NCBI GenBank assembly: GCA_030611265.1
Contig: JAUWQD010000015.1
Span: 1 to 54,535 of the forward strand
Origin: Methanosarcinaceae archaeon
Lineage (GTDB): Archaea; Halobacteriota; Methanosarcinia; Methanosarcinales; Methanosarcinaceae
Length of the DNA: 54,535 nt
Direction of reading: 5' to 3'
The notes beneath the pieces were generated by a model that saw only the letters and a list, made by a program, of their open reading frames with translations, ran no database searches and was not told the DNA's origin. Positions 1 to 54,535 of this stretch are shown piece by piece. Positions within the stretch are counted from its first letter, which is position 1, and each line of letters opens with the position of its first letter. The translations under genes and the position numbers were made by a program.

Positions 1-1
1 C

Positions 2-178
2 GGCGCAGGGACAGTGACCTTTCTGGGATCGGGTGGGCTTGTGGTTGAAGACTTCAGGGAGGGCGAGAAGATACCATTCGAACTGTCAGGCAACAAAATG
101 CAGGGCAGGTATGCGCTCATCAAGACTGGATTCGAGGGGCAGGAGAATAACAAGAACTGGTTGTTGTTTAAGCGGTAA
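2..178 (+). pseudogene. LigD-type 3'-phosphoesterase, C-terminal half (PE copy A)
   Basis: An open frame running in from the window edge and ending at TAA 176-178 gives 58 residues that match the C-terminal half of the PE copies downstream (shared segments GGLV, FREGEK, LSGNKMQG, and a final NWLLFKR). The PE domain of LigD removes 3'-phosphates and terminal ribonucleotides at DNA ends, and many archaea carry it as a stand-alone protein. Where copies C and D encode TIWDxGG, this copy reads TFLGSGG: the DNA has the same length but the bases are offset by one for a few codons, as if two compensating slips had occurred. The catalytic N-terminal half lies outside the window, so this could be the end of a full gene; I call it a fragment because every other local copy is broken. 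Confidence 0.6.
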
Positions 179-275
179 TGAGGGCAACAGGACTTGTTTT
201 AGCAGATCAAAAACCGCACGCGTGCTGTTTGACCAACCAATAATAGCGGGGGACGCGCGGTGCATATCCAAACTC

Positions 276-512
276 TCATTTTCCATGAAAATGTTTCAGA
301 TATTCTTCGTTGGTCATTCCCGCCTTATTTATCAACTTCTTCAATAAACCGACACCAAGTGTTTTATTTTTATGAACAGGAATAGACAGATGAATCTCAC
401 TATAATCGTTTATCAGGATATAATGACTCCCTTCAATATGGTTCACTTGCCAGCCGGCCACCTTGAAAGCTGACACATGCTTGTCCCCACTTGCTCGTGG
501 TAATCTAGGCAT
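276..512 (-). CDS. hicA: HicA-type toxin
   Basis: This 78-residue protein has the HicA double-stranded-RNA-binding-like fold signature: a basic N-terminus (MPRLPRASG), then GWQVNHIEGSHYIL with the conserved GSH histidine, and an LKKLINKAGMTNEEY end. HicA proteins are mRNA interferases that cleave RNA when not held by HicB. The start codon overlaps the last 8 bases of hicB, so the pair is translated as one unit with the antitoxin first. Length is normal for the family. It sits in the PE-fragment array, between copies A and B. I am confident of the family; activity is untested. Confidence 0.88.
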   Translation of the reverse strand: MPRLPRASGDKHVSAFKVAGWQVNHIEGSHYILINDYSEIHLSIPVHKNKTLGVGLLKKLINKAGMTNEEYLKHFHGK

Positions 513-756
513 ATTCAGCAGCCGTCGCAGTATCTAATAGAATATTCATCTTATTATGAAAATTTGAAGCACTATTTTTCAGGAAATTATCCTTTGCACA
601 CTTAAGTCTCGAATTAAGACATCCCACTATGGCTTCATTAATATTATCCATAGCCTCATCCAATGTGTCCCCTTCCGATAAACATCCCGGAAAGTCCGTG
701 CATTCAACCACATATTTTCCATCTTCATCAGTTTCACAAATGATATTAAATTTCAT
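505..756 (-). CDS. hicB: HicB-type antitoxin
   Basis: This 83-residue protein has the HicB partial RNase H fold pattern: MKFNIICETDEDGKY, the VECTDFPGCLSEGDTLDEA signature, then NINEAIVGCL. HicB neutralises HicA and in many systems represses the operon. It has no obvious extra DNA-binding domain at the C-terminus, so autoregulation through HicB is uncertain. The first ten codons and the upstream region occur again at 3993-4148 in front of the fic gene, which marks this locus as one copy of a segmental duplication. Confidence 0.88.
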   Translation of the reverse strand: MKFNIICETDEDGKYVVECTDFPGCLSEGDTLDEAMDNINEAIVGCLNSRLKCAKDNFLKNSASNFHNKMNILLDTATAAEYA

Positions 757-890
757 TCAATATGTCTCCAATCAGTTTATCATATAACAATATCGAATCC
801 ATACCTAATATAGATATATGCCTATCGAGTCGCAAACTTACATAAATTTCCTATGCCCATCTTTGCGAACCACCACCACCCATGCCCCAA
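737..890. repeat. Duplicated block, copy 1 (hicB start, upstream region, PE leader)
   Basis: From inside the hicB start through the intergenic region to the PE start codon, this stretch closely matches 3993-4148. Shared landmarks include ctccaatcagtttatcat, taatatagatatatg and tttgcgaac followed by atgccccaaatattc. It should hold the divergent promoters for hicBA (leftward) and for the PE gene (rightward); AT-rich stretches are present, but I cannot assign start sites. Confidence 0.75.
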
Positions 891-1247
891 ATATTCACAA
901 TCCAATCCCACAACGCATCACACTACCACTACGACTTAAGGCTTGAGATTGACGGGGTCCTCAAAAGTTTCGCGCTTCCAAAAACACCGCCTACAGAACC
1001 CGGCATCAAACTGCTCGCGATCCAGACAGAAGACCACATGCTTGAATACGCAGACTTCGAAGGTGAAATACCACAGGGGCACTACGGCGCAGGAACAGCA
1101 ACACTCTAAGATCAGATCGAGCTTGTGTTCGAAGACTTCAGGGAGGGCGAGAAGATACTATTCAAACTGTCAGGCAACAAAATGCAGGGTAAATACGCGC
1201 TCACCAGGAACACACCCCGCCCAGACTGCATTTCAGAAGTCAGATAA
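882..1247 (+). pseudogene. LigD-type 3'-phosphoesterase with one in-frame stop (PE copy B)
   Basis: The frame opens at ATG 882 with [25 protein letters not shown], in pieces: the [13 protein letters not shown] segment carries the His, Asp and Arg residues of the PE active site, and GHYGAGT follows later. A TAA at 1107-1109 interrupts it after 75 residues, at the place where copies C and D read IWDxGG. The same frame then continues LVFEDFREGEKI and LSGNKMQG to a stop at 1245-1247. It is therefore the most complete copy in the array, broken mainly by one stop and a changed C-terminus. The last bases overlap the 3' end of the convergent ATPase gene. Confidence 0.8.
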
Positions 1248-2564
1248 AACCTGACCGGGGTCAAACGCCCATCTTCTATATGGGACAAACTCCACCGTGC
1301 CTTCATCCACATCCATAACCTCTGCGTGGTCAAGTGTCACGATATACCCCTTCTTCATCTTGAACGCATCCATTGCACGCCGCAGTCCATCAACCTCGCG
1401 TGCCCTTGTCTTTGTATCTGAAACATCCAGACACACGTTCACAAGTGCAAGTGGAGCAGTACCTTTCCATATCAGGAAATCCACTTCCTTTTTATCCATA
1501 AGGCGGTACACCTCAAGTCCCATTCTCCTGATATCAAGGAACACAGCATTCTCAAGCAACTTTCCACGCTCAAATGAGAAACGATATGATGCTACCATAA
1601 GTAAACCATTATCAACAGCATATACCTTTTTAGGACTTCGCTCTCTTCTGCCGGCAAAGAATGAATGTGTCTCTATGAAAAAAAGGAGGTACGGCTCTTC
1701 CAGATATCTGGAATATCTATCTATAGAATCGAGTGACACCTTCCCTCCAAGTGCACGTCTGGTACCATTAAGTGTAACAGGACCCGGTACAGATGCCATA
1801 AAAGTAGTTGCCACAGATTCCAATTTCTCAATTTCACGCACTTCATACCTTCTGGCAACATCATGATTGATAATATCCCGATAGATCTGAAGTACCATAC
1901 GCTCTTTAATATCCGGTTCAGATGTAAGTACAACCGCAGGAAACGCTGATGCCGAGATGTATTCTGATGTCAGGCTCTGCATACGATCCGCATCTTCCAG
2001 AGGGTCATCGGGATCGAGATCATGAAAACGCATGTATTCCGAAAGGTCAAGCGGAAACACCTCCACATCAAGATGCCGCCCCGTGAGTAGCGTTCCCAGC
2101 TCTCTTGAGAGAAGTTCAGCCGATGAACCCGACACAATAATATGCATATCCGGTCGCATATCCATTTGTATCCTTACCCATCGCTCCCACTCCGGAAGTC
2201 TCTGAACCTCATCAAGTACAAGATAACGTATCCCCTCAGAATCGACAAATGTCCTATGTGCACTCAGTATCTTGTCAAGAAGGGCAGGCCCATCATCTAT
2301 CGGAAGCCGGGGGTCCTCAAAATTCACATACAACATTTGCGATGGAGAAGCAGTTCCACTCTCGATAAGATTATGCATGAACTGTACCATTATTGTTGTC
2401 TTACCACTTCTTCGAACACCTGTCACAACAAGTACCTGACCTGTTGAAGAGAGACGCTCAATTTCATTTATGTACCTCGGTCGGGTAATGCCTGTGAAAG
2501 GGCTGGTCTTCCAGAAATTAAAAGGAGTCAGAATCTCAATTAGTTCCTTGTCATCCATAAGCAT
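1233..2564 (-). CDS. AAA ATPase with DUF4143-type C-terminal domain
   Basis: This 443-residue protein belongs to the large archaeal and bacterial family of AAA_14/DUF4143 ATPases. Walker A is GVRRSGKTT (about residue 50), Walker B is YLVLDEVQ (about 115), and a SGSSAELL sensor-like segment follows. The C-terminal part has KEVDFLIWKG, the PD-(D/E)xK-like pattern often seen in DUF4143. The role of the family is poorly known; members are frequent in variable genome regions and may act like toxin or mobile-element accessory proteins. Its last codons (GQVLSDF) are encoded within the tail of PE copy B, so its present 3' end was probably made when the two were joined. The start at ATG 2564 has a second ATG two codons later. 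Confidence 0.85.
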   Translation of the reverse strand: MLMDDKELIEILTPFNFWKTSPFTGITRPRYINEIERLSSTGQVLVVTGVRRSGKTTIMVQFMHNLIESGTASPSQMLYVNFEDPRLPIDDGPALLDKILSAHRTFVDSEGIRYLVLDEVQRLPEWERWVRIQMDMRPDMHIIVSGSSAELLSRELGTLLTGRHLDVEVFPLDLSEYMRFHDLDPDDPLEDADRMQSLTSEYISASAFPAVVLTSEPDIKERMVLQIYRDIINHDVARRYEVREIEKLESVATTFMASVPGPVTLNGTRRALGGKVSLDSIDRYSRYLEEPYLLFFIETHSFFAGRRERSPKKVYAVDNGLLMVASYRFSFERGKLLENAVFLDIRRMGLEVYRLMDKKEVDFLIWKGTAPLALVNVCLDVSDTKTRAREVDGLRRAMDAFKMKKGYIVTLDHAEVMDVDEGTVEFVPYRRWAFDPGQVLSDF

Positions 2565-2653
2565 TAATTAGATTTAATTAGCTTAAGTACTTTCCGATAT
2601 ATCGGACAAAAAATGCATTTTTTATACGACATACATTGTGAATTTGTCGTGTT

Positions 2654-2915
2654 GATGCCAAATATTCGAAATCCAATCCCACAACGCCTCACACCACCAC
2701 TACGACCTCAGGCTTGAGATCGACGGAGTTCTCAAAAGTTTGCGCTCCCAAAAACACCGTTCACAGAACTCGGCATCAAGCGGCTCGCGATCCAGCCAGA
2801 AGACCACACGCTTGAATACGCAGACTTCGAGGGCGAGATTCCACAAGGGCACTACGGCGCAGGGACAGTGATGATATGGGATAAGGGCGGGCTTGTGTTC
2901 GAAGACCTCAGGGAG
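2654..2915 (+). pseudogene. LigD-type 3'-phosphoesterase, frameshifted and truncated (PE copy C)
   Basis: The DNA is clearly homologous to copy B from atgcc through gaagacctcagggag. Relative to B and D it lacks two bases straight after the start, and it loses another base near aagtttgcgctcc, so no long frame survives. In the later part the frame for [19 protein letters not shown] is still readable. Homology stops at about 2915, where AT-rich DNA leading to the MNT gene begins. Confidence 0.8.
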
Positions 2916-2999
2916 AACCCTTTTTATTAATGAAAGACAAATAAAAGATAATTAATACAAAACAGATGCATAGCATATCAGACATATAAGTGATCAAAA

Positions 3000-3320
3000 A
3001 TGCAGAAACTATCTCCTAAAACATTGGATCAGGTTGTAGCGCAGATCGTAGATGTGGCACACCCTGAAAAGATCATACTCTTTGGGTCCTATGCTCGTGG
3101 AGATGCAAGAGAGGACAGTGATTTTGATCTACATGTCATCGAACGTGAAGTCACAGCCAGACGTGAGGAAACTGTCAGGATTCGGCGCTCTTTGCGATCG
3201 CTTCGGGTACCTGTAGACATTTTAGTCTTTTCAATAAATGAGATTAAACGTTATGGGGATATCATGGGAACTGTGCTGTATCCGGCGCTTCGTGAAGGCA
3301 AGGTGGTCTATGGTGAGTGA
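3000..3320 (+). CDS. MNT-type nucleotidyltransferase (orphan antitoxin-like)
   Basis: This 106-residue protein has the minimal nucleotidyltransferase signature GSYARGDAREDSDFDL (about residues 29-44, GS then DxD) and a third acidic position in VPVDILVF. Proteins of this type usually pair with a HEPN toxin and inactivate it by adding nucleotides or AMP. Here the place where the HEPN gene should start carries only a seven-codon frame (ATG 3310, stop 3331-3333), so the partner appears to be lost. It lies between PE copies C and D and is one of the few cargo genes on the + strand. Confidence 0.8.
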   Translation: MQKLSPKTLDQVVAQIVDVAHPEKIILFGSYARGDAREDSDFDLHVIEREVTARREETVRIRRSLRSLRVPVDILVFSINEIKRYGDIMGTVLYPALREGKVVYGE

Positions 3321-3398
3321 TAGAGGTTGGTAATCGCCCGCCTGTATATGTTGTACCTACACTAACCTTAAATAAGATGTAATTCAAATTTATGCAAT

Positions 3399-3536
3399 AT
3401 GAAACAGCAGCAAAGTCCAAAGATTCGATCTACACCCAATATGATCAAAACCAAAGATGTCGAGAGAGAAACTGAACTAAAGGCAATCGATCGGATACTT
3501 GATCGAAGGTATGAAGTATTGGTAGAACTGGGGTAG
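3399..3536 (+). CDS. Small hypothetical protein (45 residues)
   Basis: ATG 3399 opens a frame of 45 codons ending at TAG 3534-3536. The product is charged and probably helical (DVERETELKAIDRILDRR). An AT-rich box (cttaaataag) lies about 25 bases upstream, at a plausible distance for an archaeal TATA element with a short leader. It ends just before the 3' end of the convergent fic gene. The size and position would suit a small antitoxin, but I see no recognisable family, and an overlapping frame starting at 3392 competes with it. Confidence 0.3.
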   Translation: MKQQQSPKIRSTPNMIKTKDVERETELKAIDRILDRRYEVLVELG

Positions 3537-3537
3537 T

Positions 3538-3990
3538 TTATTTTTCAATATGCGTTTTAATAAACGTTAAACAAAATGAAAACACTTGATTTTCATTTTC
3601 ATTTAAAACACTAACAGGTCTTTCTTCATAAGTGCCATACTCACGTAATCTTATTTTATAAAGATATTTTTGGAATTGAGAAGCTTCAGTAGCTGTATAA
3701 TCGAAATAAAAACCATTCTTTTCCAAAAACATTTCAGTAGCAGTCAATGCTGTTCTATGATTGCCATCAGGAAATGCTTGCAATAAAATTATATTTTTCA
3801 AATAATATGCCGCAAATTCTACAACATTTCGGTTTTCCGGTGCATATTCAATTAATTTTTCAAGATGATAAATCTTAATAGGGTAATCTTCACTTCCAGT
3901 ATACTCGATCCGGCTATCATTAGAAGCACGTATTTTTATATGTTCATTAATATCCAACAGATTTTTTAAAGTGAGAAAATTAAGTGACAT
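3538..3990 (-). CDS. Fic/Doc-family protein with atypical active-site motif
   Basis: This protein of about 150 residues matches the Fic/Doc fold around its core motif, which here reads QAFPDGNHRTA. The family consensus is HxFx(D/E)GN(G/K)R, so the catalytic histidine is replaced by glutamine; I checked this in the DNA (codon CAA on the - strand). Fic proteins transfer AMP, other nucleotides or phosphate onto target proteins, and Doc is the toxin of a phage toxin-antitoxin pair. Loss of the base suggests an altered or lost transfer activity. I take ATG 3990 as the start; it lies inside a remnant of a hicB start, so the gene seems to use a copied hicB promoter. Confidence 0.75.
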   Translation of the reverse strand: MSLNFLTLKNLLDINEHIKIRASNDSRIEYTGSEDYPIKIYHLEKLIEYAPENRNVVEFAAYYLKNIILLQAFPDGNHRTALTATEMFLEKNGFYFDYTATEASQFQKYLYKIRLREYGTYEERPVSVLNENENQVFSFCLTFIKTHIEK

Positions 3991-4021
3991 GGTCAGTTTC
4001 ACAAATAATATTAAATTTCAT
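3980..4021 (-). pseudogene. hicB start remnant (13 codons)
   Basis: On the - strand, ATG 4021 opens MKFNIICETDHVT followed by TAA. The first ten residues are identical to the start of the intact hicB at 756, after which the sequence breaks off. The fic start codon lies within the remnant in another frame. This is direct evidence that fic replaced the body of a duplicated hicB gene. Confidence 0.8.
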
Positions 4022-4148
4022 TCAACCTGGTCTCCAATCAGTTTATCATATAACAACATCTAATCCATATCTAATATAGATATATGCTGATCGAGTTGTA
4101 AACTCACATAAGTTTCCTATGCTGCACCTTTGCGAACAACCACCATCC
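3993..4148. repeat. Duplicated block, copy 2 (hicB leader and PE leader)
   Basis: This matches 737-890 base for base over most of its length, with scattered substitutions, and continues without a break into PE copy D as copy 1 continues into PE copy B. On the left it ends at the junction with fic. The two copies define the edges of a duplication or recombination event. Confidence 0.75.
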
Positions 4149-4487
4149 ATGCCCCAAATATTCGTCCTACAAGAACACAACGCCTCTCACCATCACTACG
4201 ACCTCAGGCTTGAGATTGACGGAGTCCTCAAAAGTTTTGCGCTCCCAAAAACACCGCCCACAGAATCAGGCATCAAACGGCTCGCTATACAGACAGAAGA
4301 CCACAAGCTTGAATACGCAAACTTCGAGGGCGAAATACCACAAGAGCACTACGGCGCAGGGACAGTGACGATCTGGGATATGGGCGGGCTTGTGTTCGAA
4401 GACCTCAGGGGGTGGCTTGTATGCCGTTTCACAACTCTGCGCCCTATGTGCCCTCTGTGGTTGAAATTTTGTTCCATCTTCATTTGA
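4149..4487 (+). pseudogene. LigD-type 3'-phosphoesterase with replaced C-terminus (PE copy D)
   Basis: ATG 4149 opens an uninterrupted PE frame: [16 protein letters not shown] with the active-site His/Asp/Arg set, [14 protein letters not shown], then [14 protein letters not shown] and LVFEDLRG. Homology to the other copies ends at 4410. The remaining frame to 4487 (WLVCRF onward) is translated from an unrelated dispersed repeat. About a third of the domain is therefore missing, including the EGEK and SGNKMQG segments. The N-terminal catalytic half is the best preserved in the array, so a folded partial product cannot be excluded. Confidence 0.75.
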
Positions 4488-4620
4488 ATAACTGGATATT
4501 GGAAAGTGCCGCCCGGTAACTCAAACAATTAACCAACCTCTTGCAACCATAAATCTGCGTAAATCAGTGTTAATCTGCGTCTGAAAAAATTAAAATTAAT
4601 TGCACACACCCACAGTTTTC
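4411..4620. repeat. Dispersed repeat fragments between PE copy D and relE
   Basis: Two fragments are visible. The first, about 4434-4465, contains ctctgcgccc and gccctctgtggttgaa, the complement of the cacagagggc-type repeat also seen near 14805. The second, about 4548-4590, contains aatctgcgtaaatcag and aatctgcgtctgaaaa, half of the inverted repeat found near 16439-16518. Between them, 4511-4540 (gcccggtaactc...aattaaccaacc) resembles the leader of PE copy E at 5142-5172. No gene is visible. Confidence 0.5.
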
Positions 4621-4624
4621 CCAA

Positions 4625-4876
4625 CTATATGTCTTCGTAAACTTTACTGCGATGATCTACTGTCAAAACAAGAACTTGAAGCTTATTCTTTTTGATTGTG
4701 TATAGTACTCGATATTTTCCAATTCTCAGGCTCCAGAGATCGATAGCGATCAGATGTTTTCCTAGCTCAGGATATTTTTCGAGTTGAAAAACCTTTTTTA
4801 GAATCCTGTTTCTCACCAATTTATCGAGTTTTTTCAAATCAGTTTTGAATTTTTGATCAAATAGCAAAACATACAT
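4625..4876 (-). CDS. RelE/ParE-superfamily toxin
   Basis: This protein of about 83 residues has the RelE pattern: MYVLLFDQKFKTDLKKLDK, then the LWSLRIGKYRVLYTI core (arginine-rich strand) and VLTVDHRSKVYED. RelE-type toxins cleave mRNA on the ribosome. I use ATG 4876, which shares its A with the TGA of the antitoxin gene, rather than the upstream TTG. The pair lies between PE copies D and E. Confidence 0.85.
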   Translation of the reverse strand: MYVLLFDQKFKTDLKKLDKLVRNRILKKVFQLEKYPELGKHLIAIDLWSLRIGKYRVLYTIKKNKLQVLVLTVDHRSKVYEDI

Positions 4877-5070
4877 CAATCAAACACCATGTCATCTTTT
4901 GTGAGGTACTCGCCGGAATTAATCCTGTTAAGAGCTTGTTTGACTGCTGTTATGGTCCCCTTCTCAGAGAGAACGTTAATCGTTTCTGTCAAACGATCAA
5001 TGTATTCAATCATATCATCATATTCATCTTTGTAAAGCCAGATTTTGTTAGATTCAATATGAGTATCCAT
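4876..5070 (-). CDS. Antitoxin of the RelE-type pair
   Basis: This small acidic protein of 64 residues (MDTHIESNKIWLYK onward, ending NRINSGEYLTKDDMVFD) lies directly upstream of and overlapping the relE-type toxin, the usual antitoxin-first order. The RINSGEYLTKDD end is typical of archaeal antitoxins that wrap the toxin. An alternative GTG start lies five codons upstream at 5085. No DNA-binding domain is obvious. Confidence 0.75.
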   Translation of the reverse strand: MDTHIESNKIWLYKDEYDDMIEYIDRLTETINVLSEKGTITAVKQALNRINSGEYLTKDDMVFD

Positions 5071-5172
5071 ACAACGTAATTTCACTTTAAACTATTAAAC
5101 ACTTCTGACCATGTTCAATAAACACAACACAATAGCAAAGCGCCGTCCGCCCGGCGAACAATTAACCAACCC

Positions 5173-5454
5173 ATGCCCAAAACATCCATAATTCAATCCC
5201 ACAACGCCTCTCACCATCACCACGACCTCAGGCTTGAGATTGACGGAGTCCTCAACTCCCAAAAACACCGCCAACAGAACCCGGCATCAAGCGGCTCGCA
5301 ATCCAGACAGAAGACCACACGCTTGAATACGCAGACTTCGAGGGCGAAAAGATACTCTTTTAACTGTCAAGCAACAAAATGCAGGGCAGGTACGCGCGAA
5401 TCATTATCGTTCAGTGGGGGGAAGAAGAACTGGCTGTTCTTTAAGCGGAAATAA
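5173..5454 (+). pseudogene. LigD-type 3'-phosphoesterase with internal deletions (PE copy E)
   Basis: The start ([16 protein letters not shown]) matches the other copies. About ten bases are then missing (the LKSFA segment), which shifts the frame, and about 90 bases are missing between two gagggcga motifs, joining DFEGE directly to KILF. A stop follows (cttttaactgtc), then the C-terminal part (acaaaatgcaggg, tggctgttctttaagcgg), which corresponds to the end of copy A. The deletion at a short direct repeat is the usual mark of neutral decay. Confidence 0.8.
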
Positions 5455-5624
5455 AGGAACACGCTAAAAGTAGTTATCATTGTTATGTTGATAATATCCG
5501 AAAACTCTTATATCACATTTTAGACAATTTAAGTATTAGTGGCGGAATGGATTCCTCCGTGAAAATTGCATCCCATCCCATTTCCGTCAGGATTATTATG
5601 ACATAAATAAATGTTTACAACGAG

Positions 5625-5972
5625 GTGAAGATCATCACAGAAGAAAACCCCACAAAGATCGCAGTTGTCAGGTGCGATATAGTATCGGAAGCCTGCCCGG
5701 GTGTTGGATGCTTCATGGCGTTCAACAAACGAAAGATGTATTTCAAAGATTACGATGAAAACGCAGAAATGATTGCCTTTTTCACATGCGGCGGATGTTC
5801 TGGACGGCGTGTATATCGTCTGGTCAAATCTATCAAAAAAATGGGTGTTGATGTTGTACACCTGAGTTCATGTATGCAGATGAAAGATTATCCAAAGTGC
5901 CCGCATATCGATTCGATCAGAAAAACGATCACCGATGCGGGAATAAAAGTTGTAGAAGGTACACATCATTAA
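5625..5972 (+). CDS. CGGC-domain protein
   Basis: This protein of about 115 residues carries the hallmark FFTCGGCSGRRV, plus further cysteines (VRCD, EACPGVGCF, SSCMQM, PKCPH). CGGC-domain proteins are small, cysteine-rich proteins of anaerobes, presumed to bind metal or a cluster; their function is not established. The frame starts at GTG 5625, which lies inside a strong ribosome-binding-like stretch (cgaggtgaag), so the true start may be an unusual codon just downstream. It is followed at 21 bases by the ferredoxin gene and is probably the first gene of the 5625-8017 run. Confidence 0.8.
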   Translation: MKIITEENPTKIAVVRCDIVSEACPGVGCFMAFNKRKMYFKDYDENAEMIAFFTCGGCSGRRVYRLVKSIKKMGVDVVHLSSCMQMKDYPKCPHIDSIRKTITDAGIKVVEGTHH

Positions 5973-5993
5973 AGATCAAAGGAGATGAGATGA

Positions 5994-6362
5994 ATGGTAA
6001 AACGTATGATCGTACACATAGATGAGGACAAATGCACAGGCTGTGGAAAGTGCGTGTCCCCTTGCGCCGAGGGCGCGATCCAGATAATCGATGGCAAGGC
6101 AAAGGTCGTATCAGAAGAACTCTGTGACGGCATGGGCTTTTGTATGGGTATATGCCCCGAAGACGCAATAACAATTGAAGAGCGCCAGACTGTCGAATTC
6201 AATGCCGAGAAAGCAGAGGCACATGAAAAGACCACGGACATCTCTATCAAGTGTTTCAGTTGTGGCGAAGGTGAAGATACAAGGTATCTCCTTCCAATGA
6301 GGCATGAAATGGAAAGTATCTGGGTCTGCACACGCTGTCTTCCTGCACTTATCCACGGGTGA
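5994..6362 (+). CDS. Ferredoxin-like 4Fe-4S protein with C-terminal extension
   Basis: This 122-residue protein has one classical cluster site, CTGCGKCVSPC (about residues 15-25), and a second site reading CDGMGFCMGICP, in which the second cysteine of the CxxCxxCxxxCP pattern is methionine. The second site may hold a 3Fe-4S or incomplete cluster. About 60 residues follow with two CxxC pairs (CFSCGEG, CTRCL) that could bind zinc or iron. GGAG at 5981 sits nine bases before ATG 5994. The end overlaps the start region of the GXGXG protein, which suggests the ferredoxin passes electrons to or from that complex. Confidence 0.85.
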   Translation: MVKRMIVHIDEDKCTGCGKCVSPCAEGAIQIIDGKAKVVSEELCDGMGFCMGICPEDAITIEERQTVEFNAEKAEAHEKTTDISIKCFSCGEGEDTRYLLPMRHEMESIWVCTRCLPALIHG

Positions 6363-6370
6363 TATATTCA

Positions 6371-7351
6371 ATGGACATCGAGATCGAACTAATCTCGCCG
6401 ATTGATAATGTGTGTGATTACACATTTGATTTTTACTGGCAGAACCAGCGACTTGACCCCGCTTCAGTAATTCTGCACCAGTCGGGCACACAGTTTACGT
6501 ACTCCGATCTTGTGGATGCTGTAAGAGGCGGCTCGGACATTCATATCAAAGGCGATGTGGGTGCGCGGTTCGCTTACAGTCTTGGTGTTGACCTGAAACA
6601 CTTTGGTGGGGGTGGCAATTCCGAACCTGCCGGGTGCGTGTTCGTTGACGGGAATGTCGGCGCAGAAGCTGGCATGGGTATGGTGTCAGGTACGCTGTAC
6701 GTGAGCGGAGATGTGGCGCAGCCTTTTGGTAATATCATTGAGATCGGGTCTGATGTGCAGGAATATCGAAAGTTCCGTTCGATCACTGATATCCTTTGCA
6801 ATGGTCTTGATGCCGATACGCTTGTATCGAACAATTTTAATGAGAATGAGCGGCGGTTGACACTTGATGATGGCATCCTTCGCGGAACTCTCGGTGCGCG
6901 CTGTGATCATATGGCAACTATTGTTGTCGAAGGTGATGCCTACAACGGCACGGGTATGCTCATGCGACACGGCACGATAATCATCAAAGGCGACGGCGGC
7001 ATGAACACAGGTGCACACCTCGACGGCGGGACTGTTGTTGTGTTTGGCAGTGTCGGTGAGTTTGCAGGTGCATACATGAAAAGCGGCTCGCTGGTGTTCA
7101 GGGATGCAAAGGGATATGTCGGTGCCGGGATAAAAGGCGGTGCGATATATTCGAAAAAGAAGGTCAAAACAACCCCGCCTGCGGGAAAGTCGCGGATGAA
7201 GGGCAATGACAGCGCCCTGCTTCGCAGTTTACTTGACATCGGGCGCGTGGAATCGATGCTCTACAATAAGTATGAGGTCGAGGAAGAAAAGGAGAGATAC
7301 ATAACTGTCCACATGCGGGACGGCTCTGTGTTGAGACGGAAAGTAGAATGA
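6371..7351 (+). CDS. GXGXG-domain protein (FwdC / GltB3-like)
   Basis: This protein of about 326 residues contains the right-handed beta-helix repeat of the GXGXG family: KGDVGARFAYSLG, VDGNVGAEAGMGMVSG, VEGDAYNGTGMLMRHG, KGDGGMNTGAHLDGG, FGSVGEFAGAYMKSG and GYVGAGIKGGAIY. This fold is shared by subunit C of formylmethanofuran dehydrogenase and by the C-terminal domain of glutamate synthase. Neither the other Fwd subunits nor the glutamate synthase catalytic domains are nearby, so it is a stand-alone homologue of unknown role. ATG 6371 lies nine bases after the ferredoxin stop; the GTG at 6359 overlaps that stop. Confidence 0.82.
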   Translation: MDIEIELISPIDNVCDYTFDFYWQNQRLDPASVILHQSGTQFTYSDLVDAVRGGSDIHIKGDVGARFAYSLGVDLKHFGGGGNSEPAGCVFVDGNVGAEAGMGMVSGTLYVSGDVAQPFGNIIEIGSDVQEYRKFRSITDILCNGLDADTLVSNNFNENERRLTLDDGILRGTLGARCDHMATIVVEGDAYNGTGMLMRHGTIIIKGDGGMNTGAHLDGGTVVVFGSVGEFAGAYMKSGSLVFRDAKGYVGAGIKGGAIYSKKKVKTTPPAGKSRMKGNDSALLRSLLDIGRVESMLYNKYEVEEEKERYITVHMRDGSVLRRKVE

Positions 7352-7400
7352 TCATTCAATAATGCTGTAGTATAGATGATGGAAAATGGAGGCAGATAAT

Positions 7401-7610
7401 ATGGGAATAGTAAAAATAATTGAAACAATAGGTTCGTCACCGGACAGTTGGGAAGAGGCATTGAAAAGTGCAGTGGATGATGCATCGGAACTTCCGATCT
7501 TCAAATCCAAGAAGAACATCACAAAGGTGAATGTAAAGAATTTCGATGTTGAAGTTGATGATAACAAGGTGACACTCTTTAAGTGCAGGGTTGAGATCCT
7601 TCTTGAGTGA
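7401..7610 (+). CDS. Dodecin
   Basis: This 69-residue protein starts MGIVKIIETIGSSPDSWEEALKSAV, a close match to the dodecin family, and ends in a strand (KVTLFKCRVEILLE). Dodecins form hollow dodecamers that bind flavins or CoA and act as buffers. ATG 7401 follows ggagg by nine bases, which is better than the ATG at 7386. Its position behind a ferredoxin and GXGXG protein fits storage of a flavin used by neighbouring redox proteins, but that is inference. Confidence 0.88.
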   Translation: MGIVKIIETIGSSPDSWEEALKSAVDDASELPIFKSKKNITKVNVKNFDVEVDDNKVTLFKCRVEILLE

Positions 7611-7615
7611 GTGGT

Positions 7616-8017
7616 ATGAATGTAAAAACGTTGGTCTTATCTGTGATCGTACTTATCGCGGCAATGGCATTATCGGGCTGCACTGAAAAGCCGCAGCAAA
7701 AAACGATAGTATCAGAGACCAATGTTTATCCTGACATTGATTCTGCATTTGATACCGGCAAGCCTGTAGTTGTTTATTTTTATGAGTCCTTTTGTTCAAA
7801 CTGCAAAGACCAGCAGCCCATAGTTGAATCAATATCTAATACGGTTGGCGACAGGGCGGCTGTTGTGTTAATGGATCGGGCGCTGAATGAAGAGTTTGCA
7901 GGCAAGTATGGGGTTACGAATGCGCCGAATATTATTGTGTTTGATAGTAATGGGGAATTCGTCAGCAATGGTTATTTGGGCAGTGATGAGTTGGATGTTG
8001 TGATTGGTGAGCTGTGA
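7616..8017 (+). CDS. Thioredoxin-fold lipoprotein
   Basis: This protein of about 133 residues has a hydrophobic leader ending in the lipobox LSGC (about residue 22), so it is probably anchored outside the membrane. The thioredoxin core follows: VVVYFYESFCSNCKDQQP with the redox CxxC (CSNC), then YGVTNAPNIIVFDSNGE with the cis-proline region. It probably reduces or senses disulfides at the cell surface. The GTG at 7607 overlaps the dodecin stop; ATG 7616 is the likelier start. Confidence 0.85.
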   Translation: MNVKTLVLSVIVLIAAMALSGCTEKPQQKTIVSETNVYPDIDSAFDTGKPVVVYFYESFCSNCKDQQPIVESISNTVGDRAAVVLMDRALNEEFAGKYGVTNAPNIIVFDSNGEFVSNGYLGSDELDVVIGEL

Positions 8018-8039
8018 GAAAAACGGTTAACGTTTTGTG

Positions 8040-8262
8040 CATTTGTATAACTGTGGTAAGATGTCTGCATAAATGTGATTGTTTTATTTGAAACTAAAAC
8101 CAAAACAACCGCCGCAGGCGGCATATCCCCACACCAATGACCCTCGAAAACCATTCATGCCAGTCGAATTGATCATAATATATAATTTGAGAATTTTATC
8201 GATGACGGAGGGATACGCCGCCTACGGAGGATTGACTCGGCGTTAAAAATATCTAAACAAAT
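8040..8262. repeat. Dispersed element of about 220 bp with GC-rich palindrome, copy 1
   Basis: This gene-free stretch matches 42945-43145 at both ends: tgtataactgtggtaag...aaactaaaac on the left and tctaaacaaatac on the right. Each contains the palindromic core CCGCC-GCA-GGCGG or a variant. A second GC palindrome (cgccgcctacgg) lies at about 8213. Nothing in it looks coding. It may be a non-autonomous mobile element or a structured 3' region. Confidence 0.55.
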
Positions 8263-8288
8263 ACCGTTTTATCAATAAACTCTTTGTA

Positions 8289-8350
8289 ACCGTAATCACG
8301 CTTTTTCAACCGTAATCACGCTTTTTCAATCGTAATCACGCTTTTTCAAC
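8289..8350. repeat. 20-bp tandem repeat at the 3' end of the histidine kinase gene
   Basis: The unit cgtaatcacgctttttcaac occurs three times at exact 20-base spacing (8291, 8311, 8331, one base changed). On the - strand each unit reads ACG GTT GAA AAA GCG TGA, the last codons of the kinase. The gene's own end has been copied in tandem past its stop codon. Loss or gain of units would not change the protein. Confidence 0.85.
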
Positions 8351-10384
8351 CGTTATCCAAAACACACTTCCCTGACCCTCAGGATTATTCTCAATACCCA
8401 CATCCCCGCCATGAAGTTCAACGATCCGCTTGACAATTGCAAGCCCAAGTCCCGTTCCTTTGATTCCCTTTTTATCCACACGCTTGAAGCGCTGGAACAG
8501 TTTTGATTTGTCTTCTTCTGCGATCCCGAATCCAAAATCAGTGACCGAAACTCTCCAGTCGGGGGCAGTGTCTTGAATATCGATAACCACTTGGCTGCCT
8601 TTGGGACTGTATTTAATAGCATTGGACAACAGATTTGAGAACACATCCTCGATAATAGGATTCGCCTTTGCAAAATATTCCCCATCTGCAAGGAACTCGA
8701 TCGCCATTTCCTTCTCTTTTGCAAGTGGTTCAAAATCATCGACAATATTTTTGAAGATCTTGCCAATATCATTGCGCTCGAATTCAAGTTCCTCTGTACT
8801 TTCAAGTTTTGCAAACTTCGATGCTGTTTCTACAAGATCGATGAGCTTTTCGTTATTATTGTGTACCTTATTGAGCAACTCTTTGTGTTTCTCATCGGTT
8901 TCCATGTTCATCAGGACATCTGTAAAACCGCGTACTAGTCCGGCAGGATTGAGCAGGTCATGGCGCAGGATGTCTGTGAAAAGGTCTTTTAACTGGTTTG
9001 ATCTTTCCAGTTGGCCGGAGTATTCCTGAAGTTCCTGCGCCATATTCTGAACCATGATGTATGATTGGGCATTGTTAATTGCAATTCCAAACTGGCTTAC
9101 AACCCGTTGCAAGAACTGTTGTGTATCCTCTGAAACATCTGTCAGGAATCCGATCACGATCGTTCCAAGCAGGTTTTTGTGAAAAACGATCGGAACACTC
9201 ATTATGGTTTCTGGGGTGGTTTCCATTATCCCAAGTTCGATGTGATATTTACCATTTTGCAGTATGTCAGTAATGATCAATGGTTTGCGCTCAAGTGCTG
9301 TCTCTCCGGGAATACCTTCACCCAGTTCGAATTGCTCAGTCAAAATATCCTTATTTACAGCATGGGATGCTGCGGGTTTTAATACATTATTTTCGGCATC
9401 ATAAAGATAGACTACCCCAAAAGGTGCATTCAAGTGTTTAACGATCTCATTCAATCCGTCTGTCAACAAGGTGTGCAGGTCAATAGATGCGTTCAGTGCG
9501 GTCAGGATTTCATTGTATGAAACTTCCCTCTTCTGCTGTACCCTCAATTCCTCAGTACGTTCCTCAACCATCACTTCCAGGTTTTCGGTGTAACTCTTAA
9601 GCTCACCTTCAAGCCGTTTATGCTCGGTCATATCACGCGCAATTGCAAAGACACCTTTTACGCACCCATTTGCATCTGTGAACAGAGTTGCATTATATGA
9701 TACTGGTATCTTGCTATCATCTTGTGATACCAGTGTGAGTTCATAGTCTCTCACCATCTTTTGAGCAAGTGTTTTTACTATTCCTTCGTATGCTTCCTCA
9801 GGGTCTGTAAAATATTCTTTAAAAGGAGTACCAATGAGTTCTTCGCGTGATCTTCCTGTTATATTGATCATTTGCTCGTTTACATCAGTAATAATCGCTT
9901 CTGTGTCTGTTGTGAGCATGGGGTCAAGACTGCTCTCTATCAATGTCCTGTTATACAATTGTGACTCCCTTATCTCCTGTTCCATTTTTTTATACTGGGT
10001 CATGTCACGGGCAATTGCGAAAACACCCTTAACGTTCCCTTCTGCATCTGTAAATACAGTAGCATTGTAAGATACAGGGATCTCTTTACCTGTTTGGGAT
10101 ATCAGTGTGAGTTCATAATCCCTTACCATCTTTTCGGCGAGTGCTTCCTTGATGCCTTCATATGCTTCTTCAGGGTCTGTAAAATAGTCTTTAAAAGGAG
10201 TACCTATGAGATATTTTCGTGAATGTTTGGTCATATTCACCATCTGCTCATTAACATCAGTGATAACCCCCTCATTATCCGTTGTAAGCATAGGGTCGAT
10301 ACTGGCCTCGATAAGTCCACGATTATACCTTTGAAGTTGTTCCAGTTCTTCGATCTTCTTTTTCAATTGTGATATCTCTAGCAT
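8336..10384 (-). CDS. PAS-PAS-GAF sensor histidine kinase
   Basis: This kinase has about 682 residues from ATG 10384 (an upstream TTG would add nine). Order: short coiled coil, PAS 1 (about 15-130) and PAS 2 (about 140-255), a coiled coil, GAF (about 295-440), then the kinase core. The H box is ILRHDLLNPAGLV, the N box SNLLSNAIKYSPKG, and the glycine boxes DFGFGIAEED and GTGLGLAIVKRIVELHGG. No membrane segment is visible, so it is cytoplasmic. The two PAS domains are so alike (GTPFKEYFTDPEEAYEGI against GTPFKDYFTDPEEAYEGI) that they must come from a recent internal duplication. No response regulator lies next to it, as is common in methanogens. Confidence 0.92.
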   Translation of the reverse strand: MLEISQLKKKIEELEQLQRYNRGLIEASIDPMLTTDNEGVITDVNEQMVNMTKHSRKYLIGTPFKDYFTDPEEAYEGIKEALAEKMVRDYELTLISQTGKEIPVSYNATVFTDAEGNVKGVFAIARDMTQYKKMEQEIRESQLYNRTLIESSLDPMLTTDTEAIITDVNEQMINITGRSREELIGTPFKEYFTDPEEAYEGIVKTLAQKMVRDYELTLVSQDDSKIPVSYNATLFTDANGCVKGVFAIARDMTEHKRLEGELKSYTENLEVMVEERTEELRVQQKREVSYNEILTALNASIDLHTLLTDGLNEIVKHLNAPFGVVYLYDAENNVLKPAASHAVNKDILTEQFELGEGIPGETALERKPLIITDILQNGKYHIELGIMETTPETIMSVPIVFHKNLLGTIVIGFLTDVSEDTQQFLQRVVSQFGIAINNAQSYIMVQNMAQELQEYSGQLERSNQLKDLFTDILRHDLLNPAGLVRGFTDVLMNMETDEKHKELLNKVHNNNEKLIDLVETASKFAKLESTEELEFERNDIGKIFKNIVDDFEPLAKEKEMAIEFLADGEYFAKANPIIEDVFSNLLSNAIKYSPKGSQVVIDIQDTAPDWRVSVTDFGFGIAEEDKSKLFQRFKRVDKKGIKGTGLGLAIVKRIVELHGGDVGIENNPEGQGSVFWITVEKA

Positions 10385-10458
10385 ATACTGCCCCAAACAA
10401 TATTTGACCAAGAACTAAAAAAAGGTTTCTATAAATTATATACTATGAAAAAAAGATT

Positions 10459-10536
10459 TGGTGGGATAGCGCGGATTTGAACCGCAGTCCAAGCGTCCCA
10501 AACGCTCGAGGATCGACCAGGCTACCCTACTATCCC
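10459..10536 (-). tRNA. tRNA-Pro (UGG)
   Basis: Read on the - strand, GGGATAG at the 5' end pairs with CTATCCC, followed by discriminator A and CCA, which appears to be encoded. The anticodon stem GAGCG/CGCTT closes the loop TTTGGGA, giving anticodon UGG with G37 as expected for proline. The T loop is TTCAAAT. It lies between the histidine kinase and the ABC permease. No intron is seen. Confidence 0.95.
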
Positions 10537-10628
10537 AGAAAGGTACCCTCTGCAATAGATTTTATCGGTTAAAAAGGTTACGTAACAAAAGAGAAAATCA
10601 AACTTCGTGAAACAGAACTGTATAATAA

Positions 10629-11399
10629 TCATGCACCTGCACGTTCGAACGACCACCCTCCAATACCGACCATAACTACTGCAAAAACGATAATCACAGC
10701 CATTGATTGCATGATCGGGATCTCCGATGCCCCAAACAGTGCCCACCTCAAAGCCTCTATGCCGTAGGTGAGTGGATTTAGGTGAACCGGTACACTCAAC
10801 CACTTCGGGATATTTTCGATCGGATAGAACGCCGTACTTGTCATTAGTACCGGAAATGTGATGAATGTCATAACCATCTGGAATCCTTCATGAGATTCGA
10901 TCTTTGAAGCAAGTGCGATCCCTAGTCCGATAAACCCAAGTCCTATAAACAGCATTATCAAAATACTGAACAACTCGCCCCATATCGATACGTATTCGAC
11001 ACCAATAATCCCGGCAATTATCATTAGCAAAAGACCCTGTATCATTGCTGTTGTTACGCCACCCAGTGCCTTTCCAAGGGCGGTGTAGAACCTGCTGACC
11101 GGTGCTATTAATATTTCCTTGAGGAATCCGAATTCGCGATCCCAGATGATGGACACTCCGCCCATGAGTGAAGAGAATAGTATCGACATCCCAATGATGC
11201 CCGGTGTCATGTGGTCAATGTAACTGCCACTTCTGACATTGATTGTCGTGTTAAGTGCCGAGCCCATTATCACAAGGAAGAACAGTGGAGTTGCCACAGC
11301 ACCGATAATGCGCGATTTTGAACGTTTGAATCGAAGCATCTCACGAAGCCAGAGCGTATAGACGGTCTGGAATGAGTGTTTCATGTAACTTTCTGCCAC
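10629..11399 (-). CDS. ABC-2-type transporter permease
   Basis: This 256-residue protein has about six membrane segments and the ABC-2 permease signature around HMTPGIIGMSILFSSLMGG, REFGFLKEILIAPVSR and LNPLTYGIEALRWALFG (DrrB-like). Such proteins export drugs, lipids or polysaccharides with a separate ATPase. No ATPase gene is adjacent: upstream is ubiX, four bases away, and downstream is the tRNA. The partner must be encoded elsewhere. The start is GTG 11399 or ATG 11384. Confidence 0.88.
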   Translation of the reverse strand: MAESYMKHSFQTVYTLWLREMLRFKRSKSRIIGAVATPLFFLVIMGSALNTTINVRSGSYIDHMTPGIIGMSILFSSLMGGVSIIWDREFGFLKEILIAPVSRFYTALGKALGGVTTAMIQGLLLMIIAGIIGVEYVSIWGELFSILIMLFIGLGFIGLGIALASKIESHEGFQMVMTFITFPVLMTSTAFYPIENIPKWLSVPVHLNPLTYGIEALRWALFGASEIPIMQSMAVIIVFAVVMVGIGGWSFERAGA

Positions 11400-11402
11400 T
11401 GC

Positions 11403-11954
11403 TCAACCCCATCGTTTGTAGAGTTCATTTTTGATCCCCATCTGGTCAAGTGCGCGTCCGACCATGATATTGATCAGTTCTTCGATGGTTTGCGGTTTTG
11501 AGTAAAATCCAGGGCATGCCGGAAGTATGACTGCACCGGCTTGCTGTGCCCGAAGCATGTTTTCAAGATGAATGCGGCTGAGCGGTGTCTCTCGCGTTAT
11601 CAGTATAAGTTTGCGTCCTTCCTTTAAACACACATCTGCCGCCCGTGTCATGAGATTGTCAGAGATGCCGCTTGCGATCGACCCCAGTGTTTTCATGCTA
11701 CAAGGTGCGATGATCATTCCATCGAACATGTGTGATCCGCTTGCGATCGATGCAGTGAAATCCTTTTCGCCGTATACCTCTGATGCAAGTTCCTCCACTT
11801 CAAGAGGTGAGTAATCGGTCTCGATCTGTATGATCTGTTTTGCAGATTTTGATATCACAAGATGTGTCCGGATCTTCATATCAGCAAGAACTTTCAACAA
11901 CCTGATACCATATTGCACTCCCGATGCACCACTTATCCCAACTACGATTTCCAT
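11403..11954 (-). CDS. ubiX: Flavin prenyltransferase UbiX
   Basis: This 183-residue protein begins EIVVGISGASGVQYGIRLLKVL and contains IASGSHMFDGMIIAPCSMKTLG and ETPLSRIHLENMLRA, the UbiX signatures. The family joins dimethylallyl phosphate to FMN to make prenyl-FMN, the cofactor of UbiD-type decarboxylases. No ubiD is in the window. The LpdD-like gene just upstream supports a prenyl-flavin role. Confidence 0.95.
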   Translation of the reverse strand: MEIVVGISGASGVQYGIRLLKVLADMKIRTHLVISKSAKQIIQIETDYSPLEVEELASEVYGEKDFTASIASGSHMFDGMIIAPCSMKTLGSIASGISDNLMTRAADVCLKEGRKLILITRETPLSRIHLENMLRAQQAGAVILPACPGFYSKPQTIEELINIMVGRALDQMGIKNELYKRWG

Positions 11955-12009
11955 GAAGCTCTCTCCCTGTCCCCTTTATTTATAATCATAATTATAAATA
12001 TTATATTAG

Positions 12010-12369
12010 TTATAGTGAATCTATAAACTTATCTGTCATCTGTTTTGAAGCTACAATTATTTTATCAATTTCATCTTTCGTTATATTATCTAAATGAATG
12101 CCGACTATAAAAACCGTTGCTGCCTTTGTAACTTCACTGACGCGCCGCGCACCGTCCAGTGCGATACCCTCGTCCCTGTGCCCCGGAAGTGTGATCACGG
12201 ATGCAGACGCGTGCGCGCTTTTTTCATCGAACAAACCAACAGCTACAGCACCAACGTGCCCCTCCCCTCCGGTAAGTGTTAATACATGATCGTTCCCAAC
12301 CTGTTTTTGGTCAAGGACCAATTCAGCTCTGCCTACATTCTGTTTGATCGACTGCAAAATACCCCTCAC
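12010..12369 (-). CDS. LpdD-like prenyl-flavin chaperone domain protein
   Basis: This protein of about 119 residues contains LTGGEGHVGAVAVGLFDEK, VITLPGHRDEGIALDGARRV and TVFIVGIHLDNIT, which resemble the small LpdD-type proteins thought to help load prenyl-FMN into UbiD-type decarboxylases. Its position upstream of ubiX on the same strand (55 bases apart) fits. The start is GTG 12369, with a TTG five codons on as an alternative. It ends a gene string that begins with the HD phosphohydrolase, only four bases away. The family assignment is from memory of the motif and context. Confidence 0.65.
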   Translation of the reverse strand: MRGILQSIKQNVGRAELVLDQKQVGNDHVLTLTGGEGHVGAVAVGLFDEKSAHASASVITLPGHRDEGIALDGARRVSEVTKAATVFIVGIHLDNITKDEIDKIIVASKQMTDKFIDSL

Positions 12370-12373
12370 ACTC

Positions 12374-13570
12374 TTATAATTCAGTCAAACGGAACTGCTT
12401 TGTGGTCTTTTTCACTTCAAAGAACTCACGAGCAGCCTTGCCGACGGCATCGCGGTGTTCTTTTGGGGTGTACACTCCCATTTTCCAGTTATCCTTATGT
12501 GCCCGCTCAAGGGTTGCAACAACATGTGATGCCTCGTCCAGACGCAACATTTTTCCGTCAACCTTTATCAGCGCTTTCATTTCCGCAATATCGGGAGCCT
12601 TTGGTATATCAATCAGCACGTTTTCAGGATCGATCCCTACCATTTCTGCAATCTCACCCTCAACCCTTTCCACATTACTCCTATGACGCAACACGTTCTC
12701 GCCTACCGATTCAAAACCGACATATAATGCCCGTTTATACAGCCTGCGTTCATCGAGGCGCTGTACAAGTTCACCTGCATACCCTTCATCTGCGCGCATG
12801 GTCTCAAAGACCCTTGCATCATCCATCTCACCAAGTTCGAAGGGGTCAAGCGCCTTGTTCTTGATTAGGTATTCGATCGCCCGCGTGCACATAGTTTCTG
12901 CGATCCTTGAAACGTGATGATAATAAACGGAAGGGTGCATCAAGAAACGTGATACCAGCAAAGATTCGGCGGCTTTCAGACCGCCCGGTGTGACAACGAG
13001 TTTGTTTTCGTAAAACTGCATCTCATGGATAAGTCGGACATGGTCTACAAGTCCGAATGCAACGCCTGTATAGTGCGCATCCCTGACAAGATAGTCCATA
13101 CGGTCAACATCGATCTCACTACTTAGTATTTGCCCGATGGCAGTTTCGCCTTTGATATGTTTTGCGATATTTGTGGGATTGAGATCATGTTCTTGCAGGA
13201 TCTCGGATATCTCTTCTCTATTAAGGATGTCTTTTACGTCATCATGCTTTCTTCTTGTGTAGCGGCTGATGATGCTTTCCGTTACATGTGAGAGCGGACC
13301 GTGTCCGATATCATGCAAAAGGGCAGCGGCGCGAAGTTCGTTCTTTTCGTTGGTGGTCACGGAATCGATCTGTGAGGTTAAAACGGTAGCAAGGTGCATT
13401 ACACCAATGGAATGTTCAAAACGGGTATGGTTGGCTCCGGGATATACGAGGTTTGATAGACCAAGTTGATTTATCCGGCGCAGACGCTGCATGGATGGGG
13501 CATCGATGAGTGATAATGCGAGTTTATCCAGTTCGATGTAACCGTGTACAGGGTCGCGAATGACTTTCAT
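12374..13570 (-). CDS. HD-superfamily phosphohydrolase (dNTPase-like)
   Basis: This 398-residue protein starts MKVIRDPVHGYIELDKL, has the HD motif set RFEHSIGVMHL, AALLHDIGHGPLSH and IDVDRMDYLVRDA, and belongs to the COG1078 group related to dNTP triphosphohydrolases. These enzymes hydrolyse nucleotides with metal bound to the His/Asp set. I use ATG 13570; an upstream start at 13615 would add 15 residues not typical of the family. It is followed closely by the LpdD-like gene. Confidence 0.9.
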   Translation of the reverse strand: MKVIRDPVHGYIELDKLALSLIDAPSMQRLRRINQLGLSNLVYPGANHTRFEHSIGVMHLATVLTSQIDSVTTNEKNELRAAALLHDIGHGPLSHVTESIISRYTRRKHDDVKDILNREEISEILQEHDLNPTNIAKHIKGETAIGQILSSEIDVDRMDYLVRDAHYTGVAFGLVDHVRLIHEMQFYENKLVVTPGGLKAAESLLVSRFLMHPSVYYHHVSRIAETMCTRAIEYLIKNKALDPFELGEMDDARVFETMRADEGYAGELVQRLDERRLYKRALYVGFESVGENVLRHRSNVERVEGEIAEMVGIDPENVLIDIPKAPDIAEMKALIKVDGKMLRLDEASHVVATLERAHKDNWKMGVYTPKEHRDAVGKAAREFFEVKKTTKQFRLTEL

Positions 13571-13764
13571 ATTGTTTAAATAGATTTTATGGTATAATGG
13601 TGTTCCTATAGTCACAGTACTTCCGATTACATACAGTTCCGAGTGTATATAATTTCACAAAATCGCAAAATACTTAATTCCTCTTACATTAGGTGTATTT
13701 TTGTTTCCATAGAAAGGTATATCGTGGAAATCAATGGCAACATCGTGAGTAGGGCTATTCGGAA

Positions 13765-14688
13765 TTACAGTTGTAGTTTTGCAATCCCTTCCCGCACAGC
13801 AGCAACAGAATCTGACAAAGCCTTTGACTGCTCATCCGTGAGTTGAAGCTCGATTATCTCCTCAACGCCGCCCTTACCCAATTTCACAGGCACACCAAGA
13901 TACACATCGCTCGCATTGTACTCTCCCTGTAAATACGCCGCGCAGGGAAGAACCCTTTTTGAATCATTGACAACAGCCTCAACCATCTTGGCAACAGATG
14001 CGGATGGAGCATAGAATGCACTGCCTGTCTTGAGATAGTCAACGATCTCGGCTCCGCCATTGATGGTGCGCAAAACCAATCTCTCAACAGCCTCCTGTGG
14101 CATCAGTTCTGACATTGGAATACCGTAAACTGTTGTGTACTCAGGCACTGGAACCATTGAATCACCGTGTCCGCCAAGCACCATTGCGTCAACATCCCGC
14201 ACAGAGCAGCCGATCTCCATTGCGATGAACGCTGCAAACCTGCTCGAATCAAGTACACCGCTCATCCCGAATACACGATTGTGCTCAAATCCTGTTGCTT
14301 TAAGCGCAACGTAAGTCATTATATCAAGCGGATTTGTGACCGTAATAACCGTTGCCTTTGGAGCATATTCTGCAATGTTCCCACAAACCTCTGTTGTGAT
14401 CTTGCCATTGATAGCCAGCAGGTCATCGCGGCTCATGCCAGGCTTTCGTGCAATTCCCGCAGTCATAACAACAACATCCGAATCCGCAATGTCTGCATAA
14501 TCGGTCGTACCAAGTATATCAACATCATACCCCATAACGGGAGCCGCCTGCATAAGATCAAGAGCCTTCCCTTGTGGTAGACCGTCAACAACATCTGTCA
14601 TAACAAGATCGCCAAGTTGTAATTCCGCAAGACGTTGGACTGTGGTGGCACCCACATTGCCTGCGCCGATAACTGTAATTTTTGTCAT
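13765..14688 (-). CDS. mdh: Malate dehydrogenase (LDH-like type)
   Basis: This 307-residue enzyme has the NAD fold GAGNVGATTVQRL, the substrate loop GIARKPGMSRDDLL (arginine in the loop favours malate over lactate), VTNPLDIMTYVAL, and the catalytic GGHGDSMVP. It interconverts malate and oxaloacetate with NAD(P)H, as part of partial citric-acid-cycle biosynthesis. The gene stands alone; AAGGTG precedes the ATG. Confidence 0.95.
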   Translation of the reverse strand: MTKITVIGAGNVGATTVQRLAELQLGDLVMTDVVDGLPQGKALDLMQAAPVMGYDVDILGTTDYADIADSDVVVMTAGIARKPGMSRDDLLAINGKITTEVCGNIAEYAPKATVITVTNPLDIMTYVALKATGFEHNRVFGMSGVLDSSRFAAFIAMEIGCSVRDVDAMVLGGHGDSMVPVPEYTTVYGIPMSELMPQEAVERLVLRTINGGAEIVDYLKTGSAFYAPSASVAKMVEAVVNDSKRVLPCAAYLQGEYNASDVYLGVPVKLGKGGVEEIIELQLTDEQSKALSDSVAAVREGIAKLQL

Positions 14689-14738
14689 TTTTAAAACACC
14701 TTTGAATAATTATTTGTGGATAGTAAGGGTGGATATAC

Positions 14739-15008
14739 TTATAATTGCCGCATGATTAACTGAGGTTTTTTATTTTTTTCTGGATGAAATGAATCATGGC
14801 AAAAAATATTCACCGCAGAGGACGCAAAGGCCACTGAGGGCACAAATGCGTTGGCAGCGATTGGAATTTCGATGTATGCAGGATAGTAGTGAACAAGGAT
14901 AGACTGCGATTGATTTATCACTGAAGGTGTGAGGCCGCCAGCAGTTATATCAATCGTTGCAGTCTGTCCAGGTTTTGCTCCAATGTATCCATTGTGATTA
15001 CTCCCCAA
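14739..15008 (-). pseudogene. Fragment of a surface or adhesion-like protein
   Basis: The first two thirds (GYIGAKPGQTATIDITAGGL, SQSILVHYYPAYIEIPIAANA) look like an extracellular beta-rich domain, but there is no signal peptide. The C-terminal part is translated from a dispersed repeat around 14805 (caccgcagaggacgcaaagg). It is probably the remains of a gene cut by the repeat. Nothing else is seen between mdh and the exonuclease gene. Confidence 0.35.
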
Positions 15009-15242
15009 AGAGAATCACTGCATTCGGTAGGTTATTTCCGTATGCGTTATGTTTGTATAAACATAATTCATAATAAAGTTTTCTATATTATACGGGGGAT
15101 ATTGTGTAACTATTTATCTTTTGGAAGGAAACAATAAAATACATATGAAACCCAATCTATTGAAAAAGTAATATCTCTATACTTCTTCACATGATTATTG
15201 CCTATTACTACTTACCCATACTAAAAAATAGAGACAAAAACC

Positions 15243-16001
15243 ATGCTCACAAGCACATACATTCATATCCCTCATATTGGAAAAACAATCGAGCACAGGA
15301 TATGGTCAAGCGGCATTAAAACGTGGTCCGAGTTCATTGAACAGCAGGACACGATACCCATATCTGCCGCAAAAAAAGAGACCATACTCGCAGGAATAGA
15401 TGAATCCAACGACCGCTTAAATGCACGGGATTTTAATTTTTTCGCCAACGCACTTCCAAGATCGGAACATTGGCGCGCATACCGGCATTTTTCTGATTCG
15501 GTTGCCTTTGTGGACATCGAAACCACCGGTTTGTCGCCAAACTACGACGACCTTACGGTCGTCGGAATATATGATGGAAAAGATGCGAAGACATACATTC
15601 GCGGTATTAACCTTGATGATATCGTTGATGAACTCGCAAAGTACGAACTTCTGGTTACGTTCAATGGGGCACGTTTTGACCTGCCATTCATCAAACAAAA
15701 ATATCCCCAGATCGAATTCAACCAACTGCACATCGACCTGATGTACCCTCTACGACGCATAGGTCTTCGCGGCGGGCTGAAGAATATCGAGCGTACGCTC
15801 GGAATATCCAGAAGTGACGAAACTACAGGGATCGATGGTTTTGAGGCAGTGCGTCTGTGGCGCAGATACGAACGTGGAGAGAAGGATGCGCTTGAACTGC
15901 TGCTAGAATACAACCGCGAGGATATTGTCAATCTTGACACTATTATCGGGATGACGCATCAGAAATTTGTAGATAATGCGTTTTCTGTTGCTAATTATTG
16001 A
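15243..16001 (+). CDS. YprB-like RNase H-fold exonuclease
   Basis: This 252-residue protein has the three DEDD exonuclease motifs: FVDIETTGL (ExoI, about residue 89), VTFNGARFDLPFI (ExoII, about 138) and YNREDIVNL (ExoIII, about 223). It matches the RNase_H_2 domain of COG3359 proteins. It probably trims single-stranded DNA or RNA; the substrate is unknown. It stands alone on the + strand. Confidence 0.88.
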   Translation: MLTSTYIHIPHIGKTIEHRIWSSGIKTWSEFIEQQDTIPISAAKKETILAGIDESNDRLNARDFNFFANALPRSEHWRAYRHFSDSVAFVDIETTGLSPNYDDLTVVGIYDGKDAKTYIRGINLDDIVDELAKYELLVTFNGARFDLPFIKQKYPQIEFNQLHIDLMYPLRRIGLRGGLKNIERTLGISRSDETTGIDGFEAVRLWRRYERGEKDALELLLEYNREDIVNLDTIIGMTHQKFVDNAFSVANY

Positions 16002-16741
16002 TTGTTCAAAGTTCACATACCATCATGTACCATGTCCTGTCTTTCAACCCCCTGTCAGCTCCGAAACTGTTTTCACCCTCCTGTCAACGAGTATCCCCAT
16101 AAATGAATTATACAGCTCCTACGAAATCAGGTGATTTCTCCAAGGATCCTCTGATTGCAACATGTAGGTATTTTGCGGATAAGGGTTTCTTCCGCACGAT
16201 TTTGGAATTACTTCATAGGTTCTATTGCAATCTGGGCATGTGTATGTCATTTGTATCACGATTGGAGAAGTTAGGTTCTTTTAGGGTATTGGTAAGTTGA
16301 TTGTTTGAATAATGATTTGTTCGTATCTTTCATGATTCAACAATGCTTTAGTGTCGTGTCAACTTAAAAGTGTCGATTATGTGGTGCATAGATTAGTATT
16401 AAACGATTCCAAAATACAGTAATTTCAACAAATATATTAGACGCAGATTAATGCAAATTAATGCAGATACAACCTTAAATCAGCGTAAATCAGCGTAAAT
16501 CTGTGTGAATCTGCGTCTTAAAAAGAACTGGAAAATAGGACAGTGTCAAATCATATATTGGCGATATTGTATCATTGACATGACATTAGGATATATTCTC
16601 AAATATCGAATCCAATAATTTGATGGATATAACCAAATATAGATATACTCCGAGACACAATAATTCATTTGTAAAATATAATATAAATTCCGAAATTGAA
16701 AAAAAAAGATGCTAATTGCAGTTTAACATGGTGGAATAAAT
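16002..16741. other. Gene-poor region before the TrlF module
   Basis: These 740 bases hold one short frame at 16103-16300 (65 residues, with FADKGFFRTILELLHRFY) that I cannot place and that may be a gene remnant, and an inverted repeat at 16439-16518. The rest is AT-rich. The promoter of the TrlF gene must lie near the right end. Confidence 0.4.
16439..16518. repeat. Inverted repeat of the gcagatt/aatctgc family
   Basis: The ends agacgcagatt and aatctgcgtct are perfect complements, with internal near-repeats aatgcaaattaatgcagat and aaatcagcgtaaatcagcg. Related copies occur at about 4548-4590 (half) and 48301-48372. Such elements are common between genes in many archaea and bacteria and could form hairpins at the 3' ends of transcripts. 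Confidence 0.65.
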
Positions 16742-19396
16742 ATGAGATCAAATTTGGCAGAAAATACGGGTTTTCCAGACGGTTCCAAATTTATGAAGGC
16801 TGATTTGCATCTACACACCAAGGCAGATAAAGAGTTTAAGTGCGCCATATCAGATGACAACGATTTTGCAGAAAAATATGTCAATGAATTGAAGGAAAAG
16901 GGCATTAAAATTGGGGCAATAACAAATCACAATAAGTTTGAGCACGATGAATTCCAGTTGCTCAACACAATAGCCGTAGAAGAAGATATCTTCCTGCTTC
17001 CAGGAGTTGAACTTTCTGTCAAGGACGGAAAACGAGGAATACACACCCTCATTATATTTGCACCAGATGGTGCTGAAAATGATGACAGCGATACATCAAT
17101 GATAGAAACCTTTTTGACGTTCGCATTCGGAAGCAATCCACGTTTTGATAATACAGGGAATCCTGCTCATTGTAACTTAAACCTCGATGCCACAATTGAA
17201 AAACTGAATGAGCTAAAGTGCCATTATTTCATTATTCTTGCACATGCAAGCACTAACAATGGATTCTTTAAAGAACTTGAGGGCGGGAGAATAAAGGATT
17301 TCCTGAAAAGTGGCTATTTCAGAAAAAATATATTAGCATGCCAGAATATTGGAGAAAGTTCACGATCAACTTTTCTGAACAGCTGGGTAAAAGAGGTAGC
17401 AACAGAAATGGAACAGGATGAAATCAGTTTTATTCCGGCGTTCATTTCGGCATCTGACCCAAAAAAGATCGAAGAGGTTGGTACCAGATATTCTAATATC
17501 AAAATTGGTGAATATAGTTTTGATGCCGTTAAGTTTTCACTCATGAATCCTGAACTGCGCATCAGTGATGAAATCCCCCTGATAGATTATCCTTACATCA
17601 AAAGACTCTATGTCAAAACTGATAAAGCAATGTCTGAGATTGACATATGCCTCAACCCTGACATGAACAACCTAATAGGAATTCGCGGTTCTGGAAAATC
17701 AGCGTTCTTAGAAGCCATACGGTATGCACTAGAGCGTGATGCCGAAGTAGATAGTGATTATAAGAATAAGCTTATGGAATACGCAATTGGATCAGGTGGA
17801 AAAATAATTCTCGAAATAGTGGCATCCGGGCAGGAGTACCGTATCGAGAGAATTACAGGTGAAAGGCCAAAAATGTATAGGGATGACGAATATATCCCCG
17901 ACCTACATCCATCAGCTATGTTTCCTGTTGTATATTATGGGCAAAAGGACATTCAGGAATATTCTATGAACCCTGAACTGCAAATTGAGCTGATAGATCA
18001 ATTTATAGGGGAAAAAAGGCTTACGATACATGAGCAAATACAGGAAAAAGAAGACGAGCTCAAGGACATAATTAAAAAAAGTCATAATTTGAAGGAAAAA
18101 ATAAAGAAAACGGATGAATATAAGGCTAAAAAAGCATCCTTAAAAGATAAGATTACTGTTTTTGAAAAATTGCAAATCGCAGATAAACTACAAAAAGAAG
18201 GCAACTTCAAAAAAGACGAAGTGGCATTTGAAAAGCTTGCTGATTTTATCAAAACCTCAAAAGACGATATATCCTCATTCAAAGTAAATATCGAAAATAT
18301 TTTTTCACCCGTGTCTACCATTTCTTCAAAAGAGAATCCCGATCTATTTGCAGAACTTGAAAAACAACTGTTAACTTTAAAAGATACCTGGCTCAGGCAA
18401 ATTAATGAAATGGAAAAAGAAGGCACTGTTACATTCGTTGAACTTGAAAAATTGAAAGATAAGTTTGCCGAAGCTCGTGACAGTGTAGAAGAAGAAATTG
18501 CCAAGATCAAAAGGGAGATTAATATCTCTGAAGTATCCCCTGATGATTTCGGACGGCTTGTGAAGGAACTTGAACGGGTACAAGTAGCTATTTCCGAAAT
18601 CGAGAAATATGACCTGATTATACTGGAACTTGAAAAAACAAAGCAACGTTTGTATTCCGAACTACAAGGTCTATGGCATGAACAATGGTCAGAGCGGGAA
18701 CTAAAAAAAGAAGAGATTAACGCATCACAAACAGTCATACAACTTGGAATCTATTATAAAGGGAATAAAAAAAGCTACGCTGGGTTCATGAAAGAAATCT
18801 TTAGAGGAACTGGACTGCGAATAGATAAGCTTGACAAGCTTAGCAACAATTTCTCTGATAACATAGAACTATTTAATTCCTTAGAAAATATGAGTACTTT
18901 TCAGGACATCGGTTTTACAGATAATGAATGGATAAAATTTAAAGACCGATTTTTGGAGCAGGAAGATGTATTATGCCTCTATCGCGTGCCTGATTTAATT
19001 GAGATCCTATACGACGGCAAGCCCATCCGAAAATTATCACTAGGGCAGCGAGCTTCTTCTTTGCTGTTGCTTCTATTATCACAGAAAAATACACCTGTTA
19101 TAATGGATCAACCAGAAGATGATCTAGATAATCAGACCGTATATGAAGGATTGATCAAAAAAATTATTGAATTAAAAGGCAAACGTCAGATAATATTTGC
19201 CACACATAATTCGAATATACCTGTTCTTGGCGATTGTGAACAGGTAGTCGTATTCAATAATGAAGATGACAAAATAATAGCAGAATCCGGAAGTATTGAC
19301 AGGTCCTCTATTCAGAAAAACATAGTAGATATTATGGAAGGTGGAGAAGAGGCATTTACAAAACGTAAGGAGATTTATTATCAATGGATACTTTAG
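16742..19396 (+). CDS. TrlF-family PHP-domain SMC-like ATPase
   Basis: This 884-residue protein starts with a PHP metallo-phosphoesterase domain (about 18-280): ADLHLHTKA, AITNHNKF, LLPGVELS and a later FIILAHAS. An SMC/RecF-type ATPase follows: Walker A GIRGSGKSAFLEA (about 315), a long coiled coil (about 430-650), signature KLSLGQRASSLLLLLL, Walker B PVIMDQPEDDLDN and the switch FATHNSN. This layout is that of the TrlF-type PHP-ATPases, many of which lie in defence islands. The PHP domain could cleave nucleic acid or nucleotide when the ATPase senses foreign DNA; this is inference. GGTGG precedes ATG 16742. It overlaps the next gene by 13 bases. AT-rich base use sets the pair apart from its neighbours. 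Confidence 0.85.
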   Translation: MRSNLAENTGFPDGSKFMKADLHLHTKADKEFKCAISDDNDFAEKYVNELKEKGIKIGAITNHNKFEHDEFQLLNTIAVEEDIFLLPGVELSVKDGKRGIHTLIIFAPDGAENDDSDTSMIETFLTFAFGSNPRFDNTGNPAHCNLNLDATIEKLNELKCHYFIILAHASTNNGFFKELEGGRIKDFLKSGYFRKNILACQNIGESSRSTFLNSWVKEVATEMEQDEISFIPAFISASDPKKIEEVGTRYSNIKIGEYSFDAVKFSLMNPELRISDEIPLIDYPYIKRLYVKTDKAMSEIDICLNPDMNNLIGIRGSGKSAFLEAIRYALERDAEVDSDYKNKLMEYAIGSGGKIILEIVASGQEYRIERITGERPKMYRDDEYIPDLHPSAMFPVVYYGQKDIQEYSMNPELQIELIDQFIGEKRLTIHEQIQEKEDELKDIIKKSHNLKEKIKKTDEYKAKKASLKDKITVFEKLQIADKLQKEGNFKKDEVAFEKLADFIKTSKDDISSFKVNIENIFSPVSTISSKENPDLFAELEKQLLTLKDTWLRQINEMEKEGTVTFVELEKLKDKFAEARDSVEEEIAKIKREINISEVSPDDFGRLVKELERVQVAISEIEKYDLIILELEKTKQRLYSELQGLWHEQWSERELKKEEINASQTVIQLGIYYKGNKKSYAGFMKEIFRGTGLRIDKLDKLSNNFSDNIELFNSLENMSTFQDIGFTDNEWIKFKDRFLEQEDVLCLYRVPDLIEILYDGKPIRKLSLGQRASSLLLLLLSQKNTPVIMDQPEDDLDNQTVYEGLIKKIIELKGKRQIIFATHNSNIPVLGDCEQVVVFNNEDDKIIAESGSIDRSSIQKNIVDIMEGGEEAFTKRKEIYYQWIL

Positions 19397-20547
19397 AACT
19401 TTTAGAATTAATCGAAAAGGGTGAAGATTCACAGACCCAATTCAAAGAGATATTTGAGAGCATCGATGCATTAGCGTCTGAGATATGTGCCTTCAGTAAT
19501 TCAAATGGAGGGGATATTATAGTGGGAGTGTCCGATGATGGTGATATTACTGGACTCGAAAAAGACGAGATTCACAAATTAAATGAGTGGGTATCAAATA
19601 CATGCTCCCAGAAGATAGATCCGCAGGTCAATGTCACTACTCAAAATATAAAATATCTGGATAAAATTGTCATGGTGATTAGTGTTCCCATGGGGTCGAA
19701 CAAGTTCTACATGGCAAATGGCAAAGACATCTGGGTTAAAGTGGGATCAGATAAAAGACGAGCAAAAAGAGAGGAGATTCAGAGATTACTCCAGTCTTCC
19801 GGGCACCTTTATGCTGATGAGATGCCAGTTGAAAATACAAATTTAAGTGATTTTGATATTGATTTATTTAAGTATTTTTATGAACATAGGGTACACGAAA
19901 AACTTGAAAAACTGGACATTCCGCTTGAGAAAATTCTGTCTAATCTAAAATTGATGGCGGATGGAAAATTGACTCTCGCTGGTCTTCTTGCATTTGGTAA
20001 AAAACCGGAAGAAAAAAAGCCGCAGTTTGTGATAAAAGCAGTTCGATTCCCTGGAATTTCCCCTGCTGTGAGCGAATATGCAGACAGCCGAGACATCAGC
20101 GGCAACATAGCTAAAACATTTGAAGCTGGCAGATTGTTTTTGATTAACAATCTTCGATTGGTGCAGAAAGATCAACACTTTAACACAACAGGCATCCTTG
20201 AAATTCCAGAGATTGCCTTAGAAGAAGCTCTTGTTAATGCAATAGTACACCGAAATTATTTCATTTCCAGCAATATCCGAATATTTGTTTTTGACAACCG
20301 TGTCGAGATTATAAGTCCAGGAGCTTTACCCAATACTATCAATGTGGAATCTATAAAGTTAGGAATCCACATAGAGCGCAATCCAATATTAGTTTCCATG
20401 CTTAAAGATCTTGAAGACATACCCTACCGGGGGATCGGGACAGGCATTCAAAGAATCATGCATGAATGTAAAAACGCAGGGATAACTGTCGATTTTATTG
20501 AAGATAAGGAGAACGAACAGTTCAAAGTCATATTCCATCGAAATTGA
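19384..20547 (+). CDS. AlbA_2 (Schlafen-like) domain protein with C-terminal HATPase-like domain
   Basis: This 387-residue protein has an N-terminal AlbA_2 domain (EDSQTQFKEIF, EICAFSNSNGGDIIVGVSDDG, DIWVKVGSDKRRA) and a C-terminal GHKL-like domain (IALEEALVNAIVHRNYF, RVEIISPGALP, YRGIGTGIQRIM), the COG2865 architecture. Members are usually annotated as transcription regulators or helicase-related, without firm proof. The overlap with the TrlF gene means the two are made together, so I treat them as one two-gene system: ATPase-nuclease plus DNA- or RNA-binding regulator. Confidence 0.85.
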   Translation: MDTLELLELIEKGEDSQTQFKEIFESIDALASEICAFSNSNGGDIIVGVSDDGDITGLEKDEIHKLNEWVSNTCSQKIDPQVNVTTQNIKYLDKIVMVISVPMGSNKFYMANGKDIWVKVGSDKRRAKREEIQRLLQSSGHLYADEMPVENTNLSDFDIDLFKYFYEHRVHEKLEKLDIPLEKILSNLKLMADGKLTLAGLLAFGKKPEEKKPQFVIKAVRFPGISPAVSEYADSRDISGNIAKTFEAGRLFLINNLRLVQKDQHFNTTGILEIPEIALEEALVNAIVHRNYFISSNIRIFVFDNRVEIISPGALPNTINVESIKLGIHIERNPILVSMLKDLEDIPYRGIGTGIQRIMHECKNAGITVDFIEDKENEQFKVIFHRN

Positions 20548-20800
20548 CTACATTTTTTTAAAATCTACAATAAATGCTAAATATTTTGTAAATTATGATG
20601 AAATCGAGGAATGTGATTTGGAGAAATAATTGAAAAAAATGAATATTTATATTAACTAATTAGTGCCCACCTCAAATCTAAAACTCCCTCACAAATATCT
20701 TTTTGGAATATTTATATATTGCAACAATTCTATACAACATCGAATCAATCACCACTTATGATCGATTTGTATTATATTATACACATAAACAACGATAAAT

Positions 20801-21715
20801 ATGACAAAAATGGTCCTAATGGCTCCGGCAGAGTCGATGGAAACTACAAAGAACGTCATTTCTGCGGGCGCGGATGAAATTTACATTGGATTGGAAACGC
20901 CGGGATTTGCGAACCTGAACCTGTCAGGACGCGGGCGCAGTTGCAATGTCACGACACAGAATCAATTGCATGACATCGTGGAGTATGCACACAACCACAG
21001 TGTTCAGGTGGACTATACCGTGAACACGCCATATCTTGCTGACGGACTCGAAGATATGTTCATCGAACATGTCATGCGGGGCGTGAATGCAGGCGTGGAC
21101 GCACTTATCGTAGGCGAATTCGGCGCATTGCAACTTATCAATGAACTCGACCTCGGACTTCAGATTCACGGAAGCGTGCTGCTTAATACATTTAATATGG
21201 GACAACTTGAACTTCTAAAAGACATGGGTGTGACAAAAGTCGTGTTGCCGTTCAAGGTGACACTTGACGAGATACGTGAACTTAACAAAACCGGAGTGGA
21301 ACTCGAACTGTTCGGACAGTTCGGATGCTCGAATATCAACGGTACATGCCACCTAATCCACAGTGCGGATGAATCCATCAACTTCGGATTGCCATGCCGT
21401 GCAAACTACAAGGTCAGTGTAGACAACAGGCTGCACCCGATCCTTGACGCAGGAATGGACTGTTCACTTTGCAGCATTCCCGACCTGATGGACGCAGGAG
21501 TTGCAGCCCTCAAGGTTGTCGGGCGGTGCATGAATCCTGAGATGATAAAAACCATCATAGGATTATACCGCAATGCTATCGACATGTCAGAAAAAGGCGC
21601 AAACGCAGGCGACATCAAATCACATGTTCTTGAGGAGATCCCTTTCTGGCAGATGATGTGCGAACAACAACGGTGCAAGTATATGAAAACACCAATTGCA
21701 GATTCGTATATCTGA
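20801..21715 (+). CDS. U32-family protein, UbiU-like
   Basis: This 304-residue protein begins MVLMAPAESMETTKNVISAGADEIYIG, in pieces the U32 TIM-barrel start. It has Cys176, Cys183 and Cys199 (FGQFGCSNINGTCH, GLPCRANY), spaced like three of the four cluster cysteines of UbiU, and then Cys221/Cys224 (GMDCSLCSIPDL). UbiU binds a 4Fe-4S cluster and with UbiV carries out oxygen-independent hydroxylation in ubiquinone synthesis. Archaea lack ubiquinone, so the substrate here must differ. A TATA-like stretch (ttatattatac) about 25 bases upstream and no ribosome-binding site suggest a leaderless message. Confidence 0.85.
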   Translation: MTKMVLMAPAESMETTKNVISAGADEIYIGLETPGFANLNLSGRGRSCNVTTQNQLHDIVEYAHNHSVQVDYTVNTPYLADGLEDMFIEHVMRGVNAGVDALIVGEFGALQLINELDLGLQIHGSVLLNTFNMGQLELLKDMGVTKVVLPFKVTLDEIRELNKTGVELELFGQFGCSNINGTCHLIHSADESINFGLPCRANYKVSVDNRLHPILDAGMDCSLCSIPDLMDAGVAALKVVGRCMNPEMIKTIIGLYRNAIDMSEKGANAGDIKSHVLEEIPFWQMMCEQQRCKYMKTPIADSYI

Positions 21716-21733
21716 TATAAAGGGGAGTTGAAG

Positions 21734-22612
21734 ATGCCGGAAATTGAGATCAGAACTGCAAATTATGAAAAACTGGGAGTAATCATCGACACCGCAGCCG
21801 ACAACGGTGCAGGTGTTGGACTCGGGAGCGAGGGATGTCCATACAAACTTCCCGACGCAAATTTGGTTGCAGCCACACTTGAAAAAACGGATGCGCTTAC
21901 AGTAATAACACCGATCACACCGCAGCACCACTACGAATCCGTGATGGAATACATCAAAGACATCTCCCATCTTGGCGACCGCATCAATCTGGTAGTGAAC
22001 GATGTCGGCATCCTCTATGGAATGCACAACGAAAAACTCACCGATTCATTTGATGTCATCACAGCCGGACGCGGAATTGTACACACCTCGGAAGGATGCC
22101 CCTGGGTTGACCATCTCCTTCGCGATGAGACCGAGAACATAAAGCAGGCATATCTCCAAACCAATCTGAACTACCATCGCACATTCGAGTTCTTCTCAAA
22201 ACTCGGCATGACTGAAATTGAGACTGACCTTTTGCCAAGAACCGTAGAAGCCGTCGCCTCACTTGATTGCCCGATAGGAGTACATGCCGAATATGTACTT
22301 GTTGCATACGCTCGTTCATGCCATACCGCGCGGTTCTACAAAGAAACACCACCGGCATGTGTACAGAGATGCAACAGCAGGATAGATATCGAACTGCGGG
22401 ATATGTTCGATCTTGCCGGCACGCCGCCGGGATTTGCTGAGCCGAGTGATGAATTGAAAGATATCTATCCCCCGCTCCAGTTGCTTGGAAATTCCATTTA
22501 TATGGAAAGCGATTCTACCTCGATCAGGGGGGTAGATAAGGTTATTATCAATTCAGACATGTATGAGAGTGATTCACTTGGGAAAATTATCCAAAAGTGG
22601 AATGCAGTTTGA
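21734..22612 (+). CDS. U32-related protein, UbiV-like
   Basis: This 292-residue protein starts at ATG 21734 behind GGGGAG. Its cysteines are Cys35 (GSEGCPYKLP), Cys196, Cys209 and Cys213 (SCHTARFYKETPPACVQRC), giving the C-x12-C-x3-C spacing of UbiV. It lies 18 bases after the UbiU-like gene, so the two probably form a heterodimer like UbiUV. The target could be a lipid-soluble carrier, a cofactor, or RNA as in the U32 protein RlhA. Function is not established for archaea. Confidence 0.8.
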   Translation: MPEIEIRTANYEKLGVIIDTAADNGAGVGLGSEGCPYKLPDANLVAATLEKTDALTVITPITPQHHYESVMEYIKDISHLGDRINLVVNDVGILYGMHNEKLTDSFDVITAGRGIVHTSEGCPWVDHLLRDETENIKQAYLQTNLNYHRTFEFFSKLGMTEIETDLLPRTVEAVASLDCPIGVHAEYVLVAYARSCHTARFYKETPPACVQRCNSRIDIELRDMFDLAGTPPGFAEPSDELKDIYPPLQLLGNSIYMESDSTSIRGVDKVIINSDMYESDSLGKIIQKWNAV

Positions 22613-22697
22613 ATTTAGGTTTTAGGTTTAAATTTCAATTTAAACTTAAACTTAAGTTGATCTTAATTTTTGAACGAATAAACGGAGAAGCACACAA

Positions 22698-24509
22698 ATG
22701 CCTCCTGATATCTCCCAGATACCGGACTCTCCTGGCGTCTATCTGATGAAGGACAAGTCCGACACCGTGATATATGTTGGTAAAGCGCGTTCCCTTAAAA
22801 AAAGGGTGCGTCAGTATTTCCAATCCCAGAAGAACCAGTCATCAAAGACAAAAATTCTTGTCGGGCACATTGAAGATCTGGAATACATTGTCACGGATTC
22901 GGAAGTCGAAGCACTTGTACTTGAAGCGAACCTGATAAGGAAGCACAAACCGCGCTACAATATCCAGCTAAAAGACGATAAGCGCTACCCTTACGTAAAA
23001 GTCACCATCAATTCCAGATTTCCGAAAATATTCATAACACGTCGCCGCTTGATGGATGGGGCGATCTATTTTGGACCTTATACGAATGTCAAGGCGATTC
23101 GAAAAACACTCGACATCATCTCCCAGATATTCCAGATACGAAGATGCCGCAAAAAGATAAGCGGGAAACAAGTGCGACCGTGCCTCAATTACCACATCAG
23201 GCGATGTCTTGCACCATGCACAGGTGGAGTGAGTGAAGATGAGTATATGGAACATGTAATGGATGTTGTCAAATTCTTAAAAGGCGATGTGTCCAGCCTT
23301 ATAAAACAATTGGAAAACAAAATGGAAAAGTTTTCCGCCGAACAGGAATACGAGGTTGCCAGCATGGTTCGTGACCAACTTGTCGCACTCAAATCCCTGT
23401 CACGTCAGCAGGTCTCAACAGCAGGTTCTGATGACAGGGATGTTATTGCCGCAGTCTCGGGGGAGAGTGGAGTGGCTGTACAACTGTTCTATGTAAGAGA
23501 TGGGAACATGGTTGGCAGGGCGGACATATCACTCACAGGTGGAGCTGGAGTTGACGATACGGCAATGCCTGATGTTCTGGCAGAGTTCATCAAACAGTAT
23601 TATCAGGATTCACCTGTGCCGCCCGAAATACTTGTCGAACACGAGATACCTGATAAAGACCTTATCTCAGAGTGGATGGGACAAAGATCCGGGCATAATG
23701 TCAATATCAATGTTCCATTGCGGGGACAAAAACGAAAACTTCTGGATATGGCCAGGAAGAATGCAAAAATGTCTATGGAATTGGCACAACTCAAACCCAA
23801 GGCACACGAAGCCGCCAAACAGTCACTTGTCCAACTAAAAGAAGCACTTTCATTGGATTTGCCCCCGGGTCGTATCGAAGCATTTGATATCTCAAACATA
23901 TCAGGCACAGATGCAGTCGGTTCAATGGTCGTATTTGAAAATGGGATGCCATCCAAGAGTGAGTATAGGCAATTCAATATCAAAACCGTGGAAGGTATCG
24001 ATGATTTTGCAATGATGAAAGAGGTTGTCCAGCGCAGGTATGCGCGTCTCCTGAAGGAACACGCTGCTATGCCAGACCTGATATTGATCGATGGCGGAGC
24101 GGGGCAGGTAAGTGCTGCTAATAGTTCATTGAAAGAATTGGATATGGATATTCCGCTTATTGGTCTTGCAAAGAAGTTTGAACATATCGTGACAACTAAA
24201 AAAGGTGCAGGAGAAGTGATAATACTGCCGCGCACATCAATGGCACTAAAACTATTGATGCAAATGCGGGACGAGGCACACAGGTTTGCTGTATCGGCAC
24301 ACAGGCGCAGGCGTGCTGCAAGATTGACACATTCAAAACTTGATGGTATACCTGGTATTGGTGCATTGAAAAAGCGGGCGCTTCTTGGATACTTTGGATC
24401 GATCGATGGCATCATGAATGCATCGGTTGAAGAACTAACACAGGTTGAAGGTATCAGTGTCAAACTTGCAGAACGTATATGTGTATATTTTAAAAGCAAA
24501 GGTGAATAG
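22698..24509 (+). CDS. uvrC: Excinuclease ABC subunit C
   Basis: This 603-residue protein has the GIY-YIG nuclease domain (SPGVYLMKDK, VIYVGKARSLKKRVRQYF), a UVR domain (about 200-235), the RNase H-like C-terminal nuclease (RIEAFDISNISG, ILIDGGAGQVSAA, and HRFAVSAHRRRR) and a helix-hairpin-helix end (LDGIPGIGALKKRALLGYFGS, in pieces). UvrC makes both incisions in nucleotide excision repair. uvrA and uvrB are not in the window. The gene is typical of mesophilic methanogens, which gained UvrABC from bacteria. Confidence 0.96.
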   Translation: MPPDISQIPDSPGVYLMKDKSDTVIYVGKARSLKKRVRQYFQSQKNQSSKTKILVGHIEDLEYIVTDSEVEALVLEANLIRKHKPRYNIQLKDDKRYPYVKVTINSRFPKIFITRRRLMDGAIYFGPYTNVKAIRKTLDIISQIFQIRRCRKKISGKQVRPCLNYHIRRCLAPCTGGVSEDEYMEHVMDVVKFLKGDVSSLIKQLENKMEKFSAEQEYEVASMVRDQLVALKSLSRQQVSTAGSDDRDVIAAVSGESGVAVQLFYVRDGNMVGRADISLTGGAGVDDTAMPDVLAEFIKQYYQDSPVPPEILVEHEIPDKDLISEWMGQRSGHNVNINVPLRGQKRKLLDMARKNAKMSMELAQLKPKAHEAAKQSLVQLKEALSLDLPPGRIEAFDISNISGTDAVGSMVVFENGMPSKSEYRQFNIKTVEGIDDFAMMKEVVQRRYARLLKEHAAMPDLILIDGGAGQVSAANSSLKELDMDIPLIGLAKKFEHIVTTKKGAGEVIILPRTSMALKLLMQMRDEAHRFAVSAHRRRRAARLTHSKLDGIPGIGALKKRALLGYFGSIDGIMNASVEELTQVEGISVKLAERICVYFKSKGE

Positions 24510-24589
24510 ATGATGCGGATTCAAACAATGTATAAAACTTAATATATAACAAAACCAAATATTATTATGGGAAAATGGATGGTGTGATT

Positions 24590-25123
24590 ATGAACAATGA
24601 TTTGGAATCAAACGATACACATGCATCAATATGTCGTGGTGAGCAATTCATCATAAAAGGTCTCCTCGAGACAATTGAGACTTCGATTGGAGAGGAAGAA
24701 GCAAAGAAAGTTGCTTATGAAACCGGGTATAGGATTGGTCAAAAACTCGGTAAAAAACTTGGAATAGGTGCTGTGGTCGGTTCGCTTGAACGCTTTATTA
24801 AATACATAACTCCATACTATCAGGTAACGAACCTTGGTGTTGATCAATCCGGGGATAAGTACAGTGCATCTGTTCGTTTTGATGGGTGCATCATAAGGAA
24901 GATATTTGGTGATGGATATGCAAATCATCCTATAGGATGCAGATTAACACAGGGATACATAGAAGGTGCACTTTCTATCATGACCGGTCACAAAGTTGAA
25001 GAACTTGTATTTGAATCATCTATTGATTCAAATACTTGTGTTGGACAGATCAACTTTCACAACATACCTGTTTCCGATCGTGTGAGGGAACAGACAAGTG
25101 TACCAAGATTCCTGATAAAATAA
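24590..25123 (+). CDS. V4R-like small-molecule-binding domain protein
   Basis: This protein of about 177 residues ends with GCRLTQGYIEGALSIMTGHKV and then EELVFES and NTCVGQINFH, which resemble the V4R (4-vinyl reductase) domain with its glycine helix and late cysteine. Such domains bind hydrophobic or porphyrin-like ligands and often act as sensors. There is no membrane or DNA-binding segment. It precedes pgi but with a separate start. The family call is tentative. Confidence 0.5.
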   Translation: MNNDLESNDTHASICRGEQFIIKGLLETIETSIGEEEAKKVAYETGYRIGQKLGKKLGIGAVVGSLERFIKYITPYYQVTNLGVDQSGDKYSASVRFDGCIIRKIFGDGYANHPIGCRLTQGYIEGALSIMTGHKVEELVFESSIDSNTCVGQINFHNIPVSDRVREQTSVPRFLIK

Positions 25124-25201
25124 TCGTGACTAGGGGGCATAATTACGGGACAAGAACCTAAACTTGAATTCGGGGATACAACAAGAATTGCAGATATAAG
25201 A

Positions 25202-25888
25202 ATGTTGCATGACATGGATGAAGTTATCCATGACAAGACATGGCTTGGAACAGCAGATAATTTTGAATTGTACTATATGTACCGTGACATGTACAAAACC
25301 AAAGCCGAATCAAACATTATAAAAAAACACAACCTTCGGTATGATATCACTGTGATCCCACCGGGCATGTTAGGTTGCGAGTATATGAAAACCGCAGGAC
25401 ACTACCATCCAAAAGTTCCGGGCACGGATATATCATACACAGAAGTGTATCAGGTACTTGAAGGTGAAGCCACCTACCTTTTACAAAAAACCGATGGTGG
25501 AAAAGTGACAGATGTAGTTGTCATTAAAGCACAAGCAGGCGACAATGTGATCATTCCACCAGATTATGGACATATCACTATTAATGCATCCGATAAAGCA
25601 CTCAAGATGGCAAACTGGGTATGTGGTGATTTCGCATCTGTTTATGAACCCATTAAAAAACTGGCAGGGGGTGCATATTATCTTCTTGACACCGGATTTA
25701 TCCAAAATCCAAAATATGATGATGTCCCTCCGATCCGTTATCTTGAACCTACTAACTATCCTGAATTTGGTTTTGTAAAAGGTGAAGACATGTATGGTCT
25801 TGTAGATGATATCGAAAAACTCAAATTCCTAACCATGCCACAGGATTTTTCACACCTTTTTGAGAAAATATTGAAAAACATCGGGTGA
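25202..25888 (+). CDS. Glucose-6-phosphate isomerase, archaeal cupin type
   Basis: This protein of at least 228 residues has the cupin metal site GHYHPK and YTEVYQVLEGEATYLLQ, then VIIPPDYGHITIN, typical of the archaeal metal-dependent isomerases that interconvert glucose 6-phosphate and fructose 6-phosphate. The first ATG is 25202, but the frame stays open to a TGA at 25127, and the upstream codons (QEPKLEFGDTTRIADI) look like the usual N-terminus of the family. AGGGGG at 25132-25137 lies upstream of an ATT at 25142. The true start may be a rare non-ATG codon there, adding about 20 residues. Confidence 0.9.
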   Translation: MLHDMDEVIHDKTWLGTADNFELYYMYRDMYKTKAESNIIKKHNLRYDITVIPPGMLGCEYMKTAGHYHPKVPGTDISYTEVYQVLEGEATYLLQKTDGGKVTDVVVIKAQAGDNVIIPPDYGHITINASDKALKMANWVCGDFASVYEPIKKLAGGAYYLLDTGFIQNPKYDDVPPIRYLEPTNYPEFGFVKGEDMYGLVDDIEKLKFLTMPQDFSHLFEKILKNIG

Positions 25889-25926
25889 GTGGATTATCCG
25901 AATTAATATTGTTCTAAACCTGACGA

Positions 25927-27321
25927 TTATCGTTTTGAGTTGCGGATCTGCATACCGATCATCTCATCAAGTTTCCGGATAAATTCATCCTTTGCAACGA
26001 TCGGAATTGTAGCACCTGCCGCAATATCGTGCCCGCCGCCTGCACCGCCAACTTCAGCCGAGATTTTGGACATTGCTTCAGACAGGTTCAACCCCTTTCG
26101 TATCAGATCCTGCGTACCGCGCGCAGATACTTTGACACCACCATCCGTATCCGCAAATGCGATGATCGGAAGACTGCGGTCGCTGGTTATTGATGTACTC
26201 ATACCTGCGATTATTCCTACGATGGTTTCACGTATACTTGACCCTGCATCAAAATACTGAAGGTTTGTGAGTTTCGTGAGTCCCTGCTCTTTGACGAACA
26301 TCAAACCTTCTACAAGATTTTTTCTGTGCTCGGCAAGTAGTTTACGCGCCTGCTCGTATGCATCCCCGCGATCACCCATGCATACTGCAAGTCCAATATC
26401 GGCATGGTCATAGCGTGCTGTGGCATTGAGTAATGTGGAGTATTCTGATGCGTCACGCATCTCTGTGCCCTCACCTTCTTTTAGCAGTGTATATACCTCA
26501 CCGATCAGCCGCTCGATCTTGTAAGGGGGAAGCCCTGCATTGAGGCAGTATTGTACAAGTGCAGATACAACCTTCTGCTTTTCACCCTGCTCAAAATCAA
26601 TCCATCTCCTCCAGCGTTCATCACCGCTAAACCTGATTCCCTGTTTATGAAGAAACTCGATACAGGCATCTTCACTTCCTGTAAGTCCTGGAATGTATGG
26701 GTCAGATGCAAATTGTAGAAGTTTGAATACCGGGCGGGTCTGCTTGCCAAAGAGTGTGATATCTTTTTCAAATTTCAGGACATTGCTGTTTGCCCCTTCC
26801 TCCAGTATCAGGCGATTTATGCCGGTAAGGTATCCTTTTTTCATGTGCTGGAGATCACCCATTGCCCCAACTATCGCAAGGTCGGCAAGATCACGGTTAT
26901 CACCAAGCGCGCTTGCTAATATGTACGTAGTTCCCGACCCGCTCAGTTCATACGAACCGTTCGCACCAAACAGGTGCGGATTGAGGTGATTTTGCATCTC
27001 GCCTCTTGGCTGGTGATGGTCTGAAACAATAGCATTGATGCCGTGTGACTGTATGGAGTCGAGCATCCCGCTTCCAAGGTCTGTGAATATCACAAGTGAA
27101 TGATCCTGGTTTGCAAGGTCAGCAATGATTGTGTCATCCAGTTGTTTCACAAAACGCGCGGAATAGTCAATCCCCATCCGATCAAGCGCAGTGCAGATTA
27201 TTGCTGCTGATGTTAGCCCATCGGCATCGATGTGGGATACGATATGTATGGAACTGTGTTTCTTGATCTCCTCTGCACATTGCGCTGCACGTTCCTTCAT
27301 CTGATGCATTGTCTCTAACAT
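25927..27321 (-). CDS. RecJ-like DHH-family exonuclease
   Basis: This 464-residue protein has the DHH phosphoesterase motifs: IVSHIDADGLTSA, VIFTDLGSGM, IVSDHHQPRGE, and the DHHA1 end GGAGGGHDIAAGATIP. Archaeal proteins of this group (RecJ/GAN-type) degrade single-stranded DNA or RNA and may work with the replication helicase. The gene follows a PD-(D/E)xK-like gene on the same strand, suggesting a joint DNA-repair role. Confidence 0.92.
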   Translation of the reverse strand: MLETMHQMKERAAQCAEEIKKHSSIHIVSHIDADGLTSAAIICTALDRMGIDYSARFVKQLDDTIIADLANQDHSLVIFTDLGSGMLDSIQSHGINAIVSDHHQPRGEMQNHLNPHLFGANGSYELSGSGTTYILASALGDNRDLADLAIVGAMGDLQHMKKGYLTGINRLILEEGANSNVLKFEKDITLFGKQTRPVFKLLQFASDPYIPGLTGSEDACIEFLHKQGIRFSGDERWRRWIDFEQGEKQKVVSALVQYCLNAGLPPYKIERLIGEVYTLLKEGEGTEMRDASEYSTLLNATARYDHADIGLAVCMGDRGDAYEQARKLLAEHRKNLVEGLMFVKEQGLTKLTNLQYFDAGSSIRETIVGIIAGMSTSITSDRSLPIIAFADTDGGVKVSARGTQDLIRKGLNLSEAMSKISAEVGGAGGGHDIAAGATIPIVAKDEFIRKLDEMIGMQIRNSKR

Positions 27322-27369
27322 ATCGAATCCATTGCTCCTTAAAACTTATATCCGGTGGTAATACTTGTA

Positions 27370-27870
27370 TCACATGATGATACGTTCGCCGCCCCTCCAC
27401 TTTGCAGGGTCTATAATGTACTTTGCACCATCCCTTTCCATCTCAGGATAATTCTGTATATCATCAACAGTGATCTTGACCACGCCATCTGTAGAGTATA
27501 ATCTTTCAAGTTCGACCCACGGAATGATATGGGCTTTTCTGGCGCGCCCGACACCCATCCGCAGTTCCACTGCCAAAAAACCGGTACGTCCGGACTTTTT
27601 CAGGAAATCGGATATGCGTACGATCTGGTGTACACCATTCTTATCCACTGTGAAATGCTGGGTGAAGTATAAAGCATTTGCACCTTTGTCAACTGAAATA
27701 CTCTTGCACTCGATACCCAAATAATAATCAGGGTGCAGGGAATCTACCAACACATCCAGAAACTGCGGTGTGAACCTGTGTTGTTTGAGGCGGTGTGAGA
27801 TCCCTTTTATACCTGTTTGCTTAAAATATGTGTTGAATGATTGTACCAATACTCTTTCAAATTCAGTCAT
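27370..27870 (-). CDS. Predicted PD-(D/E)xK-type nuclease
   Basis: This 166-residue basic protein contains FLDVLVDSLHPDYYLGIECKSI, in which D (VDSLHPDYY) and ECK form a plausible PD-(D/E)xK core, and then a strand-rich middle (TGFLAVELRMGVGRARKAHII). It resembles Holliday-junction-resolvase-like and restriction-like folds, but I cannot name the family. It lies 48 bases upstream of the RecJ-like gene and is probably co-transcribed. Confidence 0.6.
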   Translation of the reverse strand: MTEFERVLVQSFNTYFKQTGIKGISHRLKQHRFTPQFLDVLVDSLHPDYYLGIECKSISVDKGANALYFTQHFTVDKNGVHQIVRISDFLKKSGRTGFLAVELRMGVGRARKAHIIPWVELERLYSTDGVVKITVDDIQNYPEMERDGAKYIIDPAKWRGGERIIM

Positions 27871-27887
27871 GCGTCGCCCATTGGATG

Positions 27888-27952
27888 GAGGATTTCTATA
27901 GAGGATTTCTATAGAAATTCTCGATTGAAATTCTCGATTGAAATCCTTGATT
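27888..27952. repeat. 13-bp tandem repeat, five units
   Basis: Five consecutive 13-base units: gaggatttctata twice, gaaattctcgatt twice, and gaaatccttgatt once. The units are related, so the array grew by duplication with one switch in type. It lies just upstream of the nuclease gene's start, on the side where its promoter should be. Confidence 0.8.
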
Positions 27953-28039
27953 TTTTAGTGTCAGATATCCCTGAATGATATTAAATGTTGCTTTATGGTG
28001 CTATAATAATGTGATAACATATTTGCGTTAAGTTGATGT

Positions 28040-28060
28040 ACCTAAAGTACAACTTAAGGT
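28040..28060. promoter_or_regulatory. Palindrome overlapping the ribosome-binding site of the next gene
   Basis: The arms ACCTaAAGT and ACTTaAGGT are exact complements apart from the central A/A, around a three-base centre. The right arm includes the aaggt that would serve as ribosome-binding site for ATG 28064. It could be a repressor operator or an mRNA hairpin that hides the site. Confidence 0.45.
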
Positions 28061-28063
28061 GTG

Positions 28064-28249
28064 ATGAACAAAAAACAACTTGAAATTATCTCAGCAATCG
28101 GCTCGACCCTGATATTCGTAGTGCTCCTTGTAGGAGTAAATGTTGGCGGTATGGTGCAAAAGGAATATGGTTTTGTTGCTGCAATGGTGATATTTATAGT
28201 AGTCACATCAATGCTGGGCATTAAATTGACTGAAATCCCGGATAATTGA
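28064..28249 (+). CDS. Small two-helix membrane protein
   Basis: This 61-residue protein has two hydrophobic segments (SAIGSTLIFVVLLVGVNV and FVAAMVIFIVVTSMLGI) and short charged ends. aaggtg precedes the ATG by one to four bases. No family is recognised. It lies just ahead of the YjbQ-type gene and may be translated with it. Confidence 0.6.
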   Translation: MNKKQLEIISAIGSTLIFVVLLVGVNVGGMVQKEYGFVAAMVIFIVVTSMLGIKLTEIPDN

Positions 28250-28284
28250 AGACATTATGAATATTGTATAATGGATTGATTCCA

Positions 28285-28722
28285 ATGGCAGTGGTTACTA
28301 AATACCTCAATTTTGATACGAAGGGTAACACCGATATTGTCGATATCACGGATGATGTCGCAATGGCAGTTAAGGATTCAGGGATCGACGATGGTATCGT
28401 TACAGTCTTTGCACCGGGCTCCACTATGGCAGTGACAACTCTTGAATATGAACCCGGGCTGGTATTTGACCTGACACAAGCACTTGAGAGGATTGCACCG
28501 CAAGGTATTGTCTACCAACATAATGAACGCTGGCATGACGGCAATGGTCATTCACATGTGCGCGCATCCCTGCTGGGACAAAGTGAATCGTTCCCGATAA
28601 TTGATGGCGTGGTCGCACTAGGGACATGGCAGCAGATCATCTGCATCGATCTGGATAACAGACCACGATCTCGGAAATTGATCGTTCAGATCGTTGGGGA
28701 ATGCTTGTTTATCACCTGTTAG
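28285..28722 (+). CDS. YjbQ/UPF0047-family protein
   Basis: This 145-residue protein has the YjbQ pattern: GIVTVFAPGSTMAVTTLEYEPG, YQHNERWHDGNGHSHVRASLLG with its metal-binding histidines, and GTWQQIICIDLDNRPRSRKL. Members show weak thiamine-phosphate synthase activity, but the true role is unsettled. I start at ATG 28285; an upstream start at 28264 would add seven residues. Confidence 0.9.
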   Translation: MAVVTKYLNFDTKGNTDIVDITDDVAMAVKDSGIDDGIVTVFAPGSTMAVTTLEYEPGLVFDLTQALERIAPQGIVYQHNERWHDGNGHSHVRASLLGQSESFPIIDGVVALGTWQQIICIDLDNRPRSRKLIVQIVGECLFITC

Positions 28723-29136
28723 ATACCAGTTGCCGGGAAGAGTAGAAGTATATCTTTCAGTAATCAATTTTATAGCATATGAGTTGATTGCTGCTGTTTT
28801 GTGGAAAATTGAGAAACATAAACTGAATACAACTTACAAGAAAATCCTCGCTATGCTCGGATTAACTTGCACTATATGTTTATAAAACATATACTATAAA
28901 AAATTAATACGAGACGCATCCAAGATATATGAAGTGGAGATGATGTGCGGATGGTTCGGCATAATGGCATTGTAGAAAACAATCATAAATGGAGTAGAAT
29001 GCATACCAGAAGACGTACAGGACGAACTAAATAATGATATGGGAAAGTATGGCGCACTGACGGCTGTGTCACCAAATCTGGAACATGGCTTAATATGATT
29101 GAATTTGCCAACCACAGAATGACGCCATAGAAATGC
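28723..29136. other. Gene-free region with structured repeat
   Basis: No convincing gene is present. A short frame at 28694-28885 mostly overlaps yjbQ and the repeat and is not supported. The region holds copy R1 of the two-hairpin repeat and AT-rich DNA. Confidence 0.4.
28841..28893. repeat. Two-hairpin repeat, copy R1
   Basis: Stem 1 is AATCC/GGATT around tcgctatgctc. The linker aacttgcact follows, then stem 2 ATATGTTT/AAACATAT around ata. The same layout occurs at 44841-44892 (R2) and 49997-50050 (R3), with different but still complementary bases in the stems. Confidence 0.7.
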
Positions 29137-30291
29137 TCACAGCCCCTGCATATCCTTAAGCCCGTGCCCTGTCGCAATGCACACAACCGTCTGCCCGACA
29201 AGCACATCTTTAATCTTGCGTGCACCTGCATACGAAACCGCACCGCTTGGCTCGACCAGTATCCCATGCCTTGCGAGTTCACCCCTTGCTGCAATTATTT
29301 CATCATCACTGACACTAACGCCCAGACCATCCGATTCCCGCATAGCCTTAAGTGCAGCAAGACCATCAATGGGGTCTCCGCAGGCGATCGCTGTGGCAAT
29401 GGTCATTGGGTTATCAATGGGTTCGATAGACTGTGTACCGTTCTCCCACGCTTTGACAACACAATTGCACTCCTCCGCCTGAACTCCGATTATACGCGGA
29501 ATGCGCTCTGTCATCCCGACACCCACCATGTCCCGGAACGCCTCATACAAACTCCATAGCAGTGTACCGTTCCCGATCGGTGCTATCACATAATCAGGCA
29601 CTTTCCAATACAACTGATCCAGTATCTCAAATCCAACTGTTTTCGTACCTTCACATCTCCATGGATAATCGCCTGTCAGGAACGAATCATTATTATTACG
29701 AACGTAATTCTCTGCTTCTTTCATGGCAATGCAATAATCGTCATCAACCATGCGCACATCAGCACCATGTGCCCGCATCTGTGCAACTTTTACATCAGCC
29801 GCGACATCTGCAACAAAAACAACACATTCCATGTTTGAAAAAGCCGCATAGGCTGCGATCGAAGAGCCCATGTTGCCTGTGGATGCCACAACCACCTTCT
29901 TTTTTCCAAGTTCAAGAGCCTTTGTTATCTCAAGGGATGAGCCGCGGTCCTTGAAAGAACCGGTCGGATTTTGTGCCTCGTATTTGAAGTACAGATCTGC
30001 GGCTCTTATCGATTGGGTAAGTGCAGGATGCTCAAGTAGCGGTGTTGCACCTTCCCCCAAAGTAACAAGTGATGACAGGTCAGATACCGGCAGGAACGGC
30101 CAGTATTTCCAATGAGTCGGTGTGTCACGCCTGAAACTGTCGGATATTATCTCTTTTTTGATGGACTCGTAATCATATTCGGCATCAAGTGCAGAGCCGC
30201 ATTTTTGACATCGCATTATTTGAAGTGATTCCACTTCTTCCGGCAGGTATGTTGCATCGCATCCAAAACAACGATAAAACTTGACGTACAC
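29137..30291 (-). CDS. thrC: Threonine synthase
   Basis: This 384-residue enzyme starts with a zinc-ribbon-like CFGC...CQKC segment and contains NPTGSFKDRG with the PLP lysine, VVASTGNMGSSIAAYAA, and IGNGTLLWSL. It converts O-phosphohomoserine to threonine. I choose GTG 30291, which has GGAG eight bases upstream; starting at 30378 would add 29 residues with no match to the family. Confidence 0.93.
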   Translation of the reverse strand: MYVKFYRCFGCDATYLPEEVESLQIMRCQKCGSALDAEYDYESIKKEIISDSFRRDTPTHWKYWPFLPVSDLSSLVTLGEGATPLLEHPALTQSIRAADLYFKYEAQNPTGSFKDRGSSLEITKALELGKKKVVVASTGNMGSSIAAYAAFSNMECVVFVADVAADVKVAQMRAHGADVRMVDDDYCIAMKEAENYVRNNNDSFLTGDYPWRCEGTKTVGFEILDQLYWKVPDYVIAPIGNGTLLWSLYEAFRDMVGVGMTERIPRIIGVQAEECNCVVKAWENGTQSIEPIDNPMTIATAIACGDPIDGLAALKAMRESDGLGVSVSDDEIIAARGELARHGILVEPSGAVSYAGARKIKDVLVGQTVVCIATGHGLKDMQGL

Positions 30292-30374
30292 GTTCTCATC
30301 TCCAAGATATAAATACAAACACAGATTGGATGCAATGTGTTTAAAATTTTTCGATTGGACCTGCGTGCCAATTT

Positions 30375-31187
30375 TCAAAAGAATCTGGATGCAAGCGACA
30401 CTTTCGCACTACACGCACTGCACATTTCCGAAAAATTGCAATGCTCGCAAAGCGAACTCTCCTTCTTATCGGGCATTGTACCGTCTTTGATCTTTTTCAC
30501 ACGATTCCCAATCTTCAATATCTGCCGCCTGTCATTAGCCCGAACAATAACCTTTCTGACAATGCCATATCTTGCGTATTCCACAAAACCATATTCAACA
30601 GTTTTTCTGTATTCCTCTTCAACAAGCATTGCAAGTGCGCCGACGTGCAGCCGATCATTGTTCCATACTCCGTTTTCGGGATATTTTCCGGTTTTTATGA
30701 CCGATGGAACAACATTTCCATCATGACAAACAAGTTTAGCAGGCATACCCGATAATCCAATGCGCTCAGAATACAGTATGGGGTCTGTTTTCACAGGATC
30801 GATACAACTGAGTAACTCCTCTTTTCCGTGCTCATTGATGGCTGATGCAAGATTAGTGCCAATCTGTTTGATACATTCCGAAACCGCAGACCTTGCATCT
30901 TCCATCAGTTCCGGAGATGCACCTTCGAGTTCACCCGGGTGGATGAGTTCAATATTGTCACAAACACGACAAAGTTCGGTTTCAAGGCTCTCGACCACAC
31001 TCTCAACCATACCCTCGGCGTTTGACGAATACGCGCTGACAATATCCGGATAAGCAAAGGCAAGTTCTTTTATGAGCAAACTTTCAATATATTGAGATGA
31101 TACGTCAGGCATGAGTTCGTGCCCCCGATACAAGTAATACACCTGTCTGGGACATCGGAAATACATGAGCAGTTCGGAAACATTCAT
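30375..31187 (-). CDS. Cas4-like (Dna2/RecB-type) Fe-S protein with eroded nuclease motifs
   Basis: This 270-residue protein has the Cas4 cysteine layout: YFRCPRQVYYLY near the N-terminus and CEHCNFSEMCSAC near the C-terminus, which together bind a 4Fe-4S cluster. In active Cas4, the middle reads about GxxD then ExK. Here it is GLSGMPAKLV and SVIKTGK, so both acidic residues look absent. It may bind DNA or the cluster without cutting. There is no CRISPR array or other cas gene in the window. Its end lies 84 bases from the thrC start. Confidence 0.75.
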   Translation of the reverse strand: MNVSELLMYFRCPRQVYYLYRGHELMPDVSSQYIESLLIKELAFAYPDIVSAYSSNAEGMVESVVESLETELCRVCDNIELIHPGELEGASPELMEDARSAVSECIKQIGTNLASAINEHGKEELLSCIDPVKTDPILYSERIGLSGMPAKLVCHDGNVVPSVIKTGKYPENGVWNNDRLHVGALAMLVEEEYRKTVEYGFVEYARYGIVRKVIVRANDRRQILKIGNRVKKIKDGTMPDKKESSLCEHCNFSEMCSACSAKVSLASRFF

Positions 31188-31350
31188 CTTAATTTCATCA
31201 TTTTGTCGAAGCATATTCTACTGTTGATGGCAGACATATTATAAAAGATTGAATATTTGATGAAAACTAAAGCAGAAATACATTTCGGCAATGAACGAAC
31301 TCGCATTCGTTAAATATATATGCAAATCTCACATCTATGTTAAATGTAAC

Positions 31351-32091
31351 ATGACAGGTAACGAGTTGCATGACAGTATTCGCCAGCGATTGTCTGAAAA
31401 AATGGCAGGCGAGATCACACTGTCTGAAAAACCGGGCGAAGCACTGAAAAAATGGAGGTTGAACTTTGAGATTGCGCAAACCGACCTCTCCAGTTATCTG
31501 GTCGTATCACCATCTGTCATAAGCGATTATGAAAGCGGTAGACGAAAATCTCCAGGTACAATGATCGTGAGCAAGATCGTTAAAGCATTGTTGGATATTG
31601 ATTCAGAACGTGGCGGTCAGAAGATACATGCATATGAAGGCATGCTCTATACCGAAAGCACATCAAAAGCTGTGTACACCACATACGAATATACATATCC
31701 GATACAGATCGCAAAACTTGCATCTTTGATCGAGGCTGATACTGTATATAAGGGAATTGAGAAACCATTGTACGGTTTTACGGTAATCGACAGTAAAAAA
31801 GCAATCACTGAACTTTCATCACACGAGTTCCAAAACCTCTATGGCTGGAGCACAGAACGTGCAATGATCTTTACAAGAGTGTCCACGGGCAAATCTCCGA
31901 TGGTGGCAATCCGTGTAACAAACCTAAAACCCGGTGCCGTCATAATTCACGGACTGCGCGGAAATGAAGTTGATCCAATGGCTAAAAAGATGGCAGAGAT
32001 CGATAGGATTCCGCTTCTTGCGACCACGATGGACCTTGATAAGTTGATAGAAAACCTGAAAAAATACAGTAAATACAATTCAATTGAATAA
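31351..32091 (+). CDS. XRE-type transcription regulator of the mevalonate genes (inferred)
   Basis: This 246-residue protein has a helix-turn-helix domain (about 25-80, TDLSSYLVVSPSVISDYESGRR, in pieces) and a C-terminal domain (YGFTVIDSKKAI, WSTERAMIFTRVSTGKSPMVAIRVT) like the archaeal COG1709 regulators. It ends 33 bases before the HMG-CoA synthase gene on the same strand. Control of that operon is likely but inferred. The frame is open upstream to 31291; I take ATG 31351. Confidence 0.85.
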   Translation: MTGNELHDSIRQRLSEKMAGEITLSEKPGEALKKWRLNFEIAQTDLSSYLVVSPSVISDYESGRRKSPGTMIVSKIVKALLDIDSERGGQKIHAYEGMLYTESTSKAVYTTYEYTYPIQIAKLASLIEADTVYKGIEKPLYGFTVIDSKKAITELSSHEFQNLYGWSTERAMIFTRVSTGKSPMVAIRVTNLKPGAVIIHGLRGNEVDPMAKKMAEIDRIPLLATTMDLDKLIENLKKYSKYNSIE

Positions 32092-32124
32092 TCCGTTAAA
32101 GTAATAAATTGATAGGTGAAGAAA

Positions 32125-33174
32125 ATGAGTGTTGGTATTGTATCATACGGCGCCTATATTCCAAGATACAGAATAAAGGTAGAAGACATCGCCCGTGTTT
32201 GGGGCGATGATGCAGACATTCTCATGGCAGGTCTGATGGTTAACGAAAAATCAGTACCTGACCTTGATGAGGATACAGCAACCATAGCAGTGGAAGCCGC
32301 AAGGTCTGCGATTATTCGAAGTGACATTGATGCGCAGCGTATCGGTGCAGTGTACACGGGATCAGAGAGTCATCCGTATGCTGTAAAACCCACAAGTACG
32401 ATCGTTGCCGAGGCTGTTGGTGCAACCCCTGTAATGACTGCTGCGGATTTTGAATTCGCATGTAAGGCAGGTACTGCAGCAATTCAGGCATGTATGGGTC
32501 TTGTGGGCTCGGGTATGATCGATCTTGGTCTTGCGATAGGTGCGGATGTTTCACAGGGCGCACCGGGCGATGCTCTTGAATATACTGCGGCTGCGGGCGG
32601 AGTTGCCTATGTTATCGGTAATAAGGAATCCGAACTTGCAGCGATCATTGAAGATACATATTCATTTACAACAGATATTCCTGATTTTTGGAGACGTGAA
32701 GGCATGCCGTATCCCGAACACGGTGGTCGGTTCACAGGTGAGCCGGGTTATTTCAAACACGTGACAAGTGCTGCGAACGGGCTTATGGAAAAGATCGATA
32801 CAAAACCTTCCGATTACGATTACGCGGTTTTCCACCAGCCAAATGGAAAATTCCCAACGCGTGTTGCAAAGATGCTGGGATTTAGCAAAGAACAGATCAA
32901 AACCGGATTGGTTGTGCCAAGACTTGGGAACACCTATTCCGGTTCATGCATGATGGGAATTGCAGCAACACTCGACATGGCACAACCCGGTGACAGGATA
33001 TTTGCCACTGCCTTTGGATCAGGTGCTGGTGGTGATGCTTTCAGTATTACGGTAACGGACAGGATAGAGGAGATCCGAAACGGTGCACCGGGTGTGGAAG
33101 ACCTGTTGAAAGATCCGATATACATGGACTATGCAATGTACGCCAAGCATAAAGGTAAAATTAAACTCGGATAA
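32125..33174 (+). CDS. Hydroxymethylglutaryl-CoA synthase
   Basis: This 349-residue enzyme has the archaeal HMG-CoA synthase residues: Glu in [13 protein letters not shown], catalytic Cys in [13 protein letters not shown], and His in [10 protein letters not shown]. It condenses acetoacetyl-CoA and acetyl-CoA for isoprenoid (membrane lipid) synthesis. GGTGA precedes ATG 32125. Thiolase and DUF35 genes follow directly; these three proteins form one complex in studied methanogens. Confidence 0.95.
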
Positions 33175-33184
33175 GGTGTCAATC

Positions 33185-34357
33185 ATGAGAGACGTAGCAA
33201 TTATTGGAGTAAAAAACACAAACTTTGGGGAGATGTGGGAGAAGTCATTGAGGGATATCTTTGTAGAAGCAGGTGTTGGAGCACTCAAAGACGCAGGTGT
33301 TGCCGGAGAGGATATCAGCAGCATGTATGTCGGGAACATGAGCAGTGGTCAGTTCGTTGACCAGGAACATGTAGGCGCATTAATCGCTGATTATTCAGGA
33401 CTTGCAAGAAACCTTCATGTACCGGCAACTCGTGTCGAGGCTGCATGTGCTTCCGGAGGATTGGCACTCCGTCAGGGTATATTGGCGGTTGCATCTGGAT
33501 ATGAGGATATTGTTGTTGCAGCAGGTGTTGAGAAGATGACGGACATATCTGCATCAAGCGCATCAACTGCCCTGGCTGCGGCGGCGGACCGTGAATGGGA
33601 AGGCATTATGGGTGCTACATTCCCAGGATTGTATGCAATGATCGCGCGTATGCATATGGATAAGTACGGGACTACAAGCGAGCAACTTGCAGAGGTGGCT
33701 GTCAAGAATCACTTTAACGGTTCGATGAATCCAATCGCCCAGTACAAGAATAAGATCAGTGTGGATGCGGTATTGAGATCCATTATGGTGGCTGACCCAT
33801 TGCATATTTTTGATTGTTCCCCGATATCCGACGGTGCTTCAGCACTTGTTCTGGCGCCTGCGGACATTGCACATGAATATACGGACACACCGATCTACAT
33901 AAAAGCGACTGCACAGGCAAGCGATACCATCGCATTGCATGACCGTCGTGACATCACTACACTGGATGCCACTGTGAGTGCCGCGAAAAAAGCGTATGAA
34001 ATGGCAAAGGTCACACCCGCAGATATTGATCTTGTCGAGGTACATGACTGCTTTACAATTGCTGAGATATGTGCCATCGAAGACCTTGGATTTGCAAAGA
34101 AGGGTGAAGGCGGCAAGGTGACAGCGGAAGGAGAGACTGCGATCGGCGGACGGATTCCTGTGAATACTTCAGGTGGACTGAAATCATGCGGACATCCGGT
34201 TGGTGCGACAGGTATCAAGCAGGCTGTTGAGATCACCCAACAACTGCGCGGTGAGGCAGGTAAGCGGCAGGTTGACGGGGCAGAGATAGGAATGACCCAT
34301 AATGTGGGCGGATCCGGTGCAACGGCTGTGATACATATTCTTTCGAGGAACAGGTGA
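33185..34357 (+). CDS. Acetyl-CoA C-acetyltransferase (thiolase)
   Basis: This 390-residue thiolase has the nucleophile in [14 protein letters not shown], ending motifs [15 protein letters not shown] and HNVGGSGAT. It makes acetoacetyl-CoA from two acetyl-CoA. ATG 33185 lies ten bases after the HMG-CoA synthase stop. The end overlaps the start region of the DUF35 gene. Confidence 0.95.
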
Positions 34358-34362
34358 TACAA

Positions 34363-34752
34363 ATGTCAGTTTCAAGATTCTGGAGAAAGCAGGTCAACAG
34401 GTACAACCTGATCGGGACACACTGCAGTGAATGCGACGAGTATTACTACCCCCCGCGAAACATGTGCCCTACATGCAGACGAGATGGTAAACTTGAATCA
34501 TATAAGTTCAAGGGCGATGGAGAGGTTGTCACCTATACCATCATTTACACGGCAGCCGAAGGGTTTGAACACCAGACTCCTTATGCGCTTGCAATTGTGA
34601 AATTGGATGAGGGACCACGTCTTACAAGTCAGATCGTAGCCGAACCCGAGGAAATGAAGATTGGAATGAGGGTTAAACCTGTTTTCAGGAAACTCGGTGA
34701 GGGCAGCGCGAGGGGTATGATATATTACGGTACCAAATTCATACCTGCATAG
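34363..34752 (+). CDS. DUF35 OB-fold/zinc-ribbon scaffold protein
   Basis: This 129-residue protein has a zinc ribbon ([18 protein letters not shown], two CxxC pairs) and an OB-fold ([30 protein letters not shown]). In methanogens this protein bridges thiolase and HMG-CoA synthase so that the unfavourable acetoacetyl-CoA is passed on directly. Position in the operon fits exactly. Confidence 0.93.
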
Positions 34753-35286
34753 ATGATAGAAATAGAAGTTAAAGCACGCGCCAACCATGAGCGGATAAGG
34801 GATCTGCTCAGGGATTATGGTGCGCGTGCAATTGGCGTGGAGCACCATTGCGATACTTATTATAACGCCCCACACCGTGATTTTTCAATTACTGACGAAG
34901 CACTACGGATACGTATCGTCAACGGGCGCGCGGTTCTTACCTACAAAGGCAGGAAACTTGATGCAGTTTCCAAAACTCGCGAGGAGTTCGAAACAGATGT
35001 TGACGGGAATACCATGCGCAGCATTTTGCTTTCACTCGGTTTTGTCGAGTCGGGAGTGGTCAGGAAAACGCGCGCAGTTTTTGAGTTCGAAAATCTTACG
35101 ATATGTCTTGATTCGGTTGATGGACTTGGCGAGTTCGTTGAGGTCGAGACTATTGTGGAGTCGGAATCGGACGTTGATGAATACAGGGGGCGCGTGTTTG
35201 GGTTTTTGGAGAAACTGGGGATTGGGCAGGGGGATTCGATTCGGGTTTCGTATTTGGAGATGTTGATAGATATGTTTAAAAAATAA
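34753..35286 (+). CDS. CYTH-domain (CyaB-like) protein
   Basis: This 177-residue protein begins MIEIEVKAR, the ExExK motif of CYTH enzymes, and continues TYKGRKLD, SVDGLGEFVEVE. CYTH proteins act on triphosphates (class IV adenylyl cyclase, thiamine triphosphatase or polyphosphatase); the archaeal function is open. It starts directly after the DUF35 stop, so it belongs to the mevalonate transcript. Confidence 0.9.
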   Translation: MIEIEVKARANHERIRDLLRDYGARAIGVEHHCDTYYNAPHRDFSITDEALRIRIVNGRAVLTYKGRKLDAVSKTREEFETDVDGNTMRSILLSLGFVESGVVRKTRAVFEFENLTICLDSVDGLGEFVEVETIVESESDVDEYRGRVFGFLEKLGIGQGDSIRVSYLEMLIDMFKK

Positions 35287-35399
35287 ATAATTATTATTGT
35301 GAATGTTATTGTCACAAAGCCTTTTACCGTCAACAAAAAGAATATATTATATGTAATCACTTGTGATTGATAAATTCTATAAGGAAATGGGATTTGTAA

Positions 35400-36803
35400 A
35401 TGAAAATTAAAATTGAAAATTTTGGACCTATTGACGAATGTGAAATTGAAACAAAACCTCTTACAATATTTGTAGGTCCGAATGGTACTGGTAAAACTTG
35501 GACTGCTACGTTGATAGCATGTCTGTTTCATCCAAATATGTGGAATCATTATTCGCGTGCATATTCAGAAGGTGAACTAACTGAACGTTATGATCTTATC
35601 GAAGGTGCTATCCAAAGTGTATTAGTTAATGGAAATGCAAAAATTGACATGAACAGTTTCATTGAAAAATATGCCAATGAATATTTCTCGAATATTGCTC
35701 GTCTTATGCCAAAATACATGCCGGAATTTTTAGGCAGTCAGTTGATTTCATTCGACGATTTAAATATAAATGTTGAGTTTAAACGCGAAAATCATTTATC
35801 ATATATTAATAAATTCTCTGCTGATAGGACAATAGGCGAAAATGAAGATGGGGAAGCACTTTTAAAAGTGTATGCCCAAAAGAATGATCCTTATGTATAT
35901 GTGTTTACCAGATCAAGTAAAGAAATACAGGACATGCCCCGAAGCCTCATTAGTCATAATATTTCTTCTTTTATTTTCATGATCATTAATCGGATGTATT
36001 ATGATATTACTTATTTTTTCCCCGCTGAAAGGACAGGTGTTATGCAATTATTCTCTGGAGTTCAAGTTAATAGAGAAGAGAATGTGCTGCCAAAAGATGG
36101 ACCATCTGATGACAAGAACAACACACATAGTTCATCTTTATCATTAGTTAGTTTGATCTCTACTATCACGAGCGCTTTTGATTCCAAAAATCAGATTCAC
36201 CGTAAAGAATTAGCAAAGAAGAATTCTAAGATCAAGAGATATATGGAATTAGCTAATATATTAGAGAATGATATTCTTCTTGGTGGAGTTGAAACGGTTG
36301 AAAAACCAGATAAATCTGTAGAAATTGTATTTAAACTTAAAAATGATACAAATGTTTTTGACATTTCACCCGTTTCATCAGGTATAAAAGATTTAATTCC
36401 ACTAGTGCTTTATCTAAGATATGCGGCAGAGGAAAGAGATTTAGTTGTGATAGATGAACCTGAAATGAATTTGCATCCTGAAGCTCAAATCAAAATTATG
36501 GAACTTTTGGCTATGATGGTAAATTCTGGTCTGAATGTAATTGCAACCACACACAGTCCTTATTTAGTAGACCACATTTCAAATTTAACCAAAGCGTATG
36601 AACTCAAAAATGCCGGAAAGAATAATTTAGAAGAGAAGTTTAAATTGAAGAATGATTTATGTTTCATAGGTTCTGACAAAGTATCAACATATCTTTTCGA
36701 CAACAATTCTGTGAAAGATATACTTGATGAAGATGGTTTGGTAAACTGGGATACATTTGGCAATATATCCGAATATGTATCTAATCTCTATTATGACTTG
36801 TAG
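35400..36803 (+). CDS. AAA (OLD/RecF-like) ATPase of a two-gene module
   Basis: This 467-residue protein has Walker A GPNGTGKTW (about residue 26), a middle helical region, the signature-like SPVSSGIKDLIPLVL, Walker B LVVIDEPEMNLHPEAQ and the switch ATTHSPYLVDH. It is of the AAA_15/AAA_21 type used in many anti-phage systems (Gabija, Septu, retron ATPases). The DNA is clearly AT-rich against the CYTH and antiporter genes at its sides. A small PD-(D/E)xK-like gene follows within ten bases. Confidence 0.88.
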   Translation: MKIKIENFGPIDECEIETKPLTIFVGPNGTGKTWTATLIACLFHPNMWNHYSRAYSEGELTERYDLIEGAIQSVLVNGNAKIDMNSFIEKYANEYFSNIARLMPKYMPEFLGSQLISFDDLNINVEFKRENHLSYINKFSADRTIGENEDGEALLKVYAQKNDPYVYVFTRSSKEIQDMPRSLISHNISSFIFMIINRMYYDITYFFPAERTGVMQLFSGVQVNREENVLPKDGPSDDKNNTHSSSLSLVSLISTITSAFDSKNQIHRKELAKKNSKIKRYMELANILENDILLGGVETVEKPDKSVEIVFKLKNDTNVFDISPVSSGIKDLIPLVLYLRYAAEERDLVVIDEPEMNLHPEAQIKIMELLAMMVNSGLNVIATTHSPYLVDHISNLTKAYELKNAGKNNLEEKFKLKNDLCFIGSDKVSTYLFDNNSVKDILDEDGLVNWDTFGNISEYVSNLYYDL

Positions 36804-36811
36804 GTGATTTG

Positions 36812-37306
36812 ATGCCATTTAACCTTTTACTCGCAAATTGCCTTCATCATGGCACAAGTTATAATGAAAGTGGAGTGAACGTATCAATAAAACCAAACAG
36901 TGATGAAACATTTCTTTTTTTCAACACTGATTCCGATAAAAATAAGCAACAATTCAATAAGTATATGGGGATTTCTGATACAGGAGAAACAATTTGTGAT
37001 TTGTTAATTTATCACTTGAACCATGCGTCAAATGAACCGAAAAAGGCAATTTGTTTAGTTGAATTAAAGGGAACAGACACTCATCATGCTGTTCAACAAT
37101 TATTGAATACTTATGAAATGTTCAATACAAATTTTAGAAAGGGTGGACTATTTCAGGATGCTAAGTGGGGAGCTTTTATTATGACTCACAAAAGAAGTTC
37201 TGTTGTGAAAAATACAAAACCATTGATGAAACAACTCTCTGATAAAGGATTAAAACCCTATATAGCCAAAAAAGGCTTCGATACTTTCATACGTGGTTTA
37301 GTATAA
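36812..37306 (+). CDS. Predicted small nuclease partner of the AAA ATPase
   Basis: This 164-residue protein contains ETICDLLIYHLN and then AICLVELKGTDTHHAVQQL, a D...ELK arrangement typical of PD-(D/E)xK nucleases, with the helix that follows. I cannot name its family. ATG 36812 lies just after the ATPase stop. ATPase-sensor plus nuclease-effector pairs are the commonest form of short anti-phage systems, so a defence role is the best guess. Confidence 0.6.
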   Translation: MPFNLLLANCLHHGTSYNESGVNVSIKPNSDETFLFFNTDSDKNKQQFNKYMGISDTGETICDLLIYHLNHASNEPKKAICLVELKGTDTHHAVQQLLNTYEMFNTNFRKGGLFQDAKWGAFIMTHKRSSVVKNTKPLMKQLSDKGLKPYIAKKGFDTFIRGLV

Positions 37307-37439
37307 ACGTTGATAATATGATTTAAATTTATTACTTATTGAGCATCTGACACGATTCTCTTTTAGACGTAAATATTGAAATGTCGTTAGTATCGCCGTT
37401 AAATGCCATTTCATTTGGTTTCACTCTACAAGTATATGT

Positions 37440-38612
37440 TCAATCTACATGATGCCCAATATCCCCCTTACTCATGATCGCAATCTTCAACAATATAGGC
37501 GAAACAACGATCGAGACGACGACCATCAGTACTATTGCAGAGAATACCTCGTCTCCGATGATCCCCATGCTCCTGCCAACCGATAGAACCACAAGTTCAA
37601 CGCCGGCGCGCGGCATCATGCCTAGCCCGAACACCAGACTGTCATGGTAATCAAAACCAATGAGTCGTGTCCCAATAAAACCGCCTATCAATTTTCCCAA
37701 CAGTGCCAGTACAACAACAAGAACAGCGAAAATACCAGCTGTTCTTACGAACTCAAGTTCAACAGACATCCCGATGAATGCAAAAAATATAGGGACAAAT
37801 ATCCCATAGGCAAGACCGCTCACCTTGCTTTGCACGTCCCTGATCTTTGCAAGCGGTATATCCGATAGAAGCACTCCTCCTATGAATGCCCCGATGACAG
37901 CATGCAGTCCGAACAATTCTGCAAGGTATGCTGAAAAGAGTGCAATGATTACAACGAATGCAAAGATCGATTCTTTGACATGCATTTTCTGTACGTGGGT
38001 GAAAAGACGCGGGAATACTTTCAAGCCAAGGAAAACCATGATGAGCATATATGCAACTAGTTTTGCTGCAATGACAAACATCTGCATACCGGATGGGACC
38101 TGGTTGTAGGTTGCCATTGTTGCTACGATGGAGAGCAGGAAGATACCGATAATATCATCGAATATTGCAGAGGTGAGCATCATCGTCCCGGGTCTGCTTG
38201 AGAGATAATCAAAATCGATCAAGGTCTTGACCACGACTCCGATGCTTGTAGGGCTGAATGCAACTCCCATGAAAATGCTTTGCAAAAGCCCAAGGTTGAA
38301 CACCAATCCAAGCATTAATCCAAAACCGAATGCAAAGAACATCTGCATGATGGTTGGGATCAGTGCTTCCATTGATGCACTGCGCAACTGTGCGATATGG
38401 ACTTCCCTGTAACCTGCCGTGAACAGCAGGAATATCGCACCGAGTTCGGCAAAGAATGAGAGCACCTCGCTATCCGGTTCTATGAACAATATGCCTATAA
38501 CTACTCCCGCAGATATTTCCCCCAATATTGAAGGGAAACCTGCCCTTTCAAATGCTTCCCCAAAAACTTTTGCTAAGAATACGATGAGAAGGATTAGAAG
38601 AAGCGTATCCAT
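37440..38612 (-). CDS. CPA2-type cation/proton antiporter
   Basis: This 390-residue membrane protein has about twelve helices and the NhaA/Kef-like motifs FLLFTAGYREVH, GVAFSPTSIGVVVKTL, SAIFDDIIGIFLL (paired acidic residues) and GMMPRAGVELVVLS. It exchanges Na+ or K+ for protons. The start follows directly on the stop of the CBS-domain gene, so that protein probably regulates it. It lacks the cytoplasmic RCK domain of full-length Kef. Confidence 0.93.
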   Translation of the reverse strand: MDTLLLILLIVFLAKVFGEAFERAGFPSILGEISAGVVIGILFIEPDSEVLSFFAELGAIFLLFTAGYREVHIAQLRSASMEALIPTIMQMFFAFGFGLMLGLVFNLGLLQSIFMGVAFSPTSIGVVVKTLIDFDYLSSRPGTMMLTSAIFDDIIGIFLLSIVATMATYNQVPSGMQMFVIAAKLVAYMLIMVFLGLKVFPRLFTHVQKMHVKESIFAFVVIIALFSAYLAELFGLHAVIGAFIGGVLLSDIPLAKIRDVQSKVSGLAYGIFVPIFFAFIGMSVELEFVRTAGIFAVLVVVLALLGKLIGGFIGTRLIGFDYHDSLVFGLGMMPRAGVELVVLSVGRSMGIIGDEVFSAIVLMVVVSIVVSPILLKIAIMSKGDIGHHVD

Positions 38613-39092
38613 TCAACCTAAACCCCTTGTTCTGTAAACTTCGTTTATAACGTCACGTTTGGATACGATGCCGACCAGTTTCCCATCATCAATCACACAG
38701 GCACGATTGATGTGATGTTTCAGCATCAGGTCAGCAGCATCGCAAAGACCAATGTCGGAAGTGATGGTTACCGGATGAGATATCATGATGCTTTTTGCAT
38801 CTTCACCAAGCGACCTGATCGCAGCCATATGAGTGTGCTTGGTTCGAGAGATACGATCAAACATCAGCACTTCCAATATTATATTCTGGTCGATCACGCC
38901 TACCAGTTCACCATCTGCGCTAAGTACAGGATATGTATGGAAATGGTGTTTTTCAAATAACTCGATCACATCTTCAACACTATCATCTTCTGTGACCGTA
39001 ATGACATCTTTTGACATTATGTCGGCAATGTTAACACTAAGAAACTTGTTTTCCACAGAATCGGACGGATTTTTGGTTTCACTTGTTGTCAT
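38613..39092 (-). CDS. CBS-pair protein
   Basis: This 159-residue protein has two CBS motifs: MSKDVITVTEDDSVEDV to GELVGVIDQ, and MISHPVTITSDIGLCDA to GKLVGIVSKRDVI. CBS pairs bind adenine nucleotides and report energy state. The gene abuts the antiporter gene on its downstream side, so it is probably a separate regulatory subunit. Confidence 0.93.
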   Translation of the reverse strand: MTTSETKNPSDSVENKFLSVNIADIMSKDVITVTEDDSVEDVIELFEKHHFHTYPVLSADGELVGVIDQNIILEVLMFDRISRTKHTHMAAIRSLGEDAKSIMISHPVTITSDIGLCDAADLMLKHHINRACVIDDGKLVGIVSKRDVINEVYRTRGLG

Positions 39093-39233
39093 CGGTTATG
39101 CCCCCCCTACAACCGCTCTTTCATTTGTGACTTATACTGTGTTTGTTATATTTTACTTCATGTGATATTATGTTTTGGTGATGAAAAACTCTAAGTCTAC
39201 CGTATATTCCCATGCAACAAATGACGCTGCGGT

Positions 39234-40631
39234 TCAAAAATCATCCAGATCCAACACCACGAATCCTTTCTCTCGCAACCGTTCCTTGCCTTTAATTTTC
39301 CGTGCAACAAGCCCGAAATATTCCTTGCGATCATCATTGTTCCACTGAACAAAACATGATTTTTCCTTAAGGTCTGCAAGTATCTTCTCTGCATCATGCT
39401 CATTGATGTCTTTCCATTTACATTCAACAAAGAGTATTTCCTTTGTATCATTATTCAGGGCTACAATATCTATTTCATAGGTGTTCTTTCCTTTAGGCGC
39501 ACCCCTTATCGTGCCCCACTGCCGCCCTATTTTATCAAATGAGAACGGCAGCAAATTGCTGTTCTTCTCCAAAAATCCCTTTGCCATATCTTCAAAAGCA
39601 AATCCAACAAAAGTGTCAAAGTTCTTGTTGAAAAATTTGAACAATTCTGTTGTACGGTCCTGTTCATAATATGATTCATATCGTTTCACAAATGCAAACC
39701 AGAATCGTAAGAAAGGATCTCTGATCTTATAAATTCCGCTCCTCGACTTTCGGGGGTCCTCTGTTATCGGTGTTTCCCGGACTACAACCTCATATTCCTT
39801 GCGAAGGGTATCCATATATTTCGAAACGGTATTACCCTTCCCTTCAAAGATATCAGCGATATCAGCGACAGTGCTCCTACCACCTGCAATGGCTTCCAAT
39901 ATGGAAAAATATGCCCTGTACTCACCACCAAACTCACTGACCAGCACCGCCATTCCCTCATCTTTTAACAGGGGCATTCGCTCTTCAAAGAACAATACCC
40001 TTGCAAGCTCTGCAAAAGATGACGCTTCCGGCATATCAAGAAACTCATAATACTTTGGGATTCCACCGAAAACAGCATAATACTGTATGAGTTCTTCCTT
40101 GCTTTTTATATTATTATCCACAAGTATGGTCTGGACTGTATTAAGATCAAAAGGTGACAACTTTAGCAGGACATCCGCCCTCCCGTACAAGGGATATGCA
40201 TAATCAACAAACGTTTTTTTCATAAGCGAAAAACTCGAACCGCTGATGAATACTTTCGTATCCTTCTCAATTGTTTTGTATTCGTCGATAAGCTGCTGGA
40301 AATCAGAATATATCCCTTTATCAATATGATAAAAATTCTGGAACTCATCAAAAAAAACATACTTCTTTGTATCGAACAAGTATTTCACAAGGTCATATAC
40401 CTTAGTAAACCGCGGTATGCCCAGATTCTGCGAAATCTCTTCTAAGAACAAGTCCTTTGTTTTGTATCTTGGAACAAAAATATATGCAAAATCTTTATCC
40501 TTTAAGAATTCCCTAACAAGACGCGTTTTTCCAATCCTTCTTCGCCCATAGATAACAACAAGTTTAAAGCCCGCATTCGTTGAGATGTTATCTAAAAGCT
40601 CAAGTTCCTGTTCTCTGTTGTAAAATTTCAT
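39234..40631 (-). CDS. Archaeal ATPase with DUF234 nuclease-like domain
   Basis: This 465-residue protein starts MKFYNREQELELLDNI with Walker A GRRRIGKTRL and Walker B YVFFDEFQNF. A winged-helix region follows, and the DUF234 end has EIDIVALNND and FVECKWKD, a PD-(D/E)xK core. This family is abundant in archaea and differs from the DUF4143 ATPase at 1233-2564. Its role is unknown; genomes often carry many copies. It stands alone. Confidence 0.88.
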   Translation of the reverse strand: MKFYNREQELELLDNISTNAGFKLVVIYGRRRIGKTRLVREFLKDKDFAYIFVPRYKTKDLFLEEISQNLGIPRFTKVYDLVKYLFDTKKYVFFDEFQNFYHIDKGIYSDFQQLIDEYKTIEKDTKVFISGSSFSLMKKTFVDYAYPLYGRADVLLKLSPFDLNTVQTILVDNNIKSKEELIQYYAVFGGIPKYYEFLDMPEASSFAELARVLFFEERMPLLKDEGMAVLVSEFGGEYRAYFSILEAIAGGRSTVADIADIFEGKGNTVSKYMDTLRKEYEVVVRETPITEDPRKSRSGIYKIRDPFLRFWFAFVKRYESYYEQDRTTELFKFFNKNFDTFVGFAFEDMAKGFLEKNSNLLPFSFDKIGRQWGTIRGAPKGKNTYEIDIVALNNDTKEILFVECKWKDINEHDAEKILADLKEKSCFVQWNNDDRKEYFGLVARKIKGKERLREKGFVVLDLDDF

Positions 40632-41037
40632 GTAACTACCTGCCCACTGAATAACATGTATGATATGTAACTTACCTATTGAGTAACTTACTCATAATAT
40701 ATATTAATGTTTCGTACCGGTGGGCTTTGTGTATAAAGTCGAATTATGCCCCGACTTTATACACAGACTCTTTACTTTATACACAGACTCTTTACTTTAT
40801 ACACAGACTCTTTACTTTATACACAGACTCTTTACTTTATACACAGATTCTTTACTTTTTACACAAAGCCCTACACTACGGGATTTGGGCAAAGGTTGGT
40901 AATCACCTCAGGATTCAAAGCAAGAAATCGTTTTATTTAAGTATATGAAGACTTTGTATTATAAGTACGGGATTAGTTATTTTAAAAGATGTAGAGTATA
41001 TAAATGAGAAAATAAAAATAAAAGGATGTGAAAATAA
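40632..41037. other. Intergenic region with tandem-repeat hairpin element
   Basis: No real gene: the overlapping short frames (for example 40679-40948) are all translations of the 20-bp repeat. Apart from the element at 40722-40871 it holds the divergent promoters of the ATPase and lipoprotein genes. Confidence 0.6.
40722..40871. repeat. Five 20-bp tandem repeats inside a 17-bp inverted repeat
   Basis: The unit acacagactctttactttat occurs at 40761, 40781, 40801, 40821 and 40841 (the last with two changes). The outer arms gggctttgtgtataaag (40722) and ctttttacacaaagccc (40855) are complementary at 15 of 17 positions. The first repeat also pairs with the left arm over 14 bases (tgtgtataaagtcg / cgactttatacaca). 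Each unit contains the same right-arm core, so several alternative hairpins are possible. Confidence 0.85.
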
Positions 41038-41778
41038 ATGCAAAAGAAAACCGTAGCAGGCTTAATAACCATAGTAGCAATTGTAGCGGCTGTGATATTT
41101 GCGGGATGTGTTGAGGAGGAAACACCAGTGTCTACACCTTCACCAACTGCAACACCACTTCCAAAAACAACGCCTACACCGGAAGTGCTAACTGCAACAC
41201 CCACACCAGAACCAACGCCAGAACCAACGCCAGAACCAATTGTACTTTCAGGAACAGGACAGGAAGCCACATCGAAATTCTCACTTGAGAAAGGACTGAC
41301 GATATCCAGAATGACCCATGATGGGGATCGGAATTTTATAGTTTGGCTTTTGGATGACGACGGAAACCAGATTGATCTTCTTGTGAATAAAATTGGAAAA
41401 TTTGATGGATCTCAAGCTGTAGGCATAAAAACACTGGGAAATTACATATTGGATATCAGTGCAGATGGCAGATGGACAATAACCATTGAACAACCAAGAC
41501 CATCTTATGCTCCATCAGTACCGAAAACGCTTAAAGGCACTGGACAACAAGCATCAGAGATGTTCTATCTGGATAAGGGCTTAGCTATATTTGAGATGAC
41601 CCATGATGGGGATCGAAATTTTATAGTTTGGCTTTTGGATGACGACGGAAACCAGATTGATCTTCTTGTGAATAAAATTGGAGAATTCGATGGATCTAAA
41701 GCCGTAAGCATCAGCAAAGGTGGGAATTACTTACTCAGTATTAGTGCGGATGGAAATTGGGAAATTTCAATAGAATGA
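41038..41778 (+). CDS. Lipoprotein with two tandem domains
   Basis: This 246-residue protein has a hydrophobic leader with lipobox FAGC, a Thr/Pro-rich linker with PEPT repeats (about 30-65), and two domains of about 75-80 residues, each with MTHDGDRNFIVWLLDDDGNQ. The DNA of the domain cores (41311-41414 and 41596-41699) differs at only a few bases, while the flanks have diverged. It is exposed outside the cell. The function is unknown. Confidence 0.8.
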   Translation: MQKKTVAGLITIVAIVAAVIFAGCVEEETPVSTPSPTATPLPKTTPTPEVLTATPTPEPTPEPTPEPIVLSGTGQEATSKFSLEKGLTISRMTHDGDRNFIVWLLDDDGNQIDLLVNKIGKFDGSQAVGIKTLGNYILDISADGRWTITIEQPRPSYAPSVPKTLKGTGQQASEMFYLDKGLAIFEMTHDGDRNFIVWLLDDDGNQIDLLVNKIGEFDGSKAVSISKGGNYLLSISADGNWEISIE

Positions 41779-42156
41779 TTGCTCTGTGTCGCTCCTTCTG
41801 AGCAATCTTTTTATTTTTCAAGAGAATTTAAGTGTATAGAGTGGTTTGGTCTTTGTGGAGGCGCATATAATCTATGAATGAAGAAAGAAGATTTGAGATA
41901 CAATTAGACCGGAATTTAAAAGGGATGGAATTAGAAAAAGAGGTGAATATGAGGAGGAAATCAGAGTTTTGAGAAAAGCTATTTTTGTTTTCGGAAACAA
42001 AATTCCTTCTGGAAGGATGGATAAAGACCCAAAATTGTTAAAGTTCAGGGAGAGATTAGATAAAGCGATACAAAAGTTAGAAAGATTAAAAAAGGGTAGA
42101 TGAGATACGACACTGGAGCTTAAAATTAGTCTATCTGGGTTAAGGGTGAAAAATAG
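41779..42156 (+). other. Region with two overlapping small frames
   Basis: ATG 41874 to 41972 gives 32 charged residues; a TTG at 41969, overlapping its stop, opens 44 more (to 42103, FRERLDKAIQKLERLKKGR). They may be one decayed gene or two tiny ones. Neither shows a family match by eye. The remainder is AT-rich. Confidence 0.3.
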
Positions 42157-42438
42157 ATGATTGAAATAAAATTTGAAGTTAAAACAAAGCGATATGATGA
42201 TAAAATAAGAAAGGCTTTATCTGAAATCGTAGAAAAAGCAGTTGACGAAAACGGTTGTACTAAATGTCATGGGAAGAACTTAACTGTGTATATAAACGAG
42301 ATTGGGCGTAAAAGCATAGACGGTTATTTCTATTGTCATGATTGTGAAGATAAAGGAAACATTCATTTTTCACATGAAATTTTTGAAGTTCTTAACGGTA
42401 TCGAAAAGAAATTTAAGGGTATTTTCAGGGATTTATAA
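42157..42438 (+). CDS. Small zinc-finger-like hypothetical protein
   Basis: This 93-residue protein has two CxxC pairs (CTKCHGKN, CHDCEDKG) 32 residues apart, which could bind one zinc. The base composition is AT-rich like the next gene, 11 bases away. Not recognised. Confidence 0.55.
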   Translation: MIEIKFEVKTKRYDDKIRKALSEIVEKAVDENGCTKCHGKNLTVYINEIGRKSIDGYFYCHDCEDKGNIHFSHEIFEVLNGIEKKFKGIFRDL

Positions 42439-42449
42439 GGGTTATCGAG

Positions 42450-42881
42450 ATGGAAACTATCTTGATTGGCTTTATCGGAGGGGTGATGGGAGGACTTATT
42501 GTAAACATAGCCTCAATAGAGTACCAAAAGAGAATAGAGAGAAAAGCGGAAGAAGAAAAATCTATAATCGAATATAAAAGAGACATAAAAGCAAAACTCA
42601 ATGAGATAATCGATACTTGGAATAAAGAACTGGCAAAAGATCATATACGACAAACGGAAATTAAAAATGAATTTGATATTTATTCAAAGCAACTTACGTC
42701 TATTATCTCTAAAGCCCCAGATGATTTTCCCGGAGATACAATAGAAGAACTTAGAGAATTGAGTACTTCTTTAAGTAAAATAAAAGATTTTCTCCTTGTA
42801 TCTGGAAATCATGAATCATTTAAAAAAGAATGTCGGGAAGTAACTGAAAAAGCAGAAGTTATAAGAGAAAAATCAGAATAA
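42450..42881 (+). CDS. Single-helix membrane protein with coiled coil
   Basis: This 143-residue protein has one N-terminal glycine-rich hydrophobic segment (LIGFIGGVMGGLIVNIA), then a basic and acidic helix likely to form a coiled coil. It probably hangs in the cytoplasm from the membrane. With the preceding small gene it forms an AT-rich pair of unknown function. Confidence 0.55.
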   Translation: METILIGFIGGVMGGLIVNIASIEYQKRIERKAEEEKSIIEYKRDIKAKLNEIIDTWNKELAKDHIRQTEIKNEFDIYSKQLTSIISKAPDDFPGDTIEELRELSTSLSKIKDFLLVSGNHESFKKECREVTEKAEVIREKSE

Positions 42882-42944
42882 AACAGGGATGCTCCGCAAT
42901 TCATTGTGGGGTGGAGAAGCTGGGGCTATAGATATGAAGTATTT

Positions 42945-43145
42945 GTATAGCTGTTGTAAAATTATTACATAAATGAAATTGTTTGATCTTAAACTAAAAA
43001 CGATGCGAACGCCGCAGGCGGCACGTTCTATCCATATCAATTTAAATAAGCAAAATCATTAGCAAAATATTTTTTCGCAATGGCATGATACGCTTTCGAT
43101 AGCAGATTGCCACGGCATCAAAAATCGCTAAACAAATACGATATG
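42945..43145. repeat. Dispersed element of about 200 bp, copy 2
   Basis: This matches the element at 8040-8262: tgtatagctgttgtaa...ttaaactaaaaac on the left, core gaacgccgcaggcggcacgttc, and gctaaacaaatac on the right. The middle parts differ. It fills the space before the DUF4352 lipoprotein gene. Confidence 0.55.
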
Positions 43146-43174
43146 AAAACAAAACCAAAATGAGGTAATAAAAG

Positions 43175-43738
43175 ATGGAAAGAAAAAGCATGGTGGGCTT
43201 AATAGCTATAGTAGCAGTTGTTACGGCTGTGATGTTTGCGGGATGTGTTGAAGATGAAACATCAGTGCCTACACCAAAGTCCACATTAAAGCCAGAATCG
43301 ACTGTAGGATGGACATATAATAACCCTGCACCACTGGGTGATACGGTCTTATCGACGTCGAAGGCTTTTCAACTCACGGCGATCAAGATTGAACGAGGAC
43401 CGCAGGTGAACAGGGCGGTAGCAGAAGCGAACGAGTTTAATGATCCGCCACACGTTGGGAATGAATATATGTTCGTGCAGATCGGGTTTGACTATCTGGA
43501 GGGTGACCAAGAGTATCCGCTCTGGCGCGACGACTTTAAGGTATATGTGAATGACGTTGCACTCGAATCTCCCTATGTAGTGTTACCAGACGACCATCCG
43601 GCGATATTCCAGACAGACATCATGCCCGGTGGTAAGGTCGAGAAATGGCTATGCTTTGAGGTTCCAGTAGGCGAGGACGTGATTCTTGCTTACGACCGGG
43701 AGATGAACTATCCGGTCTACTACTTCGAGATGGTGTGA
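43175..43738 (+). CDS. DUF4352-type lipoprotein
   Basis: This 187-residue protein has a lipoprotein leader ending FAGC, then a beta-rich DUF4352-like domain (GNEYMFVQIGFDYLEGDQEYP, GGKVEKWLCFEVP). The leader is nearly the same at DNA level as that of 41038-41778, while the mature parts are unrelated. The function is unknown; such domains are often adhesive or protective surface modules. Confidence 0.78.
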   Translation: MERKSMVGLIAIVAVVTAVMFAGCVEDETSVPTPKSTLKPESTVGWTYNNPAPLGDTVLSTSKAFQLTAIKIERGPQVNRAVAEANEFNDPPHVGNEYMFVQIGFDYLEGDQEYPLWRDDFKVYVNDVALESPYVVLPDDHPAIFQTDIMPGGKVEKWLCFEVPVGEDVILAYDREMNYPVYYFEMV

Positions 43739-44081
43739 ATGGCACATGATGGGGCGGGGCTATACCCTACGCAGCAACCACGCCGTAGGCGGCACGTTCC
43801 ACTGCTACTACCCGCCCGCATTCGCAAAATACGCAGTTAATACGTAGAGTAATCCGTGCAAAAACAGATGCACTGAAAGCGATTGAATCTTCAATGCGTA
43901 TGCAGAGCAGTGATGGAGGACAGCGCCGCGCTACATGCGTGTGGTAGCACCCTTTTTTTAATATCCTGAACTCGTTAAACCGCCTGCGTCACAACACAAT
44001 GATGCACCGGCTAAACAAACATCGCCAACCTGATTTAAAAGTTCTATAACCTTTAATACACCATACTGCATATTGTCACAC
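43739..44081. other. Gene-free region with GC palindromes
   Basis: It contains cgccgtaggcggcacgttcc near 43783, related to the palindromic cores at 8113, 43012 and 49933. No gene is visible. The methyltransferase promoter should lie near 44040-44075. Confidence 0.45.
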
Positions 44082-44864
44082 ATGACCCATACAAAATCAC
44101 AGGAACAATTTGCCAGACGTTCCCATGCATACGCAAAAAACTGCGTGCTTTCCAATAAAGATAACCTCAAACACATCGTGGAACTGACCGCCCCGTCCGG
44201 TACTGACCGCCTGCTGGATGTTGCCACAGGAACTGGTTTTTTGGCATTTGAGTTTGCAAAACATGTCTCAGAAGTGATCGGAATTGACTTCACAGAAGAG
44301 ATGCTTGCGATCGCAAAGCAGTATAAGGCAGATAATGATATCAAAAATGTGGTATTCGAATCCGCAGACGTGGAATCGCTTCCATTTAATGACAACTGTT
44401 TTGAGATCGTGTCCTGCAGATTCGCACTTCATCATTTCCTGCATCCTGAAAAAGCGATCTCAGAAATGACAAGGGTCCTGAAACATGACGGAAAACTGGT
44501 TCTTTTGGATATCATCTCATCAGAAGATGTTACAAAAAGCGAATACCAGAATGAGATGGAACACATACGTGACCCATCCCATGTGAAACAGTATCGACCT
44601 TCCGAGATCACACAGATGCTGAACGATCGCGGTTTTAATATCCTGCACTTTGAGGACTGGCCTGCTGATTTTGCGTTCGATGAATGGATATCGATGTCAG
44701 ATCCCGGTGTCGAGTCCACAAAGCGTGTCAAGGAAATGATGATCAAAGCCATGAAAAATAACCTCACCGATCTGGACATACGGCTCAATGATGCAGGAGA
44801 CCTCCGGTTCACCTATAACACAAAAATAATCGTTGCGAGAAAATGCTCACTTCGTTCGCATTAA
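44082..44864 (+). CDS. Class I SAM-dependent methyltransferase (UbiE-like)
   Basis: This 260-residue protein has motif I LLDVATGTGFLAFEFA, IGIDFTEEMLAIAKQ, the VESLPFNDNCFEIVSCRFALHH segment (in pieces) and LVLLDIISSED. It methylates a small molecule or lipid; the substrate is unknown. Its last eight codons (KCSLRSH and stop) come from copy R2 of the two-hairpin repeat, so an inserted repeat has changed the C-terminus. Confidence 0.9.
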   Translation: MTHTKSQEQFARRSHAYAKNCVLSNKDNLKHIVELTAPSGTDRLLDVATGTGFLAFEFAKHVSEVIGIDFTEEMLAIAKQYKADNDIKNVVFESADVESLPFNDNCFEIVSCRFALHHFLHPEKAISEMTRVLKHDGKLVLLDIISSEDVTKSEYQNEMEHIRDPSHVKQYRPSEITQMLNDRGFNILHFEDWPADFAFDEWISMSDPGVESTKRVKEMMIKAMKNNLTDLDIRLNDAGDLRFTYNTKIIVARKCSLRSH

Positions 44865-44892
44865 CTCGCACTACATGTTTATAAAACATATT
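44841..44892. repeat. Two-hairpin repeat, copy R2
   Basis: Stem 1 is AATGC/GCATT around tcacttcgttc, linker aactcgcact, stem 2 ACATGTTT/AAACATAT with one mismatch. It supplies the stop codon of the methyltransferase gene and lies ahead of the aldehyde oxidoreductase gene. Confidence 0.7.
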
Positions 44893-44934
44893 CTGCAAAG
44901 AAAGAGTAAGGATAAAGGAAAGGGAAAGAAAAAT

Positions 44935-46653
44935 ATGTTTGGATGGACAGGAAGAACTATCACGGTTGATATGGGCAACAGGTCGATATTTGAATCTAAA
45001 ACAGATGTAAAGACCGCAAAAGAGTATCTTGGCGGTCGCGGGATGGGAGTGAAGATCCTCTCGGATATGGTCGCACCGACCATTGACCCATTGAGTCCCG
45101 AAAATCCCCTTATCCTCACAACAGGTCCCCTGACAGGGACACCCGCGCCCATGTCAGGAAGGCATTCAATCACTACAAAATCGCCATTGACAGGAACCAT
45201 TTTCGATTCAAGCGCAGGCGGTTTTTTCGGAAAGGAAATGAAGTTTGCAGGGATCGATGCACTAATAATAACAGGCAAAGCAGACGAGCCTGTGTATTTA
45301 CAGATAGATAATGAAGATGTTGAGATCGTTTCTGCATCACATCTTTGGGGTATGAACACACGGGATACAACAAATATGCTCAAGTCTAAAGGGCGTGTTT
45401 CCTGCATAGGAAGAGCAGGTGAGCGGCAGATTGGGATTGCAAACATCATGAACGATTACGTGCACGCATGCGGGCGCGGTGGTTTGGGTGCAGTGGCAGG
45501 TTCCAAGAACCTCAAGGCGATTGTGGTGAGAGGGGACAACAAGCCTGAGATTGCTGATGATGAGGCTTTTGCAGAAGCAAAGGAGAGCGCGATGCGGCTT
45601 CTTCGTGCAAGTCCCGTAACATCCAAGGGCTTGAAGAATTATGGTACTTCTGTGCTGGTAAACCTCATGAACTACATGAAGATACTGCCAACCGACAATT
45701 TCCGAAGCAGAGAGTTCAAAGGTGCTGAATCAGTATCAGGAGAATACATCAATGATAATTACGACATCAAGCGCCATTCATGCTACAACTGTCCGGTAGG
45801 GTGCAAGCGCAGTATCAGGGAAAGTGAGATGGAAATCCCCGAATATGAGACTGTATGGGCATTCGGACCTGACATCGGGAACGAGGACATGGATTCCATT
45901 ATCAAAGCGAACAGGTTGTGCAACGATTATGGGATGGATACCATATCATGTGGCTCTACCATCGCAGCTTATTCGGAATTGATGTCCACTGAGATCGACC
46001 CTGCAAAACTTGATGAACTGGTCGTGCAGATCGGGGAAGGAGAATGTGAACTTGGAGCAGGGTCGCTCGCATATTTGCGTTCAAAGGGCGCTGAAGAGTT
46101 AAGCATGAGTACCAAAGGACTTGAGTTTCCAGGCTACGACCCGCGCGGGGTTTTTGGGCAGGCACTTGGATATGCGACTTCGAACAGAGGAGGTTGCCAT
46201 CTTCGTGCTTACATGGTCGCGCCCGAAGTGATCGGAAAACCAAAACTGATCGACCGCCTAACCTTCAGTGGCAAGGCAGGACTTGTGCAGATATTCCAGA
46301 ATCTCGCTGCAGCCGTTGATTCTCTTGCCGTGTGTAAGTTCGAATCCTTTGCCATGGGCGAAGAGGAACTTGCAGCACTGCTCAGTGCTGTGACAGGTAT
46401 CCATTATTCTCCGCAAGACCTGTTGCGTGCAGGTGAGCGTATCTGGAACCTTGAGAGATTGTTCAATATCGGCGCAGGTTTCACGCGTGCGGATGATTCA
46501 CTTCCTGAGCGCATGTTTGAAAGTGAAGAGAATGGATTTGGGATGGAAAAGGAAGAGTTTGAAAAAACGCTTACCGAGTATTATCACTACAGGGGATGGA
46601 ACAATGATGGGATCCCTTCAAGTGAAAAATTAAAAGAATTGGGGATTTCCTGA
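44935..46653 (+). CDS. Aldehyde:ferredoxin oxidoreductase family protein
   Basis: This 572-residue enzyme starts MFGWTGRTITVDM and has the family's cluster ligands Cys283, Cys286, Cys290 (CYNCPVGC) and Cys467 (AVCKF), with GGRGMGVKIL near the N-terminus. The enzymes hold a tungsten bispyranopterin and oxidise aldehydes to acids with ferredoxin. The substrate is unknown. I use ATG 44935, not the open frame from 44833, which lies in the repeat. Confidence 0.93.
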   Translation: MFGWTGRTITVDMGNRSIFESKTDVKTAKEYLGGRGMGVKILSDMVAPTIDPLSPENPLILTTGPLTGTPAPMSGRHSITTKSPLTGTIFDSSAGGFFGKEMKFAGIDALIITGKADEPVYLQIDNEDVEIVSASHLWGMNTRDTTNMLKSKGRVSCIGRAGERQIGIANIMNDYVHACGRGGLGAVAGSKNLKAIVVRGDNKPEIADDEAFAEAKESAMRLLRASPVTSKGLKNYGTSVLVNLMNYMKILPTDNFRSREFKGAESVSGEYINDNYDIKRHSCYNCPVGCKRSIRESEMEIPEYETVWAFGPDIGNEDMDSIIKANRLCNDYGMDTISCGSTIAAYSELMSTEIDPAKLDELVVQIGEGECELGAGSLAYLRSKGAEELSMSTKGLEFPGYDPRGVFGQALGYATSNRGGCHLRAYMVAPEVIGKPKLIDRLTFSGKAGLVQIFQNLAAAVDSLAVCKFESFAMGEEELAALLSAVTGIHYSPQDLLRAGERIWNLERLFNIGAGFTRADDSLPERMFESEENGFGMEKEEFEKTLTEYYHYRGWNNDGIPSSEKLKELGIS

Positions 46654-46672
46654 TGGAAATCCCGCTTTCCGA

Positions 46673-48178
46673 TCAAGACCTGCGCCTAAGATATGCAACG
46701 GCAAGTGTCGCTAATGCAAGTGCTGCCCCAAATGCAGGTGTTGGTGCGGCTTCTTCTTCAATTGGCTCCTCTTCTTCAACAATTTCCGGTTCCTCTAAAT
46801 CTATTATAATCTCGTGTTCCGAGAACTCAGGAATGTATACTGCCATTGAAACAGTGTCATTGTCCTGCAGGAGATAACAAAGCGGTCTATTGCCGCCTGC
46901 GAAAAGTTCATCGATGTTTCTTGCACGTTCAAGCACAACCCCGTCATATCGCAGTCGGATGCGTTCAGGGTTGGTCAGGTCAATGGTATCATCATCAAGG
47001 TTTATTGTGATAACCTGTCCCTCTTCCATCTCCGATTCAACTCCAATTACCACACGGTTTTGGATCGCTTCTCTTACATGAAGGTTAACAGGAGTGTGAT
47101 TCAGTAAACACGATGTGTTTCCGCGATCTCGGATGGTTAGTTCTGCACCCACTCTTCCAAGTGCGATCTCTTGATTCATTCTTTGGTGCATGTATGGTAT
47201 GCCCTCAGAATACTGGAATTGTGTCTGGAAATATTGCGGTTCCATAGGAGTTGCCCTGAACATGACCTGGCTGTTCTCAACCAATTCGACTGTTATGATG
47301 CCATCTGTGATTTCAACATCAAGACCGGACATATCCGAATCTTCTGCAAGGAAATCCCTGCATATTATCAGATATCCTTCAAAATTGGCTTTTGTTATCT
47401 TAATTGAGATCGTATCATTGGCACTGTCTTCCATCTTCTCCATTTCGACATCTTCCGCCAAGTCAAATGTGACCGTTTTATCAGCCATTGCCTTGACCTG
47501 CAATGCAGCAGTCGGATTGTCGTGCAAAAGGAACAGGCTTGATGTTCCAACATAACGGGCTACTGCGCCCTGTAAACTCTCGTAACTATAATCAAAATCC
47601 GATATATTAACCGAATCAAAAATTGCGTCCCCGGAAATCATGAAGTCCCTTATCTCACCGGATTCATCAAAAGTATATGTGGCATAATGTCCGTATGATG
47701 TGCTCCCTTCTTTCATGAACTGAAGACCATGCACCATTCCTTGTGACCTTACTCCATGCATGGCTTGTTGCCTCATATCAACCATATTTCTTGCATTGAA
47801 TGAAGAGGTTGTTCCCCTCATATGCATAGCCATGTACTGTGCAATATCATCACTTTTCACACCGTATTGCAGTTCAATGTCTCCGATCATCATTCCCCTA
47901 TTGATGTTTGCCGGAAGTCCCAGGTCGGAAATTGCATTATCTGCAGACACTCCGAATGCATTGCAGGTCTGTAAGAATGTGTTTTCTGAGAAACCCATAA
48001 ACCTATTGTCCATGTGTTCAAAGTCGTTTGCACGCATCATCCCACGTTCGCCATACAACATTGGTGTTGGATCGTCATCCATCATTCCTCCCATCTGTGC
48101 AAATACGGGGGAGTTCATTGCGAGCAAAAACAGAGTTGTGCTAACTAAAAGTAAAACTAATTGTTTCATAAATGTCAT
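46673..48178 (-). CDS. Exported surface protein with PGF-CTERM-like tail
   Basis: This 501-residue protein has a signal peptide (KQLVLLLVSTTLFLLAMNSPVFA), a Met-rich start, beta-rich domains, an acidic stretch (EEPEIVEEEEPIEEEAA) and a tail PTPAFGAALALATLAVAYLRRR. This is the layout of archaeosortase substrates, but the usual PGF is PAF. Ggaggt lies seven bases before ATG 48178. It is probably anchored to the cell envelope; the function is unknown. Confidence 0.8.
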   Translation of the reverse strand: MTFMKQLVLLLVSTTLFLLAMNSPVFAQMGGMMDDDPTPMLYGERGMMRANDFEHMDNRFMGFSENTFLQTCNAFGVSADNAISDLGLPANINRGMMIGDIELQYGVKSDDIAQYMAMHMRGTTSSFNARNMVDMRQQAMHGVRSQGMVHGLQFMKEGSTSYGHYATYTFDESGEIRDFMISGDAIFDSVNISDFDYSYESLQGAVARYVGTSSLFLLHDNPTAALQVKAMADKTVTFDLAEDVEMEKMEDSANDTISIKITKANFEGYLIICRDFLAEDSDMSGLDVEITDGIITVELVENSQVMFRATPMEPQYFQTQFQYSEGIPYMHQRMNQEIALGRVGAELTIRDRGNTSCLLNHTPVNLHVREAIQNRVVIGVESEMEEGQVITINLDDDTIDLTNPERIRLRYDGVVLERARNIDELFAGGNRPLCYLLQDNDTVSMAVYIPEFSEHEIIIDLEEPEIVEEEEPIEEEAAPTPAFGAALALATLAVAYLRRRS

Positions 48179-48618
48179 ATATTTACCTCCAATCCCAGAT
48201 TACTGTAAATTAATATTGAAGTTTGAAGGCAATAAGTATTATGGTACGAAAAGTGAGACTTTTTATTATTTTCTGGTCACACTTATCAATCAGTTCTGTT
48301 AACCGCGGATGAACGCAGATAAACGCGGATACTGCATGCGAAATCTGCGTTTATCTGCTTTCATCTGCGGTTCGTTAAAATTCAAATGACCAGAAGGAAT
48401 TAAAAAGTCTCCGAAAAGTCTCCAAAGTACAGGAAATGTATAGGTATAAAAGGAGAAAAATAATCGATTTTAAATAGTTTCAAGCATTTTAACTGCCAGA
48501 TATATACTTAATAGTAACTTTTCACGATAAATTGATATATGGAATCGTGAATTATAAAACCATTATTCAACTGACAAATGTCTTCAAAGACATTCACAAT
48601 CAACCGGAGGAACATAAT
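48179..48618. other. Intergenic region with divergent promoters
   Basis: Contains the large inverted repeat at 48301-48372 and AT-rich promoter DNA ahead of the aIF5A gene (atatacttaatag near 48502). A frame from 48532 runs in phase into aIF5A but lacks support as coding. Confidence 0.5.
48301..48372. repeat. 26-bp inverted repeat
   Basis: The arms 48301-48326 and 48347-48372 are complementary at 24 of 26 positions and enclose 20 bases. They contain gcagataaacgc and gcgtttatctgc. The element belongs to the family at 16439-16518. Confidence 0.85.
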
Positions 48619-49002
48619 ATGAAACAGCAAGTCGAGGTAAAAACACTTAAAGTAGGAAAATACGTTGTCGTAGACGAAGAACCTTGTTCAATCAAAAGCA
48701 TTACAAAATCAAAACCGGGCAAACATGGCTCTGCAAAGGCAAGGATCGATGTTATCGGTATTTTTGATGGGCAGAAACGTTCTATTATAAGTTCAGTTTC
48801 GGCAAAGACCTATGTTCCTTTAGTGGAGCGTAAGAACGCACAGGTTCTTTCAGTAGGTGCTGGCATTGCACAATTAATGGATATGGAAGATTACTCCACT
48901 TTTGAACTCCCTATTCCTGATGAGTATAAGGACAGGGTTGTAGAAGGCGCAGATATCACATACATTACAGCAATGGGTAAAACAAAGATCGACCTCAGGT
49001 AG
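48619..49002 (+). CDS. Translation initiation factor aIF5A
   Basis: This 127-residue protein has the hypusine loop SKPGKHGSAKARID, whose lysine (GKHG) is modified, and a C-terminal OB fold. It helps ribosomes pass proline-rich stretches. cggagg lies eight bases before ATG 48619. The next gene is agmatinase, 29 bases on, which makes putrescine from agmatine; the modification of aIF5A needs a polyamine or agmatine, so the pairing makes sense. Confidence 0.96.
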   Translation: MKQQVEVKTLKVGKYVVVDEEPCSIKSITKSKPGKHGSAKARIDVIGIFDGQKRSIISSVSAKTYVPLVERKNAQVLSVGAGIAQLMDMEDYSTFELPIPDEYKDRVVEGADITYITAMGKTKIDLR

Positions 49003-49031
49003 ACCTTTATACCTCACTTATCTTACCGGTT

Positions 49032-49904
49032 ATGTTCAACCAGCCTAAAATGATGGATGCCCCATCTGAATACGGAAATGCCGAATATGTAATATTTGGC
49101 GTACCGTTTGATGGTACATCATCATTTCGGGCAGGCAGCCGCTTTGCACCGGACGCTATGCGCAAAGCATCTGCAAACTTTGAGAGTTATAACGCTTTTT
49201 TTGATATCGATCTTGCAGAATTACCGATCCACGATGCAGGAGATCTTGAGCCGTATGCATCCGTAGATGACACGCTACGTGACCTTTTCTATGCTGTCGA
49301 GCCAATAGCAAAGGATGGCAAGATACTGATCATGCTCGGAGGTGAGCATTCACTGACCCTGCCATGTGTAAAAGCATGTGCCAAACACGCAGGTGATGAT
49401 CTTGGTGTTGTGGTACTTGATGCACATTTTGACCTTCGCGATGAGTACAGTGGTTTGAAGAACAACCATGCGTGTGTTTCACGACACATCATTGATGAGG
49501 TCACTGACAATTATGTTTCAATCGGGATTCGGAGCGGACCCAAAGAAGAGTGGGATTTTGCTAAAGAGAACAACATCAGGTATTATACACCGGATGATGT
49601 TGCAACAAAAGGGATAAAAAACGTGCTGGATGAGGTTATCGAATACCTTGATTGCAGTAAGATCTATCTTTCACTGGATATGGATGCACTTGACCCTTCA
49701 TTTGCTCCGGCACTGGGGACGCCCGAGCCGTTCGGACTTGATGCTCTGGATGTTCGTGAAATGATACGAACACTTGCACCCATGTCAGTTGGTTTTGATA
49801 TTGTTGAGATCGCCCCTGGATATGATGGCGGGCAGACTGCAATCCTTGGTACAAAACTGATGCGGGAGTTCATTGCTGCACATGCGGCTTCTGTGCGGGA
49901 TTAA
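49032..49904 (+). CDS. speB: Agmatinase
   Basis: This 290-residue enzyme has the arginase-family metal motifs GGEHSLT, DAHFDLRDEY and SLDMDALDPSFAPALGTPEP. It hydrolyses agmatine to putrescine and urea. It is likely in one transcript with aIF5A. Confidence 0.93.
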   Translation: MFNQPKMMDAPSEYGNAEYVIFGVPFDGTSSFRAGSRFAPDAMRKASANFESYNAFFDIDLAELPIHDAGDLEPYASVDDTLRDLFYAVEPIAKDGKILIMLGGEHSLTLPCVKACAKHAGDDLGVVVLDAHFDLRDEYSGLKNNHACVSRHIIDEVTDNYVSIGIRSGPKEEWDFAKENNIRYYTPDDVATKGIKNVLDEVIEYLDCSKIYLSLDMDALDPSFAPALGTPEPFGLDALDVREMIRTLAPMSVGFDIVEIAPGYDGGQTAILGTKLMREFIAAHAASVRD

Positions 49905-50120
49905 AGAGGGGGTGGAACAAATGCCAAAGTGACCGCCGCAGGCGGTGTATCCCGCCATCACCTATAAATTTTTCATCTATTCGTATTTAATCGAGAAAAT
50001 CTTCGCTGACGCTCAGATTGACTCGCACTATATATTATAAAATATATACTAGGACAAAGTGAATTGTCTTATCGATATTAGGCGCCATTTTCGTAGAATA
50101 TGCAAGTCACTAATAAAACA
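49905..50120. repeat. GC palindrome and two-hairpin repeat, copy R3
   Basis: At about 49931-49945 is accgccgcaggcggt, a core palindrome of the dispersed family. At 49997-50050, copy R3 has stem 1 AATCT/AGATT around a twelve-base loop, linker gactcgcact, and stem 2 ATATATT/AATATAT. No gene lies between speB and the convergent DUF2226-like gene. Confidence 0.65.
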
Positions 50121-50903
50121 TCATTGTTTCTTCATGTGCCCAAGTCCGATAGACTCCAGTATGATACCTGATTGATCTTTAAAGGAATTTACTGATTCCT
50201 TCAGGAATGCTTCAAGTTCATCATCTGCAGAAATTTCTTCCGGTGTTTTATCTTCAACATCAATAGACGGTTTGGGTTCAATTGGTTTAACAATTTTAGT
50301 TTTAGGTTTATGTTTAGGTGCTTCTGCCGTTACAGATTTGGATTCGCCATTCATCAAATCCCTGTTTTTAAGCACAACAGACTCGTTCTTGATAAACCGT
50401 TTGGCGATCATATGCTTCGGGTCAGCGATCGATGAGTTGCACTGCTCTTTGCAGATGTTGCACATTGATTCCTTTGGTATAGCTCCGCCTGCTTTTTCAC
50501 AGGACAGGTCATCAATAGAATCAGGTGATGGTTCAATTCCATCATAAATATCCAGTGCAGTGATCGAGCTTCCTGGTTTATTGACACAACTTACATACAT
50601 CTTGCAGATGCCTATTTGGTGTTTTGTAAGTTCATGGAGTTCCACAACAGAGTTGGATTTCGAAAAATTCTTGGCAATGTTCTTCAAAGCATGTTCGCAA
50701 TTCAAGACATCTTTGTGCTCATAATAAGCAAGCACGGGCACGCCACCTTCAAAAACAAGATATCCTTTTGCATCGATATCTTCAATCGGCGTACTTACAA
50801 GTAGGTATCCATTGAACTTGTAACTTGTAACTTGCTCGGTGACAGTCCTGTATTCTGATTTGTCTGGATACGTCTTTACAAACTTACCTTTTGGAATCTT
50901 CAT
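50121..50903 (-). CDS. DUF2226-like protein
   Basis: This protein of about 260 residues starts MKIPKGKFVKTYPDKS and has a beta-rich N-terminal domain (FNGYLLVSTPIEDIDAKGYLVFEGGVPVLAYYEHKD, in pieces), four spaced cysteines (CNICKEQC) and a Pro/Lys linker. It resembles methanogen DUF2226/DUF4388-type proteins. Function unknown. GTG 50912 is an alternative start. Confidence 0.55.
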   Translation of the reverse strand: MKIPKGKFVKTYPDKSEYRTVTEQVTSYKFNGYLLVSTPIEDIDAKGYLVFEGGVPVLAYYEHKDVLNCEHALKNIAKNFSKSNSVVELHELTKHQIGICKMYVSCVNKPGSSITALDIYDGIEPSPDSIDDLSCEKAGGAIPKESMCNICKEQCNSSIADPKHMIAKRFIKNESVVLKNRDLMNGESKSVTAEAPKHKPKTKIVKPIEPKPSIDVEDKTPEEISADDELEAFLKESVNSFKDQSGIILESIGLGHMKKQ

Positions 50904-50991
50904 TCGGAACACCCATCCGATTATATGATATATTTAACATCCTATTTACATATAATTGATGATATTTCAAATCCAACTTGCATATTGTCAT

Positions 50992-51291
50992 CTATCGTCT
51001 GATACTAAAATCATCAAATGACTCATCTGTTTCATACCACTTAGCATCAAGGGATTCCACGTTCGCCATTCCCGGACCGGTACGAAGTTGTTTCACAAAC
51101 TGTTCTATGTTTTCATGGTTACCTTTTGCAACTGCCTTCACCCTTCCATCAGGCAGGTTTTGGACATACCCAACAAGTCCAAGATGCGCGGCAGTCTCCT
51201 TTGTGAACTGCCTGAAAAACACACCCTGCACCCTGCCTGATACATATATCTCCACACAGGATCCGAATTGTGGATCTTCCAGCTTTTCCAT
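50992..51291 (-). CDS. acyP: Acylphosphatase
   Basis: This 99-residue protein has the acylphosphatase loop GRVQGVFFRQF, with the catalytic arginine, and GYVQNLPDGRV with the catalytic asparagine. It hydrolyses acyl phosphates. It follows the thrS gene by 22 bases and is probably co-transcribed. Confidence 0.95.
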   Translation of the reverse strand: MEKLEDPQFGSCVEIYVSGRVQGVFFRQFTKETAAHLGLVGYVQNLPDGRVKAVAKGNHENIEQFVKQLRTGPGMANVESLDAKWYETDESFDDFSIRR

Positions 51292-51313
51292 AAGATTATA
51301 TTCGTGTTTTTGC

Positions 51314-53227
51314 CTATATGAATTTTGGTCTCATTGACACAAGTTTTGAGAGCGGAAGTCCCTTGTAAGGCAGACCCTCGATCTCCGACATGATGCGGTT
51401 ATTGAGGTCCTCTGCGGACATTTCCATTTTCACAGGCTTGTTTGGCTGGGATTCTGACCTTATGGTTACAGTGATAGTACCATTCTCAACCTCTTTATCG
51501 CCAATAACAACAACATAAGGTATCCATTCCCTGCCTGCATCCCGTATCTTCTTGCCGACAGTATCTTCCCTGTCATCAATATCAGCACGACATTTCAACT
51601 GACCGGAAACCTGTTCTGCAAATTCAAGGTGTCGCTGTGCAATTGGGATTATACGCACCTGAGTTGGGGATAACCATACAGGTAGCATTGGTACTGCACC
51701 TTCCTCTATAGCCATAGCCTCTTTTTCAAGAAGTGCATAGATACAGCGTTCAATCGCACCGCTTGGGGAGCAGTGAAGTACAACTGGTTTAATCGCATCG
51801 CCTTGTGTGTTGATGTAGTTAATGTCATACCGCTCGGCATTCTCAACATCTATCTGGACGGTTGACAATGCACTCGCTTTTGCAAGCGCGTCAACGAAAT
51901 TGAATTCGAACTTAAGTACAAAATAGAAGAATCTGGTATCCCACATCTCGACAAGTACGGGTTTGTCAACAGTCTTTGCAAGATTGGTAATGAAATCACG
52001 GTTTGAATCGTAAAAATCACGTGTAAATCGTATCGCAACCTCATAATCATCGAGTTTGATGCCGACCTTATCCAGAACATTGATGCACATGTTATACTGT
52101 TCATCAAACTGTGATACAGCCTGATCCATATCAGTGCACAATGTGTGCATATCAGGCATTGTGAACGCACGAAGTCTTCTCAACCCCACAAGTTCTCCGC
52201 GCTGTTCTTTCCTGAAACTGTATCTGGTAAGTTCGATCATCTTAAGAGGCAGGCTCCTGTAAGAGATTGTCATGTCATGGTTCATAAGGAACTGTCCGAA
52301 ACATGCTGCAAATCTCAAAAATAGGTGTCTTTTGTCTGATTCGATCGAATACTGACGAGCCGGGAACCTGTCAAGATATTTCTTGAGGGTTGGGTGATTC
52401 ATATCATACATGATCGGAGTTTCGACTTCCATTGCCCCGAATTTGGAGGTTTCGTCAAGTACATAATTTTCAATAAGTGTTTTTATCAACTTTCCCTTTG
52501 GATAGAAACGCATGTTCCCCGAATCCGATCCGGGTTCGTAATCCGCGATCTCAAGTCTTCGCATAAGTTCAACATGCGGAGGTGCTTTTTCCATTGCCCT
52601 GTTCTTTGATATCTCGTAATCCACGAACTTCTGGAGATTTGGATGTTTTGAAAGGTCAAAATCATCAGTACTGTGCAGTTCCCCGTCAGGTGTGAGAATA
52701 TGCCAGTATGATTTTGCAACACTTTCTGCTTTGAGTGCTTCGGATACCACATCCTCATCTTCTGATGATTTGGCACATGATGCTATGACCTTTGTCTCTT
52801 CCATACCCTCTGGCAGGATGGAGCGGGAAAGTTCGGAGAGCGGATGTCCTTTACAACTGATCTTGAATGCCTTGTACCATCCAAAAGGTGCCCGCATGAC
52901 CTCGTATTTACCGGATAGTGCTTCTTCAATTCCTTTCAATACCGCAACCGCAACCTTCGGGGATGAGAGATTCGAACTCAAATGCGCATAAGGATATAGC
53001 ATCAACCGTTCAGCTTTTACCTGTGCTGCGACCTTCTCGATCTCCTCGACTGTACGTTTGATCGTATCGGCAGGGTTTGCCTCATCAACTTTTTCAACAG
53101 CCATGAATGCTGTAAGTGCTTCTTCAAGACGCCCCTGTTTGAGTGATTCCTCGATCTTCTCAGCAACCGGCGTGCTTTTTTTGACTTCGTATTCAATATA
53201 ATCGGAATGGATGAGTAATAATTGCAT
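51314..53227 (-). CDS. thrS: Threonyl-tRNA synthetase, archaeal type
   Basis: This 637-residue enzyme has the archaeal N-terminal editing domain ([28 protein letters not shown]), the class II core (motif 2 [11 protein letters not shown], zinc ligands in [14 protein letters not shown] and [11 protein letters not shown]) and the anticodon-binding domain ([28 protein letters not shown]). It charges tRNA-Thr and removes serine. Confidence 0.97.
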
Positions 53228-53550
53228 AATTTCACCTGTATGGATATTGTGTTTGCACTTAATTATGCCAATAGTTATTAATCTTTTTCAAATAAGGGAC
53301 TATCAAAGTATTTGGTGGTGTGATGGATAAAGATTGGTGTGTCAATGAGCCATAGGAATCCCATCATTTGAATTAATGGACAGGATGAACTGGATTTACC
53401 GGATGGTGCGAGTCACCCATATCCCGTAAATTCTGTTACCCCCGTCTAATATTTTCCCACTCAATATTGTAGAAATCCAAATATGTTTGATTGTATAGAT
53501 GAATTGATATTAAACGTGCAAAATGCAAATGTTTTCATCAATTACTGATA
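53228..53550. other. Gene-free region
   Basis: I see no gene. It holds acaggatgaactggatttac near 53388, a type of dispersed repeat known from many genomes, and the thrS promoter region. Confidence 0.45.
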
Positions 53551-53928
53551 TCAATATGCACCTTTGACCAAACTATCGATCTTATCAATAAAGTGTTCAG
53601 CTTCATTTAAGAGTTCACTTACTTCCCCTTCATCAATAATCACTTCAACGTCATAATCACACTTGACTCTGGCTGTTAATCCATGTGTTATGCTCCTGAT
53701 TTCATCTTTACTCAACTTTCCAAGTTTCACATATTGGCCTAACTGCAAAATAACTCCTTTGTGTGTCCTTGGAGATTTATCATTGAGTTCGAGGAATGCT
53801 TTTGCTGCATGAAACATGGCGTAATATGCATGGCTAACTGCACCTTCAAAAAAACCATCTTCTTGATCATGATGTGCCATTTCAAGATATCGTCTGGACT
53901 TTATTAAACGCGCTTTTATCTCGTTCAT
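53551..53928 (-). CDS. HEPN-domain toxin-like protein
   Basis: This 125-residue protein has the HEPN fold: SRRYLEMAHHDQEDGFFEGAVSHAYYAMFHAAKAFL, in pieces, then SPRTHKGVILQLGQYV and CDYDVEV. HEPN proteins of this kind are RNases held in check by MNT partners. It overlaps the MNT gene by 47 bases. Confidence 0.9.
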   Translation of the reverse strand: MNEIKARLIKSRRYLEMAHHDQEDGFFEGAVSHAYYAMFHAAKAFLELNDKSPRTHKGVILQLGQYVKLGKLSKDEIRSITHGLTARVKCDYDVEVIIDEGEVSELLNEAEHFIDKIDSLVKGAY

Positions 53929-54220
53929 ATAAGATTACTCCCTCATGTGCCATTTTTTTGGCGAATTCGCTCATGTTGTTTATGTGATATTCCATTATCG
54001 AGAGAAGTTCAGAATATCGAATAACAAAGTCTGCTACAATGTCATAGGCAATGTCTGATACAGTTTGATTGGGATCTGTTATAACTAAAATATCGATATC
54101 ACTATCATCGGTATCAATACCTTTGGCAACTGACCCGTACAATGTTATTGAAACTATATTTTTACCGGATCGTTTTAATATTTCATCTGAAAATATTTTT
54201 GCGATATCTTTTCGATTCAT
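53882..54220 (-). CDS. MNT-type nucleotidyltransferase antitoxin
   Basis: This 112-residue protein has YGSVAKGIDTDDSDIDILVI, the MNT signature. I start at ATG 54220. Encoded ahead of and overlapping the HEPN gene, it forms a complete HEPN-MNT pair, unlike the orphan MNT at 3000. Confidence 0.9.
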   Translation of the reverse strand: MNRKDIAKIFSDEILKRSGKNIVSITLYGSVAKGIDTDDSDIDILVITDPNQTVSDIAYDIVADFVIRYSELLSIMEYHINNMSEFAKKMAHEGVILYERDKSAFNKVQTIS

Positions 54221-54535
54221 AATAATCACCAATTTAATTTCTACATACTATCAAGTATAAAGCAATCTTTCTTTCGGTGTTTGAATCGATTTTCCCAGTT
54301 CTTTCATGATTTCAATCCATTCTATGATAATATTTAATATCTGTTTGTATTTATCAGTGTGGGTATTGAATTGTAAAATTGCACACACGATGTCAGACTT
54401 GACTTTCAAAGATAACTGAAAAACATCTTATTTTTTAAAAAAACCCACATCATGCGCCTTCGTTGCACATCCCTATACTTAGTCCCTAACTATTTAATTA
54501 AATATCTTGGCTATATTGTACTTGAAATATAACAA
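54221..54535. other. Gene-free end of window
   Basis: AT-rich DNA with no supported gene; it should contain the MNT-HEPN promoter at about 54240-54270. Confidence 0.45.

Follow-up and report, generated by a model that had tools for sequence, protein, structure and literature searches.

A 54,535-nt stretch of DNA (hereafter, the window) from Methanosarcinaceae archaeon GCA_030611265.1, contig JAUWQD010000015.1, carries two overlapping genes, trlF and trlG, both on the plus strand, that on the strength of their sequences we identify as an archaeal TrlF-TrlG module. We propose that this pair (TrlFG) is a mobile, RM/BREX-linked, second-layer defense against viruses or foreign DNA, operating through the TrlF and TrlG mechanism outlined below; taken as a whole, we give this proposal a probability of about 0.5.

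The window pair and its conserved sites

The first gene, trlF (16742..19396), encodes a PHP-SMC/ABC-type ATPase of 884 aa, and the second, trlG (19384..20547), encodes an AlbA_2 plus HATPase_c_4 protein of 387 aa; open reading frames were found exactly at the two positions given in an earlier, sequence-only reading, and the stop of trlF and the start of trlG share 13 nt (19384..19396), as that reading also held. Its description of a TrlF-type PHP-ATPase with a Schlafen-AlbA_2/GHKL-like partner is borne out by profile matches. TrlF scores 516.6 bits over residues 14-879 against NF045780 (TrlF family AAA-like ATPase; curated cut-off, 350), making it a member of that family, and it has further matches to SMC_N, AAA_21, and (weakly) PHP. 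TrlG matches SLFN_AlbA_2 (E 1.1e-22, residues 14-127) and HATPase_c_4 (E 2.9e-16, residues 296-384).

The active sites of TrlF are conserved throughout. The PHP domain covers approximately residues 18-240 (16793..17461, plus strand), with ligands D21, H23, H25, D29, H63, E90, H101, H168, and D239, and not one of these is substituted among the 91 TrlF sequences that cover those positions. In the ATPase portion, G313, G316, G318, K319, and S320 of the Walker A motif GIRGSGKS (residues 313-320; 17678..17701, plus strand) are invariant across 91 sequences, as is the stretch from the ABC signature SLGQR (766-770) to the Walker B motif DQPEDD (789-794) at 19037..19123 (plus strand). The window protein and relatives alike keep all of the PHP ligands and ABC ATPase motifs. 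A PDB sequence search with TrlF gave no match; the nearest PDB folds to its AlphaFold model (pLDDT 84) are the heads of SMC, Rad50, and RecF.

The Schlafen E..(E)FK motif of AlbA_2 contains two catalytic acids, the mark of an active Schlafen-type RNase. In the corresponding TrlG motif, GEDSQTQFK (residues 13-21; 19420..19446, plus strand), E14 is kept and Q19 stands in place of the second Glu; E14, Q19, and K21 are invariant in 69/69 full-length homologues. The HATPase_c_4 (GHKL-like) domain lies at 20269..20535 (plus strand), and just upstream of it are the N-box residues E281 and N285, both invariant in the homologue alignment. The AlphaFold model of TrlG (pLDDT 89) resembles 3lmm and Schlafen/SAMD9 domains, and its fold matches the RNase domains of Schlafen and SAMD9. 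Along the whole chain, the best structural match is Corynebacterium DIP2311 (PDB 3lmm), which is only ~20% identical to TrlG and is not linked here to TrlF.

The sequence-only reading knew of no described system with this pair in archaea. The pair itself has already been described, in bacteria: the TRL operon, trlR-trlF-trlG, is the “temperature restriction locus” of Photorhabdus laumondii and its relatives (PMC7554251), which rules out an undescribed pair. Both proteins are shared, in the same order, from overlapping genes and with domains at nearly equal positions; window TrlF and TrlG are 33% and 39% identical, respectively, to those of the Photorhabdus caribbeanensis pair. The two loci differ in that the TRL overlap is 22 nt rather than the 13 nt of the window, and in that the window host is archaeal and has no trlR-type regulator upstream of the pair, the neighbor on that side being an RNase_H_2 gene at a distance of 740 bp. 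All three trl genes occur in synteny only rarely (PMC7554251); trlR belongs to the Photorhabdus operon rather than to the TrlF-TrlG pair itself.

An insertion among housekeeping genes

The window cassette stands alone amid housekeeping genes, flanked by the RNase_H_2 gene and a peptidase U32 gene, and no RM, BREX, or other defense gene lies beside it. DNA common to copies in other genomic contexts spans 16693..20563 (plus strand), as judged from the boundaries of similarity: similarity to the copies in G001, G000 C70, and G004 C21 begins at 16589-16719 and stops at 20562-20564. In relatives, a somewhat larger region (16021..20684) is replaced, as comparison with G002, G004, and G005 revealed. 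The sister genome G002 is nearly empty at the site, two relatives (G005 and, with homologous DNA, G004) have a HEPN/MNT toxin-antitoxin pair there, the trlFG copy of G004 has PglX as a neighbor, and a second trlFG copy is found within the window's own genome. Based on these observations, trlFG is a mobile cassette.

The cassette is also AT-rich, as had been claimed, with ~34-39% GC vs roughly 40-48% in most adjacent kilobases. The further claim that it is flanked by repeats stands in part: there is a palindromic element upstream (16436-16525), but it is one of a dispersed repeat family that has 24 matches across this genome, and a search for a long direct or inverted repeat pair flanking trlFG found none. 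Flanking repeats are not supported as a specific feature of the cassette or as a signal of its mobility.

Could TrlFG be a DNA-repair or end-processing pair that shields its carrier from breaks, including those made by neighboring restriction enzymes? The SMC, Rad50, and RecF heads nearest to TrlF would suit such a role, and some records carry the GO term double-strand break repair. In contrast, the pair is patchy and mobile, with a sister genome whose site is empty, and the phenotype that has been reported is growth arrest, not survival (PMC7554251). We therefore regard a repair function as very improbable.

Partners and restriction operons across the family

The sequence-only reading had proposed counting how often the two families lie within 100 bp of one another, and most TrlF loci show this co-occurrence. 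TrlG lies immediately downstream in 65/80 TrlF loci from many phyla, and the genes overlap in 62 of those 65, mostly by 13, 19, or 22 nt in homologous pairs; with so many loci sharing the same, overlapping neighbor, the arrangement is far beyond chance. The two proteins have also evolved jointly, their distances correlating at r 0.87 (1000 shuffles reach at most 0.22), a value to which common ancestry contributes. Whole clades carry TrlF without TrlG, and archaea also have TrlG-like proteins without TrlF, so neither is strictly dependent on the other. Among viral contigs, a plain query with the window returned 0 relatives and an alignment query returned 21, only one of them with TrlG; few TrlF relatives occur among phage records. 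Many conjugative plasmids carry TrlFG, including those of E. coli and Klebsiella, which would make a laboratory test easy.

Proximity to known defense genes, the other check proposed, was likewise positive. RM/BREX genes flank 12/20 TrlF loci vs 0/20 recA loci of up to 20 kb from the same genomes (p = 4.5e-5), a comparison whose RM/BREX seeds were drawn from TrlF neighborhoods and which thereby favors enrichment. In 32/80 TrlF loci, an RM/BREX gene is the first or second same-strand neighbor. Three operons recur, namely, mod-TrlFG-res (type III RM), hsdR-TrlFG-hsdS-PrrC-hsdM (type I RM), and PglX-TrlFG-BrxHI (BREX), and RM/BREX-TrlFG operons are present on IncC and Vibrio plasmids too. Residence within an RM/BREX operon is true of the family as a whole and not of the window copy, one of many TrlF loci without an RM neighbor. 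In PADLOC 2.0, the defense database consulted, we found no model of the TrlF-TrlG pair.

Among reported BREX auxiliary effectors are Schlafen and minimal histidine kinase-like proteins (PMC12839542). These resemble TrlG in that an AlbA_2/Schlafen domain is followed by a GHKL-like domain within BREX loci; they differ in having a C-terminal wHTH, of which Pfam gives no sign in the 387-aa TrlG, and the main text of that paper does not mention PHP (PMC12839542).

Given these operons, does TrlFG instead act as a guard of restriction systems, like PrrC or PARIS? Such a guard would be silent while RM or BREX works and would cause abortive growth arrest once a phage inhibits the RM enzyme, with either the Schlafen-like TrlG or some RNase activity as the toxic component and TrlF as the sensor. 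RM guards are an established class, and PrrC-type guards of type I RM operons are, like TrlFG, accessory genes within an RM operon (PMC12707154); indeed, TrlFG is embedded in RM and BREX operons, and PrrC-like genes adjoin it in several loci. PrrC differs in being an anticodon nuclease of another kind, and TrlFG is not confined to type I RM operons: type III RM and BREX operons carry it as well, and some copies stand alone. Growth-arrest suppressors located in trlG (PMC7554251), together with the Schlafen- and SAMD9-like RNase fold, would fit such a guard. Speaking against it are Gln in place of the second Schlafen acid in 69/69 homologues of the window's lineage, PHP residues kept as if catalytic, and the many loci without an RM neighbor. 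On balance, we consider a guard of this type unlikely.

The possibility that TrlFG is a stress-response growth regulator (e.g., of the response to temperature), unrelated to viruses, draws on the Photorhabdus locus, where arrest is temperature dependent and TRL is induced by a temperature upshift (PMC7554251). A patchy, mobile distribution, association with RM/BREX operons, carriage on many conjugative plasmids, and a window pair with no trlR-like regulator upstream argue otherwise, and we judge this explanation improbable.

Division of labor in the proposed defense

What remains is the reading that we favor, a second-layer defense, and a defense role of some kind for TrlFG seems to us quite likely. 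Weighing against the proposal are the window copy, with no defense gene beside it, and the occurrence of TrlF and TrlG-like proteins each on their own; in the searchable literature, we found no protection experiment with the pair.

In the proposed mechanism, TrlF would be a Rad50/SMC-like ATPase that recognizes abnormal DNA, that is, ends or structures arising when phage and restriction clash, and its metal-dependent PHP domain would serve as effector nuclease, by analogy with the related protein Ppl. This relative is a PHP exonuclease with antiphage activity (PMC12904381); as in TrlF, its PHP domain precedes an SMC/ABC-like ATPase, and its profiles match window TrlF significantly, at 199.1 bits for NF042955 against a curated cut-off of 1000, so that TrlF is a relative and not a member. 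Ppl acts as a single gene, whereas window TrlF has TrlG as a partner. We posit that TrlG would bind nucleic acid via AlbA_2 and ATP via its GHKL-like domain, that the two proteins bind one another, and that TrlG licenses or triggers the response, leading to nucleic-acid degradation and growth arrest. In Photorhabdus, mutations in trlG relieve temperature-dependent growth arrest and no trlF mutations were found (PMC7554251), which argues that TrlG is more than a binding accessory and does not favor TrlF as the sole effector. The interpretation offered earlier is thus partly supported: a PHP effector with an ATPase sensor is consistent with the conserved residues and with the analogy to Ppl. The exact division of labor proposed here, including which subunit cuts and what the trigger is, is put forward with considerable doubt.

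A second lineage (ANME-1-like archaea, Citrobacter, and Vibrio) has a TrlF without the PHP D-x-H-x-H ligands and a TrlG that keeps the full E..EFK motif; in the window's lineage, by contrast, the PHP site is intact and the TrlG AlbA_2 has Gln for the catalytic Glu. We speculate, as a rather unlikely generalization, that type I RM, type III RM, and BREX each recruited TrlFG independently as a portable second layer, and that its cutting activity has shifted between subunits. The idea that the two active sites are strictly reciprocal is weakened by PHP-degenerate TrlF that is also found without TrlG, and by one locus (L043) where the partner of an intact PHP site is an EFK-type fragment. Enterobacteriaceae genomes yielded 0 PHP-degenerate TrlF in a search that, run without a positive control, carries no weight.

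Bacteria and archaea alike carry this mobile pair, and its recurrence within DNA-restriction operons of three kinds makes it a strong candidate for backing up restriction in general. If TrlFG is indeed a defense system, the temperature phenotype of Photorhabdus could be its autoimmunity.

Identity and active sites of the archaeal pair

Two intact ORFs with overlapping ends are present in the window, and its sequence confirms both their existence and the positions that the sequence-only reading had assigned to them. The first, trlF (16742-19396, forward strand), encodes a PHP-SMC/ABC ATPase of the TrlF family (NF045780: 516.6 bits, curated cut-off 350) with Pfam matches to SMC_N, AAA_21 and, weakly, PHP; the second, trlG (19384-20547, forward strand), overlaps it by 13 nt and contains two Pfam domains, SLFN_AlbA_2 (residues 14-127) and HATPase_c_4 (residues 296-384). 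GC content across trlFG is below that of most neighbouring DNA, in keeping with the pair's earlier description as AT-rich. The flanking repeats of that description are not special to the pair: a search of its flanks for a long repeat pair found none, and the imperfect palindromic element at 16436-16525 is dispersed across the host genome (24 matches).

The name TrlF leads to a locus in Photorhabdus laumondii, the temperature restriction locus, in which, according to the sections of PMC7554251 drawn on here, trlF is tightly linked with trlG and the AlbA_2 and HATPase_c_4 domains of TrlG span 14-128 and 298-365, respectively. Given this likeness, and 33% (TrlF) and 39% (TrlG) identity with the P. 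caribbeanensis pair, the window pair is TrlF-TrlG, named before in bacteria. The pair is thus not an undescribed one, and the archaeal locus stands as a new member of it. The same sections report that growth arrest at 36 C was relieved mostly by substitutions in TrlG and that no suppressor was seen in trlF; they do not propose phage defence for this locus.

TrlF sequences covering the PHP ligand residues have no substitutions there, and across 91 sequences there is no variation at the Walker A, Q-loop, signature, Walker B and H-loop residues. In TrlG, E14 and K21 are kept in all 69 full-length homologues, with Q19 at the position of the second glutamate of Schlafen-type proteins; E281 and N285, in the GHKL-like N-box, do not vary. 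In AlphaFold models, TrlG (pLDDT 89) resembles a Corynebacterium protein (3lmm) over the whole chain and, in its N-terminal part, Schlafen/SAMD9 domains, and TrlF (pLDDT 84) resembles SMC, Rad50 and RecF heads; TM-scores are low because single domains superpose, not whole chains.

Pairing and defence context

How general is the pairing? A single scan of 84,980 species genomes gave at least 576 TrlF relatives, of which the best 80, a set biased towards relatives of the query, were retained. The two families do co-occur: TrlG lies directly downstream in 65 of these 80 loci, overlapping trlF in 62 of the 65 (mostly by 13, 19 or 22 nt), and four of the 15 loci where it was not seen have too little downstream DNA to judge. 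TrlF and TrlG distances correlate strongly (r 0.87 versus at best 0.22 in 1000 shuffles), and in a 91-protein TrlF tree the presence of TrlG requires only 4 changes, versus 13.2 with shuffled labels. On that tree the window protein clusters with proteins of its genus and with one from a Methanoperedenaceae MAG, joined next, over long branches, by those of a deltaproteobacterial and a clostridial MAG. The association is looser from TrlG to TrlF: among the plasmid matches listed, 32 of 40 TrlG proteins adjoin a TrlF or a histidinol-phosphatase annotation, and at least eight archaeal genomes that lack a TrlF match encode a TrlG-like protein. Close TrlG-like proteins, most with a GEDSxxQFK motif, occur in such genomes from other archaea of the phylum (loci L254, L255, L256, L257, L258, L259 and L260).

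When neighbouring ORFs were clustered with no prior choice of families, the commonest included type III methylase and restriction enzyme and type I R, M and S subunits; BrxHI, HmaB, PglX, PrrC and type II methylases also recurred. Recurrent orders are mod-TrlF-TrlG-res (type III), hsdR-TrlF-TrlG-hsdS-PrrC-hsdM and hsdM-hsdS-TrlF-TrlG-hsdR (type I), and PglX-TrlF-TrlG-BrxHI (BREX). A gene of RM or BREX type is the first or second same-strand neighbour in 32 of 80 loci and lies within 5 kb in 40 of 80. Compared with the recA locus within each of 20 genomes, TrlF loci are enriched in RM/BREX genes (12 versus 0, Fisher p = 4.5e-5), a test that favours the positive outcome since its seeds were drawn from TrlF neighbourhoods. 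A type I RM version of trlFG adjoins a TnsD-type transposition gene on E. coli IncC plasmids, and Vibrio tubiashii has TrlF without TrlG downstream of brxL. Also without TrlG are a divergent PHP-SMC protein within a type I RM operon of a genome of the same family (L033, 1963-12844) and a TrlF on a Halapricum desulfuricans plasmid (L350, 2038-12529), with a DUF1156 protein on one side and DUF262/DUF499 genes on the other, surroundings that resemble BREX-related defence.

This location inside RM and BREX operons suggests that TrlFG is a second layer, acting on restriction products or failed restriction. The alternative that comes closest is that TrlFG acts as a PrrC/PARIS-type guard (PMC12707154). 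For the second layer, we posit a mechanism by analogy with Ppl, a single-gene anti-phage PHP 3'-5' ssDNA exonuclease that nucleotides restrain and 3'-OH ends trigger (PMC12904381): the SMC-like head of TrlF would sense DNA ends or structures, and its PHP domain would do the cutting. TrlG, required for growth arrest according to the Photorhabdus genetics (PMC7554251), would license the response, binding both ATP and nucleic acid.

A second TrlFG lineage

A divergent lineage (L261, 1531-5517; L270, 4302-8215; L271, 3914-7827) has a TrlF that lacks the PHP D-x-H-x-H ligands (CALQVNP; D, H and H replaced by A or V, Q and N) and a TrlG with a complete canonical Schlafen motif, E..EFK. Its carriers are archaea that we take to be ANME-1-like, a Citrobacter IncC plasmid and Vibrio parahaemolyticus plasmids, and the bacterial copies sit within operons of type I RM and BREX systems. 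With one motif lost and the other kept, the effector may have moved between subunits. Other plasmids carry PHP-degenerate TrlF and no TrlG, and locus L043 retains both PHP ligands and an EFK-type motif, so the pattern amounts to few independent contrasts.

The window site and what is new

The host genome has a second trlFG copy on another contig (80% identical in TrlF, 85% in TrlG), and two sister genomes have one each; the G004 copy adjoins PglX. Where the copies are compared, DNA similarity begins within 16589-16719 and, in each of the three comparisons, stops no more than 1 bp from 20563, limits that mark the window trlFG as a cassette. This copy stands alone, among housekeeping genes. The genes flanking it lie about 397 bp apart in relative G002; in G005 they enclose a HepT-like (HEPN)/MNT toxin-antitoxin pair (L188, 1643-2489), and G004 has DNA homologous to that region (L189). 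The site therefore seems to exchange defence-type cassettes. Elsewhere in the window, an AT-rich stretch holds an OLD-family ATPase like PD-T4-4_A/AriA (35400-36803) with a 165-aa ORF close behind (36809-37306), possibly a separate two-gene defence system.

Both families, the TrlF-TrlG pair and one phenotype are known already. A 2026 catalogue (PMC12839542) covers BREX-linked Schlafen-histidine-kinase proteins, and a 2020 ABC ATPase classification that it cites may be an earlier description of the PHP-ABC/Schlafen pair. What this analysis adds is the matched-control evidence that trlFG is recurrently embedded in BREX operons and in RM operons of types I and III; an archaeal trlFG cassette with an empty site; and two active-site lineages of TrlFG.
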